Positions 1 to 54,151 of a DNA stretch of 54,151 nt are shown here, piece by piece; the first letter of the stretch is position 1, and every line of letters begins with the position of its first letter. A program made the translations under genes and the position numbers. Source of the DNA: a virus. The notes under the pieces are model-generated. The model did not search any database. It saw only the letters and a program-made list of their open reading frames with translations, and was not told the origin of the DNA. Where the stretch lies: the IMG/VR virus record IMGVR_UViG_3300044960_000107, positions 1 through 54,151 of that record, one strand, 5' to 3'.

Positions 1-307
1 AGAAGCGCAGGACTCCGTCTTCGCGGCGGATGCTCTCTGCGCAGGCGACGATCGTGTCAAGGCGCTGCCGGCGCGTGGTGAGGTCCATCGGGAGCGTCTG
101 GCCGTTGACGACTGGAAAACGAGCGGTGTCATAGCTGGGGTGGACGAGAGAGCGGTCCTGCATCGGGGCGGGCTCGGAGGCGGTGCGCAACGGTGGTCCG
201 CCGAGCCCGGTGATGTCAAGCAGGCGCAGGCCCATCGTCGCGCCGTCGGGCTCGAAGGTGAGCGTGCCACGCGGGGTGTCCAGCTCGTACTTGATCCCGA
301 CTTCCAT
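1..307 (-). CDS. Distal-tail-like protein, 5' part (runs off the left end)
   Basis: Starts at ATG 305-307, just after the tape measure gene in transcription order, and runs off the window edge after 102 codons. The segment LLDITGLGGPP followed by a histidine/proline-rich stretch and a paired-arginine helix resembles the N-terminal domain of siphovirus distal tail (Dit) proteins, which connect the tail tube to the hub. Only the N-terminal domain is present. Reading across the window junction (base 1 to base 54151) continues in frame into the hub protein at 54151-52944, which would make one 504-residue protein. Whether that is a real fusion on a circular molecule or a lost segment cannot be decided here. 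Confidence 0.7.
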   Translation of the reverse strand, partial: MEVGIKYELDTPRGTLTFEPDGATMGLRLLDITGLGGPPLRTASEPAPMQDRSLVHPSYDTARFPVVNGQTLPMDLTTRRQRLDTIVACAESIRREDGVLRF

Positions 308-316
308 CGCTCTGCT

Positions 317-3300
317 TTATCGCGCGAACTCGGCGGCGGCGCGCGCCCGCTGAAGCCAGTGAAAATGGTCGTCGGGCGGCCGGCTGAAGTTCTGGATGAT
401 CGTCACCGGCGGTCGCCCGAACTGGTGAGGCAGGTTGGCGGTGCCACCCTGGGCGCGTCGTAGGGCGAGGAGCTCCTGGATGATCTCCTCGCGGGTGCGC
501 TTTCGCGTCGCGGGACCCGCGGAGCCGGTCGTGCCGCCCTGCGCGGCGACGACCATCTGGGCGGGAAGTTCGTCGAGGAGGCTCGAGCCGAGGATGTGTC
601 CGGTGTCGCCGAGGATCGACTCGTCGAACAGGTTGCCGAGGACGCCGGTAAGCAGTCCCTTCTTGTAGTCCTTGAGCGCCTGGAGTCGCTGGCGGGCGTC
701 CTCGAGCGCCTGAGCTGCGTCTTGGGCTGTCGATCCGGCGTCGCCCCCGCCGAAGTCCCCGCCGCCGCCGTCGCTGAAGCTCTCGCCTCCACCGTCACCG
801 GGCGAGCTCGACTCGACGGTGGTGCCGCGGACCTCGGCGAGCTCGCTGCGCAGCTCGTCGGCGTCGGAGAGATGTCCCTTGATGTCCTCGGCGAGCTGCC
901 TGCGCGTTTCGCGCGCCTCGGGGATGTCCTCCTTGACGTCCTTCAGGTGCTTGCGTGCGTCGTCGATCTTCTTCTGGAGCGCCGCGCGGACCTCGGGGTC
1001 GACGGCCTTCTTCAGGTTCGACTCCCAGTCTTCGATCTTGCGCTGATACATGCCACGGAGCTCAACGAGGAGCTCGACCATCTGTCGGATCATGGCCTGG
1101 AGATCGCGGATCATCTGGACGATCTTGTCCTTGCGGCGGATGAGGTCCTCGAGCTCGCTGGCCCGCTGGTCAATCGCAGCCTGGTCGATGGTCTCCCCGC
1201 CCTCCTCGCTGAAGACGGTGAACTCCTCGACGCTGCTGTCGTAGCGGGTGACGGCGTCGTCGTATGCCTTCGCCTCACGCTCGATCGCCTTGTGCTTGGC
1301 GTCAATCTTGCGCTGGAGCCTGGCGACGTCCTTCGCCTTGGCCTTCAGGCCCTTCTTCGGCGGCTTGCCGGCCTTGGGGGCGGACTGGGAGGTCGGGAAC
1401 CTGCGCACGATGCCGCCGCGGGCGTAGCGGCCGATGATGCCGCCCCGCTGATAGCCGCGCGGGTGGGTCATCGAGTAGCCGGAGAACGTACGCGGCGTCC
1501 AGCCGATGCCATAGGTGCCGGACGACTCGAAGCGCTGCCCGTTCCAGAATCCCATGCCGACATGGCCTTCAGCGCCATAGCCCCCGGTCGCGTAGACCGT
1601 GATCCACTTGCCGCGCCCGGGCACGAGGCCGGAGCCGCCACCTGGCTTGAAGTGCCAGGAGCCGAACGCCGGGCCGTAGCGGATGAAGCCACCGGCCATG
1701 AGGACGCGGCTGACCATTGCCGAGCAGTCGCCGGGATAGGAGGGGGGCGTCACTCCATGGCCTGCGCCTACTCCCGGGTAGGGTCCATTTAGTCGGGCCA
1801 GGCGGGCGGCCTCAGCATAGGCGGCGGCGACCGATCGAGGTACGCCGCCGAGATCGCTGGGTGGGCTTTCAAGCGATCCGCGACCTCCGGGCTCGGGTTC
1901 GGGAACCTGTCTCCACGGCCAGCGATGTCTTGGCACCTTGTCGCCGACGAGGCCGAGCAGTTTGGCGGCAAGCGGGTGCTTCTCGACGAACTGCTCGCGA
2001 AAGACCTCGGGGCGCTTGCGGTTGCGCTTCGCCCATTCACGCATGAACTTGACGCCCTCGCCAGGACCCCACCAGTCTCCCCAATAGGGGAACTGGAGCG
2101 GTCGCCCCTTCATCTTGTCGCCGGTCGGGCCGACATGGGGAAGTCCGTCGGTGGAAGGAGTCTTGCGCCCGTCGACCTTGTGCTTCTGCCCGCCCGGGAT
2201 GTAGGCCCAGAAGGTGTCCTCGTCGACCGGGCTGAAGAAGCGATTGCGTGCGCCCTGCCAGAAGGTTCCGTAGCGAGTCTTCGGCTTTGCTGCGGCGTTG
2301 CTTGGAGCACTGGGCGAGCCCGGCTGTGAGGCGTTCCCGCCAGGGCCGGGGGACGGGGTCACGCCGATGGCGATTCCTCCGACCTGCCCCCCGGTCTGGA
2401 AGCCAGGGATACCGAGGGAGGCCCAGAAGTCGCGGCCCATTGCTGCCACCGTGTCTGCGGGCACGACCACCTCGCCAGGGGCGGCCATGATGAGGACGCC
2501 GTCTCTGCCCCAGGTCGTGCCGGGCAGCATCGGGATGATCCCGCCTTCCTGGCGGGCGGGGAGGGTGTTGGTCGGCCCGAAGACGAGGTTGCCACGCTGC
2601 TCGAGCAGGACCTCGATGGTCGCCGTGACGCGCTTGCCGTCAGCAGTGTTGAGGTAGTTGATGATGGTCTCGAGATCGCTCTTGGCGTTCTTGGCGCCGT
2701 GGAGTAGGACCTTGGTCTCGGTCTTGTTGGGCACACGGCCCGTCTTCTCGATGAACTCGGCGATGGCGAGCGCGGCGCGGCCGGCCTGCGTCTTGGTGCC
2801 CCCGTACTTCTCTGCCATCTCGCGCAGGTCGCTGACCCGCTCGCGCAGGATGGGCCCGATCCGCTCGTTCGCGAGCCTGGTCTTGTCCTGTTCGCTCGCG
2901 AAGCGGCCTGCGGCGTTTGCGGCCTCACGAGCAGCGGCGGTCTCCTCGCGGGTGCCCTGGAGGAGCTCCTCGATCGCCCGGTTGGCATTGAGCGTCATCC
3001 GGGCCTGCTCGTCGCGCTCGCTCTTGAGGTTCTTCTCTGCGTCGGTCTCGGCGGCGATCGCCTCGCGGAGTCGCTGCTTCGCCTCGCGCAGCGCGAGCTC
3101 GGCCTCCTTGTATTCGAGGCTGTCTCTGCCGGCGTCCTTGCGGACCTGCTTGAGGTTCTGCTCTGCGCGCTCGACGTCGAGCGTGGCGCGCTCGACCGAG
3201 AGCTGTGCGCCGGAGAGCGTGAGGCTCGCGTCAGCGATCTGACGAAGGTTCGGCGCCAGGTCTTTTGCGATCTCGTTGAGGTCTTCGAGGGCCTTCTCGG

Positions 3301-4648
3301 CGCGACTCGGGCCGGAATCGATGAGCTTGGTGATCGCGAATGCGAGCCCGCCGACGCCGGCGGCTGCGGCCAGTCCCCACGGGCCTAGGGCGATGCCCGC
3401 GATCCTGCTGAGACCACCGACGATGCCGCCGATCTTGCCGCCCTTGCTGGTGAGCTCGGCGAGCTTGCCTGCGAGACCGCCGACGCCTGCTGCGGCCTGG
3501 CCGGTGCCGATCGTGGTGAGCGCACCACTGAGCCTGCCGAGCAGGCCGAGAACGCTGGAGATGCCGGTGATCTTGGCGGCGAAGTTGAGCACCTTCATGC
3601 CAGCGGCGGCGGTGGCGACACCGCCGATCGCGATGGCGAGCGCCTTCGCTGCGCCCTCGTGCTCCTTGAAGAAGCCGATCGCTCGCCGGACGACGTCGAC
3701 CACGCCGCCAAAGACGGTCTTCACGCCTTCCACTGCGCCCTTCAGGATCGAGTGGGCCCTCTCCGATTCGGTGAGGGCGGTGACCCAGTCGGTGACCTTG
3801 TTGACGACCTTGGTGACGATGGGTAGGAGCCCCTGTCCGACCTTCTCCATGAGATTCTCGACGGCGACGCCGAGGCGCTCCTGCGCGCCGGCCGCGGTCT
3901 TGCCGTACTCCTCAGCCTGCCCGGCGACGGCGCGCTGGAGGGCGACAAGGTTCTCCTGGCGCTGTCCGAGCTGGTCGAGCTGCTGGGCGCGCTTCTTCTC
4001 GGCCTCCAGCGCCTTGAGCTGGGCCTCGAGCTGGGTCTTCTCTGCTCCCTCCGCGTCCTTCAGCGCATCCTTGACGCGGTCGATCTTGGCCTTGAGCTTG
4101 TCCTGGTTGACCGTGTACTTCTCGGTGACGATGCCGAGCCGGCTCAGCGACTTCTCGCTGCCGTTGTAGGCGCGGATGATGAGCTTCGAGGCAGCCTCAA
4201 GAGAGATGTTCTTGGCGCGCGCGAGGTCGGCCGCTGTTGCGTTGAGCTTCAGGGCCTCGTTGACGTTGCCGGTGGTGCGAACGAGGTTGGTAAACGACTC
4301 AGCGAGGTCCTCGTCGTCGAATGCGGAGAGCTTCGACTGCTTCTGGATGACCTCGTCGATTCGCTTGCCGTACTCCTTGTAGGAGAGCCCGAGCGCCTTG
4401 AGCTGGGCCTCGAGCTTCTTCTGGGACTTCTCGGCATCAACAGCGGCGTCGATCGACTTCTTCAGGCCAACGGCGAGCAGGCCGGCGCCGGCGGCTGCCG
4501 CTGCGGCGCCGACCTTGAGTGCGGTCGACATGGTCTTGCCGGTGCGGTCGAAGTCGCGACGTGCCTCGGCAAGGCCCCGCTTCAGGTCGGAGGTGTCCGC
4601 CCTGAGCAGGACCTTGCCGGCCGCGACTACGTTGCCGCCGAGAGCCAT
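317..4648 (-). CDS. Tail tape measure protein with embedded NlpC/P60-type peptidase
   Basis: A 1443-residue protein that sets tail length and fills the tail tube before DNA ejection. The largest gene, directly after the overlapping chaperone pair, is diagnostic. The N-terminus has a short basic helix and an Ala/Gly-rich hydrophobic segment (about residues 45-65), then long charged coiled coils (about 180-250, 480-600, 1120-1330) and Gly/Ala hydrophobic stretches (about 330-450). A cysteine-peptidase domain near residues 950-1060 has DCSAMVS with the presumed nucleophile Cys975 and GHVGMG with His1029, typical of NlpC/P60-like cell-wall hydrolases. It probably opens peptidoglycan during DNA entry. 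The start ATG lies 3 nt past the stop of the upstream chaperone frame. Confidence 0.95.
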   Translation of the reverse strand: MALGGNVVAAGKVLLRADTSDLKRGLAEARRDFDRTGKTMSTALKVGAAAAAAGAGLLAVGLKKSIDAAVDAEKSQKKLEAQLKALGLSYKEYGKRIDEVIQKQSKLSAFDDEDLAESFTNLVRTTGNVNEALKLNATAADLARAKNISLEAASKLIIRAYNGSEKSLSRLGIVTEKYTVNQDKLKAKIDRVKDALKDAEGAEKTQLEAQLKALEAEKKRAQQLDQLGQRQENLVALQRAVAGQAEEYGKTAAGAQERLGVAVENLMEKVGQGLLPIVTKVVNKVTDWVTALTESERAHSILKGAVEGVKTVFGGVVDVVRRAIGFFKEHEGAAKALAIAIGGVATAAAGMKVLNFAAKITGISSVLGLLGRLSGALTTIGTGQAAAGVGGLAGKLAELTSKGGKIGGIVGGLSRIAGIALGPWGLAAAAGVGGLAFAITKLIDSGPSRAEKALEDLNEIAKDLAPNLRQIADASLTLSGAQLSVERATLDVERAEQNLKQVRKDAGRDSLEYKEAELALREAKQRLREAIAAETDAEKNLKSERDEQARMTLNANRAIEELLQGTREETAAAREAANAAGRFASEQDKTRLANERIGPILRERVSDLREMAEKYGGTKTQAGRAALAIAEFIEKTGRVPNKTETKVLLHGAKNAKSDLETIINYLNTADGKRVTATIEVLLEQRGNLVFGPTNTLPARQEGGIIPMLPGTTWGRDGVLIMAAPGEVVVPADTVAAMGRDFWASLGIPGFQTGGQVGGIAIGVTPSPGPGGNASQPGSPSAPSNAAAKPKTRYGTFWQGARNRFFSPVDEDTFWAYIPGGQKHKVDGRKTPSTDGLPHVGPTGDKMKGRPLQFPYWGDWWGPGEGVKFMREWAKRNRKRPEVFREQFVEKHPLAAKLLGLVGDKVPRHRWPWRQVPEPEPGGRGSLESPPSDLGGVPRSVAAAYAEAARLARLNGPYPGVGAGHGVTPPSYPGDCSAMVSRVLMAGGFIRYGPAFGSWHFKPGGGSGLVPGRGKWITVYATGGYGAEGHVGMGFWNGQRFESSGTYGIGWTPRTFSGYSMTHPRGYQRGGIIGRYARGGIVRRFPTSQSAPKAGKPPKKGLKAKAKDVARLQRKIDAKHKAIEREAKAYDDAVTRYDSSVEEFTVFSEEGGETIDQAAIDQRASELEDLIRRKDKIVQMIRDLQAMIRQMVELLVELRGMYQRKIEDWESNLKKAVDPEVRAALQKKIDDARKHLKDVKEDIPEARETRRQLAEDIKGHLSDADELRSELAEVRGTTVESSSPGDGGGESFSDGGGGDFGGGDAGSTAQDAAQALEDARQRLQALKDYKKGLLTGVLGNLFDESILGDTGHILGSSLLDELPAQMVVAAQGGTTGSAGPATRKRTREEIIQELLALRRAQGGTANLPHQFGRPPVTIIQNFSRPPDDHFHWLQRARAAAEFAR

Positions 4649-4651
4649 CAG

Positions 4652-4912
4652 CTACATCCCTCGCTCGGCCTTCCACTCGGCGATGCGCCGTTGTCCTTCC
4701 TCGAGGGCTTCGAGTCGAGCCTGCTCTTGCTGTTGCTCTTGCTGTCGCTTCGCATGCCACGCGGCTGCGATCGCCTCGCAGACAAGCCACTGCTGGTCTG
4801 GGTCGGACGAAAGCTGGGGCCAGGGGAGGCCCCACTCGTAGACTGCGCGGCCGATACGAGCGACGAGCCGCTCATTCGCGACGACCTTCGCGAAAGGTGG
4901 CGAGGGCCTCAC
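4652..4912 (-). CDS. Tail assembly chaperone, downstream overlapping frame
   Basis: An 86-codon frame overlapping the 3' end of the larger chaperone gene by 41 bp and ending 3 nt before the tape measure start. This is the standard place for the second (GT-type) chaperone product, normally made by programmed frameshifting from the first. The frame here is +1 (or -2) relative to the upstream gene, not the common -1. The coding-like stretch begins around ERLVARIGRAVYEW and ends in a charged Gln/Glu/Arg helix. The only in-frame initiator is GTG at 4912, so either a frameshift or independent re-initiation is possible. The other overlapping frame (ATG at 4875, inside the upstream stop) is Ser/Arg-rich and looks like a shadow. 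Confidence 0.7.
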   Translation of the reverse strand: MRPSPPFAKVVANERLVARIGRAVYEWGLPWPQLSSDPDQQWLVCEAIAAAWHAKRQQEQQQEQARLEALEEGQRRIAEWKAERGM

Positions 4913-5576
4913 GGCCGAAGACCGGCCTGCCCTTGCCGTCGGTGTTCACGGTGCCAAGTGCGAGCCCGACCGCCCAGTCGTAGTCCTCGGGCGGCAGGAA
5001 GGAGACCGGGTCAGGAGCGAGCTGCTCCTTCAGGGCCTCGATGTTCGGCTCGAGCGCGCCGGGCTCGTCTGCCTCGCGCGCGAGGTCGCGCAGGCGCTTG
5101 ATCTCGGCCTTGATCGGCTCGTTCTCCGGCGGGGCGGTGAGCCGGGGCTCAACGATGACGTTGCGAACGATCTCGTCGAAGTAGTCGCCCAGGTCTGCAT
5201 AGCGCGCGATCAGCACGCTGGGCGCCTGGCCTTCGTCCTCGGGGCGAACGACGCTCTCACCGAGCGCCTGCTTGATCGCTATTTCCTGGAGCGACGCGGG
5301 GAAGCTGCCGGAGAAAGCGTGACGCTGAAGGTTCAGGCTTCGGACGCGGTAGACGAAGCCCGACGGGCCTGGGCAGATTCGCTCCGACGTCTGCCGAAGC
5401 TCCTCGAGAGAGACAGGGGTTGCAGGCTCGTCGTCGAGCGGCTCCGGCTCGGCCGCAGGCGGCTGCGCCGGAGGCTCAGGCGTTTCTCCCGCTGGCGCAG
5501 GCGCAGGCGTCACGGCGGCAGACGCCTCGAGGGCCTCGGTCTCCTGGGTGATGGTCTCGCTCTGGGTTGCTTCCAT
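4872..5576 (-). CDS. Tail assembly chaperone (G-type)
   Basis: A 234-residue protein immediately upstream of the tape measure gene. Residues 1-55 are a Pro/Ala/Glu-rich low-complexity leader, followed by a globular domain ending in DYDWAVGLALG, similar in style to tail-assembly chaperones that hold the tape measure during tail tube polymerisation. The start ATG has GGAGG 8 nt upstream. The family assignment rests on position, overlap architecture and length rather than a firm motif. The end overlaps the second chaperone frame. Confidence 0.75.
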   Translation of the reverse strand: MEATQSETITQETEALEASAAVTPAPAPAGETPEPPAQPPAAEPEPLDDEPATPVSLEELRQTSERICPGPSGFVYRVRSLNLQRHAFSGSFPASLQEIAIKQALGESVVRPEDEGQAPSVLIARYADLGDYFDEIVRNVIVEPRLTAPPENEPIKAEIKRLRDLAREADEPGALEPNIEALKEQLAPDPVSFLPPEDYDWAVGLALGTVNTDGKGRPVFGREALATFREGRRE

Positions 5577-5724
5577 CGCTCGTGTCCTCCTGGGTGTCGA
5601 GCTGGTTCTCGATGGCGTCCTGGAGTTGCGCGAGCAGACGGTTCGCCTCCTCGAGGTCGCGCTTCGCGCGTTTCACCCTCGACTGGGCGAGGCCGGCTAG
5701 CCCTCGGAGCTCCGCGGTGCCCAT
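5476..5724 (-). CDS. Small coiled-coil protein overlapping the chaperone start
   Basis: 82 codons starting at ATG 5724 (AAGGG directly upstream). The first 55 residues form a plausible amphipathic coiled coil (SRVKRAKRDLEEANRLLAQL). The remainder overlaps the first 100 bp of the chaperone gene in another frame and becomes Arg/Asp-rich. No family recognised. It fills an otherwise empty 170-bp gap between two tail genes, which argues that at least its N-terminal half is translated; the exact 3' end is less certain. Confidence 0.5.
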   Translation of the reverse strand: MGTAELRGLAGLAQSRVKRAKRDLEEANRLLAQLQDAIENQLDTQEDTSDGSNPERDHHPGDRGPRGVCRRDACACASGRNA

Positions 5725-5747
5725 CCCTTGGCGGGCTAATCGGCGTC

Positions 5748-6044
5748 TCAGAGGACCTTCGGGCGACGGACGTAGAAGGACCGCTCGGCGGCGGCCTGAG
5801 CAACGCCAGTGCTCAGGCCGCCGTACCACCAGCGGCCAGGCTGGTCGGCGGTGAGCGTGTAGCGAAAGAGCCCGGCCGAGACTCTTACGAGATCGTTGGT
5901 GTCGAGGTCGATGATTGAGCCGTCTGGCTTCCTGATCTTCCCGGCTCTGGTGGTCGGGTCTGTGGCGATGCCGTCGACCGTCCAGAGGAAGTCGAGCTCG
6001 ATGGCGTCGCCAACGTCATAGGTGTTCTCAGCGGGCGTTGTCAT
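5748..6044 (-). CDS. Small virion-type protein, function unknown
   Basis: 98 residues from ATG 6044 (an alternative GTG start at 6053 adds MLR). The sequence is beta-rich: a nearly continuous set of short strands with Asp/Gly turns and the motif GLFRYTLTADQPGRWWY, typical of Ig-like or beta-sandwich attachment domains in tail proteins. It lies between the repeat-containing protein and the chaperones. The start region lies inside one copy of the 42-bp inverted repeat. Confidence 0.7.
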   Translation of the reverse strand: MTTPAENTYDVGDAIELDFLWTVDGIATDPTTRAGKIRKPDGSIIDLDTNDLVRVSAGLFRYTLTADQPGRWWYGGLSTGVAQAAAERSFYVRRPKVL

Positions 6045-6058
6045 CCTGAGCACCTATG
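6017..6058. repeat. 42-bp inverted repeat, copy A
   Basis: CATAGGTG at 6017-6024 and CACCTATG at 6051-6058 form 8-bp arms in a unit of exactly 42 bp, the same length as six other copies. This one overlaps the start codon of the 5748-6044 gene and its first codons, so part of the match may be coincidental; it is the weakest of the set. Confidence 0.6.
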
Positions 6059-6096
6059 CCGGAGACATCGCAGTTCTCGCGTCCCATCGCGCTCGT

Positions 6097-8754
6097 CTAT
6101 CGGTCGGCGAGCTCGAGCTGGGAGCGGGCCGTATCGCCGAGCCCGAGGTCGGCCGACTGCGCGAGGTGATCATTGAGGAGCAGATCGAACGCAGCGCGAT
6201 CGGCGAGGGCGAGCGCCGCTACGGTTCGGTCGGCTAGGGCGAGTTCGGCGATGGCGCGGTCTGCGAGCACGAGCAGTCCGCGGATCACCTCCTGAGCGAA
6301 GGTGGCGCTGAGCGAGCCGGTGGCGCTGAGTGCGGCCGCAATCTCAACGAGTCGTTCGATGTTCGCGAGCAGGTCGCCAGCACTTGCCAGCGTGGCCTGC
6401 GCGAGAGCATGGTGGGCCAGGGCTGCCTGGAGCTGTCCATTGCCTGCCAGTGCTGCTCGAACGATCGCGGTTCGCTGAGCAGCGGCAGTGAGCGAGCTGT
6501 CCCCTGGCATGCTGGCTGCGGCGAGGATGATCGGTACCGCTTGGGCCTGGAGATCGCCCTGTCCTGCGATGATGGCATTGATGATGCGCTCTGGGAGCGC
6601 GGCAGCGCCCAGCGTGCCTGCTCCGGCGAGAACGGCGCTGGCGCGTCCATCGTGGCGGGCGCTCGCGGACATGGCCCCGGCCCCAGAGATGGTTACGGCG
6701 ATGATGACTTCGTTGGTCGCGTCAGCAGCCAGGGCGCCGAGCCCGCTCAGCGTCGCCGCGATCTGGTTCTCCCCGCCGAAGGTGACTAGGGCGGCCCCAA
6801 AGCCAGTGAGTGAGACTGCGGCTCGAACTTCGGAACGAAGGAGCGCGATCAGGCTGCCTGCGGCGGCGAGGGTGGCCTGCGCGAGCCTGGTTCGCTGCGC
6901 TGCTGCGCTCAGTTCGCCCCCTCCCGCGAGCGTTGCGGCTGCGATTGCAGAATGATCGGCTTGCGAGAGCAGGGCGCCTACGCCCACTAGGGCGGCCGAG
7001 GTGATGCGCTCGAGGTCTGCGTCGCCCTGAGCCTGGCCGAGCCCCTGGAGAGCTGAGGCGGCGAAAGCTTCATGATCGGCCTGCGCAGCGAAGACTCCGC
7101 TCGCCGCGAGGGCGGCAGCGGCAAGCCGCTCTCTGAGGGCGACGGCGCTGAGCGCCCCCGATGCAGCAAGGACTGAGGTGACGAATGCGTCATGGTCGAG
7201 CTGGGCGGTCAGGTTGCCGGTGCCGGGGAGGTTCGCAGTGGCGAGTCGTTCTCGGATCGAGCTCGCGGTAAGCGAGCCGGAGCCCGAGAGCGCGGAGGAG
7301 ATGAGGTGAAGGCGGTAGGCGGTGGCGGTCAGGTCGCCTGCTCCGGTGAGTGCCGAGATGGCGAATGCCTCATGATCGAGCTGTCCGGTGAGCCCGCCGG
7401 CTCCGGCGAGAGCGATCTGGGCGAAGGCGTCGTGGTCGACCTGCCCGGAAAGCGACCCGAGGCCAGCGAGTGCGGCGGCGGCGGTGTGCTCGGTTGCCCC
7501 TCCGGAGACGGCGACGGTGATCGCTGCCCAGACGCTCGGCGAGTAGGAGCTCCAGGCAGCGGGGTCTTCGGAGGCAGCAGTCGCGTAGCGTTCGGCGGCA
7601 AGGATCGTTGACGAGCTCGCCGACGCAAACCGCTTGCCTGAGTAGCCGGCTGGCGGGATCGAGGGCCCCGCTCCTGAGTCGTTGGCGCCGGTAACGGAGA
7701 GCCAGACACGATCCGCGGACGTACCCGGGTTGGCGTTGTCAGAGTTCGGCGCGCCGGTCCCGGTGGCGATCGACGACACGGTGGGAGCGCCGCTCGCGCC
7801 GCGTATGAGGTAGCAGATAGCGGCGAACTGGTTGGTTCCGCCTTCAGTGATGTCGACCGTTGATCCCTCGGAACCGTCGAGGTAGCGGTAGAAGACGCCA
7901 AGCGCTGCGCCCGAGGTACCGCCATCGGCGATCTCTGTCCAGCCTGACGGCGGCGATTTGCTCCCGCCGGCGCCGTTGGTGGTGCAGACGATCAGCGCGA
8001 GGTCGCCGGCCTGTCGACCGGAAGGGAGTGTGACGGTGTACGGGCTCGAGGTGTCCGTGCTGGTTGTTCGCTCGATCACGTCCGGGAAGTCCCCAACCTC
8101 GGCCGAGTTGAACGCGATGACAAGGTGTGCCCGGGTCGCGGAAGTTGCCGCGGTGAACGTCGTATTGCCGACGTCCCCTGACCCGTTGAACGTGCCGGTG
8201 GCGATGCCGATGGCACCGCCGTTACCGCCGGTTGTGGTCGAGTCGAGTCGCTCGGTCAGGCTGTTGAGGTTGCTGTTCGCCCAGCTCCCGAACTCCGTGG
8301 TCGTCGCCGCGTCGGGCAGCGAGCCGGCGGTCGCGATGACGACGAGGGTCTCGGTGACCGGGACATCGGGCCCATCGGCGTCTCCCGAGGTCGTGGCGGC
8401 CTGCGTCGAGCTCTGGAAGGCTGCGAACGGGACGCCTTCGGAGACGCAGCCGCGGATCAGCAGGATGCACGACTGCCGGTGGTTGACGGTGCCCGAGAGC
8501 GTTGGTCCGGTGTGTGAGGTGCCGGTCGCGCGTGCCCAGTACGCCTGGATGCTGGTACCGTCGGCGCCGCCCGCAGTGCCGGTGCCGACGAGGCGAATCT
8601 CGTTCCAGGTGAGGTCTCCTCCTGAGACGCGCGTGTCCTGGTTCGCGCTCTCGATCAGGAGCAGGAAGATGTCGCCAGCCTGGTAGCCGGACGGCAGCGC
8701 AGGCGTCGCGCCTGTGCTCGCGGAGCCTCTGGTGACATAGGTCGGGGCGGCCAC
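6097..8754 (-). CDS. Large virion protein with twenty 20-residue tandem repeats
   Basis: 885 residues from GTG 8754. Residues 1-215 and about 218-417 are two related beta-sandwich domains, each with a PSGYQAGDI/PSGRQAGDL-type motif, as in phage fibre or decoration proteins. From about 418 to 815 there are twenty consecutive units of exactly 20 residues with the pattern L-x-G-x-G-x-L and a terminal Ala, for example LAGAGGLTGQLDHEAFAISA. The C-terminus (about 828-885) switches to a shorter repeat built on ALADR. It lies between the tail-fibre-like protein and the chaperones. A long rod or solenoid in the virion (fibre or head/tail decoration) is the likely role. Confidence 0.75.
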   Translation of the reverse strand: MAAPTYVTRGSASTGATPALPSGYQAGDIFLLLIESANQDTRVSGGDLTWNEIRLVGTGTAGGADGTSIQAYWARATGTSHTGPTLSGTVNHRQSCILLIRGCVSEGVPFAAFQSSTQAATTSGDADGPDVPVTETLVVIATAGSLPDAATTTEFGSWANSNLNSLTERLDSTTTGGNGGAIGIATGTFNGSGDVGNTTFTAATSATRAHLVIAFNSAEVGDFPDVIERTTSTDTSSPYTVTLPSGRQAGDLALIVCTTNGAGGSKSPPSGWTEIADGGTSGAALGVFYRYLDGSEGSTVDITEGGTNQFAAICYLIRGASGAPTVSSIATGTGAPNSDNANPGTSADRVWLSVTGANDSGAGPSIPPAGYSGKRFASASSSTILAAERYATAASEDPAAWSSYSPSVWAAITVAVSGGATEHTAAAALAGLGSLSGQVDHDAFAQIALAGAGGLTGQLDHEAFAISALTGAGDLTATAYRLHLISSALSGSGSLTASSIRERLATANLPGTGNLTAQLDHDAFVTSVLAASGALSAVALRERLAAAALAASGVFAAQADHEAFAASALQGLGQAQGDADLERITSAALVGVGALLSQADHSAIAAATLAGGGELSAAAQRTRLAQATLAAAGSLIALLRSEVRAAVSLTGFGAALVTFGGENQIAATLSGLGALAADATNEVIIAVTISGAGAMSASARHDGRASAVLAGAGTLGAAALPERIINAIIAGQGDLQAQAVPIILAAASMPGDSSLTAAAQRTAIVRAALAGNGQLQAALAHHALAQATLASAGDLLANIERLVEIAAALSATGSLSATFAQEVIRGLLVLADRAIAELALADRTVAALALADRAAFDLLLNDHLAQSADLGLGDTARSQLELADR

Positions 8755-8767
8755 GCCCCCTGCCTAC

Positions 8768-9142
8768 CTAGTCGAGCGTGACGTCGAGGTCGCCGGTCGG
8801 GATCGTGAGGTTGTCTCCGGCGTTGACCGCCTTGCTCGCGGTCAGGGGACCTGCCCAGAGGCAGTTGCCGCCGGTGCTCGCGTCCCAGAGAGAGATGTGC
8901 GTGATCGTCTCGGAGGCGGCCAGGTTCGTCCACTGGATCGGCGCGTCATTCGAGATCGCGCCGCCGGACGCGGTGCCGAACGTCGCAGCGGCCCGAGTCG
9001 TCTCGGATGCCGGATTCGCCGTGCCAGCCTCGCCGGGGTCGCCGACGTGCAGCTTGACGTAGACGGTCGACTGTCCGCCGTAGGCGGTGCCGTTGAAGAC
9101 AAGGTTGAGGAGGGTGTCCTCGAGGAAGTTGCTGATCGACAC
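8768..9142 (-). CDS. Tail fibre-like / minor tail protein
   Basis: 124 residues. The opening ISNFLEDTLLNLVFNG, then VYVKLHVGDPGEAGT and THISLWDASTGG, match a small protein family common in siphovirus tail operons that is usually annotated as phage tail fibre protein. The fold is beta-rich and it follows the major tail protein. The exact location in the virion is inferred. Confidence 0.75.
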   Translation of the reverse strand: MSISNFLEDTLLNLVFNGTAYGGQSTVYVKLHVGDPGEAGTANPASETTRAAATFGTASGGAISNDAPIQWTNLAASETITHISLWDASTGGNCLWAGPLTASKAVNAGDNLTIPTGDLDVTLD

Positions 9143-9154
9143 GGCCCAGCCCGC

Positions 9155-10435
9155 CTAGAGGCTCGCCACCTGGTCCTTGGTCGTCGCCGTGACGATGTTC
9201 TGACCGGACGGCTTCTCGACCTCGCACGGGACCTGCACCTCGATGGGCGCTCCACCCGGGTCGGGGTTGACCGGGATGGCGGTGTAGACGACCTGGGGCA
9301 GCTCGTACTTCACCGAGAGCACCGAGCTCTTGAACAGCTCGAACTCGAAGGCGTGCGAGGCGACCGGACCAACGAGCTCGTTGCCAGTGCCGGGGGCGGT
9401 GGTCGCGACCTGCACGCTCGGCGAGGTGCCACCCGTGAGGGCGGTCCCGTCACCAACGAGCTGCGGGACGTTGAAGCCGGCGTAGCGGCCCTGGAACGTG
9501 ACCGTGTACGGGCCGCCGGCCGAGCCACTGACGGCGGCGTCGCCGGGGTCGAGATTCGAGAGCGCCTCGAGTGCCGACTGGACCGCAGTGGAGGCGGCGT
9601 TGTAGGCGATCGGGGCAGTGGTCTGACCGTCGAACGAAAGCGTGAACGTGCCGCCTGTCGGCGAGCCGGTGATGGTGACGGTCTGAACCTCGTTGGTCTT
9701 CGAGCCGTAGAAGAACTCGCGATAGTTGGGCCACGCCTCGAGGCCCTTGAACCGGGTCGCGAAGGAAAGCGTGACCGTCCGTCCGCCCGGGTCGATGTCG
9801 TCGTAGACGTAGTCGTCGGCCTGGTAGCCGGAGAGACCGTTGTCGATCCCGAAGGAGAGCTGGTGAATCTTCTGGGCGACCGTGTCGACCTTGAAGCGAC
9901 CCTTGATGTCGGGGAATAGGTAGGGGTCGCTGTCGATCGGGGTGAGAGCCGTGTCGAACGGCGTAAGCTCCGACGTGCAGCCTAGGATGCCGAGCGTGGC
10001 GCTGAGCGGCTGTCCGGCCGAGCCCTCGATCTGGAGGCTGTTGAGCTTGCAGTCGACGAACTTCTCGTGGACGACGTTCCCGACCATGCGCCAGGCGGTG
10101 AACCAGGGCAGGTCATCTCCGGGGGTCGCGATGTGCTGATAGTTGGTGGGTCCGCCGCTGTCGGCGTTCTCACCGAGGACGAGGTAGTTGAGGAGCGAGA
10201 TGGCTTCGGGATGGAGGTAGACGGGGACGTCACCTCCGACGCTGACAAGCTGGGTGAACGCCTTGCCCTGGTCGCGGCCGGCATCGGTCATGGACAGCCG
10301 CGCGCGTTCCTTCGTCGGAGCGAGCGACGGTGCCCCGTTCATGAGCAGCTTGATCGTCGGAACGGTCGCCGGCGTGCCCTTCGCGGACTGCTTGCCGATC
10401 GCGAAGGTGCCGATGCGGGAGGAGATGCCCGCCAT
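9155..10435 (-). CDS. Major tail (tube) protein with inserted beta domain
   Basis: 426 residues. The N-terminal half (GTFAIGKQSAKGTPAT onward) resembles siphovirus major tail tube proteins. Residues about 250-350 are a separate module, TVTITGSPTGGTFTLSFDGQ through a GGPYTVTFQGRYAG segment, matching an Ig-like domain that recurs in actinophage and other virion proteins, here inserted before the last tube strands. The start ATG overlaps the stop of the upstream gene (10435). Confidence 0.85.
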   Translation of the reverse strand: MAGISSRIGTFAIGKQSAKGTPATVPTIKLLMNGAPSLAPTKERARLSMTDAGRDQGKAFTQLVSVGGDVPVYLHPEAISLLNYLVLGENADSGGPTNYQHIATPGDDLPWFTAWRMVGNVVHEKFVDCKLNSLQIEGSAGQPLSATLGILGCTSELTPFDTALTPIDSDPYLFPDIKGRFKVDTVAQKIHQLSFGIDNGLSGYQADDYVYDDIDPGGRTVTLSFATRFKGLEAWPNYREFFYGSKTNEVQTVTITGSPTGGTFTLSFDGQTTAPIAYNAASTAVQSALEALSNLDPGDAAVSGSAGGPYTVTFQGRYAGFNVPQLVGDGTALTGGTSPSVQVATTAPGTGNELVGPVASHAFEFELFKSSVLSVKYELPQVVYTAIPVNPDPGGAPIEVQVPCEVEKPSGQNIVTATTKDQVASL

Positions 10436-10767
10436 CAGGACTCACCCCCCTTGGGAACTCGAATCACGAACGGGTGGGCGTCGAGCGCCGCGATGACGAG
10501 CGGATCGCTGGTGCGGAACTCGCCCTCGACCGTGATGAGCTCGTCGAGTCCCTGGATCGCGAGCTCGACGCGGTTGAAGCCCTCGGCCGGCGCGAATAGC
10601 GCGCCCTGCGGCTGAGCCTCTGGTTCAGGCTCGGGGTCAGGATTCGGGTTCGGCTTCGGGGCCTCGGCCTTCTGCTCGACGGCCGGGGCGTCCGCCAGGT
10701 CGATGGGTTCGTCGACCTTGACGTCCTCGACCTTCTTCTTGGTCTCGGGTGCGTCCTTCGCTGCCAT
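10435..10767 (-). CDS. Small head-tail/tail protein, unknown
   Basis: 110 residues: residues 1-55 are Lys/Glu/Pro-rich and disordered, and the C-terminal half (GFNRVELAIQGLDELITVEG, then SDPLVIAALDAHPFV) is compact. Position directly before the tail tube gene suggests a tail or connector accessory role. The start codon is preceded, 5 nt away, by the box GATAGGCGC rather than a Shine-Dalgarno; the 20-bp start context is identical to that of the protease gene. Confidence 0.75.
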   Translation of the reverse strand: MAAKDAPETKKKVEDVKVDEPIDLADAPAVEQKAEAPKPNPNPDPEPEPEAQPQGALFAPAEGFNRVELAIQGLDELITVEGEFRTSDPLVIAALDAHPFVIRVPKGGES

Positions 10768-10772
10768 CGCCC

Positions 10773-10783
10773 GCGCCTATCGG
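10773..10783 (-). promoter_or_regulatory. Start-associated box (SAS-like) before the 10767 start
   Basis: On the minus strand CCGATAGGCGC, then five bases, then ATG. The same 20-base stretch including the ATGG occurs before the protease gene (16172). Two further variants precede the portal and endolysin starts. It resembles the start-associated sequence of cluster K mycobacteriophages (GGGATAGGAGCCC as I recall it). Confidence 0.65.
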
Positions 10784-10793
10784 CGGGCGGCGG

Positions 10794-10835
10794 CATAGAT
10801 GCGCAGGATGCGCGCGCGAGTCCTGAGCGCCTATG
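10794..10835. repeat. 42-bp inverted repeat, copy B
   Basis: CATAGATG at 10794-10801 and GCGCCTATG ending at 10835, exactly 42 bp end to end. It occupies the gap between the 11040 gene (its stop TAG is in the repeat arm) and the SAS-like box of the 10767 gene, 10 bp away. Confidence 0.8.
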
Positions 10836-11040
10836 CCTTCTGGGCGTCGGCGAGGTCGATCAGCCGACGCTGAAGCTCGATCGCCCACTCACGGAGAGGC
10901 GGGAGCTGCCAGGAGGTGAGGCTGAGACCTAGGAAAACGAGCGAAGCCTCGCGCGCAGTCATGGCGACGAACAGGGTGTCGTCGGGGTCGTCTTCGCTCT
11001 CCTCGACTCGTTCGGCGAGCGTGGAGAGATGCTTGAACAT
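10831..11040 (-). CDS. Small conserved-type head/tail protein, unknown
   Basis: 69 residues from ATG 11040; GTG 11055 is an alternative. Acidic N-terminus then an amphipathic helical C-terminus (LREWAIELQRRLIDLADAQ). No family recognised. It sits between the tail-terminator-like gene and the tail tube gene, so an accessory role in tail assembly is possible. The stop codon lies in an arm of inverted repeat B. Confidence 0.65.
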   Translation of the reverse strand: MFKHLSTLAERVEESEDDPDDTLFVAMTAREASLVFLGLSLTSWQLPPLREWAIELQRRLIDLADAQKA

Positions 11041-11059
11041 CTCGGACGAGTCCACCGGG

Positions 11060-11464
11060 CTATGTGCTCTGCGTGAACTTGGAGAACTGGGTTCCCTGCG
11101 CGAGCGCCTCGAGGCCCTGGGCCTCGAGGTCGTAGTCGATGCGGACGATTCGGAAGTACCAGATGGGGACGTTGGTCTCGATCTCCGAGAGCGCGACCTG
11201 GAGCTGCTCGGCGACCTCCTCGAGCCTGGTGGGATCGAATGGCTCCTCGGGTCCGCCGCGATGCTTGTGGTTGAGCCAGATGCCGACGCCGGCCTCGAGC
11301 ACCTCCTCGGCAACGTTGTCGGGGTTCTCGTAGACGGCGACCGGCCAGACGCATGCCACGTCCTTACCCTCCTGTGGTCCGAGGCGCCCGGGCCTCACCC
11401 TGATCTGGAGCTCGGATTCGATCTGCTGAGCGATCGCGTTGCGAAAGTCGGTCATAGAGCTCAT
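11060..11464 (-). CDS. Tail terminator / tail completion-like protein
   Basis: 134 residues, ATGA overlap with the upstream gene. The order connector, gp10-like, this gene, tail tube is where siphoviruses encode the tail terminator (lambda gpU-like). The mixed alpha/beta pattern and size fit, but no diagnostic motif was seen, so the call is mainly positional. Confidence 0.65.
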   Translation of the reverse strand: MSSMTDFRNAIAQQIESELQIRVRPGRLGPQEGKDVACVWPVAVYENPDNVAEEVLEAGVGIWLNHKHRGGPEEPFDPTRLEEVAEQLQVALSEIETNVPIWYFRIVRIDYDLEAQGLEALAQGTQFSKFTQST

Positions 11465-11877
11465 GGCGCCGCCTTCTTGATGTTCATGAGCAGGCGTTTG
11501 CGCGCAACCGCTCGAGCTGCGGTCATGAAGCGGATGGGCCTAACGCCGCGGTTCGGCCCAGGTGGGTCGCCGCCCTTGGCGAGTGCGCCCTTTCGCTGGT
11601 AGGTGCCCTTGTTGAAGAAGTTGGCGCGGAAGTCGGTCCAGCCGAGCACAAGCTCGAAGCCACGGAAGGTGCGCTGGACGAGCCCGATCTTCGTCGACGA
11701 GAGGATGTGCTGGATTCGATAACCGCGGGTGTTGACGCCACGGGCGACAACAGCAGCCTCGAGGGCAGTACGGCGCAGGCCGGACTTGACGGCCTCCTCG
11801 AGCTTGTCCTCGAAGCCGTCGAAGTCGTCTTTCGTGACGACAACCTTGGCCTGGAGCTTGACGCCGCCCCGCGCCAC
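11461..11877 (-). CDS. HK97 gp10-like minor head-tail protein
   Basis: 138 residues from GTG 11877, which is 1 nt after the stop of the upstream gene and has GGGAG 5 nt upstream; the frame remains open further upstream but that part is Ser/Arg-rich shadow. VTKDDFDGFEDKLEEAVKSG followed by a basic C-terminus (RAVARKRLLMNIKKAAP) resembles the HK97 gp10 family of head-tail joining proteins. Confidence 0.75.
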   Translation of the reverse strand: MARGGVKLQAKVVVTKDDFDGFEDKLEEAVKSGLRRTALEAAVVARGVNTRGYRIQHILSSTKIGLVQRTFRGFELVLGWTDFRANFFNKGTYQRKGALAKGGDPPGPNRGVRPIRFMTAARAVARKRLLMNIKKAAP

Positions 11878-11878
11878 T

Positions 11879-12502
11879 TCAACTCCCGACGTAGTGAGCG
11901 CGCCTGAAGGGGGCCAGGAGGTCGCGGATCGCTTTCGGGAGTGCTGCGTCGATCTCGTCGGCCTGCACTTCGGAGAAGGAGAACTCACCCAGACTTCGGC
12001 TGGAGAAGCCCTCTGGGTTGCGGTAGTCGCGCTTGATCGCCTTCAGGCAGGCGAGGCGCACGAGTGGTGGAACCTCTGCCATACCCCACTTGCCGGTGAT
12101 ATGCAGCTCGGCCCACGGGTCCCCGGGGACCACCTTCAGGCGGATCGAGAGCCAGGTTCCCTCCCGAGTCTTCCCTACCGGCCGCAGGGAGTAGTCCTTG
12201 CTGGTGAGCGTGGTCGAGGTGTCCCCGGAGATGAGCACGACGTTGCCGGTGATCTCTCGGAGCTCGGAGGGCTCGAGCGAGGTAGATGCGCCCTCGACGA
12301 CGAAGGCACGCTCGATCGCGGTGTCGGGGTCGGGCTTGACGAACTCGCGCCCTAGGAAGCGTCTGAACAGATCGCTGTAGCCGTTGATGAGCTCGATGAG
12401 ATCGGCCTCGAGTCCTGGATTGTCGACGAGAGCCTCATCGTCGCGCAGGATGTAACGCGCAGCGTCCTCGGGGGTGACGAGTGCGTAGTCGACCAGGCTC
12501 AT
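11879..12502 (-). CDS. Head-tail connector (gp6-like) protein
   Basis: 207 residues. ALVTPEDAARYI, then helices with INGYSDLFRRFLGREF and a C-terminal helical segment, as in HK97 gp6/lambda-type connector (DNA packaging) proteins. It follows the capsid operon and precedes the gp10-like gene, the standard order. Confidence 0.8.
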   Translation of the reverse strand: MSLVDYALVTPEDAARYILRDDEALVDNPGLEADLIELINGYSDLFRRFLGREFVKPDPDTAIERAFVVEGASTSLEPSELREITGNVVLISGDTSTTLTSKDYSLRPVGKTREGTWLSIRLKVVPGDPWAELHITGKWGMAEVPPLVRLACLKAIKRDYRNPEGFSSRSLGEFSFSEVQADEIDAALPKAIRDLLAPFRRAHYVGS

Positions 12503-12512
12503 GTCGTCTCGT

Positions 12513-13256
12513 TCATCGGACGGCTGCGACTGCTGCTCCCCAATGGAGCTCAGGGGTGCTGCCGAAGGCGCGCATGAGGCCGGCGATGTCGTCGTACCAG
12601 GTGGGGCAGACGGCGCAGTAGCCGGCGAGGTCGTAGATCGTCCTGGCGTTCGGCCAGCGGCAGCGGATGAAGTCGGGCACGGCGCGGAACGCTTCGCGCC
12701 AGGAAACGTCGAGGCGCCTGGCGTCGAAACCTGGGCCGCCGTTCACGCAGCCGGTGGTAGGCCACCAGGCTCGGGCGCAGGCGGTGATGCCCCAGGCATT
12801 GAACTCGCCGCCGCATCGGTAGAGCCCGAACGAGCTCTCCTTGCCGGCGATGCCGGCGATGGCGAAGGGGTTGAAATCAGCGTCGCGCGCGATGCGGGCG
12901 AGCGTGACCGCGTATGGGGCCATTGGGGAGCCGCGAGCGCGTAGGTGGGTCTCGAGGCGTCGGGCAACGAGCTCCACTTCGTTCGGTGGCGGCCACTTGC
13001 GGCCGAACTGGAGCGCGGCCTGGCGGTGGTGCTTGGCCCAGACCTTGCAGGAGGTCCCTCGGGAGGAAAGCCAGCCGCAGAACTGTCGTCCCTCGAGTCG
13101 GTTCCAGAGGGCAGTCTCTCCGACGCGCTTGCAGTAGCCCTTAGCGGCGTCCTGTTCGGTGCAGGTGCCCCATGCGAACTGGCCGGGGAAGAACAGAGGA
13201 ATGGCAACGAGAACCGCCGCCACGAGGGCGGCGGCGAGAAGGCGGGGGCGACTCAT
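12513..13256 (-). CDS. Membrane-anchored lysozyme-like (transglycosylase) protein
   Basis: 247 residues from ATG 13256, overlapping the upstream stop as ATGA. Residues 5-30 form a hydrophobic signal/anchor. The C-terminal domain carries IAGKESSFG with the presumed catalytic Glu140 and NAWGITACARAWW, the layout of SLT/lysozyme-like muramidases; several cysteines suggest an extracellular fold. It is unusual in a head operon between capsid and connector genes. It could act on the cell wall or in the virion; it is not the main endolysin, which is at 50282-51073. Confidence 0.75.
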   Translation of the reverse strand: MSRPRLLAAALVAAVLVAIPLFFPGQFAWGTCTEQDAAKGYCKRVGETALWNRLEGRQFCGWLSSRGTSCKVWAKHHRQAALQFGRKWPPPNEVELVARRLETHLRARGSPMAPYAVTLARIARDADFNPFAIAGIAGKESSFGLYRCGGEFNAWGITACARAWWPTTGCVNGGPGFDARRLDVSWREAFRAVPDFIRCRWPNARTIYDLAGYCAVCPTWYDDIAGLMRAFGSTPELHWGAAVAAVR

Positions 13257-13543
13257 TCCGAGTCGCCCTGCGCCTGATCGTCTTCGGTGCCCTCGTCGCT
13301 GCTTGGGTTCTCGGGAGCGGTGGTGCGCTCCTCTGCGGGCGGCAGGTCGGTCGTCTCCCGCTGCTCGCGGGTCGCCTTCTCGTGGCTCTTGCCTCGGCTG
13401 CGCCGGCCCTCGAGAAGCTCGGCCTGCTGAGCCTCCACGAGACGCTCGGCCTCGTCTTCGCTGACCTCGACCTCGTCGCCAGCGTTCTGGACGAAGTCGC
13501 GGCCGGCTCGGTTGACGAGGAGCCGAACCTTGGCGCCGCTCAC
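13253..13543 (-). CDS. Capsid-adjacent protein, acidic C-terminus
   Basis: 96 residues from GTG 13543, overlapping the upstream stop as GTGA. The first 42 residues (AKVRLLVNRAGRDFVQNAGD) form a small beta-rich domain followed by a helix, as in small head-associated proteins found right after capsid genes. The remaining half is Glu/Asp/Arg-rich and disordered. Function unknown. Confidence 0.7.
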   Translation of the reverse strand: MSGAKVRLLVNRAGRDFVQNAGDEVEVSEDEAERLVEAQQAELLEGRRSRGKSHEKATREQRETTDLPPAEERTTAPENPSSDEGTEDDQAQGDSE

Positions 13544-13731
13544 GACTCGACCTCGTTCCGGGCGTCGAATGCCTCGCGCTCGGCCTGCATGGTCTCATCG
13601 ACCTGCTCGGCGACATCGGGATCGACCTCGCCCGGGTTGTGGTTGGCGATCGCCCGCTCGAACTCCTCGCGCTCGAACTGCGCGCGAGCCGCGAGCTCCT
13701 GCTTGGCCTGCTTCTCTGTGGCCTTGTCCAT
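13540..13731 (-). CDS. Small helical protein after the capsid gene
   Basis: 63 residues from ATG 13731 with GGAGG 6 nt upstream; an in-frame extension to 13779 crosses the terminator side and is rejected. Highly charged and helical (ATEKQAKQELAARAQFERE). It follows the capsid terminator, so its transcription must read through or start again. No family recognised. Confidence 0.7.
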   Translation of the reverse strand: MDKATEKQAKQELAARAQFEREEFERAIANHNPGEVDPDVAEQVDETMQAEREAFDARNEVES

Positions 13732-13782
13732 CGCGGACCTCCTTCCGGGGTTCCGGGGGTCGCGCGGTCTATCGGGCAAAGA

Positions 13783-13810
13783 GAGAGGGCCGGCGCTAAC
13801 CGGCCCTCTC
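13783..13810 (-). terminator. Hairpin terminator after the major capsid gene
   Basis: An 11-bp perfect stem (GAGAGGGCCGG with CCGGCCCTCTC) and 6-nt loop, 25 nt after the capsid stop. It has no clear T-tract, so it could be an attenuator that lets capsid transcripts exceed downstream ones. Confidence 0.75.
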
Positions 13811-13834
13811 AGGACTCGGGCTCAGGAAGGCCCC

Positions 13835-15187
13835 CTACGAGGCTGCCATCCGCAGGCCGACCATCGCGTTCGGATCGAGAAGCATCCCATCCGTGCGGTG
13901 ATAGGCCAGGAAGCCGACCTGGAGGTTGTCGGCGAACCGCTCGTCGAGTCGGCGGACGGCGAACGCTCCGACATCGGCGGTCGAGCTGGTCCGACGCGGC
14001 CCGACGCGACCAACGTCCCTGATCCAGTAGGCGCCGAAGTCGCCGAAGATGCCGAACTTGTTGCTTGCGACGCCGAACGCCTGGAGGTCCGGGTCGATCG
14101 AGACGGGGTGGCCGAGCAGGACGTCCGGCTCGCCGGCCTGGAGGCCGGTCCGCCAGATGTACTGGCCGTCGTTGTCCTTGAGCTTGCTGATGGCGAGCAC
14201 CGCGCTGTCGTGGATGACCCACCGGGCGTTGCGTCGGTAGGCGATGGGCAGCGTGAACTTCGCCTCGATCAGCTCGTCCGCGGTGATGGCCGTCGCGGAG
14301 GCGAGCGTCTTGTAGGTGGTGACGCCGCCGGAGGCCGCGAGCATGCCCGTCGGCTTGCCGGAGCCATCGCCCACGAAGTAGGCGGCGTTCTCGAGCGCGC
14401 CGATGGACTGACCGATCGCACGTCCGAGCAGGGTCTCGAGATCGACCGCGCTGTCCTCGAGGAGCTCGACCGAGGTCTTGACCAGGCGGACGGCCTTGTA
14501 CGCCTTCAGCGTGACCGTGCCGAAGGTCTCGTCCGTCGCCGTGATCGCCCCGGCCTCGCCGACCCAGCTCGCGGCGCCGTGCGCGGTGAGCTTCGGCAGG
14601 GTCAGGTCCTCGCCGGCCCCAGTGACGATCTGCGTGGTGCCGATGTCGCGGGCGGTGCCGGCCTGGATGAGGTACTCGACGAGGGTCGCCTGGAACTCGG
14701 CCGGGACGACGTAGCCGCCCGTTGCGCCGGCGCCCTTCGCCTGGTCGCGCTGCTCGAACTCGACATCGCCGAAGGAGGTGCGGCCCTTCATGTCGACGTA
14801 GCCGAGCCGGAGCGTGCGCCAGTCGTCCGCCTCCATGCCCTCGCGGCCGTAGCGGACGTAGCTCTCGAAGGCGCGCGCGTAGCGCTCCTGGAGCTCGTTG
14901 ACCTGGTCGCGGACCTCGCCCTGCGCGTCGCGCGGGTTCAGGCTGCGTCCCCCGTCCGGGTCCTCGATGCCGAGCTCGGCGTTGACGAGGGAGAGCTCGC
15001 GCTGACGAAGCTCCTCCTCCCGCAGGATCGAGCGACCCAGGTCGTCCGCCTCGGCGACGATTCGGTCGTACTCCTGCTCCTCCTCGGCCGTGAGCGTGCG
15101 CTCTGCCTCGTCGGCGGCATCGAGAAGGTGGCGAGCCTGGCGGATCAGCGCGGCCCGCTTCTGCCTCATTTCGATGATCTTGTTCAT
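13835..15187 (-). CDS. Major capsid protein, HK97 fold with N-terminal scaffolding (delta) domain
   Basis: 450 residues. Residues 1-95 are a charged coiled coil (IIEMRQKRAALIRQARHLL) typical of a delta domain removed during maturation. The rest is HK97-like: TGGYVVPAEFQATLVEYLI, then ASWVGEAGAITATDETFG and GDGSGKPTGMLAASG. The start ATG follows the protease gene by 31 nt. The protein builds the icosahedral head. Confidence 0.95.
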   Translation of the reverse strand: MNKIIEMRQKRAALIRQARHLLDAADEAERTLTAEEEQEYDRIVAEADDLGRSILREEELRQRELSLVNAELGIEDPDGGRSLNPRDAQGEVRDQVNELQERYARAFESYVRYGREGMEADDWRTLRLGYVDMKGRTSFGDVEFEQRDQAKGAGATGGYVVPAEFQATLVEYLIQAGTARDIGTTQIVTGAGEDLTLPKLTAHGAASWVGEAGAITATDETFGTVTLKAYKAVRLVKTSVELLEDSAVDLETLLGRAIGQSIGALENAAYFVGDGSGKPTGMLAASGGVTTYKTLASATAITADELIEAKFTLPIAYRRNARWVIHDSAVLAISKLKDNDGQYIWRTGLQAGEPDVLLGHPVSIDPDLQAFGVASNKFGIFGDFGAYWIRDVGRVGPRRTSSTADVGAFAVRRLDERFADNLQVGFLAYHRTDGMLLDPNAMVGLRMAAS

Positions 15188-15218
15188 AGCTGGGTTCCTC
15201 GTGGTCGGGTGTTGGCGG

Positions 15219-16172
15219 TTAGAGAGCCGCGCTGTTGTCGAACTCCAGCAGCGCTAGTCGGCGGCGACGCGGATCGAGTGACACGACTCGGGCCGAGTTG
15301 GTCTCCTCGTCGTCCTCCTCGTCGTCCTCGTCGCCAGCCGCCTCGAGCAGTGCGCGAAGCGCGGCGAGCGCGCTTTCGCCCTGCGCGATGGCGTCCTTGA
15401 CGAGCTGCCGGTTCTTCGCGGAGAGGACCTTCCCAACACGCTGTTCGTCCTCGTTGGCTCGGCCGGCCCTGAGCTCCTCGAGGGTGGCGTTGATGCGGGC
15501 GATCTCTCTGTCGAAGTCCTCCGTGTTGGCGCGCAGGGCCACCTCGATGACGTGCTGACCGTTCGTGACGGCTGCCGTCGCCGGCGGCGACACGAGTTCG
15601 GGGGCCTGCTCGACGCCGAGGTAGCGAAGCGTGCGCTGAAGGCTGTTGAGCTCTGCGTCGGTGCTCGGGTAGGCGGGGAAGGTGACGGGCGAGACGTCGA
15701 ACAGCTCGACTTCCTCGAGTGTTCGCATCTGGACGGTGATCGTCTCGCCGTCGACCGTCTCGATGTCTCGCTCCTCCCACGAGTCCTTGATCGTGCGGAA
15801 GCCGAAAGACATCTGATCGACGTCGCGACGCTCGAGCATGACTGCGAGGTCGCGTCCCATCGTCGTGTCCGGCAGCGACGCTTCGGCCACGAGGCCGTTG
15901 TCGTCCTTGGAGAGGGTGAGCGTGCCCTCGCCGTACTTGGAGCGGGCGAGGACGTGATCGGCGTTGTGATTGAACAGGAGGCGGACGTCATCCTCGCCGT
16001 TGAGGGCGCGATCGAACGCGGTAGGCGCCACCTGCTCGTACCAGTCCCAGATGCGAACCGGGGTGTTGAAGACGGCCGCGTGGCCGAAGAAGTTGCCGGG
16101 GGAGCCGCTGTCATCTTCGGCGGCGCGAAGCTCGACCCTGTCGAGGCTGAAGACTCGGCGCTCGCGTACCAT
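15219..16172 (-). CDS. Prohead protease, HK97/U35 type, with acidic C-terminal extension
   Basis: 317 residues. The protease core (about 1-185) has FFGHAAVFN, FNHN with presumed catalytic His69, and QMSFGF with the presumed nucleophile Ser122. The extension 190-317 has helices and a poly-acidic stretch near 285, possibly scaffold-like. It cleaves the capsid delta domain. Encoded between portal and capsid as usual. The start is preceded by a GATAGGCGC box 5 nt away. Confidence 0.92.
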   Translation of the reverse strand: MVRERRVFSLDRVELRAAEDDSGSPGNFFGHAAVFNTPVRIWDWYEQVAPTAFDRALNGEDDVRLLFNHNADHVLARSKYGEGTLTLSKDDNGLVAEASLPDTTMGRDLAVMLERRDVDQMSFGFRTIKDSWEERDIETVDGETITVQMRTLEEVELFDVSPVTFPAYPSTDAELNSLQRTLRYLGVEQAPELVSPPATAAVTNGQHVIEVALRANTEDFDREIARINATLEELRAGRANEDEQRVGKVLSAKNRQLVKDAIAQGESALAALRALLEAAGDEDDEEDDEETNSARVVSLDPRRRRLALLEFDNSAAL

Positions 16173-16177
16173 CGCCC

Positions 16178-16188
16178 GCGCCTATCGG
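16178..16188 (-). promoter_or_regulatory. Start-associated box (SAS-like) before the protease
   Basis: CCGATAGGCGC on the minus strand, 5 nt before the ATG, identical over 20 bases with the box at 10773-10783. The portal stop codon (TAG) is inside the box. Confidence 0.65.
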
Positions 16189-17477
16189 CGGATCAGTTCG
16201 GAGAGCGCCTTGGCGTATCGCTCGCTGTGCCCGTTGCCGTTACCGTTGAGACCGAGCTTCTCGCGGAGGACGTCCTCGAGCGATTCCTCGTCTTGCTCGG
16301 GTTCCTCGGACAGAAGCGGGAGGTCTTCGAGCTCACGAACTTCATTGACGAGGAGGAACTTCTTGTCGATGCCAATGGCGTATGCCTCGTAGCGGGTCTT
16401 CGTGTCGCCACGGAGGAGTGCGGAGACGTTGAACTGTGGATAGATGTCGCGGTCGCCTTCCTTGTTGAACAGCCGCTTCTTGAGCGTCGATTCGATGCGG
16501 ACGAGCCAGGGCCGAAGGCTGTGGACGACGAAGTCGATGGCCTGCTGCTCGACGCTGGCGTAGGAGACGGAGCCGGCCTCGAGGTCGGCGAGCATGTAGG
16601 GCGGGACGCGGAAGATGCGGGCGACTTCGCGGACGCCGAACTTGCGGGTCTCGATGAACTGGGCGTCGCCCGGGGGAATGCCGACGGTCTTGATGTCGGC
16701 GCCGGCCGTGAGGATGCCGAGCAGGTGAGACTTCTTGAGGCCCTTGTGAGCCGAGTCCCAGGCGGCCTTGAACTCCCGCTGCTGCTCGGCGTCCATGACG
16801 CCGGGCCAAGTGACTACGGTGCCGGGTCGAGCGTCGTTCGCGAAGAACCGACCACCGTACTCCTCGGCAGCGATCGCGACACCGAGGGCCTGGCGGGCTA
16901 CCATGATCCGGCTGAGACCGACGTCGCCGCAGGTGCGGAAGCCCTTGAAGTGGATGACCTGATCGGCGGTGAGGCTGTGATCGCGCCCGTTAGGCAGTCT
17001 GGTGATGTAGACGAGCTTGCTGCCGTCGGGGCTGCGGAGCGGCTTGGTACAGGAGGGACTGAGCGGCCAGAGCTCGACGTCGCCGGCCCCGTTGCGGGGG
17101 AAGACGTACCAGTAGGAGTTGCCCCAGAGGGCGACCTGAGAGACGATCATCTCCCACATCTCGAATGAGGTGAGCTCGGGGTTTGGCTCGAGGTTGAGTA
17201 GGTCCCAGCGGGGGTCGTTGCGGAGCTTCTCGCGGCCCTGGTCGGTGCGCTTGTAGATCGGGCAGGGCAGGCCGGCGACGGAGTCGGAGAGGATGCCTAC
17301 CGCGGCAAGCACGGCGGTCATGCGAAGCGACTTCTCAGGGGTGACGCTGATGCCAGCATCGGTCAGGATGGACGTGCCGTCGTCCATCTGCGTCAGCGCG
17401 ATCTTCAGGTCGACGCTGGGGTTCTCGAGCGAATCACGCTTCTCGTCGAGTCGGAGGATGCGGCGCACGAGTCCCAT
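16182..17477 (-). CDS. Portal protein
   Basis: 431 residues. Motifs of the HK97-type portal: VAACVG-like opening (TAVLAAVGILSDSVAGLPCPIYKR), a VYITRLPNGRDH segment, HFKGF, and EYGGRFFANDARPG followed by the RIFRVPPYMLAD segment. It forms the dodecameric DNA entry ring. Lies after the RNA cluster; the start has a GATAGGCGC box 4 nt upstream. Confidence 0.93.
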   Translation of the reverse strand: MGLVRRILRLDEKRDSLENPSVDLKIALTQMDDGTSILTDAGISVTPEKSLRMTAVLAAVGILSDSVAGLPCPIYKRTDQGREKLRNDPRWDLLNLEPNPELTSFEMWEMIVSQVALWGNSYWYVFPRNGAGDVELWPLSPSCTKPLRSPDGSKLVYITRLPNGRDHSLTADQVIHFKGFRTCGDVGLSRIMVARQALGVAIAAEEYGGRFFANDARPGTVVTWPGVMDAEQQREFKAAWDSAHKGLKKSHLLGILTAGADIKTVGIPPGDAQFIETRKFGVREVARIFRVPPYMLADLEAGSVSYASVEQQAIDFVVHSLRPWLVRIESTLKKRLFNKEGDRDIYPQFNVSALLRGDTKTRYEAYAIGIDKKFLLVNEVRELEDLPLLSEEPEQDEESLEDVLREKLGLNGNGNGHSERYAKALSELIRR

Positions 17478-17481
17478 CGGT

Positions 17482-17492
17482 GCGCCTATCGG
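17482..17492 (-). promoter_or_regulatory. Start-associated box (SAS-like) before the portal
   Basis: CCGATAGGCGC on the minus strand, 4 nt before the portal ATG and about 10 nt downstream of the tRNA-Gln gene. The placement directly after an RNA gene means it cannot be explained as an upstream gene's last codons. Confidence 0.65.
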
Positions 17493-17501
17493 GCGCTGCG
17501 A

Positions 17502-17573
17502 TTCGGGGGCAAGGACTCGAACCCTGATCTCGGCGGCCAGAACGCCGCGTCCTGCCGATTAGACGACCCCCGA
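17502..17573 (-). tRNA. tRNA-Gln (CTG)
   Basis: 72 nt. Acceptor TCGGGGG pairs with CCCCCGA; D arm GTC...GAC with TAATCGGCA loop; anticodon stem CGGCG/CGCCG with loop TTCTGGC (anticodon CTG); T loop TTCGAGT. CCA is not encoded. It starts 1 nt after the end of the tmRNA-like element. Confidence 0.9.
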
Positions 17574-17574
17574 G

Positions 17575-17664
17575 TGGAGCCGGCGGGAATCGAACCCGCG
17601 TCCCTGTCCGACGCTCGAGTGAAACTGGCCCTCGAACGTCTGACAGGCGCACCTCTGCGGCCCC
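17575..17664 (-). ncRNA. tmRNA-like / tRNA-like RNA without D stem
   Basis: 90 nt. Acceptor GGGGCCG pairs with CGGCTCC including a G3-U70 wobble, the alanine identity pair of tRNA-Ala and tmRNA; the next base is A73. The T arm is canonical (GCGGG, TTCGATT, CCCGC). There is no D stem; instead a 10-nt linker leads into a long hairpin, CCTGTC/GACAGG (6 bp), an A-G mismatch, then GACGTTCGAG/CTCGAGCGTC (10 bp with one wobble) and an 11-nt loop. This is the geometry of a tmRNA tRNA-like domain with the P2 stem capped and the message part absent. It directly abuts both tRNA genes. Alternatives: an attP-like remnant of a host ssrA 3' end, or an aberrant tRNA. Confidence 0.6.
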
Positions 17665-17667
17665 AGG

Positions 17668-17736
17668 TAGCGGGCGAGGACTCGAACCTCCTAGCCGGCG
17701 TATGAGACCGGCCGAACCACCTGGCTCTACCCGCCG
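17668..17736 (-). tRNA. tRNA-Met-like (CAT), atypical
   Basis: About 69 nt. Anticodon stem CCGGT/GCCGG with loop CTCATAC gives anticodon CAT. The T arm has GAGG/CCTC with loop TTCGAGT. The acceptor can be drawn as GGCGGGT with GCCCGCT and A73, or shifted by one to give a C1-A72 mismatch as in initiator tRNAs. The D stem is poor (GCC/GGC only) and the molecule is short, so it may be degenerate. Downstream bases ACCT stand where ACCA would be. Confidence 0.6.
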
Positions 17737-17751
17737 CCGACGCTGATCGGC

Positions 17752-19446
17752 TCAGGCCATCGGGATGAACTGCGGGACGGCGACGCGCGCATTCGCCTCG
17801 AGCCTGGCGACGCCCATGACGAGCGCGATGGCGAGATCGACGGGCTTGGTGACGTCCTTCTTGGTGAGGCGGAAGCCGCGGCCGGTGTCCTTGGCGACTG
17901 CGGAACGGATATGGGCGCGCAGGACAGGGTCCCCATCGTGAGCAATGACCTGATCGACGATCGCATTGCGGGCCGCCTCGGTAGCTGGGCACATACGGCT
18001 GTCCTGCTGGGGGAACTCGACGACGACCATTCCCTCGGCCTCGAAATCCTGCGCGGACCGCTCAAAGCGCCAGGGGTCGTAGCCGAACTCGAGCATGCGT
18101 CGGTACTTGCGCCGCTCGTTTCGGACGTCGTTTTCGACGAGGGCGAACTCGACCTTCTCGTCGATGAGCACGTGAGCGGGCGGGGGCGGCTTGTTCGGGT
18201 CGATCGGGCGGACACCCCAGGAGTTCGCCTTCACCACGTAACGGTCACGGCCGTCTATTTGTTGACGAGCGATGGTGATGCGCCCGGCGGTGTCGCGCTT
18301 GAGTCCCATGTCGACGGTGATGACGACCTCGGCCTCGGGGTCGATCTCGACGCCAGGGACCGCGCAGGCGTCCCAGGCGGTGATCGGAAGCCATGACTCC
18401 TCGGCCTCAGTCCAGGCGTTTAGCCGGCGGCGGCGGAAGACGAAGACAGGAAAGCGCTCGAAGTCACGGATGATCGTCTCGGCGCCGATCCAGCTCGCTT
18501 CGTTGACCTGTTTGGCGAGCTCAATCGCGCGGGAGTCAAGCGGCTTCTTGTCGATGACGTGGTCGGCGAGCTTCTCGAGGACGAACTCCTCGTCCTTATC
18601 GTCGAGCTCGGGCACGTAGGCGTAGAGGTCCCTGCGGGCCCCGGGGTCTCCAGCGATGACTCTGACTGCTTGCTGGTAGAGCTCGCCGCAGATGGTGTCC
18701 TCGTTGACGCCTGCGTTGGTGATGTTCAGGGTGAAGGGTTGCTCGCGGGCAACGTCACCGGAGGTGAGGACGTCGTAGAGGTCGCGCTTCGGGTGCCGGT
18801 GGAGTTCGTCGATGATGTTCGCGTGCGGGTTGAGCCCTTCGTGGACGCCGGCGTCTGCGGAGAGGACGCGGTAGACGCTGTTCGTTCGCTCGACGACGAT
18901 GGCGTCTCGCAAGACGCGGACGAAGTCAAGTAGCCGCGGTGAGGCGTTGACGGTCTCCCGGGCTTGGTTGAAGACGATCCGGGCCTGGTCCTTTGCGCTC
19001 GCGGCCGAGTAGACCTCGGCGCCCTCCTCGCCGTCGGCGCAGAGAAAGTAGAGCGCGTGCGCGGAGGCGCCGGTCGACTTGCCGGTCTTCTTGGTGAGCT
19101 GGATGTACGCCTCGCGATAGAGGCGGACGCCTGGCTCAGGATCAAGACGCTTGTACTCGCCGGCGAGTCGCTCGTAGAACAGGGCGGGGTCTCGGGCGCA
19201 GGTCTCGAGGTCGTCCTCGTCGAGCTCGATCCAGTAGTCAGAGTCAGTGCGCAGCATCTCCGACTCGATACGGAGCTGCCACGGTTCAAGGTAGAGCGGC
19301 CGCTTTGCCCAGCGGCCTTTCGTCTGGACGATGTATTCGGCGGCGAACAGCGCGAAGTGGGCGCCGCCCGCGGAGAGCATGAGCGCTGGCTCGAGGTCGC
19401 CGGAGCGTGTGCGGGGAACGCCACGGCGGCATGTGAGCGAGCTCAC
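17752..19446 (-). CDS. Terminase large subunit
   Basis: 564 residues from GTG 19446, overlapping the small-subunit stop (GTGA). The packaging ATPase has a Walker A-like TKKTGKST at 118-125 and Walker B NIIDELH with Asp213/Glu214. The C-terminal RNase H-like nuclease includes ITVDMGLKRD with Asp379. It translocates DNA into the head and cuts concatemers. Confidence 0.95.
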   Translation of the reverse strand: MSSLTCRRGVPRTRSGDLEPALMLSAGGAHFALFAAEYIVQTKGRWAKRPLYLEPWQLRIESEMLRTDSDYWIELDEDDLETCARDPALFYERLAGEYKRLDPEPGVRLYREAYIQLTKKTGKSTGASAHALYFLCADGEEGAEVYSAASAKDQARIVFNQARETVNASPRLLDFVRVLRDAIVVERTNSVYRVLSADAGVHEGLNPHANIIDELHRHPKRDLYDVLTSGDVAREQPFTLNITNAGVNEDTICGELYQQAVRVIAGDPGARRDLYAYVPELDDKDEEFVLEKLADHVIDKKPLDSRAIELAKQVNEASWIGAETIIRDFERFPVFVFRRRRLNAWTEAEESWLPITAWDACAVPGVEIDPEAEVVITVDMGLKRDTAGRITIARQQIDGRDRYVVKANSWGVRPIDPNKPPPPAHVLIDEKVEFALVENDVRNERRKYRRMLEFGYDPWRFERSAQDFEAEGMVVVEFPQQDSRMCPATEAARNAIVDQVIAHDGDPVLRAHIRSAVAKDTGRGFRLTKKDVTKPVDLAIALVMGVARLEANARVAVPQFIPMA

Positions 19447-19943
19447 GTTGCGTCATCGGCGCCAGTGCGCCGCGGGCTCCTTCCGATTCGATCCTGGAGC
19501 TCCTCCTGCATCTTGCGGCCTTCGAGCATGGCGAGGCCGATGCGCGCCCGGGCGACCGGCGTGAGAGCGTAGTGCTCGGCGAAGCGCAGGAACAGGGCGT
19601 GGGCGTTTCTCTCGATCGCAAGCGCGGGGTGCTCGACGATCTGTCCCATCGAGCCGAGGGCGAACATCCCCTCTTGGGCGAGGACACGCCGGGCCTTCTC
19701 GGCTCGCGCCCACTGGGTGCAGAGCGCGATCAGAGCCGGGTAGTCGATGCGGTCGACGAGGTTGACGCGCTCAAGCTCGGCGACGATCGTGTCCCAGAGC
19801 CGATGCCCCTCGGGAGGCACGTCGTCGGGAGGCGCTGGAAGCGAGCCGCGGCCGGCGACGATCACCGGTTCGGGCAGCGGGCGCCGACCGGGGTTGCCCT
19901 CGAGCTTCTTCTGCTCAGTCGGCTTCGGCGGGCGGCCCTTCAT
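19443..19943 (-). CDS. Terminase small subunit, P27 family type
   Basis: 166 residues from ATG 19943. KGRPPKPTEQKKLEGNPGRRPLP-like opening is characteristic of P27-type small terminases, followed by a helical DNA-recognition/oligomerisation region. It overlaps the previous small gene by 29 bp and the large subunit by 4 bp. Confidence 0.88.
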   Translation of the reverse strand: MKGRPPKPTEQKKLEGNPGRRPLPEPVIVAGRGSLPAPPDDVPPEGHRLWDTIVAELERVNLVDRIDYPALIALCTQWARAEKARRVLAQEGMFALGSMGQIVEHPALAIERNAHALFLRFAEHYALTPVARARIGLAMLEGRKMQEELQDRIGRSPRRTGADDAT

Positions 19944-20133
19944 CTCTGGTGAGCTCCCTGAGTCGCTGGTACTGGGCGAGGTTCTCGAGCGCGACCTCGA
20001 GTTTGGCAACGGCGTTCAGGTCGTTGGGCCTGACGCGCTCGCCGTTGCTGATCGCGCGCGCGATGTTCGCCTTGGCGGCGCGCAGGAGCTTCTGCGTCTC
20101 GTCGAGGCGCTTCTTCAGCTCGTCGTCGCTCAT
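19915..20133 (-). CDS. Small helical protein before the terminase genes
   Basis: 72 residues from ATG 20133. Strongly helical and charged (DDELKKRLDETQKLLRAAKA). No family recognised. It begins 16 nt after the 42-bp inverted repeat C and opens the packaging operon, so it might assist DNA recognition; this is only positional. Confidence 0.7.
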   Translation of the reverse strand: MSDDELKKRLDETQKLLRAAKANIARAISNGERVRPNDLNAVAKLEVALENLAQYQRLRELTRDEGPPAEAD

Positions 20134-20149
20134 GCCCTGCCCTTCGGCG

Positions 20150-20191
20150 CATAGACGCTCAGCGCGCACATGCGCGGGTTGGGCACCTATG
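20150..20191. repeat. 42-bp inverted repeat, copy C
   Basis: CATAGACGCTC at 20150-20160 and GCACCTATG at 20183-20191; 42 bp in total. It separates the ABC-ATPase/GNAT gene (its stop TAG is in one arm) from the packaging operon. Confidence 0.8.
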
Positions 20192-21371
20192 CGTCGTCGG
20201 CCTTCGGCGGTCGATAGCGGAACGATGTGACGGCGGCGCGGCGCAGGTCGACGAGCGTGCCGTCGGCGAGGGTGCGCTTGCTGCCCTTCGTTGGCATCCA
20301 CTTCTGGGTCGTGCCCTTCTTACGCCGACGCGCCGCGGTCTGCTGACCGTAGGTGCCCTTCTTGCCCCAGGTCATAGTGTTGAAGCCCTGCTTGGTGACC
20401 ATCTCCCAGCGGGGCGAGCGGGCGAGCGCGCGCACGAGCCCAGGGTGCGCTGTGGTGATGTGGGCGCGCTGGCCCTGGTCGGCGAGTGTCTGTCCTGCCC
20501 AGTCGAGCATGACGGTCGCTATGCCGAGGCCCTGATAGTCGGGGAGAACGACGACCCGGTTGATGTAGTAGATGTTCTTCCGGCGCGGGTGCGGGAATCG
20601 GCGCCACGAGAGCCAGGCGACGGGGTCGTCGCCGACGTAGCCGACGTGGCAGTAGGACCCGTTCGGGAGGCTCGAGCTCAGATAGTGGTGCGGAGCAAAG
20701 GTTCGCCAGACTTCGCGCCCGCACGGATAGACCTCGAGGTCAAGGGCTGGTCGTCGTTGAAGACACCTCCAGGTGAACGCGAGTCCGGCCGGCTCGTAAA
20801 TCCAGTCGGGCTGAAGCCAGTCAATGACGTCGTAGTGGCAGGTGACGGCGACGAACTGCTTGTCCGTCTTCCTGATCGCCTTCTGGATCGCGTGCGAGGC
20901 CACCTTGGCGACCTGACGGTCAACGACGCTCGTGAACTCGTCAATGGCGACGAGGTCTTCGGCCTCGGCGATCGCGCGCGCGACGGTAGCTCTGAACTGC
21001 TCTCCGTTGGAGAGGACATGGTGAGGTCGAACCCAGGCGGGCGGCGATGCGAGCCCAACAGTCGAGAGGAGACTCGTGATCGTCTTCGTGTCGAGCTCCT
21101 CCGGGAAGGCGTCGATGATCCCTTTGTCGGTCGGCCAGTCGAAACGTTCGATGAGGCGATCGCCGAAGACCTCGCGCGCGATGGTGCTCTTGCCGCAGCC
21201 GGAAGGGCCGACGATCAGACCGACCTGCCAGGGGCATTCGTCGAGCGGCATTTCGACGTCCCAGGTGAGCTTCGACTGCTCGGAGGGGGGAACGTCGAAC
21301 ATCGACTCGACCTGGATCACGCGCGGGGTGCGCGCGATAGTCGAGATGCGCTCTACATGAACGCTCGGCAC
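20187..21371 (-). CDS. ABC-type ATPase fused to a GNAT domain (Mom-like DNA modification candidate)
   Basis: About 394 residues from GTG 21371 (the frame is open to 21431). Residues 50-200 are an ABC-class ATPase: Walker A GPSGCGKST (55-63), signature VLSNGEQ (119-125), Walker B DLVAIDEF (139-146) and H-loop His179. Residues about 215-330 form a GNAT domain with HHYLSSSLP and the acetyl-CoA-type loop VVLPDYQGLGI. No membrane partner genes exist, so transport is unlikely. Phage Mu Mom is a GNAT-fold DNA-adenine modifier, so base modification of the phage genome is a reasonable hypothesis. Overlaps the ParB-like gene by 19 bp. Confidence 0.75.
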   Translation of the reverse strand: MPSVHVERISTIARTPRVIQVESMFDVPPSEQSKLTWDVEMPLDECPWQVGLIVGPSGCGKSTIAREVFGDRLIERFDWPTDKGIIDAFPEELDTKTITSLLSTVGLASPPAWVRPHHVLSNGEQFRATVARAIAEAEDLVAIDEFTSVVDRQVAKVASHAIQKAIRKTDKQFVAVTCHYDVIDWLQPDWIYEPAGLAFTWRCLQRRPALDLEVYPCGREVWRTFAPHHYLSSSLPNGSYCHVGYVGDDPVAWLSWRRFPHPRRKNIYYINRVVVLPDYQGLGIATVMLDWAGQTLADQGQRAHITTAHPGLVRALARSPRWEMVTKQGFNTMTWGKKGTYGQQTAARRRKKGTTQKWMPTKGSKRTLADGTLVDLRRAAVTSFRYRPPKADDA

Positions 21372-21937
21372 TCGTAGCCGTCCTCGGTCAGGCGCTCGAG
21401 CAGTTCGCGCTGCTCGACCTCGCTGGTGCATTCGACGAGCACGCCGAAGAAACCGGCGACCTCGTCCTCGTCGGCATCCCCCTCGTCGGGCGGGGCAAAC
21501 TCGGCGAGCAGCTTGTTGACCTCCGTCTCGGCGAGCCCGGTCAGGTCGAGGTCGCGACCGGCATCCTGGAGCTCGCGCAGGAGCTCGCTCAGCTCATCGC
21601 GCTCCCACTCGCCGAATGGGGCGTTGTCTCGGATCGCCCACTCAATCGCCTCCTCGTCCGTCATGCCCTCGGGGACGTAGAAGGTCGGAATCGTCTCCCA
21701 CTCGAGCTCGCGAGCGGCGCGTAGGCGCATGTTGCCGGCGATCACGGTGCCGTCCGATCGGGCGATGATCGGCCGCGCGCGCAGCATCTCCGGGACCTGT
21801 TCGATCGAGCGCATGAGCCGATCTAGCGCGTCCTTGCTGATGGTGCGAGGATTGCGCTCCCACTCGTGAAGGTCGCCGATCTTGGCGTCAACGACCTTCA
21901 GCGAGCGGGAGGATGCGGTCTTAGGAGCTGCTGCCAT
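21353..21937 (-). CDS. ParB-like nuclease-domain protein
   Basis: 194 residues from ATG 21937. LHEWERNPRTISKDALDRLMRSI, then PIIARSDGTVIAGNMRLRAAREL, are the ParB/Srx-type N-terminal motifs. No ParA neighbour exists, so plasmid-type partition is not indicated; stand-alone phage ParB-like proteins next to DNA-modifying enzymes or terminase are common. Overlaps the ASCH gene and the ABC/GNAT gene. Confidence 0.85.
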   Translation of the reverse strand: MAAAPKTASSRSLKVVDAKIGDLHEWERNPRTISKDALDRLMRSIEQVPEMLRARPIIARSDGTVIAGNMRLRAARELEWETIPTFYVPEGMTDEEAIEWAIRDNAPFGEWERDELSELLRELQDAGRDLDLTGLAETEVNKLLAEFAPPDEGDADEDEVAGFFGVLVECTSEVEQRELLERLTEDGYECRAFM

Positions 21938-22340
21938 TGAGTGCGCGGTGGATGCGTCCCTGTATGTCGGACGGGACGTCCCAGAGCTGCCGCGCACCGG
22001 CGCAGGGGATTGGTTCGGGGAGCTCGAGCCGCTTGCCGAGCTGCCAGGCGAAGCGCCCCTTGCGGAAGTCGCCGAGGATGTTCTCGGGCCAGTCGAGCTG
22101 GACATCGTGTGTCCAGTGGACGTCGATCAGCTCGGCAATGCCGATGATCGCGCCAAGGGGGAGCGAGTTGAAGTCGAGGCCGAGCTGTTCGCAGATGTCG
22201 CGGCCTTCCTGCGTGACGCGCTTCCCGGCGTGGATCGCGAGCTTGCCGCGGTAGGTAGTCGACCAGCCTCGCGTCTCGTACTGCTTCATGCCGCGGACGA
22301 GCAGCGTCGCCCACGGCTGGTAGACAGTGAGTGCCTGCAT
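21921..22340 (-). CDS. ASCH-domain protein
   Basis: 139 residues from ATG 22340 (TGATG overlap with the previous stop). LTVYQPWATLLVRGMKQYE, then TRGWSTTYRGKLAIHAGK, matches the ASCH signature of a PUA-like fold that binds RNA or modified nucleotides. The location beside ParB-like and Mom-like genes makes a role with modified bases possible. Confidence 0.85.
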   Translation of the reverse strand: MQALTVYQPWATLLVRGMKQYETRGWSTTYRGKLAIHAGKRVTQEGRDICEQLGLDFNSLPLGAIIGIAELIDVHWTHDVQLDWPENILGDFRKGRFAWQLGKRLELPEPIPCAGARQLWDVPSDIQGRIHRALNGSSS

Positions 22341-22579
22341 CAGTTGACCCGCTCCACTTCGATGTCGAACGGGCCCGTCCACTCGCGCACCCACTCTGGG
22401 GCCGCGGGATCGTTCCGCAGCTCATCGCTCTCGTAGGTGCAGGACTTGTTCCAGCCTGCGGGCAGAGACGCGATCAGCTCGGGCGTCACCTCCCAGGTCG
22501 TCGGCCCCTGCGGGTCGACTTCGATGGCATAGTCGTTCACCCACGCCTGCGGGTGAAACGTGGCGCGATACGTGGGCAC
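22340..22579 (-). CDS. Small protein, unknown
   Basis: 79 residues from GTG 22579, chosen because GAAGGAGGTAAC lies directly before it. Contains HPQAWVNDYAIEVDPQG and WEVTPELIASLP, a compact alpha/beta protein of a type seen in phage and bacterial hypothetical genes. No function assigned. Confidence 0.75.
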   Translation of the reverse strand: MPTYRATFHPQAWVNDYAIEVDPQGPTTWEVTPELIASLPAGWNKSCTYESDELRNDPAAPEWVREWTGPFDIEVERVN

Positions 22580-22601
22580 GTTACCTCCTTCGATTCGTTC
22601 G

Positions 22602-23129
22602 TCATGCGGCCTGGGACGTCGCGCTAGGTGCCGCCTGGCGCGACCGTCGCGCGCGGACGCGGTCGCGCGATCGCTTCCAGGCCGCCTCCCTGCACGGGCG
22701 GCAGCGGCGGCGCCCGTCACGATCGACCATCACGTTGTCGCCAGCGAGTAGGTGCCCGCGGCGGCAGGTGTTCGGCCCGCGCGCGGCCTCGAGGGCGAGG
22801 CTCCAGCGGCCGAAGTGACGGAGGATCGTGCGCGTCGACGGGAGCGCCTTCGAGCGTCTCCAGCTCTGGTAGGTCGGCCAGTGCCCATGCTCGTCCCTCC
22901 AGACGATGATCGCCTCGACGATCGACTCGCGCGTCCAGGCTCGGCCCGGGTCGGGGCGCAGCTCCTCGAGCTTGACGACGAACGAGTCGGGCTTGGAGTG
23001 TCGTCGTGCGATCAGCCGCTCGATCTCCCGTTCGGCCCGCTCGGTGCGAGCCATGCAGTCGCGCACGATGCGGTCGCGCTCGCTTCGGATGAAGTCGCGC
23101 AGCTCAGCCGTGACACGAGGTCGCAGCAT
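22602..23129 (-). CDS. DNA-binding-type protein with C-terminal CxxC-like knuckle
   Basis: 175 residues from ATG 23129 (TGATG overlap). The helical N-terminus is rich in Arg/Glu. The middle (TRESIVEAIIVWRDEHGHWPTY) is a short helical repeat seen in phage and actinobacterial DNA-binding proteins (homeodomain-like). The C-terminus has CRRGH...CRPCREAAW, a zinc-knuckle arrangement common to small HNH-like or DNA-binding proteins, but no HNH triad was found. Confidence 0.7.
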   Translation of the reverse strand: MLRPRVTAELRDFIRSERDRIVRDCMARTERAEREIERLIARRHSKPDSFVVKLEELRPDPGRAWTRESIVEAIIVWRDEHGHWPTYQSWRRSKALPSTRTILRHFGRWSLALEAARGPNTCRRGHLLAGDNVMVDRDGRRRCRPCREAAWKRSRDRVRARRSRQAAPSATSQAA

Positions 23130-23284
23130 CAGGAGACGATCTCCTCCTCGGGCACCCAGACCCATGCGGCCACCCAGGCGCCCTCCTCTGCGAGCGAAAC
23201 AACGGCGTCCTCGTCGATCTGGAGGTCGTCGTTCACCCAGCGAGCGCGTGCGGCTTCGCGAATCTCGAGCTTGCGATCGTCCAT
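23129..23284 (-). CDS. 51-residue acidic protein
   Basis: ATG 23284 with GGAGGAGAAG just upstream, overlapping its neighbours at both ends (TAATG and TGATG). Ends in WVAAWVWVPEEE; acidic, with conserved-looking tryptophans. This type of small protein is frequent in actinophages. No function known. Confidence 0.75.
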   Translation of the reverse strand: MDDRKLEIREAARARWVNDDLQIDEDAVVSLAEEGAWVAAWVWVPEEEIVS

Positions 23285-23427
23285 TACTTCTCCTCCTCCG
23301 GGTCAAGGTGCAGGTAGGCGTAGATCGCGGCCAGGGCGCCTGGGATCGCCCAGACGCCCTCGCCGGTCTTGAGTGCGATCACGAGGCAGAGCAGCCAGGT
23401 GCCCCAGCCGAATGCCTGGACGATCAT
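23284..23427 (-). CDS. 47-residue membrane protein
   Basis: ATG 23427, ATGA overlap with the preceding gene. Two hydrophobic segments (TWLLCLVIALK and AIPGALAAIYAYL) and an acidic tail indicate a small inner-membrane protein. Confidence 0.7.
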   Translation of the reverse strand: MIVQAFGWGTWLLCLVIALKTGEGVWAIPGALAAIYAYLHLDPEEEK

Positions 23428-23663
23428 CGGAGGATCGCTACCGCGAGCTCGAGGGAGCAGCCGGACCGGATGAAGCGATCGGCGTCGTGCCAGTCGATCG
23501 TCGTGCCGGCGAGCTCCTCGGCGAGCTCGAGGTCGTAGCCGAGGCGGACGAACTGCTCGGCGCGCCAGGCGCGCACGCGCTCGTCCTCGTTGCGAGGCTC
23601 GGTGACGAGCGTCTCGACCATCGCCTGCTCATCGGGCTGTAGAGTGGTGGTGTCGTCAGTCAT
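23424..23663 (-). CDS. Small protein, unknown
   Basis: 79 residues from ATG 23663 with GGAGG 7 nt upstream. RVRAWRAEQFVRLGYDLELAEELA followed by DADRFIRSGCSLELAVAIL forms two similar helical hairpins of a kind seen in host proteins lacking a defined function. First gene after the 23688-23715 hairpin. Confidence 0.75.
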   Translation of the reverse strand: MTDDTTTLQPDEQAMVETLVTEPRNEDERVRAWRAEQFVRLGYDLELAEELAGTTIDWHDADRFIRSGCSLELAVAILR

Positions 23664-23687
23664 CGGGCTACCTCCGGTGGCTGGTGG

Positions 23688-23715
23688 AGAGGGGGCGCGG
23701 GATCGCCCCCTCTCG
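23688..23715 (-). terminator. Hairpin terminator
   Basis: GAGAGGGGGC and GCCCCCTCTC form a 10-bp perfect stem with an 8-nt loop. It follows the small Pro/Glu-rich gene and separates two gene groups. Confidence 0.75.
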
Positions 23716-23729
23716 CGTGCTTCAGGGGC

Positions 23730-23879
23730 TAGGCCGGGACCTTCTCCGGCTCGCGCTCGCGCTCGCGCTCGGGCGCGGGCGTCTCGCGGGGCTCGGGTGC
23801 CGGGGTGGGAACCTCGCGGTGGAAGGGGTCCTCGACCGGTTCGTAGATGCGTGCGGGCTGCTCCTTGCCAATGTCCATG
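23730..23879 (-). CDS. 49-residue Pro/Glu/Arg-rich protein
   Basis: ATG 23879 with AAAGGAG upstream. Opens MDIGKEQPARIYEPVEDP, a signature seen in many short actinobacterial proteins, and continues into (RE)-repeats encoded by gagcgc repeats. Function unknown. Confidence 0.75.
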
Positions 23880-23889
23880 ACGTCTCCTT

Positions 23890-24489
23890 TCAAGCGTTGT
23901 GCTCGCGAGCGCGGCGCAGCGCGAGCGGGTCGACGGCGAGCGCGCTGCCCTCGGCGTCCCAGGTGTTGCGGAGCGCGATGTCGCAGCGGTAGAGGCGCTT
24001 GAGCGCGTCGCCTAGATTCCAGAATTCATAGGGAAGGTGGAGGCGGACGATGCGGCCCTTCTGGGCTCGCCACCCCTGGGTGCCCTCGATCACCTTGCCC
24101 GCGAGCCCAACCTCACCGATGATCCGGGGGGCGTGCTCGTTGTACTCGGCATAGCCGAGGTTCACGAGCTGCTCGCTCGTCTTCGCGGCGTAGAGCCCGC
24201 AGGTGCAGACCTCACCGGGCACGTTGTCGCCGCACCCACGCGGACAGGTCGCATAGGTCCAGTCGGTCGGCATCCAGAGCGTCTCGGTGTGCGTGACCGA
24301 GCCGAGGAGCGGGCGCCTCGAGGGGCCGACCACCCTCCAGGCGCGCCAGGCGATCACCTCGCCGAGCACGTCTGGCGTGCGATCGGCGGCCGGTGCCGGC
24401 GCCTGCTCGATGCGCGTCCCGCAGAAGGGGCAGAACGCGGCCTCGGGCAGCGTCGGGGCCTGGCAGTTGGGGCATGTCGCGTGCGTCAA
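23890..24489 (-). CDS. Zinc-ribbon protein of an actinophage-type family
   Basis: 199 residues. The start is TTG 24489, set by AGGAGG 6 nt upstream. N-terminal zinc ribbon CPNCQ...CPFCG, then GEVIAWRAWRVV, CTCGLYAAK and IIGEVGLAGKVIEGTQGWRA, a conserved domain found in many actinobacteria and their phages with no known activity. Driven by the promoter at 24505-24554. Confidence 0.8.
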   Translation of the reverse strand: MTHATCPNCQAPTLPEAAFCPFCGTRIEQAPAPAADRTPDVLGEVIAWRAWRVVGPSRRPLLGSVTHTETLWMPTDWTYATCPRGCGDNVPGEVCTCGLYAAKTSEQLVNLGYAEYNEHAPRIIGEVGLAGKVIEGTQGWRAQKGRIVRLHLPYEFWNLGDALKRLYRCDIALRNTWDAEGSALAVDPLALRRAREHNA

Positions 24490-24504
24490 GTCGAACCTCC
24501 TGCG

Positions 24505-24554
24505 TCGATCTACCGTGACACTCAGATAGTCGCAGACCGTCCCATCGGTGTCAA
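24505..24554 (-). promoter_or_regulatory. Early-type promoter with downstream element (for the 24489 gene)
   Basis: Minus strand: -35 TTGACA (24549-24554), 17-bp spacer, -10 GACTAT (24526-24531), then TGTCACGGTAGATCGA (24505-24520) across the expected start of transcription. The same set occurs at four more places. Confidence 0.8.
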
Positions 24555-24571
24555 GTCGAATGACGCGCGCG

Positions 24572-24613
24572 CATAGGTGCCCACGTCGCGCGCCCTGGCG
24601 GTGAGCGCCTATG
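24572..24613. repeat. 42-bp inverted repeat, copy D
   Basis: CATAGGTGC at 24572-24580 and GAGCGCCTATG at 24603-24613; 42 bp. It lies 17 bp upstream of the -35 box of the 24505-24554 promoter, where an activator or repressor could sit. Confidence 0.8.
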
Positions 24614-24731
24614 AGTCGATGATTCGATCGCGCCCCCTCGCCGCGGCTCGCTAGGTCGCAGCACGTCGCGCCCCGAACGCAAGCGAACCGCCCATCGGGC
24701 GGCCCGCATGCGTCAGGTAGGGCAGAAGGAG
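24614..24731. other. Intergenic stretch with one weak hairpin
   Basis: 118 bp between repeat D and the stop of the RecA-like ATPase gene. Apart from the hairpin at 24688-24702 nothing recognisable was found. Confidence 0.6.
24688..24702 (-). terminator. Probable terminator after the ATPase gene
   Basis: CCGCCC and GGGCGG flank a 3-nt loop; on the minus strand the hairpin is followed by TTCGC. Short but GC-rich and correctly placed 30 nt after the stop. Confidence 0.5.
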
Positions 24732-25919
24732 CTACTCGATCGCCGCCTCCTCGTCATCCTCCTCGCCCTCGGCGAGGAGGCTCTCGACTTCAGAGAAGAA
24801 CTCGTCGACGGCGTCCTCGTCGAGCTCGACCTCGTCGACCTCGTCGGCGACGGTCTGAATGCCATCCGGGTCGTCCTCCGCGTCGGGCAGCTCAATCAGG
24901 GCGGGGTGGCCCATCGGGAGCTCCCAGTAGATCACGGAGCCCGGGCCAAACTTGCCCTTCGTCGGATCGTCGGGATCGCGGCGCGAGACCTGCACCCCGA
25001 TGTCATCCTTCGCGCGGCGAATCGTCGCCATCGAGAAGCCCGACTGGATCGCGTCCTCGCGGATGTCGGTCATGGGCGCAGCGCCGACCGAGAGGTAGCG
25101 CGTAAGCCACTCGGCGGCGGCGGCGCGCTTCGAGGGATTGCCGTGGACGTTCGCTTCGGTCGGAACGAAGCCGACCACGTCGGCGGCAGTGATCTTCGGC
25201 TCCTCGCCGAGGCAGGTGAGCTTCGCAATCTCGACCAGCGAGCCGTCGTCCGTCTCGATCTCGACCGGCTCAATCTCGAATGCCATGGCGCACTTGCTGT
25301 TGCCGAGGTTAAACTTCGCGGGCGCGAGGATGCGCTCGTCGGTGTAGTTGTCGGGCGAAGGGCCGAACAAGAAGGCCGCGCGCGCTGCGCCGACGACCCC
25401 GCCCGAGGAGCCGCGGATGGCGGCGAGCGGGTGCGCCTTCGCGGAGGCGGACTTGTTCATGTGGTCGACCCCGACCACGGTGCAGCCCGTCCGCGCGAGC
25501 ATCTTCGAGAGTGGGCTCATCGCCTTGCGAGCATCCTGGTCGCTCGTAAGCGAGACCGTGAAGTGCGCGTTGATCGGGTCGAGGATGACCAGGCGGATGT
25601 TCTCGTCGACGATCAGCTTCTCGAGCTCCTCGAGGTCGTTCGGCAGCATCGGCTTCGCGAACAGGACCTTGGTAAGGTCGGCACCTGCCGCCTGGAGGCG
25701 CGGCCTCGTGACCGCCTCCTCGTCATCCTCGTCGTTCGAGAACAGCACCACCCCGCCCATGCGAGTGACCTGAGCGGTGAGGTAAGCGGTGAACAGGGAC
25801 TTGCCCTGCCCGGGTCGGCCGGCGACCAGCGAGAACATGCCGGCCGGGATGCGATCCTCCCAGAGCCAGGTGACCTGGCCCGACTTGATCTGGGAAGCGC
25901 GGCGCGGGTTGAGTGCCAT
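24732..25919 (-). CDS. RecA-like ATPase (AAA_25/RepA-type)
   Basis: 395 residues. Walker A GRPGQGKS (34-41), Walker B LVILDP, and GVDHMNKSASAKAHPLAAIRGSSG, the motif 3-like loop of AAA_25/DnaB-like replicative ATPases. The C-terminus is a winged-helix-like region (TDIREDAIQSGFSMATIRRAK) and a strongly acidic tail. It may act as a replicative helicase or loader with the primase/helicase genes at 35393-37626. The AGGAGG-preceded start is driven by a dedicated promoter. Confidence 0.85.
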   Translation of the reverse strand: MALNPRRASQIKSGQVTWLWEDRIPAGMFSLVAGRPGQGKSLFTAYLTAQVTRMGGVVLFSNDEDDEEAVTRPRLQAAGADLTKVLFAKPMLPNDLEELEKLIVDENIRLVILDPINAHFTVSLTSDQDARKAMSPLSKMLARTGCTVVGVDHMNKSASAKAHPLAAIRGSSGGVVGAARAAFLFGPSPDNYTDERILAPAKFNLGNSKCAMAFEIEPVEIETDDGSLVEIAKLTCLGEEPKITAADVVGFVPTEANVHGNPSKRAAAAEWLTRYLSVGAAPMTDIREDAIQSGFSMATIRRAKDDIGVQVSRRDPDDPTKGKFGPGSVIYWELPMGHPALIELPDAEDDPDGIQTVADEVDEVELDEDAVDEFFSEVESLLAEGEEDDEEAAIE

Positions 25920-25938
25920 TTCGTCGTACCTCCTGCGG

Positions 25939-25988
25939 TCGATCTACCGTGACACTCGAAGTGTCTCAGACCGTCCCATCGGTGTCAA
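25939..25988 (-). promoter_or_regulatory. Early-type promoter (for the RecA-like ATPase)
   Basis: -35 TTGACA (25983-25988), 17-bp spacer, -10 GACACT (25960-25965), then TGTCACGGTAGATCGA (25939-25954). Confidence 0.8.
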
Positions 25989-26000
25989 GTCGGATGACGG

Positions 26001-26042
26001 CATAGGTGAGCAGATTGAGTCACGCCGCGGAGGGCATCTATG
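26001..26042. repeat. 42-bp inverted repeat, copy E
   Basis: CATAGGTG at 26001-26008 and GCATCTATG at 26034-26042; 42 bp. It lies 12 bp upstream of the -35 box of the ATPase promoter, like copy D. Confidence 0.8.
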
Positions 26043-26050
26043 GCACGTGA

Positions 26051-26073
26051 AGGGCCCCCTGCGCGGGGACCCT
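26051..26073 (-). terminator. Hairpin terminator after the secreted/HTH gene
   Basis: A 9-bp stem formed by 26051-26059 and 26065-26073 with one pair that is G-U in the minus-strand RNA; 5-nt loop. It isolates the 26101-30410 operon from the ATPase promoter. Confidence 0.65.
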
Positions 26074-26100
26074 CACGCGGTCGAGGGTTCGGTGCGCTCC

Positions 26101-26328
26101 CTATCGGCGCCGCTGCCGGACGGCCTCGTGGGAGAGGCCCGCAGCTTCGGCCACGGCGCGAAGGGTGGCGCCCGCCTCGAGGGCGTCGCGGATGGCTTCG
26201 TCGAGCTCGACACGCGCTCGCTCTAGCGCATCCTCGAGGGACTCGGTAGCTGCCCGCCGGCGGCGCACGAGCTCGAGCTCGGCAGAGACGTCGGGGCGTG
26301 GCACTTCATCAGCGTAGGTGGCGCTCAT
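26101..26328 (-). CDS. Internal-start HTH DNA-binding protein
   Basis: 75 residues from ATG 26328, which has AGGAG 7 nt upstream, inside the longer frame. A coiled region then a sigma-region-4/HTH-like motif. Its own strong ribosome site suggests this is translated separately as a small regulator. Confidence 0.65.
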   Translation of the reverse strand: MSATYADEVPRPDVSAELELVRRRRAATESLEDALERARVELDEAIRDALEAGATLRAVAEAAGLSHEAVRQRRR

Positions 26329-27219
26329 GACGTCGCTCCTTCGTGGGGATTGGATGAAGCCCGACGTCCAGAGGCTCACCGTCGGGCGACCGTACTCGCC
26401 TCCGGTCACAGCTTCGATCGCGACGTAGGCGGCCTGCGTCACCGCGCCTTCCGGCGGGATCGGCGCGAGCGCTCCGTCAGCGATCAGGCGCTCGACGATC
26501 GGCCTCCACTGGATGCGGATAGTGCGCGAGCGCATCGGCCGGCCAGGGCGCTTCACCTGCGGCGCTACGTCGAGCCCGAGCACCGCGCCATCGAGGATGA
26601 CGTACTCCCAGATACCGGCGAAGTCGCCATCGCGCCCGATCACCCAAGGGTGGGGGTGATGGTCGTAGCGGTGCTTGGCAGTCATGCCTACGTTGATCTC
26701 GATGAGCCGGGACTTGCCACCCCACCAGAACTGAGCGGCGGCGATCGCCCGGGCAGAACCCGTCGCATTCCACGCGAGCGTATGGACGCTGGCCAACTCG
26801 AGGGGGCCAGGCAAGGGGCCGCCCTCGTGGTCGCGGTGATCCATGAAACCCAGGAAGGTCCAGTGCGGGAGCCCGCTGCGCGCCACGCAGGGGCTCGGAT
26901 GCTTCATGTGGTTGATTCGCAGGTTGACAGCCCAGCCATTGCCAGACCGCCTCCAGGTGACCGAGGTCGGCTGCCCCGGCCCAAGCGGGAACGACCTCGC
27001 GTGTGGGCCGGGGCACGACTGCTGGCCCGCCGGCTCATGCTGGACGACGAGCTGCCAGTGCTTTCCGTCGGAGCCGCACTCGGCCGTCTCGTACCAGATC
27101 GTCGCCTCGCCCGGAAACGACGTCGCGGCGCAGCGCCGCTTGAGACCGTCATCCCAGCCGGCCTGAGCGACCGACGCGAGCAGAGCAGCGATGATGAGCG
27201 CGACGAGCCAGCGGATCAT
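26101..27219 (-). CDS. Secreted beta-sandwich protein fused in frame to an HTH domain
   Basis: 372 residues from ATG 27219 (TGATG overlap). Residues 1-20 are a signal peptide (WLVALIIAALLASVAQA). The middle is beta-rich with tryptophans and several cysteines (WQLVVQHEPAGQQSCPG; LHE-like binding surfaces), as in extracellular carbohydrate-binding domains; no family recognised. After about residue 297 the frame continues without a stop into a helical domain ending in TLRAVAEAAGLSHEAVRQRR, a clear helix-turn-helix. A secreted domain joined to a DNA-binding domain is biologically odd: probably two genes whose separating stop has been lost, with an internal start at 26328. Confidence 0.65.
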   Translation of the reverse strand: MIRWLVALIIAALLASVAQAGWDDGLKRRCAATSFPGEATIWYETAECGSDGKHWQLVVQHEPAGQQSCPGPHARSFPLGPGQPTSVTWRRSGNGWAVNLRINHMKHPSPCVARSGLPHWTFLGFMDHRDHEGGPLPGPLELASVHTLAWNATGSARAIAAAQFWWGGKSRLIEINVGMTAKHRYDHHPHPWVIGRDGDFAGIWEYVILDGAVLGLDVAPQVKRPGRPMRSRTIRIQWRPIVERLIADGALAPIPPEGAVTQAAYVAIEAVTGGEYGRPTVSLWTSGFIQSPRRSDVMSATYADEVPRPDVSAELELVRRRRAATESLEDALERARVELDEAIRDALEAGATLRAVAEAAGLSHEAVRQRRR

Positions 27220-27452
27220 CAGGCGATCTCGCTCCCTGCGAGCAACTCGGGCTCCCACTCGCGCAGCGCCTCCGTCAACTGAGCCCAGAAGCCGCTCAGA
27301 TCATCAGGCGGCTCCGTAAGCAGGCGGTCGTAAAGCCGATCCCACTCATGGGCGCTCAGCGTCCGCCCAAGGACCGCGTTGGCATGCTCACGAATCTCGT
27401 CCCACGTAACGACGAGATAGACGTCCTCCTCGCCCCAGACCTCATAGCTCAT
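27219..27452 (-). CDS. Small protein, unknown
   Basis: 77 residues, acidic and tryptophan-rich (YLVVTWDEIREHANAVLGRTL; LSGFWAQLTEALREWEPELL). Mostly helical. Coupled to the downstream gene by TGATG. No family recognised. Confidence 0.65.
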   Translation of the reverse strand: MSYEVWGEEDVYLVVTWDEIREHANAVLGRTLSAHEWDRLYDRLLTEPPDDLSGFWAQLTEALREWEPELLAGSEIA

Positions 27453-27454
27453 GA

Positions 27455-27781
27455 CTACACCTCCTCCGGGTTGGTCCAGAACTCGTCGTCCGCGCCATCG
27501 GCCGGACCCCAGGCGCCGGCGCCGGTGATGTCGGACGTGACCGCGTCGTAGACGAGGTCCGTGTCCCAGATGCGCTCGGCCGCATCCCCGAACGTCGCCT
27601 CGCGCAGCTTCGCCTCGGCTTCCTCGGGGCTCTCTGCCTCGACGATGAACTTCTTGTCGAAGCGCGTGGTCAGCCAGACCTCGTAGCGCTTCTTCTGTGC
27701 AGACGGGTTCTCGCGCTCGTGCTTTCGGCGCAGGTCGGCCGCGGCGGCGAGCGCGTCATGATCGACGGTGTCCCAGTCCAT
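27455..27781 (-). CDS. Small protein, unknown
   Basis: 108 residues from ATG 27781 (TGATG overlap). The middle KRYEVWLTTRFDKKFIVEAES resembles a small alpha/beta domain seen in phage early proteins (DpnD/PcfM-like). The C-terminus is acidic. Confidence 0.65.
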   Translation of the reverse strand: MDWDTVDHDALAAAADLRRKHERENPSAQKKRYEVWLTTRFDKKFIVEAESPEEAEAKLREATFGDAAERIWDTDLVYDAVTSDITGAGAWGPADGADDEFWTNPEEV

Positions 27782-28071
27782 CAAACCGTCCCCTCCAGCG
27801 CCCAGCCCACGATCAGGTCGTCGGGATCGCTTGCGCGACTCAACGCCTCGCGCAGGACGTTGTCGATGATCTGCTCGGGCGCGTCGTCGGCGTATCTCGG
27901 GTCCTGGCGGACCGTGAAGATCACGCGGACGTGCCTCAGCTCGGGGATGAGTCCCCGGCTCTGCATCGAGTAGAGCTCGCCAAGCACATCGGCAGCCGTC
28001 ATCTCGCCGGATGCGCTTGCGACGAGCAACTCGGCCACTTCGTTCAGCGTGTCGACCCCGAGCTCTGGCAT
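27781..28071 (-). CDS. Small protein, unknown
   Basis: 96 residues from ATG 28071 (TGATG overlap). Helical N-terminus, then VRVIFTVRQDPRYADDAPEQII; no family recognised. Lies directly after DprA. Confidence 0.65.
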   Translation of the reverse strand: MPELGVDTLNEVAELLVASASGEMTAADVLGELYSMQSRGLIPELRHVRVIFTVRQDPRYADDAPEQIIDNVLREALSRASDPDDLIVGWALEGTV

Positions 28072-28736
28072 CAGTTCCTCCCTTCGTTGAGCGCCTCGAC
28101 GAACTCCTCGATCAAGCGCGGGACCATGCGGGCGTGGCCGTTGCGGATCAGGTCGTTGCAGCCGGCCGCGGTCACGCTGGTCAGCGCGCCAGGTACCGCC
28201 CAGACGGTCGCTCCGAACTCGCGAGCGAAGTCGGCAGTGATGAGCGCGCCAGATCGCTCGCGCGCCTCGACCACGATCACGTGCGTGCAGAGCGCGGCGA
28301 TGATCCGGTTGCGAGCCAGGAAGCGCCATGGCGCGGGCTCGGTGCCGGGCCCGTACTCGCTGAGCACGAGGCCCTGCTTGCGGATATGCCTATCGACGTC
28401 GGCGTTCGCAGCCGGGTAGACGCGGTCGATGCCGCAGCCGAGAACGGCGATCGTGCTGCCGCCGTCGCCGTCGTGGTCGAGCCCCTCGAGGGCGCCCCGA
28501 TGCGTGGCGGTGTCGATGCCACGTGCGAGGCCAGAGACAACCGTGAAGCCGTCCGCGGAGAGCGCGCACGCGAGTCTGCGCGCGTAGCTGAGTCCCTCAT
28601 GCGAGCAGGAGCGGGCACCGACGATCGCGACCGCGTGCTCGCGGGGCGAGATCGGCAACGGGCCGTCCGTGTAGACCTCGACGGCTCCCTCGCCGGGAAT
28701 GAAGATGCTCTGGCGGGTAAAGGTCTGAACTACCAT
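28071..28736 (-). CDS. dprA: DprA/Smf-like DNA processing protein
   Basis: 221 residues from ATG 28736. A Rossmann-like DprA core is complete: AIVGARSCSHEG, VVSGLARGIDTATHRGAL, VLGCGIDRVYPAAN, GLVLSEYGPG, FLARNRIIAAL, VVEARERSGALITADFA and VWAVPG. In bacteria DprA loads RecA on incoming single-stranded DNA. Here it may protect or recombine phage DNA, together with the phage SSB. It lacks the N-terminal SAM and C-terminal winged-helix domains of long bacterial DprA. Confidence 0.92.
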   Translation of the reverse strand: MVVQTFTRQSIFIPGEGAVEVYTDGPLPISPREHAVAIVGARSCSHEGLSYARRLACALSADGFTVVSGLARGIDTATHRGALEGLDHDGDGGSTIAVLGCGIDRVYPAANADVDRHIRKQGLVLSEYGPGTEPAPWRFLARNRIIAALCTHVIVVEARERSGALITADFAREFGATVWAVPGALTSVTAAGCNDLIRNGHARMVPRLIEEFVEALNEGRN

Positions 28737-29005
28737 CACGCCACCGCCACGCTGTTGTCGAGGTGGGCGCCCTGCGCGAAGTGGCGGGCGATGTTGCCGG
28801 TGTGCTCGGAGAGCTCGAACGTCTCGATGGCATAGGCCGAGCCGACCGGGTAGATGGCGACCACGACATCGGAGTCGCCGTTCGCAACTTCATCCTGCGC
28901 GGCGGTGCGGGCTGCGAGACGCGCCTCCTCGATGGTGAGCGCGTCGCAGACGTGATAGTCCTCTGCCGCGTAGGCGATGACTTCGTAGCGTGCGTCCAGG
29001 AACAT
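28736..29005 (-). CDS. Small protein, unknown
   Basis: 89 residues with GGGAGG upstream. YEVIAYAAEDYHVCDALTI followed by an alpha helix and strand (VVVAIYPVGSAYAIETFE); acidic. No function known. Confidence 0.65.
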   Translation of the reverse strand: MFLDARYEVIAYAAEDYHVCDALTIEEARLAARTAAQDEVANGDSDVVVAIYPVGSAYAIETFELSEHTGNIARHFAQGAHLDNSVAVA

Positions 29006-29017
29006 CGTTGACCCTCC

Positions 29018-29101
29018 CTAGTGCCAGAAGGCGAAGTAGACGATCAGGCCGATGTAGGCGAACCAGAGCGGCCAGAAGTAGCGATCAGGCAGCCGATCCA
29101 T
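29018..29101 (-). CDS. 27-residue single-span membrane microprotein
   Basis: MDRLPDRYF then WPLWFAYIGLIVYFAFWH; start ATG 29101 with GGGGGAG 4 nt upstream, overlapping the previous gene by 17 bp. One hydrophobic helix, aromatic-rich. Too short for family searching by eye. Confidence 0.6.
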   Translation of the reverse strand: MDRLPDRYFWPLWFAYIGLIVYFAFWH

Positions 29102-29336
29102 CGTTCTCCCCCTCTCGAACCGCGCGAATAAGCGCCGAGCGGGCCTGCCGCTCAGCCTCAGCGCAGCGCTGGGTCCAGCGGTGGGCGCGCTGGTAGGCAC
29201 GCACGTTCTCCTCGATGCCGACGCGAGCGGCAGCCCCGGCCTCATGCTTGCGTGCAATGCGCAGGTCCTCTGCGCGCCGAGCAACCTCGGCGCGCAGATC
29301 GACCAGGTTCGGGCGAGTGCTCGGCATCGCGATCAC
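29085..29336 (-). CDS. Small basic coiled-coil protein
   Basis: 83 residues from GTG 29336 (GTGA overlap; ATG 29327 is also possible). Arg/Ala-rich helices throughout (LRAEVARRAEDLRIARKHEAG). Unknown function. Confidence 0.6.
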   Translation of the reverse strand: MIAMPSTRPNLVDLRAEVARRAEDLRIARKHEAGAAARVGIEENVRAYQRAHRWTQRCAEAERQARSALIRAVREGENDGSAA

Positions 29337-29578
29337 CCGTCCATCCGCTGACCGCGGCCCGCGAGCTCGCCGACGGTCCCATCGGGCTTGACGCGGACGC
29401 GAGTCTGGAATTCGCGCTCGCCGTCATAGCCGTAAGCGATGACCGCGAAGTCGCCGGAGCCATCGACCATCTCGGTGACCTCCGCGGCGTAAGCGGAGAC
29501 CTCGAAGCCCAGTGCGGTGATCCCGCGAAGCGCGATCCCGAGCGCCTGGGAGAGGCCGTTGATCTGCTCGTGCGTCAT
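29333..29578 (-). CDS. Small protein, first gene of an early operon
   Basis: 81 residues, start with AAGGAGG upstream. N-terminal helix then FEVSAYAAEVTEMVDGSGDF and a beta hairpin. Its leader contains the shared promoter set, so it is likely expressed early. Confidence 0.7.
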   Translation of the reverse strand: MTHEQINGLSQALGIALRGITALGFEVSAYAAEVTEMVDGSGDFAVIAYGYDGEREFQTRVRVKPDGTVGELAGRGQRMDG

Positions 29579-29593
29579 GTCGTACCTCCTTGC

Positions 29594-29643
29594 TCGATAT
29601 ACCGTGACTCACTCATGGTCTCACACGGCCCGCGCGGTGTCAA
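29594..29643 (-). promoter_or_regulatory. Early-type promoter (for the 29578 operon)
   Basis: -35 TTGACA (29638-29643), 17-bp spacer, -10 GACCAT (29615-29620), then a variant of the downstream element, GTCACGGTATATCGA, at 29594-29608. Confidence 0.78.
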
Positions 29644-29673
29644 GACGATTGACAATCGCGCGGGCCATGCGAG

Positions 29674-29895
29674 TCACGGGAGGGGGCAGGGAAGCTGCCG
29701 CGCGGTCTCGTAGCAGACCTTCGCGGCAGCGAGATTTTCTGCTCGGCCGATGCGGCGCGCGAGCCCATCCGTGAAGGGCCAGGGCTGCCCGGTGCGCGGG
29801 TCGTTGCCGACCGGGCGATGCCCGCGGCGCGCGCACCAGATGTAGAACTCAGCCAGGGCGTACAGCTCGGCGCGCTTGCGGTTCGCGTGACCCAT
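29674..29895 (-). CDS. Small protein, unknown
   Basis: 73 residues from ATG 29895; GTG 29904 overlapping the upstream stop (GTGA) is an alternative. NRKRAELYALAEFYIWCARRGH then a basic C-terminus, plausible for a nucleic-acid-binding helix pair. Ends before the -35 box of the next promoter. Confidence 0.65.
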   Translation of the reverse strand: MGHANRKRAELYALAEFYIWCARRGHRPVGNDPRTGQPWPFTDGLARRIGRAENLAAAKVCYETARQLPCPLP

Positions 29896-29900
29896 CGCGA

Positions 29901-30410
29901 TCACCGGAATGCCTTGATGCAGACGGGGCCGATACCGCGCTCGACGGAGGTCGCGTCCTTGAGCCGGCGTCCGCAGTTCAGGCAGCGCCCGTAGCGAATC
30001 GTCAGCTCCTTGGCGCGCTCGAGGTCCATCCGGTGCTCGGGGCGAATGCGGCGAATCGCGCCCGGTGCGTACTCGAAGTCGAAGTGCTCGTGCGAGTCGG
30101 CCTCGGTCAGGCGGGTGCCGTTGATCGTGACCAGGCGCTTCGCGTAGACCCGCGTGCCCTGTCGATTCGGCTTCACCACGAAAACCTCGCCGTCGACCTC
30201 ATAGACCCCTGGCTCGACGGGAGTGGGCGCATCCTCGCGCGCGCGCCGCGGAATCGCCTTCAAGCTCGTGATGACCTGACTGGCGAGGGCCTTGGTGAAC
30301 CCCTCGCCCTCCATCATCGCGCACGTCGCCTGCGCGAGCTCCTCATGGACCTCGCGTCCCTCGAGGAGCGTCTGGATGAAGGCGATCTGAGCTTCGGTTG
30401 CAGGTGCCAT
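29901..30410 (-). CDS. Early protein with DUF6011-type zinc domain
   Basis: 169 residues. N-terminus is a helical domain (PATEAQIAFIQTLLEGREV); the C-terminus CLNCGRRLKDATSVERGIG then GPVC is the DUF6011-type cysteine motif. Found widely in phages and mobile elements; function unknown. Driven by the leftward half of the divergent promoter. Confidence 0.8.
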   Translation of the reverse strand: MAPATEAQIAFIQTLLEGREVHEELAQATCAMMEGEGFTKALASQVITSLKAIPRRAREDAPTPVEPGVYEVDGEVFVVKPNRQGTRVYAKRLVTINGTRLTEADSHEHFDFEYAPGAIRRIRPEHRMDLERAKELTIRYGRCLNCGRRLKDATSVERGIGPVCIKAFR

Positions 30411-30424
30411 GCCGTCCTCCTTGC

Positions 30425-30530
30425 TCGATCTACCGTGACGCGATCTATGGTCTCATGCCGTCGCATCGGTGTCAAGAGCCTTGACACCAGTGGGGCGGTA
30501 TGAGACTATGAGGTTGTCACGGTAGATCGA
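30425..30530. promoter_or_regulatory. Divergent early promoter pair sharing a palindrome
   Basis: Leftward: -35 TTGACA (30470-30475), -10 GACCAT (30447-30452), element 30425-30439. Rightward: -35 TTGACA (30481-30486), -10 GACTAT (30504-30509), element TGTCACGGTAGATCGA (30515-30530). Both spacers are 17 bp. The two -35 boxes form the palindrome GGTGTCAAG-agc-CTTGACACC (30468-30488), a natural operator. Confidence 0.82.
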
Positions 30531-30547
30531 CTCGAAAGGAGGCGACG

Positions 30548-30787
30548 ATGGAACTGCACACACTCATCGAGCTCGCACGCGAGTACGCCGATCTCGGCGA
30601 CTCGATGATGAGCCAGCTCGATGCCCTCGTCGACACGAACGACGTCCAGGCGCTCGTCGACAAGGGCGAGCTGAACCCGAACGCGCTGCCCTGGATTCAG
30701 CGCTTCCTCGAGAAGGCGGCAGCCGCCGAGGTCTATGGGGCCGACGGGCTGCTCGACCTGATCGACGACTACGAGCGGGGTCTCTGA
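30548..30787 (+). CDS. Small acidic early protein (rightward operon)
   Basis: 79 residues, strong AAAGGAGG start site. Helical (YADLGDSMMSQLDALVDT). No family recognised. First of three closely spaced rightward genes. Confidence 0.75.
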   Translation: MELHTLIELAREYADLGDSMMSQLDALVDTNDVQALVDKGELNPNALPWIQRFLEKAAAAEVYGADGLLDLIDDYERGL

Positions 30788-31014
30788 TGGCCCCGCTCCG
30801 CGTTCCCGGCTGGCTCCGGCCCTACATCGACGAGATGAGGGCGAACGGCTACGACATCGCGAAGGGCAAGGGCGGTCATATCGCAGTGGTCAATGCTCAA
30901 GGCAAGCGCGTTGCCACTCTGCCCGCCACCCCGGGCAAAGGGCGATCGGTCGAAAACAACATCGCGCTCCTGCGCAGGCTCGGCGTGCTGGGCCGCAAGG
31001 GCGAAGGGAGATAA
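30787..31014 (+). CDS. HicA-like / mRNA-interferase-like small protein
   Basis: 75 residues. GYDIAKGKGGHIAVVN, then LPATPGKGRSVENNIALLRR: the glycine-lysine-glycine-glycine-histidine segment and the ending match the HicA-like double-stranded RNA-binding fold with its catalytic histidine. In phages such proteins occur as stand-alone genes; toxin activity here is inferred. Confidence 0.7.
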   Translation: MAPLRVPGWLRPYIDEMRANGYDIAKGKGGHIAVVNAQGKRVATLPATPGKGRSVENNIALLRRLGVLGRKGEGR

Positions 31015-31019
31015 ACTCG

Positions 31020-31280
31020 ATGTCGATGCCCCTCTACAACGTCACGCTGGAAACCGAGCCCGCCGCAGGCGCGGAGGAGGCGAGCGACGAGCTGCTCGAG
31101 AAGCTCGAGGGGCTCGAGGCCGCCGGCATCCTCGAGGGGCTCAGCGGCGTCGGCGTGACTGACGACAGGGCCCTCGTCACGATCTTCGACGTGCAGGCCC
31201 CGAACATCTGGCGAGCCGCTCGACGCGCGACGCACTACATCGGCAGGAACGCCCGCCTGCTGCACATCGTCGCCGCCTGA
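31020..31280 (+). CDS. Small protein next to the HicA-like gene
   Basis: 86 residues, 5 nt after the previous stop. YNVTLETEPAAGAEEASDELL and VTIFDVQAPNIW give an alpha/beta pattern. It could be an antitoxin-like partner, but no HicB motif is present. Confidence 0.65.
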   Translation: MSMPLYNVTLETEPAAGAEEASDELLEKLEGLEAAGILEGLSGVGVTDDRALVTIFDVQAPNIWRAARRATHYIGRNARLLHIVAA

Positions 31281-31318
31281 CTGGGCCTCGGCCTCGAGGC
31301 ACGCTACTATCGCGCGCC

Positions 31319-31639
31319 ATGAGAACACGTGCCATCTTCACCATCGGTGTTGTCACCATCGCGCTGGTCGCCGGCGCATGCGGCGGCGGTGGCAACAGCG
31401 GCAGCGAACAGGTCGACCAGGCACTTGCCGACCTCGAGCTCAACCCGCTGCCCGTCATCAACGAGACCACGGTCGAAGGGATGACCGAGGCAACTCGGCA
31501 GTACATCGAGGATGCGAACGCCCAGCGGGATGTGGTCGGCGACGAGCGCGTCGACGAAGCGCTGAGCGAACTCGCCAGCGATCTCGTCGGCATCTGCGAT
31601 CCCTGCGTGGAGCTACTCGATCGCGCGATCCGCGAGTAG
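31319..31639 (+). CDS. Lipoprotein
   Basis: 106 residues. Lipoprotein signal peptide: basic start, hydrophobic core IFTIGVVTIALVAGAC with a lipobox ending at Cys20, then a Gly/Ser linker. The mature part is acidic with a late CDPC pair. Phage lipoproteins often block superinfection. A TACTAT sequence 15 nt before the start could be a -10 element giving a very short leader. Confidence 0.8.
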   Translation: MRTRAIFTIGVVTIALVAGACGGGGNSGSEQVDQALADLELNPLPVINETTVEGMTEATRQYIEDANAQRDVVGDERVDEALSELASDLVGICDPCVELLDRAIRE

Positions 31640-31662
31640 GGAAGAAGCCCTCCACCGAACGG

Positions 31663-31686
31663 AAAGGGCGGCCGGAGCCGCCCTTT
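31663..31686 (+). terminator. Terminator of the rightward operon
   Basis: AAAGGGCGGC and GCCGCCCTTT form a perfect 10-bp stem with a 4-nt loop, 24 nt after the lipoprotein stop. Symmetrical, so it could also end leftward transcripts. Confidence 0.85.
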
Positions 31687-31720
31687 CGCATTCCTGAAGC
31701 TCGGGCGAGAGAGGCCGACT

Positions 31721-31732
31721 TGTCACGGTAGA
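31721..31732 (+). promoter_or_regulatory. Orphan copy of the early-promoter downstream element
   Basis: TGTCACGGTAGA in the plus orientation with no -35/-10 at the right distance. It lies in the gap between converging operons, which suggests protein binding rather than a leader function. Confidence 0.5.
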
Positions 31733-31801
31733 CCTAGCCCGACTTCCCTCTCAGCGTAACACATGAAAGCGCTTTCCGGCAAGACAACGCACTTCGGCGC
31801 G

Positions 31802-31843
31802 CATAGGCGCTCAGGGCGCGCATCCACGGATGGAGCATCTATG
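31802..31843. repeat. 42-bp inverted repeat, copy F
   Basis: CATAGGCGCTC at 31802-31812 and GAGCATCTATG at 31833-31843; 42 bp. It lies at the junction of the rightward operon and the end of the leftward 35128-31839 operon. Confidence 0.8.
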
Positions 31844-32036
31844 CGCGCTCGGCCCGCCGGAGCTCCCGCCACTCCTCATAGTCGTCGAAGCGCCACCGGC
31901 TAAGGCGTGGTCGGCGCCACTCTAACACGACTCCGGGGAGCTCGATCGCCAGCGCGTACTCCTTGAACCCGACAAGGATCGCGCCGGATGAACCTGCGTC
32001 GTGCGATGCCCAGAAGTGCCAGAAGCGAACGGTCAT
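31839..32036 (-). CDS. Small protein, unknown
   Basis: 65 residues from ATG 32036. Beta-rich with tryptophans (RFWHFWASHDAG; VVLEWRRPRL) and a basic C-terminus. Last gene of its operon. The stop is in an arm of inverted repeat F. Confidence 0.6.
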   Translation of the reverse strand: MTVRFWHFWASHDAGSSGAILVGFKEYALAIELPGVVLEWRRPRLSRWRFDDYEEWRELRRAERA

Positions 32037-32056
32037 GCGTCGGCAAAGGGACGCAT
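32033..32056 (-). CDS. Seven-codon linker reading frame
   Basis: Encodes MRPFADA. Its ATG overlaps the upstream stop (TGATG) and its stop overlaps the next start (ATGA), so ribosomes could re-initiate across the 20-nt gap. No independent ribosome site. Translation is inferred. Confidence 0.3.
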   Translation of the reverse strand: MRPFADA

Positions 32057-32277
32057 CAGCGGACCTCCTCGAAGACGAGCTCGCGCAGCTCGGGCCGACC
32101 GCTCGAGTGGGGCTCAAGATGAATGCGCCACGTCTTTGGTCCGATGCCTGTCTCGAGCTCCTTGGCGAGCTCGGCAGCGAATGGGACCAAGATGACTCGG
32201 TGAACAGTGGCGTACTCGCTGAGCGTGACGTCGCGCGATCTGCCCGAGACGTGGTAAACCGGATGGCGGTAGCTCAC
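32056..32277 (-). CDS. Small protein, unknown
   Basis: 73 residues from GTG 32277 (GTGA overlap). YRHPVYHVSGRSRDVTLSEYATVHR; mixed alpha/beta. No family recognised. Confidence 0.65.
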   Translation of the reverse strand: MSYRHPVYHVSGRSRDVTLSEYATVHRVILVPFAAELAKELETGIGPKTWRIHLEPHSSGRPELRELVFEEVR

Positions 32278-32363
32278 GACTCGCCTCGCATCACCAGCAC
32301 TGGGTTGAGCGCTATCCTGCGGCACTCCTCGATGTAAGCGATGGCGCGCTCGCGATCAGTCAC
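32274..32363 (-). CDS. 29-residue protein
   Basis: GTG 32363 overlaps the stop of the HNH gene, with GGAGG 8 nt upstream, and its stop overlaps the next start. One amphipathic helix (RERAIAYIEECRRIALN). Real by coupling at both ends; function unknown. Confidence 0.6.
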   Translation of the reverse strand: MTDRERAIAYIEECRRIALNPVLVMRGES

Positions 32364-33031
32364 GCCGCCGCCTCCGGTGGCTTCGGCCAAGGCCACTCGT
32401 CGTCGCAGCCCCAAAGAACGGCGCGCACGGTCGACGTGTCCCAGGCGAACGGCTCCTTGAGCATCTGGCGAACCATGTGGTGTAAGACAGAGCCACGCTC
32501 GCTGAGCGCGACTGTCCGAGACGCCGGCGGGATGCACCGAAGAATCCGGGCGACTTTCGCGACCGTGCGCCGGGAGAGGGGCGGCGGTGTGAATGGGGTC
32601 CTCCCAGATTCCCCGCGCCCCCCTGCTGCCGGGGACAGCCACCGCTTGCGGCGCGAGCGCTCCCGTGCCTGCCGGAGACGCTGCTCGATCTGCCGGTGGT
32701 GAGGCTGGCAGACAGTGACCAGGTGCATCGGGTCGAACGGGTCCTCTCCCATCGAGAGGAGCTCGCGCACCGTCCACGGATGGTGATGCGCCTCCAGGCT
32801 GGAGTCTCCGCCGCGGACCTCACAGCGCAGCTCGTGCTCGACAACTCGACAACGCCACCCGTCTCGCACGAAGGCCGCTCGCCTCGCCTCCGGCCAGCGA
32901 GCATCGGAGTAGACCCACCGTCCGTCCAATCGCTCAGCCTGCTCCCTGCTGAACGCTCGCTCGTGTTCAGAGCACCTGCGCTTGCCCTTGTCGATCAGGG
33001 CTCCACAGTCGATGCAGAAGGTCTTGGGCAT
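32360..33031 (-). CDS. HNH endonuclease
   Basis: 223 residues from ATG 33031 (TGATG overlap). N-terminal zinc-binding CIDCG...CSEH, then CRVVEHELRCEVRGG, LEAHHHPW and HLVTVCQPHHRQIEQR, the HNH set with zinc ligands. The C-terminus (after about 130) is a separate basic region that may be a DNA-binding extension. Phage HNH enzymes nick or cut DNA for packaging or homing; it is not near the terminase here. Confidence 0.85.
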   Translation of the reverse strand: MPKTFCIDCGALIDKGKRRCSEHERAFSREQAERLDGRWVYSDARWPEARRAAFVRDGWRCRVVEHELRCEVRGGDSSLEAHHHPWTVRELLSMGEDPFDPMHLVTVCQPHHRQIEQRLRQARERSRRKRWLSPAAGGRGESGRTPFTPPPLSRRTVAKVARILRCIPPASRTVALSERGSVLHHMVRQMLKEPFAWDTSTVRAVLWGCDDEWPWPKPPEAAA

Positions 33032-33222
33032 CAGCGCTTCTGCCCGAGCAGGTCGATGACCGCGTCCGCTCGAAAGCGAACGAGGAGCGAGTGCCTGACC
33101 ACGAGGTAGGCGATCAGGGCGCCCCAGGGCGGGGACCTGAAGGCGAAGTAGGTGATCGCTCCGACGCAGGCGCCGAGCAGTGCCGAGACGATAGCGGCGT
33201 TCCAGTGCCAACGAGTAGGCAT
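33031..33222 (-). CDS. Small membrane protein
   Basis: 63 residues from ATG 33222. Two hydrophobic segments, AAIVSALLGACVGAITYFAF and WGALIAYLVV. No family recognised. Confidence 0.65.
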   Translation of the reverse strand: MPTRWHWNAAIVSALLGACVGAITYFAFRSPPWGALIAYLVVRHSLLVRFRADAVIDLLGQKR

Positions 33223-33404
33223 CAGCAGTTGAGGACGATCGTGGTCTGGTTCTGAGCGATGACCTTGCAGCCATCGGCGAAGGGCCCTACGTCTACGGCC
33301 GCAAGGAAGGCCATGAAGACAAGAGCGAGAGCAACGAGGACGATCGCCGCGATGCCGATGCGTGCGACAGTGCTGCTGACGTTGCTGGGCCTGGACAGGC
33401 TCAC
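33222..33404 (-). CDS. Single-span membrane protein
   Basis: 60 residues from GTG 33404. One long hydrophobic helix (IGIAAIVLVALALVFMAFLA) and a short cysteine-containing C-terminal part. Confidence 0.65.
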   Translation of the reverse strand: MSLSRPSNVSSTVARIGIAAIVLVALALVFMAFLAAVDVGPFADGCKVIAQNQTTIVLNC

Positions 33405-34048
33405 TCCTCGTCCTCCTCACCGATGAGTTCGAGCTGCTGCTCGGCCACGACCTCGGCTGCTTCGTTGAGCACCTGGACGGCCCATTGCTCGACCTCGACA
33501 CCTACCTCCTCGGCCGCCTGCTGCCAGAGGAGGTAGTGCTCCTCGGCTGCACGCAGCTCGACCTGACGCAGGCGCACGATGTCGTTGGAGCTCGCGCCTG
33601 GTCCCTGGGGACCAGGGGCAGGGGGTAGGGCAGTCTTCTCCTCTGCGACAGCCCTCTCGAGCTCGATCTTGTTGAGGCCCTCCTCCTCGGCCATGTCGAG
33701 CAGTCGTTCCTGGTCCTCATAGTCGAGGAAGGCGACAGCCTTGTGGTGGCTGAAGCTGAGGGTGGCCCTGCGCCGGTCCTTCGGGATTCGCTTGCAGACC
33801 TTGTGGTAGTTGCGAAGCGTCTCCTTGTCGATGCCGAGGCTGGCGACGACCTCGTCGATGCCCTCGATGTGAGAGAAGCGGTGGTCCTTGATGACAGCCC
33901 AATCGCCGATCGCCCACTGGACCGCGTTGCCACTGCGGGCGATCCGCTTCCCGATGTCTACCCACTGTTCGTAGGTGATGCTGTCTTCGTCGACGTTGAG
34001 CCCGACGGGGGTGAGGTAGTTCTGGGGGATCGTCGCTGGGACTGTCAC
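33401..34048 (-). CDS. DNA-binding-type early protein
   Basis: 215 residues, GTG 34048 with AGGAG upstream. YEQWVDIGKRIARSGNAVQW then GDWAVIKDHRF and TLRNYHKVCKRIP, followed by FSHHKAVAFL, a pattern found in many actinobacterial mobile elements and phages. The C-terminal half is helical and acidic. A role in replication or regulation is inferred from HTH-like helices only. Confidence 0.65.
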   Translation of the reverse strand: MTVPATIPQNYLTPVGLNVDEDSITYEQWVDIGKRIARSGNAVQWAIGDWAVIKDHRFSHIEGIDEVVASLGIDKETLRNYHKVCKRIPKDRRRATLSFSHHKAVAFLDYEDQERLLDMAEEEGLNKIELERAVAEEKTALPPAPGPQGPGASSNDIVRLRQVELRAAEEHYLLWQQAAEEVGVEVEQWAVQVLNEAAEVVAEQQLELIGEEDEE

Positions 34049-34064
34049 GCTGTCTCCTGGGCGG

Positions 34065-34904
34065 TTACGCTGCGAGCGCTGATCGGAGGTCGCGCAGGGC
34101 CCGGCTGACCCTGCGTTTCGACCAGTGAAGGTCGCTGGCTACCTCCTCGATCGTCTTGCCCTCGAACGCGATGGGCATGGCGATGCGTCGCAGGTAGAAG
34201 CGCTGGTCGGTGTCGAGTCGGGTGACGTTCACGAGCGAGCCGATCTGCTCGGCCATGTCGAACTCGTCTGGCGTGCGCTCGAGCTCCTCGGCGGGGACAA
34301 CCTGTGGGCGTCGCCGCCCGATCGCCGCGGACTTGCAGATGCGGCAGTGGGGAAGGTCCGCCTCGCTCTCGTTCGGGAAGACGGCCCCGCAGTCGAGGCA
34401 GGTGAGAATGCCATGTCGGCTGTCTCCGAACTGCTCTCTGTACCAGTCAGCCAGGCGCAGGCGCATCATCCGGTAGGCGTAGGTCGAGAACGAGAGCCCC
34501 TTGCTCGGGTCGTAGCCAGGGACGCGCTCGAGGTCGTTGCCGCACTCATCGCAGGTCGACGCCTGGTGTGTGTGCGGGTAGTTCTTGCCGCAGCCGGTCT
34601 TACGAACGAGCTCGTGGTCGCATGTCTCGCAGGTGATGAGTCCGGTCTTCGGCGCGTAGACGGCACCGCACTCCGGGCAACGCAGCCGAGAAATGCAGCG
34701 GACGCTGCCATAGGCGAGGTGGTAGGCGACACCGACGAGATAGGCATGGGCATCCTCTCTCTGGTGCTCGTTCAGGTGAGCCGACCACTGCTTGAGACGG
34801 GTCTCAAGCGCCTGGCGGGCAAGTGCGTTGACGTCTTCGACGTCATGGAGCTCGAGCTTCACTGCCTCCGAGGGTAGCACACCAAGTGACATTCGCCTAG
34901 TCAC
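34065..34904 (-). CDS. Sigma-70-like factor with inserted zinc ribbons
   Basis: 279 residues from GTG 34904 (ATG 34892 alternative). A sigma region 2-like segment YDPSKGLSFSTYAYRMMRLR and a C-terminal region 4-like helix-turn-helix (LRRIAMPIAFEGKTIEEVAS; LHWSKRRVSRALRDLR) are linked by unusual cysteine clusters: CPECG...CETC, CGKN...CDEC and CLDCG...CRIC, three zinc-ribbon-like elements placed before and after region 2. It is a candidate for directing host RNA polymerase to phage promoters, possibly the GATAGRCGC sites. Confidence 0.8.
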   Translation of the reverse strand: MTRRMSLGVLPSEAVKLELHDVEDVNALARQALETRLKQWSAHLNEHQREDAHAYLVGVAYHLAYGSVRCISRLRCPECGAVYAPKTGLITCETCDHELVRKTGCGKNYPHTHQASTCDECGNDLERVPGYDPSKGLSFSTYAYRMMRLRLADWYREQFGDSRHGILTCLDCGAVFPNESEADLPHCRICKSAAIGRRRPQVVPAEELERTPDEFDMAEQIGSLVNVTRLDTDQRFYLRRIAMPIAFEGKTIEEVASDLHWSKRRVSRALRDLRSALAA

Positions 34905-35128
34905 CTTCGGCGATCCCGTCGAGCGATCGGCTTCCAGTCTTCCTCGTCGTAGACGATCGCATCAAACAGACCCTTGAACAGGTGGATGATAGCCAGTTCG
35001 CTCTCGGGGCAGCCCTCCGCTCGCATGCGTCTGACGAGCTCGAACTCGTGCAAGCGGTAGGTCGCAGTGACGTCACCCCATGTCACGTCACGGGACCGCG
35101 CGGTCTCCTTTCGGACTTTCGTAGACAC
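34901..35128 (-). CDS. Small basic protein, unknown
   Basis: 75 residues from GTG 35128. Helical (ATYRLHEFELVRRMRAEG) and basic at both ends; a DNA- or RNA-binding helper is possible. First gene downstream of the iteron region; overlaps the sigma gene. Confidence 0.65.
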   Translation of the reverse strand: MSTKVRKETARSRDVTWGDVTATYRLHEFELVRRMRAEGCPESELAIIHLFKGLFDAIVYDEEDWKPIARRDRRR

Positions 35129-35392
35129 GTCAGACCCTCTCCCCCCGTGTGTGACCCTAGATTGTGTATTTCGTTACGTATTGGGACACGTAGAGAGGGG
35201 GACACACAGACACCCCGTCTCCTTTGTCTCCGAAAGTCATCTTTATGCCCCAATCCCGCATGGTTGAGCCGAAACTTTCGGAGACAACCAGCGTTTCTGA
35301 AAGCGTCTCCGCTGTCGCTGAAAGTGTCAAGTCGGTTGACACTTTCGGAAGCATTCGGAGACGCGAATGTCTCCGAAAGTGTCTCCGAAAGG
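35129..35392. repeat. Iteron-like repeat region, candidate origin or operator
   Basis: 264 bp with no plausible gene. GTCTCCGAAAG occurs exactly at 35226-35236, 35369-35379 and 35381-35391 and inverted at 35275-35285, with partial copies at 35297-35303, 35342-35349 and 35354-35362. A perfect 11-bp inverted repeat (35320-35330 with 35336-35346) spans two TTGACA boxes. The side at 35161-35190 is relatively AT-rich. It lies beside the primase/helicase gene. Confidence 0.65.
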
Positions 35393-36733
35393 TCACGCCC
35401 CCCCCTGGGCGCCCTGCCCACCCTGCCCCGGCAGACGGATGAGGTTCCCGGGTCGACCACCGCTACGCACGACTTCGATCTCGACTTCATCGGGCCAGAG
35501 GCCCTTGATGATCTCCCAGCGCTTCTGTCTGGGCAGGGAGGAGCGGATGCCGCGAAGCAGGTCGTTGCGCATCGTCGGCCCGCGTCGCTGAAGAAACTCG
35601 ATCACCTTGCGCGCGTAGACGTCGTGTTCGTGAACCCCGGCGTTCTGGGCGAGGTCGGCGACCTCCTGGAGCGCGTGCTCGGCGAGCAAGTGCCCGTACT
35701 CGACATGGTGTTCCTCGACCTGGATGCTGTTGAAGGGAGTCGGCGGCGCCCACTCACTGACCGCCATGACCGTCGCCACCTTGAGCGCAGTGGTCTGGAG
35801 TCTGCTGAACGCCTCGAGGAGGCCACGGTTGATCTCGCTCGGGTCTTCGAGCACGGCCTTCTCGAGCCGCGTGACCCAGTCCTCGTACCAGGTTGCGCGC
35901 AGATCGGCCGCATCGTCGGTCAAGCGATCGAAGACGTTGCCGAGCGAGGCGGTCTGCCCGACGAGGGACTCGATCCACTCGATGAGTTCCTCGCGCTGGC
36001 GCATGGCGAGCAGTGTCTGCTTTGGCGGGATCGGGAGCAGCCGAGCTCGGCCCGGGTAAGGGATGAGCACGAAGCGGCCCATGAACCCGTCGCGGAGCAG
36101 CCCGACGCTAACGCGCTTCTCGAGCTCCTCGCGGGTCATCGTGGCGAGGATCGAGACGGCGCAGCGGGCACCGGGCATCTTCACGCCGCCGGTCTGGAGG
36201 CCGCCGTGTCGACCGTTCGTGACCTGCATTAGGGTCGCCCGAAGCTGTCCGAGCCACGAGTTGCCGCCCTTGAGGTCGCCGGGGTCGCCCAGAACGCCGC
36301 CGAACTCGTCCCAGTAGATGAGCGTCCCCGGAGGAGGGAACTGCTCCCATGTTTCGGCCTCGTCCTTGTCCTGGGGCGCGACGAGCTCGAGCAGCCCGCG
36401 GTTCGACGTGTGCGACATCGAGCGAACGCGAAGCTGCGGGTCCTCCTTGCCCTTCATCGCCTCGCGCGCGATCTCGTAGGCGCTAGCGGCGACGGTGGTC
36501 TTCCGGGCGACCGCTGAGCCGCCCTCGATGATGACGTTCACTGTGCAGGGCTCGGAGTTCTCGCCCCACTTGATGTGCGCCTTCCAGCCGATCGCCGCAC
36601 TGATAAGCGCGATCGCGGCGCCGAGATGCGCGTTCTCGTGGGCCTCCGACATGGGGCCGTAGAGCTCGACCCAGGAGCGAATCGCGCCGGCGTTGGGGAT
36701 GATGTTCTGTGAGGAGGCGATCGTCGGTGTCAT
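35393..36733 (-). CDS. Phage helicase-primase-type ATPase (DUF3987-like)
   Basis: 446 residues from ATG 36733 (ATGA overlap with the primase). IIEGGSAVARKTTVAAS looks like a modified Walker A (usual GxSGxRKS), and GTLIYWDEFGG a Walker B. RCAVSILATMTREELE and DGFMGRFVLIPYPGR complete the DUF3987 pattern. With the upstream gene it forms a primase/helicase pair that would start replication. Confidence 0.82.
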   Translation of the reverse strand: MTPTIASSQNIIPNAGAIRSWVELYGPMSEAHENAHLGAAIALISAAIGWKAHIKWGENSEPCTVNVIIEGGSAVARKTTVAASAYEIAREAMKGKEDPQLRVRSMSHTSNRGLLELVAPQDKDEAETWEQFPPPGTLIYWDEFGGVLGDPGDLKGGNSWLGQLRATLMQVTNGRHGGLQTGGVKMPGARCAVSILATMTREELEKRVSVGLLRDGFMGRFVLIPYPGRARLLPIPPKQTLLAMRQREELIEWIESLVGQTASLGNVFDRLTDDAADLRATWYEDWVTRLEKAVLEDPSEINRGLLEAFSRLQTTALKVATVMAVSEWAPPTPFNSIQVEEHHVEYGHLLAEHALQEVADLAQNAGVHEHDVYARKVIEFLQRRGPTMRNDLLRGIRSSLPRQKRWEIIKGLWPDEVEIEVVRSGGRPGNLIRLPGQGGQGAQGGA

Positions 36734-37626
36734 CGACCTCTCCACTCCACGGCGGGAGGTCGCCCGGCGTCGGGGACGGCGCTCGCCGTGCCACGCGGAT
36801 CAGGCCCGACTGGGCCGTCGCCAAGACCTGCGCGAAAGCCGGACAGGAACGTCGCTCTGCTCTCGCGCGCGGTCAGTCCGGCATCGAGCGCCGCGGAAAT
36901 GAGGTAGTCGGCCGCTTCGCTATGCGACAGGTGCCCACCAGCGCTGAGCCGGCCGGCGCCGTAGGCTTCCTCGTTGAGCTGGTCGTTGCGAGTGCCCTCG
37001 GGTGCGGCCAGGATGCGCTCGCGCATATGTTCCAGGGCGGCCTTCCCGTATGGAGTCAGGCTGCCGGGGGCGACGATCTCGGTGGGACGGATGGCGACTC
37101 TGCTCTGCTCGGGCTCGGCCTCCCGGTGGAGGAGCTCGAGGAGCCTGGCCGGCGCATCGTGCAGCCGCACCATGCGCACCCACTCGTAACGGTTGCCGGA
37201 CGGGTGGATGCTGGGCGGCGCGACGACGTAGCCCCCGTCGCCACGGGTGTCTAGCCCGGGCCCGAGCTTCTTGGCACTGTTCTTCGCCCCCTCGGGACAG
37301 CGATAGAAGACGTGCCAGCCGCCGCTGCCGGTGCGAGCGACGAGGTCGTTCGGCCAGGCGTGCTGAACGGCGAGACGCTTCCAGGACTCGAGCCCTTCGG
37401 GTCCGTCGAGGTCGACGACGAGCAGGCCGCTTGCGTCGCCGGTGGCGATCCCGACGTTCGCATCCGGCCTCATCTCCCACCAGCGCCCGATCTGCTCGTG
37501 ATCGCGCGAGGCGTCTCTGCACCCGTGGCGGGTCAGGGGACGCTTGCCCCTCGGTTCGATCGGGAATACGGCCCAGCCGCCCTCCGCGTAGGCAAGCGCG
37601 GAGACAAGGAAAGAGGGGGAGCTCAC
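36730..37626 (-). CDS. Prim-Pol (AEP-type) primase
   Basis: 298 residues from GTG 37626 (GTGA overlap). GWAVFPIEPRGKRPLTRHG opening, GIATGDASGLLVVDLDGPEG with the catalytic DxD, WHVFYRCP and YVVAPPSIHPSGNRYEW are the bifunctional DNA primase/polymerase N-terminal motifs. The C-terminus is helical. Confidence 0.9.
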   Translation of the reverse strand: MSSPSFLVSALAYAEGGWAVFPIEPRGKRPLTRHGCRDASRDHEQIGRWWEMRPDANVGIATGDASGLLVVDLDGPEGLESWKRLAVQHAWPNDLVARTGSGGWHVFYRCPEGAKNSAKKLGPGLDTRGDGGYVVAPPSIHPSGNRYEWVRMVRLHDAPARLLELLHREAEPEQSRVAIRPTEIVAPGSLTPYGKAALEHMRERILAAPEGTRNDQLNEEAYGAGRLSAGGHLSHSEAADYLISAALDAGLTARESRATFLSGFRAGLGDGPVGPDPRGTASAVPDAGRPPAVEWRGR

Positions 37627-37814
37627 CGGGCGATCACCGCCGCCCCGGCGACCTGGTCACGATGAACCAGGACCGCGGCCCCACCGTGCAGGAGGGCGGA
37701 CAGGTAGCCGCTGGGGCTCTCCGGCCTCAGTGAGCCGATCTTGATGTTGAGCCAGGTGCCGCCCTGCATGTAGAGCGCCTGAGCCTTCGCGCGCTGCGCG
37801 TTCGTGAACGTCAC
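37623..37814 (-). CDS. Small protein, unknown
   Basis: 63 residues from GTG 37814 with a GGAGG 11 nt upstream. NAQRAKAQALYMQGGTWLNI then a short beta region. Likely part of the replication operon. Confidence 0.6.
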   Translation of the reverse strand: MTFTNAQRAKAQALYMQGGTWLNIKIGSLRPESPSGYLSALLHGGAAVLVHRDQVAGAAVIAR

Positions 37815-37829
37815 GAGGTCGACGACCTC

Positions 37830-38264
37830 CTACGTGTCGATGGGGTGGACGACGATCTCGGCAGCCGGCGGGTCGCCGTAGACCTTGATCGCGTGCTGTC
37901 TGATGACCTGCGAGTCGTCCCGCCAGACGACGCCCTTCATGGCGTCCTCCGTCGAGCGAACGAGCTTCGTCAGGTCAGGGGCGACCGTCGGGTAGGGGCG
38001 CTTCTTCTCGCTGACAGACTGGGGCCGGGGTAGCCAGAACTTGAGGACGAGGTGGAGTGGTCCCTCGAGCGGGTCGCGACCGATCATGGCGGTGATGGCC
38101 GCGGTCCTGACGAGCTTCTTCCAGTGAGACGTCCTGGGCTTCGTCTTGCGTCGCTCGCCCATGTCGTAGGTGAAGATCGTCCCGTCCTTGCGTCGCCCGT
38201 GAGCCTTCGATCCGGCAGGCGCCGGCTCGCCGACGACGGTGAAGCGGATCGCATAGGGGTTCAT
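37830..38264 (-). CDS. rusA: RusA-like Holliday junction resolvase
   Basis: 144 residues. FTVVGEPAPAGSKAHGRR, then PDLTKLVRSTEDAMKGVVWRDDSQV: the spaced acidic residues of the RusA active site. It resolves recombination or replication junctions before packaging. Confidence 0.9.
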   Translation of the reverse strand: MNPYAIRFTVVGEPAPAGSKAHGRRKDGTIFTYDMGERRKTKPRTSHWKKLVRTAAITAMIGRDPLEGPLHLVLKFWLPRPQSVSEKKRPYPTVAPDLTKLVRSTEDAMKGVVWRDDSQVIRQHAIKVYGDPPAAEIVVHPIDT

Positions 38265-38434
38265 GCGGGCTCCTCGTCGACGACGAGTGATAGGTGCGCT
38301 CGCCGCTGTTCATGATCGCGGACGCGCAGCTCCACTTCGGCCGGCCCACGGATGACGAGGACCTCGTCCTCGTCGTCCATGAGGATGAGCCGCTCGCTCG
38401 CGCGCAGCGCGTAGCTGACCGTCGACGGGTTCAT
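38261..38434 (-). CDS. Small acidic protein, unknown
   Basis: 57 residues from ATG 38434, ATGA overlaps at both ends. Beta-rich (EVLVIRGPAEVELRVRD). Unknown function. Confidence 0.6.
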   Translation of the reverse strand: MNPSTVSYALRASERLILMDDEDEVLVIRGPAEVELRVRDHEQRRAHLSLVVDEEPA

Positions 38435-38739
38435 AGGCTGGGCAGCCCGTAGTAGTCGGCGGCCTCCTCGCCGAACATGGGCCGCCAGCCGAGGCGCTCC
38501 ATGTCCTTGCGGATGCGCGGAGTGACCTCGCCCTCGTTGCCACCGCAGTAGAAGTCGAGGTAGCACTCGCCGCGGTCGCGGATGTCTGCCACGATCGCGC
38601 CAGCCGTTCGCCACGTGCAGGAGAAGGTGTCGCCGGTCTCTAGGTGCTTCCACGGCACGTTGCAGAGCGCGGCGTATAGCTCGAAGGCATAGTCGAGCGC
38701 GCAGACGCGATCGGCGAGCTTCTCGAACTCGGGCTCCAT
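38431..38739 (-). CDS. Small protein, unknown
   Basis: 102 residues from ATG 38739 (TGATG overlap; ATG 38754 alternative). Acidic with TFSCTWRTAGAIVADIRDRGE and a C-terminal ERLGWRPMFGEEAADYYG. A short protein type with scattered phage homologues, function unknown. Confidence 0.65.
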   Translation of the reverse strand: MEPEFEKLADRVCALDYAFELYAALCNVPWKHLETGDTFSCTWRTAGAIVADIRDRGECYLDFYCGGNEGEVTPRIRKDMERLGWRPMFGEEAADYYGLPSL

Positions 38740-38921
38740 CAGCGATTCCGGCATGGCTCCTCGATCGAGTTGCCGATCGCATCGAAGATGCCGACCGCGA
38801 AGATCATCGTGCAGCCGATCGCCACGGACCGCCACCGGCCGACGTCGAGGACGTACACGAGGAAGTACATGAGCCCGATGTAAGGCAGCGAGCGGATCAG
38901 GCAGGCGACAACGAGGTTCAT
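38739..38921 (-). CDS. Membrane protein
   Basis: 60 residues from ATG 38921. Two hydrophobic segments (LPYIGLMYFLVYVLDV and VAIGCTMIFAVGIFDAIG). Confidence 0.6.
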   Translation of the reverse strand: MNLVVACLIRSLPYIGLMYFLVYVLDVGRWRSVAIGCTMIFAVGIFDAIGNSIEEPCRNR

Positions 38922-39154
38922 GCCGACCTCGGCATCCCGGGATGAGACAGCTCGGCCGCGTTCTCGTCGTAGACCTGACTGAGCGGCTTCGCCCAACCCG
39001 TCTTCTCGCGCGCGCGCAAGGCCATCAGTCGTTCGCCAAGCTGCTCGGGATCGCGCATGTCGCGGCGATCGGTCTGGAGCGTCGAGACGTCGATACTTAG
39101 GCCCCAGGGGCCCTTCGGTACTTCGACGCTGACGGGTGGTGCGTAGCCGCTCAT
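38918..39154 (-). CDS. Small protein, unknown
   Basis: 78 residues, ATG 39154 (ATGA overlap). Mixed helix and loop (GERLMALRAREKTGWAKP). No family recognised. Confidence 0.6.
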   Translation of the reverse strand: MSGYAPPVSVEVPKGPWGLSIDVSTLQTDRRDMRDPEQLGERLMALRAREKTGWAKPLSQVYDENAAELSHPGMPRSA

Positions 39155-39294
39155 CGTTCCTCCTGCTGGTCGGCTAGATCGCGCTTGCGAAGTTCGTCTG
39201 CTGCTCGCCGCAGAAGCTCGGCGGTGTCTCGATAGCCGTGATGGTCGAGCTGTCGCGCCTTGCGTTCGAGCTGGTCAGGCAGCGGCCTCTCCAC
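39151..39294 (-). CDS. 47-residue helical protein
   Basis: GTG 39294 with AAGGAGG 6 nt upstream; overlaps the previous gene by 20 bp. Charged helices (LERKARQLDHHGYRDTAELL). Confidence 0.6.
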   Translation of the reverse strand: MERPLPDQLERKARQLDHHGYRDTAELLRRAADELRKRDLADQQEER

Positions 39295-39607
39295 GGCGGG
39301 CCTCCTTCTCGGTCTCGAGCTCCTCGAGGAGATCGTGGTACTTGACCTCCCACTCCTCGCACTCCTGGCGCAACGCCTCGATCCGTTCCTCGAGGGCGGC
39401 GATCTGGAGCGCGGCCCTCGCGCGCTTCTCGATCGCATCCCAAAGCTCGGGTGAGGCGTGCGACTGCTTCAACAGCTCGACGAGTTCGCGGCGATGCTGG
39501 TCGGCCTCCTGGAGGCGGAAGGCGATCTGGCTCAGGTCGCCCATCGACCTGCACAACGCCGCGAGGTGCCGGTAGATGGTGACGAGGTGGTCGCTGTCCC
39601 TGCTCAT
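39275..39607 (-). CDS. Coiled-coil protein
   Basis: 110 residues from ATG 39607. Nearly all coiled coil (RLQEADQHRRELVELLKQSH; RIEALRQECEEWEVKYHDLL). Could be a structural or regulatory dimer. Unknown family. Confidence 0.65.
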   Translation of the reverse strand: MSRDSDHLVTIYRHLAALCRSMGDLSQIAFRLQEADQHRRELVELLKQSHASPELWDAIEKRARAALQIAALEERIEALRQECEEWEVKYHDLLEELETEKEARRGEAAA

Positions 39608-39927
39608 GCGGCGATCTCCTCTCGACCGAGGTTGGGCGGGCGCAGCGTGGTGATGACCACGAGACGCTCGCCATTGCGCGCGGGACGCACGACGTAGGCC
39701 CGCTTGTGATCCTCCGTCCAGACGTAGCGGGCGCCGGCCTGAGCCTTCCTCCGATCGGAACAGAGCCAGCGCGGCTGAGTCTTCGCCCTGCGGCCTTCCT
39801 CCCAGGCTCGACCGACCTCGTGGCAGATCATTCGGATGAGGCTCTGCCGCTCCATGCGGATATTCGGGAAGCGGTTGAGAGCCTGGTCGATCGCGTGCTG
39901 CGTGACGCTGATCTGGGGGCGGATCAT
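39604..39927 (-). CDS. Small basic protein, unknown
   Basis: 107 residues. QHAIDQALNRFPNIRMERQS then RYVWTEDHKRAYVVRPARNG with a beta-strand C-terminus. The arrangement resembles small RelE/nuclease-like folds but no catalytic set was identified. Confidence 0.6.
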   Translation of the reverse strand: MIRPQISVTQHAIDQALNRFPNIRMERQSLIRMICHEVGRAWEEGRRAKTQPRWLCSDRRKAQAGARYVWTEDHKRAYVVRPARNGERLVVITTLRPPNLGREEIAA

Positions 39928-40205
39928 GCGATGACCTCCACCGGCTCAACAGCGAACTTGGCGAGGCCCTTGATCCACGGGTGCGGCACGTTGTCGCTGT
40001 CGCGGGCGGCGTTGAGCTCGGTGCAGCGCTGCTCGGCGTGCTCCCGGTCGGCGTAGATGCCCTCACGCCACTCGACATCGCCGAGCCAGCCCTCGAGGAC
40101 GTAAACGACCTTCGGCGCCCTGAGCAGCTCGTCGATGTCTGCGGCAGCGCTCCAGTTCACGATCCCGCGCTTCGCGAGCAGACGTGCCCCAGGGCTGCCG
40201 GTCAT
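39924..40205 (-). CDS. Small protein, unknown
   Basis: 93 residues. APKVVYVLEGWLGDVEWREG with an alpha helix and a second strand region; similar small proteins occur in phage early regions. Unknown function. Confidence 0.6.
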   Translation of the reverse strand: MTGSPGARLLAKRGIVNWSAAADIDELLRAPKVVYVLEGWLGDVEWREGIYADREHAEQRCTELNAARDSDNVPHPWIKGLAKFAVEPVEVIA

Positions 40206-40534
40206 CGCTGTCCTCCTGCGAGCGTCTCGACGAGCGTGAGCAGACGATCGCGCACGCGCCTGGTGTCACCTAGCGCGTCCTGGTCGGTCGGTTCGTCGGG
40301 CGCGATGACTGACTCGAGCAGCTCCCAGAGATCGGCAGGGACCACAAGGGAGGGCGGCGTGCGCGTTGGCGCTGCCTCGTCGACCCTCTCGCTTTCGTCC
40401 CAGGCGCGCACGAGAACGCCGTCTTCGAGTCGGTAGCGGTAGACGATCGTTCCGGCGCTGTCACGCGAGAAAAGCCAGACGTGCCGGGCGAGCGTCGGAG
40501 GGTCGATCTCGACGTGTACGCGCACGCCAGTCAC
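40202..40534 (-). CDS. Small protein, unknown
   Basis: 110 residues from GTG 40534 (GTGA overlap). VHVEIDPPTLARHVWLFSRD and RYRLEDGVLVRAWDES give a beta domain, followed by an acidic helical end. Confidence 0.6.
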   Translation of the reverse strand: MTGVRVHVEIDPPTLARHVWLFSRDSAGTIVYRYRLEDGVLVRAWDESERVDEAAPTRTPPSLVVPADLWELLESVIAPDEPTDQDALGDTRRVRDRLLTLVETLAGGQR

Positions 40535-40794
40535 GGCCGAACCTCCGCATACTCGCGCACGGTGATGTAGCTCCCGTCGTGCCAGACCTTCGACTCGGCC
40601 GCCCACTCGGCAAGATGGTCGAGTCCGATGTCCTCGATCCAGTGCGATGCAACAGCCGGCGGCACCGCGTAGTGGAATAGACAGTTGTCGCACCAGGCGG
40701 CGGACATCGCGACCCCAGGGACGCATGCGACGCCGACGTAGCTACCACCGCTGTTGCCGCCACAGACGTCGCAGGCGAGAGTGGTCGCGCTCAT
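40531..40794 (-). CDS. Zinc-binding small protein
   Basis: 87 residues from ATG 40794. CDVCGGNSGG and WCDNCLFHYAVP form a four-cysteine zinc site. Likely a nucleic-acid or protein-binding domain. No family recognised. Confidence 0.65.
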   Translation of the reverse strand: MSATTLACDVCGGNSGGSYVGVACVPGVAMSAAWCDNCLFHYAVPPAVASHWIEDIGLDHLAEWAAESKVWHDGSYITVREYAEVRP

Positions 40795-41687
40795 GCGGCC
40801 ACCTCCTGCGGGCGCAGTCGGTCGTCGTGCTCGCGCCGGTGAAGCGAAAACCAGTAGAGGGCGGCGGCGTGCCAGGCGACAGCGATGATGTGGTTGATCT
40901 CGAACTCGAGCTCCTCGCCGGTCTCTCGGTCGACGAAGCGCTCGATCGAGGTCTCCTCGCCGACCTCCCAGGCAGCCAGGTGGCGGTGCAGGGCGGCGAG
41001 CGACCACGACCACGGATAGCCCCGAGCCCAGTTGTGGTCCTCGTACTTGCGTGCGCCGATCCCATAGTGGCGGCCGAGCGCCTGCCGGAACTCGGCCGGA
41101 ATCAGGTCGCCGCGCTCGAGCTTCTGCCCCTTCTGGCCGCCCGTCGAGGCGGTTGCGCGAATCTCGTCGCCGACAAAAGCAGTGGGCACCTTGATCGGCT
41201 CACGGCCCTCGACGTCGGGCACCCATAGGCGTTCAACCGACGAGGATTCACTCTGAGTACCAATGGGCTCGCCCTCGCTGTCGGTGGGGATGATCGTCAG
41301 GTCTGGGTAGGCGAGGACGGGGATGCTGAGTGTGCGCGCGACGTGGACCTCGAGCTGTGCCCCCTGCGACTTCTCCCAGCCCGGGAGCACCACGATGAAG
41401 TCGGAGTTGCAGACGACCGGCAGGTCGTCTGCCATGCAGTCCTTGAAGGTGCGGCCAGGGTTCTCGGTGTCGACTGCACGCTCGCGCGAGCCGAGAATCT
41501 CGATGTCGCGCTCGGCCGGGCTCCATACCTCGAAGCCGTCGTAACGGAGCGTCGCTGCGGCCTCCTCGAACGCCGGGAAGTTGAACTCGGGGATGCCGCG
41601 CATCGGCCCCGCTAGGTAGACGCGAGGCGGACGGAGCGCGTCCCAAGGGGTCGGCCAGTTGTGTCCATGCGGGCAGCGGTCGCTCAT
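40791..41687 (-). CDS. DUF4406-type domain fused to dATP/dGTP diphosphohydrolase-like domain
   Basis: 298 residues from ATG 41687 (ATGA overlap). Residues 20-150 have RVYLAGPMRGIPEFNFPAFE and VVCNSDFIVVLPGWEKSQGAQLE, typical of the nucleoside 2-deoxyribosyltransferase-like DUF4406 superfamily. Residues about 185-290 have GDLIPAEFRQALGRHYGIGA then KYEDHNWARGYPWSWSLAAL and a late HHIIAVAWHA helix, matching dATP/dGTP pyrophosphohydrolases of the all-alpha NTP class. The fusion would act on purine nucleotide pools. Confidence 0.75.
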   Translation of the reverse strand: MSDRCPHGHNWPTPWDALRPPRVYLAGPMRGIPEFNFPAFEEAAATLRYDGFEVWSPAERDIEILGSRERAVDTENPGRTFKDCMADDLPVVCNSDFIVVLPGWEKSQGAQLEVHVARTLSIPVLAYPDLTIIPTDSEGEPIGTQSESSSVERLWVPDVEGREPIKVPTAFVGDEIRATASTGGQKGQKLERGDLIPAEFRQALGRHYGIGARKYEDHNWARGYPWSWSLAALHRHLAAWEVGEETSIERFVDRETGEELEFEINHIIAVAWHAAALYWFSLHRREHDDRLRPQEVAA

Positions 41688-41953
41688 CGTCCCATCGCCT
41701 TGTCGAGGAGGCTCTGCCCGACTGCCTCCGGGTTGACGTCCTGGTCGGGGATACCGCGGGCGACCCGCACCGGGCTCGTCGCGCGATGCAGCACCTCCCA
41801 CTGGTCGTGCGTGAAGACCAGCTCGAAGATGTGTCCGCTTACCGGCTCGGTAACGTGCAGGACCTTGACGGGCACCTCGCCGTTTGGCGTCTGCATGCCG
41901 CCGTCGATGACAGCGGCGACCTGAGCGGGGGAGACTCGAGTGAGTAGAGGCAT
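41684..41953 (-). CDS. Small protein, unknown
   Basis: 89 residues from ATG 41953 (TGATG overlap). VLHVTEPVSGHIFELVFTHD and QWEVLHRATSPV; beta-rich. Coupled to the nucleotide enzyme. Confidence 0.6.
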   Translation of the reverse strand: MPLLTRVSPAQVAAVIDGGMQTPNGEVPVKVLHVTEPVSGHIFELVFTHDQWEVLHRATSPVRVARGIPDQDVNPEAVGQSLLDKAMGR

Positions 41954-42216
41954 CAGCACGCCCCCTCGGAGATGGGACTGGACACGACTTCGACCGCGGT
42001 GTGCGAGAGCGGGACGTCGATGACGGCCTCCGGCCGAAGCGGCAGGAACGCCTCCTCGGGGATGCAGAGAGTGATGCCGACCAGCACCGTGCCGCCGAGC
42101 GGCGACTCCGGCTTGCGCTGCGTCATGCGCACGACGCGAGCGCCCCAGACCTTCGAGCCGTTGTAGTTGAACTCGGGCTCGACCTGGAGATAGCAGGTTG
42201 CCTCGACCTTGCTCAC
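41953..42216 (-). CDS. Small protein, unknown
   Basis: 87 residues from GTG 42216 (GTGA overlap, GGAGGG upstream). Predominantly beta (GSKVWGARVVRMTQRKPESP, GTVLVGITLCIP). No family recognised. Confidence 0.6.
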   Translation of the reverse strand: MSKVEATCYLQVEPEFNYNGSKVWGARVVRMTQRKPESPLGGTVLVGITLCIPEEAFLPLRPEAVIDVPLSHTAVEVVSSPISEGAC

Positions 42217-42413
42217 GATCCCTCCTTCTTGGCGCGCTCGCGCAGGGCCTCGCGGACCCAGCCGCGCCCCCCGCGCGCCAGCTCGTAGATGTCGGGCTCG
42301 CCGCGCGAGCAGTCCGCGCAGGCGCGGAAGTCGTCAGCAAGCCGCCTCAGCTTGCGAACGCGGTTGCATCGCGGGCAAAGTCCCACATTCGGGTTGCGTC
42401 TACGCTGCCGCAT
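42213..42413 (-). CDS. Small zinc-ribbon protein
   Basis: 66 residues from ATG 42413. CPRCNRVRKLRRL...CADC is a four-cysteine ribbon, with a basic C-terminus. Probable DNA/RNA-binding accessory. Confidence 0.65.
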   Translation of the reverse strand: MRQRRRNPNVGLCPRCNRVRKLRRLADDFRACADCSRGEPDIYELARGGRGWVREALRERAKKEGS

Positions 42414-42594
42414 GGCGCTTGCGCTCGTGCAGGAGCTTGATCTCGTCGTCGAGAGTGAGGTTCTGAGCGAGAAGCTCCTTCGCGTCCTCGTAGCCTCGCT
42501 TCCATTCCTCGCGCGCGAAGGGACCGCGCTCGCGGCACGCGCCACGTGATTCGCCGCATGTGCCGGCCTGGTAACCGCGCTCGTAGGGAGTCAT
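42400..42594 (-). CDS. Rmf/CrpP-like small protein
   Basis: 64 residues from ATG 42594. PYERGYQAGTCGESRGACRE then WKRGYEDAKE resembles the ribosome modulation factor / CrpP fold, which binds ribosomes or acts on small molecules in bacteria. Overlaps the zinc-ribbon gene by 14 bp. Confidence 0.65.
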   Translation of the reverse strand: MTPYERGYQAGTCGESRGACRERGPFAREEWKRGYEDAKELLAQNLTLDDEIKLLHERKRHAAA

Positions 42595-42851
42595 CCGAGC
42601 ACCGCCCAGGTGACGCAGGCGGCGGCTGCACCCAACAGAAGGACGACGGCGGCTATCGCGAGGATCGGCGGCGCGCACTGCTCGTACTCCTTTCCGGGGT
42701 CATCCCAGGTCGGCTCGAGAGTCATGACGGGCTCCGGTCGCTCGTCGATCTCGTTCCTGCGGGCGAGCTCGGAAGCGATCGCCCAGAGCGCCTTGAGCCG
42801 GGGCTCTGCTGCCTGCCGGGACCGCTCGCGGTACTGCTCTGACCTCGTCAT
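42591..42851 (-). CDS. Membrane-anchored small protein
   Basis: 86 residues, ATGA overlap. A charged helical N-terminus (RLKALWAIASELARRNEID) and a C-terminal membrane helix (PPILAIAAVVLLLGAAAACV). Confidence 0.6.
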   Translation of the reverse strand: MTRSEQYRERSRQAAEPRLKALWAIASELARRNEIDERPEPVMTLEPTWDDPGKEYEQCAPPILAIAAVVLLLGAAAACVTWAVLG

Positions 42852-43057
42852 GCGACCTCCAGTGCGGCCTCGATCTTCTGGAGCTCATCCGACTTCGGCC
42901 GCTTGATCGGGTAGAGCTCGCGCCACTTCGGGCCGCAGAGGCGCCGATGGCGCTCGATCTGACCGGCATATAGGCCGGCGGCGCCGCAGTAGGCACAGCC
43001 GGCCCGCCCATCGCGGTAGGGGCCCTCGATCCCGTCCTGGTCAGGCACGGTCCTCAT
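42848..43057 (-). CDS. Small zinc-finger protein
   Basis: 69 residues from ATG 43057, with GAGAGGA close upstream. CAYCGAAGLYAGQIERHRRLC is a C2HC-type finger. The C-terminus is basic. Confidence 0.65.
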   Translation of the reverse strand: MRTVPDQDGIEGPYRDGRAGCAYCGAAGLYAGQIERHRRLCGPKWRELYPIKRPKSDELQKIEAALEVA

Positions 43058-43223
43058 TCCTCTCGACGAACTTGGTGGCACCGCGCTGGGTTGCGTAGAT
43101 GCCGCGAACGCGGGGCCCCCTGTCGGTGTGCTCGATGACTGCCCATCTGCCGCGAGGGCGCCAATCGGTGCCATCCACGACCGCGTTCCAGTCGCGGAGC
43201 TCCCAGACTGAGAAGCGCCTCAC
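43041..43223 (-). CDS. Small protein, unknown
   Basis: 60 residues from GTG 43223 with AGAGG upstream. WELRDWNAVVDGTDWRPRGR; basic, beta-rich. Overlaps the zinc-finger gene by 17 bp. Confidence 0.6.
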   Translation of the reverse strand: MRRFSVWELRDWNAVVDGTDWRPRGRWAVIEHTDRGPRVRGIYATQRGATKFVERNEDRA

Positions 43224-43253
43224 GGCTTCGACCTCTCGACCCTCGCTGCATCC

Positions 43254-43730
43254 TTAGAAGGGGATGTCGTCGTCTTCGGGCGGCTTCGTGCCGAAGACCT
43301 GATCGAAGCTCGGCTGAGCGCCGACGTCGGGGGCCATTGTCGTCTCAGTTGCGGGAGTAGGCTGCTGCTGTGCCTGCTGCTGCTGCCCGTCGCCGTTGCG
43401 TGCGGGAAGGAAGTGGACCTGATCGGCGACGATGCGCACCTTCGAGCGATTATCGCCACTCTGCGTCTGCCAGCGATCCTGTCGCAGCCGTCCATCTACG
43501 ATCACGCCGCGGCCCTTGCTGAGATATTCGGCGCAGTTCTCGGCGCGCCGCCCGAAGACGGTGACGTCGAAGAAGTCGGGGCGGTCCTCCCACTCGCCGG
43601 TGTCACGGTTCTTCTCGCGACCGTTGACGGCGATGGAGAGCTCGGCGATCGCCATGTCGCCGCTCGGGGTGTACTTGATCTCCGGGTCCCTGGTCAGGTT
43701 GCCGCTGATGACGACCCTGTTGCAGTTCAC
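43254..43730 (-). CDS. ssb: Single-stranded DNA-binding protein
   Basis: 158 residues from GTG 43730 (AGGAGGCAAC directly upstream). OB-fold N-terminus (VVISGNLTRDPEIKYTPSGD; RPDFFDVTVFGRRAENCAEY), a Gln-rich linker, and the acidic tail ending DDDIPF that recruits partner proteins in bacterial SSB. Needed for phage replication and recombination; a natural partner of the DprA. Confidence 0.94.
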   Translation of the reverse strand: MNCNRVVISGNLTRDPEIKYTPSGDMAIAELSIAVNGREKNRDTGEWEDRPDFFDVTVFGRRAENCAEYLSKGRGVIVDGRLRQDRWQTQSGDNRSKVRIVADQVHFLPARNGDGQQQQAQQQPTPATETTMAPDVGAQPSFDQVFGTKPPEDDDIPF

Positions 43731-43741
43731 GTTGCCTCCTC

Positions 43742-43972
43742 TCAGACGGCGCGCAGAGGCGTCGTCGACTTGCTGGTCTGCGGTCCCTGGCGGTGCTCGT
43801 CGAGCCATGCCTCGATCTCGGATCGCTTGAAGCGGATGGGCGAGCTGGCGCCGGCGCCGAGCTTGTAGCCCGGGAGGTTGCCGGCCTGCCAGTGCTTGAG
43901 CACCCAAGACATCGACATTCCGAGGAGGTCAGCGACCTCTCGCGTAGTGAGCAGCTCGTCCTGCCCGCTCAT
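43742..43972 (-). CDS. Excisionase/MerR-type HTH protein
   Basis: 76 residues from ATG 43972 (ATGA overlap). LLTTREVADLLGMSMSWVLK then RFKRSEIEAWLDEH is the winged-helix layout of Xis-like proteins. No integrase is visible, so a transcriptional role is at least as likely as excision. Confidence 0.8.
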   Translation of the reverse strand: MSGQDELLTTREVADLLGMSMSWVLKHWQAGNLPGYKLGAGASSPIRFKRSEIEAWLDEHRQGPQTSKSTTPLRAV

Positions 43973-44160
43973 GCAGCCTCCCGTAGTCCCTGATGCTCGC
44001 GCTGGTGTCGACGCTGCTCGCGCTTCACCTTCTCGCGAGCTCGAGCCTGACGGCAAGAGCGCTCCCATTCCATGCGGTCGCGAAACTGCGTCAGGTCGAG
44101 CCCGCGCTTCTTGGCGGCCTCGACGACGGCTGAGACGTGATCGCGCTTGCGCCGCTTCAC
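43969..44160 (-). CDS. Small basic protein
   Basis: 63 residues from GTG 44160. Almost entirely Lys/Arg/Glu helices (KRRKRDHVSAVVEAAKKRGL). Possibly nucleic-acid binding. Unknown family. Confidence 0.6.
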   Translation of the reverse strand: MKRRKRDHVSAVVEAAKKRGLDLTQFRDRMEWERSCRQARAREKVKREQRRHQREHQGLREAA

Positions 44161-45293
44161 GAGCCGGCCTCAGCGATCGCCTTGAGTACTGCGTTGACCT
44201 TCGCCTTGGGCACGTGCTCGACGACCTCGACGCTGGCATGGGACTGGAGAACAGCCGTGAGCGAGTCCTCATCAAGACCCGCCGCCTCGGCTCGAGCTCG
44301 AATCATGCGCACCTGTCCTGGGGCGGCAAGGGGCTCATCAGAGCCGCCGGCACCGGAGGGCTCGGGACTGCCCTCGGGAGTCGCCGATGTCGCCTCCGGT
44401 GCCGCGTCGTCCGGCTCTATCGGAGTCGGATCGGGCTCGAAGCCACTGGCTCCGATGTCAGGGGTGCGACCGCGGCGACCGACCTGTTCGACGCTCTGAG
44501 CCTGGGATAGACCCTCGGCCACTCCGACTCCACTCCCCTCGGGGACGGGCACGTAGCCCGACGTACTCGGCCCTGCCGGGAGCCCGCCGGGGGCTGCGCC
44601 CTGGCCTAGGGCCAGGATGTCGCCGAAGCCTGCGTCGATGTCGATGACCGGTACGGGGAAGTTCGTCTTCTCGCCGTTGCGCCACGCGCTGCGATGGTCG
44701 ATGCGAAGCCGTGCCTGCATGAGCGCGCCGCGCGCCGTGACAAGCTCGAGGAGCGAGGCTGCGCCAGCAAGCTCGATCGCGGCGTAGTAGGACTGCGTCT
44801 CGAGACGCCAGACGCCCATCCCGGGAACGTCCGGCAGGATCACGGAGAGGCGGGTGAACATGTCGCATGCTTCGCCTTCCTTGGCCTTCTCGCGTCGCTC
44901 GTCGTGGTCCTGGGGACAAGAGCAGGCGCGATCGTTCTTCACGTCCCACTTCCCGTCGCAGCGGCGCAGGCACTCGACGGCCTTGCCACGGGCGGTCTGC
45001 CCCCAAAGCTCGTACCACTGCGAGAGGTTCTGTCCGGGCATGAGCACGATCGGGAGCTGGTCGGTGGCCGTGATGACCTCCCACTCGCCATCGCGCCAGG
45101 GCTTCGGCTCGCCACCGAAGACCGTAGCGGCAGCCTCGATCTTCTTCTGGTCGCGCGAGGTGAGTCGCCACGTGTCAAGGCGGACGGGGATCGTGATGTT
45201 CTTGCCGGACCTCGTCGTGTGCGGCTTGGTCGTGCCCATGCGGATGCGGCCGACCTCGACGAGCTGGCGCTGAATGTCGATGATCGGGCTCAC
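44157..45293 (-). CDS. phiC31 gp3-like protein (recombination directionality factor-like family)
   Basis: 378 residues. GRIRMGTTKPHTTRSGKNIT, then LDTWRLTSRDQKKIEAAATV, FGGEPKPW, LRRCDGKWD with CSCPQD, and MGVWRLETQSYYAAIELAG match the gp3-like family of zinc-containing phage proteins, whose phiC31 member controls integrase direction. The C-terminal third (about 240-330) is an acidic, Pro/Gly/Ser-rich linker then a helical end. Without a serine integrase in the window, another role in DNA metabolism is possible. Confidence 0.78.
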   Translation of the reverse strand: MSPIIDIQRQLVEVGRIRMGTTKPHTTRSGKNITIPVRLDTWRLTSRDQKKIEAAATVFGGEPKPWRDGEWEVITATDQLPIVLMPGQNLSQWYELWGQTARGKAVECLRRCDGKWDVKNDRACSCPQDHDERREKAKEGEACDMFTRLSVILPDVPGMGVWRLETQSYYAAIELAGAASLLELVTARGALMQARLRIDHRSAWRNGEKTNFPVPVIDIDAGFGDILALGQGAAPGGLPAGPSTSGYVPVPEGSGVGVAEGLSQAQSVEQVGRRGRTPDIGASGFEPDPTPIEPDDAAPEATSATPEGSPEPSGAGGSDEPLAAPGQVRMIRARAEAAGLDEDSLTAVLQSHASVEVVEHVPKAKVNAVLKAIAEAGS

Positions 45294-45598
45294 GCGGCTT
45301 CCTCCCCCTCGGCGCTCTCGAGCCCGTTCGCGAGCCGTCCCTGGGTGAAGCGCAGGCGCTCGGTGTGATACTCCACGGCCACCTTGGGGGTGACTCGAGT
45401 CGGGTTGAGCGACGAGAGCGGGATCGGGATGAAGACTGTCGCTGGCATCTGACCTGGATCGTCGAGCTCCGTTGCAAGCAGGGAGGCAGCGAGGCGGGCT
45501 GCTTCATCGGGGTCCTTGGCCTCGAATGAGCCGACGAGGAATAGGTCCTCGAGCTCTCGGCTGCCGGTGATGGTGCGATAGACGGCGTACTGGATCAT
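45290..45598 (-). CDS. Small protein, unknown
   Basis: 102 residues from ATG 45598 (ATGA overlap). YAVYRTITGSRELEDLFLVG then helices and a beta hairpin. No family recognised. Confidence 0.6.
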   Translation of the reverse strand: MIQYAVYRTITGSRELEDLFLVGSFEAKDPDEAARLAASLLATELDDPGQMPATVFIPIPLSSLNPTRVTPKVAVEYHTERLRFTQGRLANGLESAEGEEAA

Positions 45599-45897
45599 TC
45601 GTCTTCCTCCTCGAGGGCTGCCAACGCCATGCAGCCGTGGCGGATGAACTCGCGCAGGACGGTGTGGAGCACCGTGATGAAGCACTCGCAGACTTCGAGT
45701 AGCTCCTCGGCGTTGTCGATGCTGATGACCTGACAGAGGCGGGCCTGCGTCGGGTCCTCGGGGTTCTGTGCGATCAGGACGAAGCTCCCGTCGCACGCCT
45801 TGAGCGTCTTCATCGCGTCGGCCTTGATCTGGTCGTGTAGCGCGACTCGGCCGGGACCAGTGACGGTCTGATGGCTCTCGTAATCGGGCATGCTCAT
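45595..45897 (-). CDS. Small acidic protein, unknown
   Basis: 100 residues. ALHDQIKADAMKTLKACDGS and ELLEVCECFITVLHTVLREF; mainly helical. Within the recombination operon. Confidence 0.6.
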   Translation of the reverse strand: MSMPDYESHQTVTGPGRVALHDQIKADAMKTLKACDGSFVLIAQNPEDPTQARLCQVISIDNAEELLEVCECFITVLHTVLREFIRHGCMALAALEEEDE

Positions 45898-46700
45898 GCG
45901 GCCTTCCTCGTGGGCTCGGTGATGTCAGGGCGAAGAACCTGCTTTGAGGTCGTCGAAGTCCAGCGAGCGACCTCGCGCACGGCGAGAAACGAGCGCCAGA
46001 CCGTCTCGTCGGTGACGACCGGGACGAGCCGGTAGTCGGCGGGAGAGATCATCAGAGCGAGCGCGCCCTCCGTCTCGGGCATTGGCTCGTGGCGGTCGCC
46101 TTCGACCCAGACGTAGTAGCGCCGGCTCTTGTCGGAGAAACGCTCGGGCATGACGCCTACCCATTCGGCGCGTCGGTAGGCGACGAGCTGGAGCGCGACG
46201 TCGGGCCAGGGCGGTCGGGCGCCGTCGTGATCTGGGAGCTTGTCCGTGGTCTTGATGTCGAGGACGCAACGCAGCCCGTCGAGCCGAACGACCCCGTCGA
46301 GCGTGCCGGCGTAGGACCAGGTGAGGTTGTAGACCGGCGCCTCGGCCATCAGGAACTCGGGCGCGTGATCCTCGAGAAAGCGCGCATACTGCTCGGCGTA
46401 GGGCTTCGTCGCCTCGGGCACCTCGACCACCTGCCCGAGGTTCCACGCCTCGGCGATGCGGTGGAGCGCGCTGCCCCGTATCTGGGCTTCCTTCGTCTTC
46501 CTGAATCGCTGCTGGGCGAGCCACTTGACCGCCTCGTCGGGCTCCATCTGTTCCCAGACGTTGCGTCGCTCGAGTGCTGCCTCCGCGGTGACTCGCGCGG
46601 CCCAGGCGGTGAGGGCGTCCTTGGGGAGCCCTTCCTTGAGGATCGTGGTAACGCTCCAGAACCGCTGCTGCGGCGAGATCGTCGGCGCAACGATGGTCAT
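45894..46700 (-). CDS. PD-(D/E)XK nuclease (Cas4/RecB-like)
   Basis: 268 residues from ATG 46700 (ATGA overlap). An N-terminal helical region with the early His (RGSALHRIAEAWNLG), then YAGTLDGVVRL and LDIKTTDKLP, the D...D-x-K catalytic set, and a late VALQLVAYRRAEW motif IV. Probably a recombination exonuclease acting with the gp3-like protein and SSB. Confidence 0.88.
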   Translation of the reverse strand: MTIVAPTISPQQRFWSVTTILKEGLPKDALTAWAARVTAEAALERRNVWEQMEPDEAVKWLAQQRFRKTKEAQIRGSALHRIAEAWNLGQVVEVPEATKPYAEQYARFLEDHAPEFLMAEAPVYNLTWSYAGTLDGVVRLDGLRCVLDIKTTDKLPDHDGARPPWPDVALQLVAYRRAEWVGVMPERFSDKSRRYYVWVEGDRHEPMPETEGALALMISPADYRLVPVVTDETVWRSFLAVREVARWTSTTSKQVLRPDITEPTRKAA

Positions 46701-47107
46701 CGACTCACCTCCATCACGTAGACGCGAACGCACTCGTGGCCGAACAGCGAGCGGGGCCTGGTCACCCAGAGCCCGATGTGTCTCCACTCGCCGAGCAGGT
46801 TGCGCCGATGTCCAGGGGAGTTGAGCCAACGGTCGACGATCTGCTGCGGCGTCAGGTAGTTGCTCCAGGCGAGGTTCTCGCCCTGCGCGATCGGCCCGAC
46901 GTCGTGCGCGAAGCGTTCGGCACGAAGGATCGCGTGCGCCTTGGCCTTGGCGATCTGTCGGAGCTTGCGGCTCGAGCTCAGCGCTGGGAGCCCGTGCTCG
47001 GCGCGGACGCGGTTGATCTCTGCCTGGAGGGTCTGCGCGAGCGTCTGCTTTGAGCCGACGTTCAGGAGCGCAAGTGCGGCGCTCGCGACAAGGACCGCAG
47101 CCTTCAA
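46697..47107 (-). CDS. Secreted CAP/SCP-domain protein
   Basis: 136 residues from TTG 47107, which overlaps the upstream stop. A signal peptide (AAVLVASAALALLNVG) is followed by LQAEINRVRAEHGLPALSSS, IAQGENLAWSNY, WLNSPGHRRNLLGEWRHIGL and a late Cys/Val strand, the complete CAP domain layout. Such domains bind lipids or walls in bacteria. Unusual for a phage early operon; a host-envelope effector or superinfection factor is possible. Confidence 0.85.
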   Translation of the reverse strand: MKAAVLVASAALALLNVGSKQTLAQTLQAEINRVRAEHGLPALSSSRKLRQIAKAKAHAILRAERFAHDVGPIAQGENLAWSNYLTPQQIVDRWLNSPGHRRNLLGEWRHIGLWVTRPRSLFGHECVRVYVMEVSR

Positions 47108-47265
47108 GCTGCGTGCCTCTTGTCGAGGCGCTCGCTCTCCAGCTCGTACAGACGCCGCGCGATGCGATCTGCGTCAGCGGCGGCCCTGCACAGCCCGAGC
47201 ACGAAGACCAGGAGCAGGAGCAGCGAGGTCCCGATGCCGAGCGCGAGGGTTATCCACAGTGGCAT
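47104..47265 (-). CDS. Small membrane protein
   Basis: 53 residues from ATG 47265. One hydrophobic helix (WITLALGIGTSLLLLLVFVL) and a charged C-terminal tail. First gene of the leftward early operon. Confidence 0.7.
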   Translation of the reverse strand: MPLWITLALGIGTSLLLLLVFVLGLCRAAADADRIARRLYELESERLDKRHAA

Positions 47266-47309
47266 GTTTGTTTTACCCCCAGGTGGTGTAAAGTGACGCT
47301 CTAAGTGGC

Positions 47310-47338
47310 AATCTAGCGCACGTGACATGATTCGCCAA
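47310..47338 (-). promoter_or_regulatory. Leftward early promoter opposite the repressor
   Basis: -35 TTGGCG (47333-47338), 17-bp spacer, -10 TAGATT (47310-47315). It lies in the intergenic region opposite the plus-strand repressor; TGTCAC/GTGACA half-sites surround it (47322-47327, 47345-47350). Confidence 0.6.
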
Positions 47339-47392
47339 GCGCACTGTCACCAGGCGATCCCCCGGAAAGCGTGCGTGAGAGAGGAGAGGAGA

Positions 47393-47414
47393 AGTGACAC
47401 CAGCAGATGTCACT
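47393..47414. promoter_or_regulatory. Candidate repressor operator
   Basis: AGTGACA, 8 bp, TGTCACT: a perfect 7-bp dyad overlapping the repressor start codon, repeating the GTGACA/TGTCAC half-sites found around the early promoter. Suited to autoregulation. Confidence 0.5.
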
Positions 47415-47753
47415 AGCGATCCGCACGAGCTTGATGCAGAATCGGACTCCATGCCTGAGCCTTCGTCTCAGCGGTTCACGCCTGGTCGCGTGATCCGCGA
47501 TGCCCGACGTCGGGCCGGGCTATCTCAGGAGGAGCTCGCCGAGCGCGTCGGTGCCACGCGGCGGCAGGTCATCAGATGGGAAGGGGATCAGAACGCCCCG
47601 AGCGAGGAGTACCGGCGGCGACTTGAGGACCGCATGCACGCTCTGGAGGCACGATCGCTCGACCTCGAGAAGGTCATGCTCTCGCACCTCCAGGAAGTCG
47701 AGGCGAGACTCAATGACGTGCTCGAGCGTCTATCGAATCCAGAAGATCGCTGA
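47394..47753 (+). CDS. XRE-family repressor
   Basis: 119 residues from GTG 47394 (GGAGAGGAGAA upstream); ATG 47451 is an alternative. GRVIRDARRRAGLSQEELAE then RVGATRRQVIRWEGDQNAPS is a clear XRE helix-turn-helix, followed by a coiled-coil dimerisation end (LDLEKVMLSHLQEVEARLND). It diverges from the early operon, the classic immunity arrangement. Confidence 0.85.
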   Translation: MTPADVTSDPHELDAESDSMPEPSSQRFTPGRVIRDARRRAGLSQEELAERVGATRRQVIRWEGDQNAPSEEYRRRLEDRMHALEARSLDLEKVMLSHLQEVEARLNDVLERLSNPEDR

Positions 47754-47952
47754 TTCTCGCCGAGCAACTCACGAGCGATGATTCGATTGAGCTGAGGCGA
47801 TCTTCGACGGAGAGCGCCGCCTCCTCGAGGCGGTCCCAGAAGTAATCGGCTGACTCTCCGCTCGCTGCGCCGACCTCATTGAGAACGCTCCCCTGCTGGT
47901 GCAACCCTCCCAACTCCTTTCCCTCGCCACAGGTTTTCGTTGCCCCGCCCAT
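47710..47952 (-). CDS. Possible small protein converging on the repressor
   Basis: 80 codons from ATG 47952. The C-terminal half (LEEAALSVEDRLSSIESSLV) is a plausible coiled coil, but the start has no ribosome site and the 3' end overlaps the repressor gene by 44 bp on the opposite strand. The strand opposite a coiled-coil gene often looks helical by reflection, so this is uncertain. Confidence 0.3.
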   Translation of the reverse strand: MGGATKTCGEGKELGGLHQQGSVLNEVGAASGESADYFWDRLEEAALSVEDRLSSIESSLVSCSARISDLLDSIDARARH

Positions 47953-48035
47953 GTTGGGCAGCCCCCTTTATAAGCCGAAAAGATACCTGCGTCGCGCGGC
48001 AATCGGTAGGTCCCCGCGCAGGTTGGGGTGCGCGA
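47953..48035. other. Gap between immunity and late regions
   Basis: 83 bp containing CCCCCTTTATAAGCC but no convincing promoter pair or hairpin was found. Confidence 0.4.
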
Positions 48036-49337
48036 TTAGGCCGCCGTGCTAGCGGTGTAGATGCGGGGTCGCTCGCGCTTCGGTGGGGCGAGGTAGATGG
48101 GCAGGTTCTCAGTGATTCCGTACTTCGCCGAGACGAACAGGAGCCGCTGCTGAGGAGTTGACGCGGCGCCGAGATTGCGGGCGAGGTTGTTGGCTCCCAC
48201 CCAGTCGCCGGAGACGATGAACTCGCCCCCGGAGCCGTTTGGGATCGAGGCCGGCTGGTGGTGGTGGCCCATCAGACAGTAGTCGTAGACCTCGCCGGTG
48301 AGGCGCATTGCGCGGCCGTCATAGCGGGTCATGCCGTAGAACGGCAGGCCGCCCCAGCCCTTGATCTCGTCACCGTGGATGAGCAGGAATAGGCGCTTCG
48401 CGGTCTCGAACAAGAGCGCGCCGCCGGGCTCGATGCCCCATACGTCGATCGGCTCCTCGCGGAGCCTGTCCTTCAGCCACTCGGTGCAGAGCCAGTCCCA
48501 GCTCATCGTGCTGGGAGTTGCGCCAGAGCGCTTGCCGCCGACCTTCCCGTGGTTGCCGGGGACAGCGACGATCATGATGCGACGGGTGCCGATCTCCTCC
48601 TTCAGGAATCCGATCAGGGTGGAGATGGCGCCGGCGAGCTTCTCCTTCAACTCGACGACCTGGCGGGCCGGGTCGAGCTCGAGCTGCCAGGGCTGGCCGG
48701 CGAAGATGTCGGAGCCCTCGACCAGGTCCCCCCCGAGTGGCAGCACAAACTCGTCGATGGTGTGACTGGCTGCGTAGTCTCTGATCGAGCCGGTGACCGC
48801 CTCGAGCCAGCGAGAGAGCCGCTGGTCGAAGACCGCGGTATTGAAGTCCCCGACGTTGAGAGGGGTGTCACTTGGAGCGACGAGCTGGCCGTACTGGATG
48901 TCAAAGATCGGGGCGATCGCGGAACGCTTGTGCTTCGTCTGGTTCGCTCGCGCGACCGTGTACTTGGGCACGTCAACGGGGACTCGGCCGGCTTCGATGA
49001 TGCGCTCGATGACCGCCTCACGAGCGGCGAGCTCGGTGTGCAGGCGTTCGACCTCGCGCCGCAGGTGGGCGAGTTCGGCCTTCTGCTGCTGCTCGCGCAG
49101 CCGGGCTGGATCGAGGATGTCGCGCTCGTCGAGCTTGTCTTCGCGAAGCGGGGGAAGCTCGAGCTTGCGCCACCACTTCGTCAGAGTGGATGGATCGAGA
49201 CCGTGTGCGATCGCCGCCTTCTGGCAGGAGCCGTGTTTCTCGACCTCCGCGCGCAGGTGCTCCGCATCACGCCACCATCCGTCGGGGAGCACGGGTGGTC
49301 CCTGGGGACCACTCTGGTCCGCGCTGACGCGCTTCAC
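48036..49337 (-). CDS. Metallophosphoesterase with N-terminal HTH and coiled coil
   Basis: 433 residues from GTG 49337. Residues 15-60 look like a helix-turn-helix (KHGSCQKAAIAHGLDPSTLT then KWWRKL), 85-115 is a coiled coil, and from about 140 a calcineurin-like phosphoesterase has FDIQYG, LGGDLVEG, VPGNHGK, LIHGDEI and MGHHHQPAS. This phage family is usually encoded after lysis genes; the substrate is unknown, and a nuclease or recombination (SbcD/Mre11-like) role is often assumed. Confidence 0.8.
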   Translation of the reverse strand: MKRVSADQSGPQGPPVLPDGWWRDAEHLRAEVEKHGSCQKAAIAHGLDPSTLTKWWRKLELPPLREDKLDERDILDPARLREQQQKAELAHLRREVERLHTELAAREAVIERIIEAGRVPVDVPKYTVARANQTKHKRSAIAPIFDIQYGQLVAPSDTPLNVGDFNTAVFDQRLSRWLEAVTGSIRDYAASHTIDEFVLPLGGDLVEGSDIFAGQPWQLELDPARQVVELKEKLAGAISTLIGFLKEEIGTRRIMIVAVPGNHGKVGGKRSGATPSTMSWDWLCTEWLKDRLREEPIDVWGIEPGGALLFETAKRLFLLIHGDEIKGWGGLPFYGMTRYDGRAMRLTGEVYDYCLMGHHHQPASIPNGSGGEFIVSGDWVGANNLARNLGAASTPQQRLLFVSAKYGITENLPIYLAPPKRERPRIYTASTAA

Positions 49338-49537
49338 TGCGACCCGCTGCCGCCGTTGCCGTTGCGGACAGCGATGAGCGCGATCATCGCGGTGACGATG
49401 CCCGCGAGCGTCGTCTGAAACGCGGTCGCAGCGGACGTGTCGCCTTTGTCGACCGAGACGAGGTAAGTCACGGCGACGATCAGGACAGACGCGATCGCGG
49501 CGAGCGCTCCGATCAGGGCTGCACTGGGCTTCGGCAG
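49334..49537 (-). CDS. Small membrane protein (CTG start)
   Basis: 67 residues read from CTG 49537, which has GGAGG 5 nt upstream and no other in-frame initiator for 22 codons. Two hydrophobic segments (LIGALAAIASVLIVAVTYLV and LAGIVTAMIALIAV) and a Gly/Ser tail; its stop overlaps the next GTG start. Probably part of the lysis cassette. Confidence 0.6.
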   Translation of the reverse strand: MPKPSAALIGALAAIASVLIVAVTYLVSVDKGDTSAATAFQTTLAGIVTAMIALIAVRNGNGGSGSQ

Positions 49538-49547
49538 GGGTACCTCC

Positions 49548-49883
49548 TTAGAAGACGAGCACGACGATCAGCGCGACGGTGGCGCCGACCGCCCATCCGA
49601 ACAGCCCGCCCATGAGGGCGTAGAGCCGGCTGGTCGCGACCGGTGGCGTCTTGGGGTCGTCATCGTGGTCTCGGAACAGAAGTTCGCCGAGCCATTTCGA
49701 CCGGGCTGCGCGGACCCCTAGATCGTGTGCGGCGAGTAGCGTCGCGATTGTGATGACGACCTCCCGGACACCCTCCTTGGCCTCGTCGGTCAGGGGGATG
49801 AACTGGGAGACGACGCCGGCGATTCCGAAGGCGATGGAACCCCAGGTGGCGGGCGTGATCGCTGGTGTCTTGGGCTTGCTCAC
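49548..49883 (-). CDS. Holin-like membrane protein
   Basis: 111 residues from GTG 49883. Two membrane segments (WGSIAFGIAGVVSQFIPL and YALMGGLFGWAVGATVALIV) with an amphipathic region and DHDDDPKTPP loop between, the usual layout of phage holins near endolysins. Confidence 0.7.
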   Translation of the reverse strand: MSKPKTPAITPATWGSIAFGIAGVVSQFIPLTDEAKEGVREVVITIATLLAAHDLGVRAARSKWLGELLFRDHDDDPKTPPVATSRLYALMGGLFGWAVGATVALIVVLVF

Positions 49884-49904
49884 TGCCTTGCCAGTCGGCG
49901 CCGT

Positions 49905-50279
49905 CTAGTGACTGACGTCACCGTTGCGGAGCTTGATGTCCCAGGCCAGCGCGAGCTTCTCGAGCACTCTGATCTGGCGATCTGCGCGCGCGGCGGCTCG
50001 CTGTTCGTGCTTCTCTAGGGCATCGACGACCCGGGAGCCGTTCTCGGCGACGAGGTCGATGACTCTGGTTAGGTCGGTGCGGTTGTGGAGCGAGTGCATC
50101 TCGAGGCGCACGCGCTCGAGCTCTCTTCGGAGGCGCTCATTGTCGTTCTGGTACTCGTCGCGTTCTTCCTTGAGGTTGCGACGCATGCGGTCGCGCCAGC
50201 CGGTGACGGCAATCAGGACGGTTGAGAGCGCGACCGCGGCGAGCAGGGCTTCGTAGAGACTGACAGCCGCGAGCAGCAT
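49905..50279 (-). CDS. Membrane-anchored coiled-coil protein (lysis accessory)
   Basis: 124 residues from ATG 50279. N-terminal membrane helix (LLAAVALSTVLIAVTG), then a long coiled coil (EYQNDNERLRRELERVRLEM). Resembles spanin- or holin-accessory proteins; placed directly after the endolysin. Confidence 0.65.
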   Translation of the reverse strand: MLLAAVSLYEALLAAVALSTVLIAVTGWRDRMRRNLKEERDEYQNDNERLRRELERVRLEMHSLHNRTDLTRVIDLVAENGSRVVDALEKHEQRAAARADRQIRVLEKLALAWDIKLRNGDVSH

Positions 50280-50281
50280 TT

Positions 50282-51073
50282 TCACTGGGTCACGCGAGCA
50301 AAGACCTCTACCTGCCGAACGCTGCGCTCGCGGCGCATGACCTGGCCGCCGTCGCTGTCGTTGCCGACAGCGGTGTTGCCCTCGATCGCGTAGAAGGTCT
50401 GCCCTGGGACCTTCCAGCGCTCGAACAGCCCAACATGATCGGCTACGCCGCCGTCCCAGTCGTACATGACGAGGTTGCCCGGGCGCACGCCGGCCGTCGA
50501 GGCGAGCACGAGCCCGTTGCGTCCGGCGCGGGCGTCGGCGACACCGTAGGGGACGTAACGGTGGCGCGACTGGCGCGGGTCGAGGGCGGTTGAGCCCTCG
50601 AGGTTGTAGCACCAGGTGACGAAGGCGAAGCACCAGGGGAAGCGGACGACCGTTCCCCATTCGAGCTTGCCCCACCACTCGATGTACTTGACGAGGTTCG
50701 AGCCGGGCGGGTTCTCCTTGACGCCGAGCTGGGTGATCGCCCGGGCGAGCGCGCGTTCGGCGAGCGGCCTCGACCTCGACTCCTTCTGCCGCTTGCGCCG
50801 CCGCTGCTGCTGCGCCGGCGACAGCTTCGCGTCACCGGTGAGCAGCTTGTGCAGGTCGGCCCCGTAGGCCTGGTTGAGGTTCTCGTCGGTGTAGCCGCAC
50901 CAGTACTTCGCGCGGTAGCAGGCTTGGGCGGTCAGCTCCCCGTACTCGCCGTCGATCTTGCCGTCGTAGAAGTCGCCGAAGCGGCTGTTGGCGAGCGCGC
51001 GCTGGGCTTCCTTGACGAGCTCGCCCTTCATCGGCGGGCTCGAGAGCATGAGGGGGAACTCGATCTTGGGCAT
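50282..51073 (-). CDS. Endolysin with CHAP amidase/peptidase domain
   Basis: 263 residues from ATG 51073. Residues 15-85 are a peptidoglycan-binding-like repeat region (EAQRALANSRFGDFYDGKID then YGELTAQACYRAKYW). After an Arg-rich linker, residues 125-260 form a CHAP domain: FPWCFAF with nucleophile Cys148 and ADHVGLF with His213, then FYAIEGNTAVGN. It lyses the host wall. The start is preceded by the GATAGACGC box and by inverted repeat G. Confidence 0.9.
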   Translation of the reverse strand: MPKIEFPLMLSSPPMKGELVKEAQRALANSRFGDFYDGKIDGEYGELTAQACYRAKYWCGYTDENLNQAYGADLHKLLTGDAKLSPAQQQRRRKRQKESRSRPLAERALARAITQLGVKENPPGSNLVKYIEWWGKLEWGTVVRFPWCFAFVTWCYNLEGSTALDPRQSRHRYVPYGVADARAGRNGLVLASTAGVRPGNLVMYDWDGGVADHVGLFERWKVPGQTFYAIEGNTAVGNDSDGGQVMRRERSVRQVEVFARVTQ

Positions 51074-51077
51074 CACC

Positions 51078-51088
51078 GCGTCTATCGG
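51078..51088 (-). promoter_or_regulatory. Start-associated box (SAS-like) before the endolysin
   Basis: CCGATAGACGC on the minus strand, 4 nt before the endolysin ATG; one substitution from the other three copies. Inverted repeat G ends 11 bp upstream. Confidence 0.65.
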
Positions 51089-51099
51089 GAGCCATGTCC

Positions 51100-51141
51100 C
51101 ATAGGCGCTCAAAGCGGTGCTTTGCGGTCTGAGCGCCTATG
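51100..51141. repeat. 42-bp inverted repeat, copy G
   Basis: CATAGGCGCTC at 51100-51110 and GAGCGCCTATG at 51131-51141: perfect 11-bp arms, 42 bp in all. It fills the gap between the 51137 gene end and the endolysin start box. Confidence 0.85.
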
Positions 51142-51985
51142 CGGTGACCCAGCGCTGATAGAGGCGCATGTAGCGCCAGACCGCCGAGGTGGCGCTGTTG
51201 CGCCCGACAAAGAACGTTCGGACGATGTGGCCCGAGCTGGGCGCGTTGTTGAACGAGGGCTGTGTCCAGCCGGTGTCGCCGAAGTAAGTGGTGCTTGCGG
51301 TCAGGCCGGTCGCGGCGATCCCGTTCGCGTCGTTCTGCGTGCCGTTGCGATTGATGAGCGCGACCGCGCTCGAGTCCTGTGCGTTGCGCGTGTATTCCTC
51401 GACGTGGAAGTTGACGTGCGTGGCGTTTCCGCCGGTCGTGTTTGCGAGCTCGGCGACCAGGCGGTACTGCGGGCGCAGGCCGGCGTTGTAGAGGTCGTAG
51501 AACTCGGGCTGGAGCGCAATCGCCGTGTTGGTGATGAATGCGTAGGTGGTGCCGAGGTTCGTCTGCGTCGAGTCGGGCTCCTCGAGCAGGATGTCCTCGG
51601 CGCTAACCCACTTGGCGTAGGTGTCGTCGTAGACGAGGTCGATGAAGGTGTAGGGGCTCGAGCCGCAGCGCATTCGGACGACTTCGCCTCCCTGCGGCGA
51701 GGAGGGAAGGCCGGATGTCGAGCTGATGAGCGTGAGCGGCCGGAGCTTGGAGCCGATGATGCGGTCGGCCGCAGCGGAGCTGACATGCGCGCTCTTGATC
51801 GCTCCACCGGCGATCTTCGCTCCGGTGACGGCGTCGTCGGCAAGGCCGGCAGTGGAGAGGAGCGCCTCCTCCCATTCTCCGGTGGTGTCGTTCCAGAGAA
51901 GCGGGCGGCCGGTGACCGTGCCTTCGGGGAGACCGCTGCCGTAGGTGGGCGGGGGGCCGGGTTTGCCCGTGGGGGTGGTGGTCAT
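51137..51985 (-). CDS. Tail fibre / appendage protein
   Basis: 282 residues from ATG 51985 (ATGA overlap). A Pro/Gly-rich N-terminus (TPTGKPGPPPTYGSGLPEGT) then AGLADDAVTGAKIAGGAIKS, a fibre-like trimer repeat motif, and a C-terminal beta domain with many Thr/Asn. Likely a receptor-binding component after the hub genes. Confidence 0.75.
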   Translation of the reverse strand: MTTTPTGKPGPPPTYGSGLPEGTVTGRPLLWNDTTGEWEEALLSTAGLADDAVTGAKIAGGAIKSAHVSSAAADRIIGSKLRPLTLISSTSGLPSSPQGGEVVRMRCGSSPYTFIDLVYDDTYAKWVSAEDILLEEPDSTQTNLGTTYAFITNTAIALQPEFYDLYNAGLRPQYRLVAELANTTGGNATHVNFHVEEYTRNAQDSSAVALINRNGTQNDANGIAATGLTASTTYFGDTGWTQPSFNNAPSSGHIVRTFFVGRNSATSAVWRYMRLYQRWVTA

Positions 51986-52569
51986 AGGCTGATCCGATCG
52001 AGCACTCGCATCTCGGCGGTGAGTCCAAGCACCTGGCCTCGCGTGTCATCATCGACCCAGAGCTGCGGCGTCACGAGCAGGTAATCGGCTGCGGGCAGCG
52101 AGCTGCCACCCCAGGTGGTTTGCCAGTCGGCTGGTCCTCCCCAGTCGGTGCGCTCGAGGGACCACGTGCTCGTTGCCGGGTCGAGGTCAACGACCCAGTC
52201 GAGGTATTCGCTGCTGGGTTCATCGCCGAGGTCGACAGAGCGAATCTCGACACCGCAGGCGACGCCGACGTCGTTGCCGGCGCCGGGGCCGTCGAGGTTG
52301 CGCATGAGCATCTGGGCGCGAAGCTGAACATGAAGCCCGTAGGAGGTGAGGACACCCCAAGGGATGAGCGCAGCGTTGGCGTTCGCGATATAGGCGAAGC
52401 CGGTCGTCTCGAAGACGGCCCAGGTCTGCGCGATGATCTGACGAACGTCCGAGACGAGGATGTCGTAGTCGGGGTCGTAGTGCATCTGGAGCCACTCGAG
52501 ATCGTTGAGCGCGGTGCCCGCGAGGCGCTGGAGGTCTTGCGACCCGGTCTGGTAGTCGCGCGCCGGCAT
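51982..52569 (-). CDS. Minor tail protein, unknown
   Basis: 195 residues. N-terminal helical (DLQRLAGTALNDLEWLQMHY), then beta-rich with repeated Trp. Position between hub and fibre suggests a baseplate component. Confidence 0.7.
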   Translation of the reverse strand: MPARDYQTGSQDLQRLAGTALNDLEWLQMHYDPDYDILVSDVRQIIAQTWAVFETTGFAYIANANAALIPWGVLTSYGLHVQLRAQMLMRNLDGPGAGNDVGVACGVEIRSVDLGDEPSSEYLDWVVDLDPATSTWSLERTDWGGPADWQTTWGGSSLPAADYLLVTPQLWVDDDTRGQVLGLTAEMRVLDRISL

Positions 52570-52572
52570 GGC

Positions 52573-52944
52573 TCAGTTGCGGCTTGCGGGGTAGAGCACG
52601 AGGCCGGTTGACGTGGTGATGCTGCCATCGCCGGTCCGCATCGTCCAGCCTGCCGGCGCGCCCCAGTTCGACGGCACCACGGCCCAGGGATTTGTGCGTG
52701 GGAAGACGTTGAGCGCCTGACCCATCTGCTGCTCGAGAACTCCGACACGGTTGGCGAGCGCCTGAATCTGGTTGTAGAGGGATTGATCGCCCTGCTGTGC
52801 CTGCTGGGCCGCCGTGCCGATCTGGTTCTGAAGACTCTGATAGTTAGTCCTCGAGACCTCGTGCAACCCAACGATCGTGCGGTCCTGCTCGACGCCGAGC
52901 TCTCGGATGCGAACGTCTGGATGCGGGGGCTCGGGGACTGGCAT
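52573..52944 (-). CDS. Small tail-tip protein with coiled coil
   Basis: 123 residues, start overlapping the hub stop (TAATG). A coiled coil (NQIGTAAQQAQQGDQSLYNQ; NRVGVLEQQMGQALN) then a C-terminal beta segment (WGAPAGWTMRTGDGSITTST). Likely a tail fibre connector. Confidence 0.7.
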   Translation of the reverse strand: MPVPEPPHPDVRIRELGVEQDRTIVGLHEVSRTNYQSLQNQIGTAAQQAQQGDQSLYNQIQALANRVGVLEQQMGQALNVFPRTNPWAVVPSNWGAPAGWTMRTGDGSITTSTGLVLYPASRN

Positions 52945-54151
52945 TAGCTCTCCGGCGAGGTGAGGACACTGCCGAGGTTCTCTACGCCTTCCTCGTTGAG
53001 GTCGATGTCTATTCCATATACGCGCTGGACGCCGCCGAAGCCGCCGCGCAGGATGGGGCCGGCATGCGCCCTGATCGTGTCGCCGACGTCGAAGTCAAGG
53101 AAGGGCTCTGGCGCGATCCCGGCCTGTGGGACCCAGGAGATGATCTGGCGCATCTTCGAGCGGAAAGCGAGCTCCTCCTGAGCAAGCGCGGTCAGGGTCG
53201 CGAAGCTCGCCGGGTTGCTCGCGCTGAACTGCCCGACGATGTGAGGGTGGTTGGCGAAGTGCTCCATCGTCCCGTAGACGCTTATCGAGGGGTTGTCGTA
53301 GGCGCCTGAGTCGAAGGCTGCGCCGCCGACGGCCGAGTTGCTGCCGACGCCGACCACGGCGTTCGAGAAGGTCTGAGCGTCGACGAGTCGGGTGACACGC
53401 ACGCAGTTCGAGCCTGCGCGCGCATAGGTGAAGACAGCGTTGGGACGGTCCGCGCCGCGCCGCTGGCTCATGATGAGGTCTGCGCGACAGTTCTCCTTGA
53501 CGCGGAACTCGTAGTCGAGCCCGTCGAGCATATCGCTCGTCTCGATGAAGGCGTCGTAGATCATCTTGCCCTCGAAGTTGAGGACGTAGACTGGGGTGGC
53601 GGGCCAGCCGCCAATGACGTCGATGGGTAGGCCGCCCTTCCACTGCTTCGAGTTCGCGATCAGTGCGTTGAGGGCGTCGCCTATGCGGGCGGTGAACCGG
53701 GGCCCGGGCGGGTTGCCGCCCTGGGGGTTCATGAAGTGGTGGCCCTGGTTGTCGATGCAGGCGCGCTTCTGAAGAAGCTGCATGATTCCGAAGGCGACGA
53801 CCATCGTGCTCTGTCCCTCACCAGCGCCGTCGTCCTGCATCTGCCAGATCGGTCCGCAGAAGCGGAGCCGGTAGATCGGGGTCGGGTCGGTGTTCGAGAC
53901 CGGCTCCTGGCGGTATGCCTTCAGGAAGCGCAGGATCGGCCAGACGAGAGGGAAGCCGTCGCTGTGCGTGATGAGCATGCGGTCGTCATCTGCTGGAAGG
54001 CGGAACGACGCGCTCTCAGGTCGGTTGAGTCTCCAGGAGAACTTTCGATCGGTGGCGATGTTCGTGACGTCGAGCAGGTTGGTGCCGTTGCGGTCGGCGA
54101 TGACGAGCTTCCACTTGACGCCAGTGCGCGGGGCAAGGATGAGGGGTGGCA
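52944..54151 (-). CDS. Tail hub (Gp37-like) protein, 5' end at the window edge
   Basis: At least 402 residues running off the right edge. Opening KWKLVIADRNGTNLLDVTNI then WRLNRPESASFRLP matches the ReqiPepy6 Gp37-like hub family; the C-terminal DFDVGDTIRAHAGP is also typical. The last bases of the window (TGCCACCCC on the minus strand) would be an ATG/GTG/TTG-CCA-CCC start if one more base preceded them; the circular join supplies T, giving TTG, while keeping the Dit-like gene open. Confidence 0.75.
   Translation of the reverse strand, partial: PPLILAPRTGVKWKLVIADRNGTNLLDVTNIATDRKFSWRLNRPESASFRLPADDDRMLITHSDGFPLVWPILRFLKAYRQEPVSNTDPTPIYRLRFCGPIWQMQDDGAGEGQSTMVVAFGIMQLLQKRACIDNQGHHFMNPQGGNPPGPRFTARIGDALNALIANSKQWKGGLPIDVIGGWPATPVYVLNFEGKMIYDAFIETSDMLDGLDYEFRVKENCRADLIMSQRRGADRPNAVFTYARAGSNCVRVTRLVDAQTFSNAVVGVGSNSAVGGAAFDSGAYDNPSISVYGTMEHFANHPHIVGQFSASNPASFATLTALAQEELAFRSKMRQIISWVPQAGIAPEPFLDFDVGDTIRAHAGPILRGGFGGVQRVYGIDIDLNEEGVENLGSVLTSPES

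What the first reader, a model, noticed from the sequence alone, without database searches (positions are those of the whole stretch)
17575..17664. tmRNA-like mini-RNA with G3-U70 between two tRNA genes
A 90-nt element has a 7-bp acceptor with the alanine-type G3-U70 pair, A73, a canonical T arm, no D stem and a 17-position P2-like hairpin with an 11-nt loop. That is a tmRNA tRNA-like domain with its message region missing. It abuts the Met-like and Gln tRNA genes with 3 nt and 1 nt gaps, so it is probably cut out of one precursor. A short alanylatable RNA could act as a decoy or modulator of ribosome rescue or of AlaRS. An attP-like ssrA remnant is the main alternative.
Basis: partly seen in the sequence, partly recalled or inferred. 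Interest (0 to 1): 0.85.

Follow-up and report, generated by a model that had tools for sequence, protein, structure and literature searches.

The report
Phage mini-tmRNA lacking its message
A phage carries a 90-letter RNA gene that looks like the alanine-carrying half of the bacterial ribosome-rescue RNA (tmRNA) without the message half; it is an unusual member of a little-known family of such RNAs, found here in over a hundred viral sequences, that may jam the host's ribosome-rescue system.

Summary
At 17575-17664 (minus strand) there is a 90-nt element with a 7-bp acceptor carrying G3-U70, A73, a perfect T arm, no clear D stem and a P2-like hairpin of 16 pairs, one mismatch and an 11-nt loop. 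Its fold z-score is -4.1. It lies 1 nt from tRNA genes on both sides, in the gap between the terminase and portal genes. The 54-kb record shows no integrase and no SmpB.

It is not an isolated curiosity. A pattern scan of viral contigs uncovered message-less mini-tmRNAs of about 78-82 nt in 105 contigs (about 60 distinct sequences), plus cultured Pontimonas and Streptomyces phages, where they are unannotated or overlapped by a called CDS. Their helices covary strongly (16 of 22 pairs with changes on both sides). A covariance model built without the window element scores it 50.4 bits (E 3e-10). A distant terminase relative (L036) carries one beside its terminase gene.

The kind is known from one phage: DS6A has a tRNA-like-domain-only tmRNA, and such RNA inhibits E. 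coli tmRNA, perhaps by titrating SmpB. My best reading is therefore a phage tmRNA antagonist. This copy is a divergent variant. The structural class is well supported; the mechanism is inferred.

The parts
17575..17664 (-). message-less mini-tmRNA (tRNA-like domain plus P2 hairpin), 90 nt
17658..17664 (-). acceptor 5' strand GGGGCCG (G3 at 17662)
   Evidence: Sequence; pairs with 17576-17582
17648..17657 (-). D-region CAGAGGTGCG: keeps the family's GG and CG, lacks the full UUCGAC
17603..17647 (-). P2-like hairpin, 6 + 10 bp around one A.G mismatch, 11-nt loop; replaces the family's P2, internal loop and inner hairpin
17583..17599 (-). T arm GCGGG-TTCGATT-CCCGC
17575..17582 (-). acceptor 3' strand CGGCTCC plus discriminator A73 (U70 at 17578)
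17666..17735 (-). tRNA-Met(CAT)-like gene, 1 nt upstream of the mini-tmRNA; below Rfam's tRNA gathering score
17502..17573 (-). tRNA-Gln(CTG), 1 nt downstream of the mini-tmRNA
17752..19446 (-). terminase large subunit, upstream of the RNA cluster, same strand
16182..17477 (-). portal protein, downstream of the RNA cluster, same strand

Best explanation
The element is a phage-encoded tmRNA reduced to its tRNA-like domain and a P2 hairpin. It would be transcribed with the packaging genes (terminase, RNA cluster, portal) and cut out of that transcript by the tRNA-processing enzymes (inferred from 1-nt spacing to tRNAs). Host CCA-adding enzyme and AlaRS would mature and charge it (inferred from A73 and the G3-U70 pair kept across the family). 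Bound by host EF-Tu and SmpB, it would compete with host tmRNA for SmpB, or enter stalled ribosomes and take the nascent peptide without offering a message. Either way it would dampen host trans-translation late in infection. Shown here: the structure, the family, the covariation and the context. Inferred: expression, charging, SmpB binding and inhibition.
For: Structure and statistics. Family: 105 of 119 pattern-matched viral loci score 46 bits or more with model R1. In the 63-row alignment 96% of pair cells are standard, 16 of 22 pairs change on both sides, and 0 of 500 shuffles reach this. Alanine identity: G3-U70 in 63 of 63 (partly imposed by the search pattern), and kept where the pattern did not impose it: L036 has acceptor GGGCUAG/CUAGUCC; Streptomyces phages LuckySocke and GiJojo differ from contig L145, over the whole 78 nt, only by G4-C69 to U4-A69. 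The window element keeps every position of the D-region and T side that is at least 85% conserved in the family. Context: L036, found by terminase protein homology, has tRNA-Phe and a mini-tmRNA directly upstream of its terminase. Precedent: the DS6A tmRNA is 'TLD only', and a similar RNA strongly inhibits tmRNA, perhaps by titrating SmpB, whether or not chargeable (PMC4131195); PMC11915505 repeats this. [quoted passage not shown]
Against: No expression, charging or binding data. The D-loop lacks the full UUCGAC motif and the family's internal loop and inner hairpin are gone, so this copy could bind SmpB poorly or be drifting. Its model score (50.4) is only about 5 bits above the best ordinary tRNA-Ala (45.1) and it stays below Rfam's tmRNA gathering score. 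DS6A itself could not be compared (record not held). Mao et al. 2009 was read only through later papers.
Confidence: 0.55

Rival explanations
1. It is an active mini-tmRNA rather than an inhibitor: charged with alanine and guided by SmpB, it accepts the stalled peptide and frees the ribosome by drop-off or release, as could be the case for the message-less tmRNAs of mitochondria.
For: Alanine identity is preserved by compensatory change; a pure SmpB sponge would not need it, since the reported inhibition did not depend on charging (PMC4131195). Mitochondrial tmRNA without tag frame co-occurs with SmpB (PMC11915505).
Against: The only published experiment on a phage TLD-only RNA that I found reports inhibition. 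No known route releases the peptide afterwards.
Confidence: 0.2
2. It is an alanine-charged RNA for a reaction outside rescue, such as an amino-acid donor for a transferase or an AlaRS modulator.
For: Acceptor identity is conserved while the lower half varies; a charged RNA without anticodon would not compete in decoding.
Against: No partner enzyme recurs next to family members. The conserved GG..CG D-region is the tmRNA pattern and is not required for AlaRS alone (general knowledge).
Confidence: 0.1
3. It is a decaying tmRNA captured by the phage, now a non-functional remnant in a tRNA cluster.
For: Missing inner loop and hairpin and partial D-loop; no close relatives found (one search hits carry no mini-tmRNA).
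Against: Acceptor, T arm and 16-pair hairpin are intact; z -4.06. Random decay would not keep them paired. Long-arm relatives exist (L160, L195, L209).
Confidence: 0.12
4. It is an attP-like copy of a host ssrA 3' end used for integration.
For: The last 28 nt match ssrA 3' ends of many viral contigs exactly.
Against: No Phage_integrase or Resolvase family in the record. The paired 5' acceptor strand is present; identity with ssrA stops at 28-29 nt; most family members lie by structural genes, not integrases.
Confidence: 0.03

Closest known systems
TLD-only tmRNA of mycobacteriophage DS6A (PMC4131195, PMC11915505; original Mao et al. 2009, not read)
   Same: Phage-encoded tmRNA with little more than the tRNA-like domain and no tag reading frame.
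   Different: A single reported phage case; sequence not compared here. The window copy has an extended P2 hairpin and sits between tRNA genes in the packaging operon.
Standard one-piece tmRNA (ssrA, Rfam RF00023)
   Same: Acceptor with G3-U70, A73, T arm with preceding GAC, no D stem, P2-type helix.
   Different: No tag frame, no pseudoknots; about 270 model positions missing; score below gathering.
Message-less mitochondrial tmRNA (jakobids and others, Rfam RF02544; cited in PMC11915505)
   Same: tRNA-like domain retained, tag reading frame lost.
   Different: Organellar, usually permuted genes, paired with SmpB; no sequence comparison made here.
The viral mini-tmRNA family assembled here (model R1; phiPsal1, LuckySocke, GiJojo, pSt2308, Alone3, about 105 IMG/VR contigs)
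   Same: Same architecture and conserved positions; window found at 50.4 bits by a model that did not include it.
   Different: Typical members are 78-82 nt with UUCGAC, an AAA internal loop and a CCGCAYGCGG inner hairpin; the window copy is 90 nt with one long hairpin.

Membership tests
Functional tmRNA (RF00023) | tRNA-like domain: 7-bp acceptor with G3-U70, A73, T arm, no D stem | tested here: met
Functional tmRNA (RF00023) | D-loop consensus GGNUUCGAC | tested here: inconclusive
   GG and CG kept, full UUCGAC not
Functional tmRNA (RF00023) | mRNA-like region with tag frame and pseudoknots | tested here: not met
   Only an 11-nt loop closes the P2-like arm; 274 model positions are represented by 9 nt
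Functional tmRNA (RF00023) | Score at or above the Rfam gathering threshold (47) | tested here: not met
   36.6 bits, 45.2 bits
Functional tmRNA (RF00023) | Binds SmpB, is alanylated | not testable with these tools
   Needs biochemistry
TLD-only phage tmRNA (DS6A type) | tmRNA-type tRNA-like domain without message, phage-encoded | tested here: met
TLD-only phage tmRNA (DS6A type) | Sequence relationship to the DS6A element | not tested
   DS6A record not in the collections
TLD-only phage tmRNA (DS6A type) | Inhibits host tmRNA | not testable with these tools
   Published for the DS6A-like RNA only (PMC4131195, PMC11915505)
Viral mini-tmRNA family (R1) | Significant score to a model built from other members | tested here: met
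   50.4 bits, E 2.9e-10; best ordinary tRNA-Ala 45.1, full tmRNAs up to 39
Viral mini-tmRNA family (R1) | Internal AAA loop and CCG..CGG inner hairpin | tested here: not met
   Replaced by a continuous 10-bp extension
Ordinary tRNA | D arm and anticodon arm with 7-nt loop | tested here: not met
   No tRNA call by ARAGORN or Rfam at 17575-17664; 16-pair arm with 11-nt loop
attP copy of ssrA | Only the 3' part of ssrA, with a nearby integrase | tested here: not met
   Both acceptor strands pair; no integrase families in the record

The most novel reading that the evidence does not exclude
Message-less tmRNAs are a widespread class of phage RNA in which alanine charging is under selection. They are not mere sponges but act on the ribosome: a charged RNA that takes the nascent chain and aborts it without tagging, a message-free form of trans-translation or its poison.
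Probability: 0.25. Interest if true: 0.88.

Novelty: new variant of a known kind. Interest (0 to 1): 0.7.

Why it matters
Trans-translation is nearly universal in bacteria and essential in many. A broad family of small phage RNAs shaped like the charged half of tmRNA would be a ready-made set of natural antagonists, or stripped-down versions, of that system. Only one phage case, from 2009, is discussed in the papers read, and the five cultured phages found here (one Pontimonas, four Streptomyces) carry copies not annotated as tmRNA that can be tested directly. It would also say whether a tmRNA can do anything useful without its message, an open question for mitochondrial tmRNA.

Tried and rejected
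attP remnant: rejected, no integrase and paired 5' strand. Ordinary tRNA: rejected. ARAGORN's 326-nt 'tmRNA*': rejected, it spans tRNA-Gln and its 'tag' is an artefact. Close relatives of this copy: blastn in phages found only the conserved 3' end; the exact 17-nt 5' string occurs in 4 viral contigs that carry no mini-tmRNA. Megablast of 18 kb against phages: no match. Synteny in portal relatives: no R1 match above the tRNA background among those searched. Genome collection scan: 21 hits, of which I accept 5 as real minis; the Streptomyces hits (L248, L253, L256, L263, L264) are ssrA 3'-end remnants whose 5' strand does not pair. DS6A record: not held. Mao et al. 2009: not held. SmpB in the phage: none. 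Neighbour survey for a recurrent partner gene: only ordinary head, packaging, replication and a few integrase genes.

Full report
The element. On the minus strand, 17664 to 17575 reads GGGGCCG CAGAGGTGCG CCTGTC A GACGTTCGAG GGCCAGTTTCA CTCGAGCGTC G GACAGG GAC GCGGG TTCGATT CCCGC CGGCTCC A. Acceptor, T arm and discriminator are those of an alanine acceptor, with G3-U70. The arm between them has 16 pairs and one mismatch around an 11-nt loop. The predicted fold is 4.06 standard deviations more stable than shuffles, and 1 of 2000 shuffles of the middle yields such an arm. Rfam's tmRNA model aligns across the whole element with its 274-position middle reduced to 9 nt; the score is 36.6 to 45.2 bits, under the curated 47. 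There is no room for a tag reading frame.

Setting. The window is a 54,151-base virus record of 67% G+C. The three RNA genes tRNA-Met-like, mini-tmRNA and tRNA-Gln fill the gap between the terminase and portal genes, all on the minus strand, with 1-nt spacers by ARAGORN. No sigma-70-like promoter is found locally, which fits read-through from the packaging operon, although that scan does not cover other promoter types. The record shows no tyrosine integrase, serine recombinase or SmpB; it may be incomplete.

A family. Most are one kind of molecule: 78-82 nt, tmRNA-type D-loop (GGUUUCGAC), a 7-bp stem of variable sequence, AAA, an inner hairpin CCGCAYGCGG, GGAC and the T arm. A covariance model R1 from 38 of these scores 105 of the 119 loci at 46 bits or more. 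On 64 matches aligned to the model, 96% of pair cells are standard, all seven P2 pairs and 16 of 22 pairs overall change on both sides, and no shuffle approaches this; slid controls collapse. That alignment was fitted to the model, so the independent MAFFT alignment is the fairer test: there too all seven P2 pairs change on both sides and the covariation score is far outside shuffles.

The window element belongs to it. R1 was built without it and finds it at 50.4 bits, E 2.9e-10; the neighbouring tRNA-Gln scores 16.3. The background matters: full-length tmRNAs reach 39 bits and one true tRNA-Ala reaches 45.1 (L156), so the score alone gives a margin of 5 bits, and the case rests also on the absence of D and anticodon arms. 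It keeps all positions of the D-region and T side that are at least 85% conserved but has lost the internal AAA loop and inner hairpin, replaced by a 10-bp extension. Other long-arm forms are rare; a scan for forms of about 83-113 nt gave nine loci in all of IMG/VR, of which L160, L195 and L209 fold into long arms.

Independent support for function. The search pattern fixed parts of the acceptor, so invariance there is partly built in. Members found in other ways are more telling. L036, retrieved by terminase protein similarity (30% identity), carries tRNA-Phe and a mini-tmRNA directly before its terminase gene, with acceptor GGGCUAG/CUAGUCC: three pairs differ from the usual stem, G3-U70 does not. 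In four Streptomyces phages and contigs L145 and L196 the RNA sits after tRNA-Val(tac) in the tRNA array and before tRNA-Ser(gct) where those are named. The LuckySocke and GiJojo RNAs are identical to that of L145 except for G4-C69 to U4-A69, a two-sided change next to an untouched G3-U70. In Pontimonas phage phiPsal1, and in contigs L122, L214 and L141, whose following genes are homologous to its capsid gene (48-63% identity to the L122 protein), it lies just upstream of that gene. In these five cultured phages it is unannotated, or in GiJojo covered by a called CDS. Bacterial genomes hold few copies: I accept 5 of 21 pattern hits among 84,980 species.

What it likely does. The papers read discuss one such phage RNA: the tmRNA of mycobacteriophage DS6A is 'TLD only', and a similar molecule, chargeable or not, strongly inhibits tmRNA, perhaps by titrating SmpB (PMC4131195, citing Mao et al. 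2009; repeated in PMC11915505). That makes an antagonist of host trans-translation the best-supported reading. One observation fits it imperfectly: if titration were all, G3-U70 need not be preserved, yet it is. This leaves room for a charged RNA that acts on the ribosome. The 2025 tmRNA database lists 79 phage sequences and 9 'standard, no CDS' forms in all (PMC11915505), so the breadth seen here appears unreported in what I could search; most subscription papers were not available.

Verdict. The mechanism is inferred with a published precedent. The window copy is a divergent variant of a rare known kind that turns out to be a sizeable viral family.

Noticed in passing
window 17666-17735 (-): The tRNA-Met(CAT)-like gene upstream is irregular: below Rfam's tRNA gathering score, and its best Rfam match in the region is tRNA-Sec (31.4 bits) because a 9+4-like stem can be drawn; acceptor pairing is ambiguous.
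   Followed up: partly
window 20187-21431 (-): A 414-aa protein combines an ABC/AAA ATPase part with a GNAT acetyltransferase part (phrog_11143, unknown function).
   Followed up: no
window 35338-35383: A hairpin of up to 19 pairs, the longest found in the window, outside the finding.
   Followed up: no
L271:1499-1741 (Streptomyces phage GiJojo gene 44): Annotated hypothetical CDS lies over the mini-tmRNA and is probably a misannotation.
   Followed up: partly
L270:2501-2577 (Streptomyces phage Alone3): The mini-tmRNA copy has mismatches in the P2 and T stems while LuckySocke's is intact in the T stem; possibly a decaying copy.
   Followed up: no
L248, L253, L256, L263, L264: Five Streptomyces genomes carry near-identical ssrA 3'-end remnants preceded by GGGGCCGAGAAAA that does not pair with the 3' strand, likely genomic-island attachment ends.
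   Followed up: no
L259:856-936, L261:5665-5745, L262:6776-6856: Mini-tmRNA-like RNAs in Nostoc and cyanobacterial contigs with a distinct GGNGUUCGAC..AAACCNACAAA form; the neighbouring proteins checked gave few clear phage families.
   Followed up: partly
L029:844-1008: A 73-nt variant (48 bits) lies 19 nt after a tRNA-Gln(CTG), the same tRNA species that flanks the window's element.
   Followed up: partly
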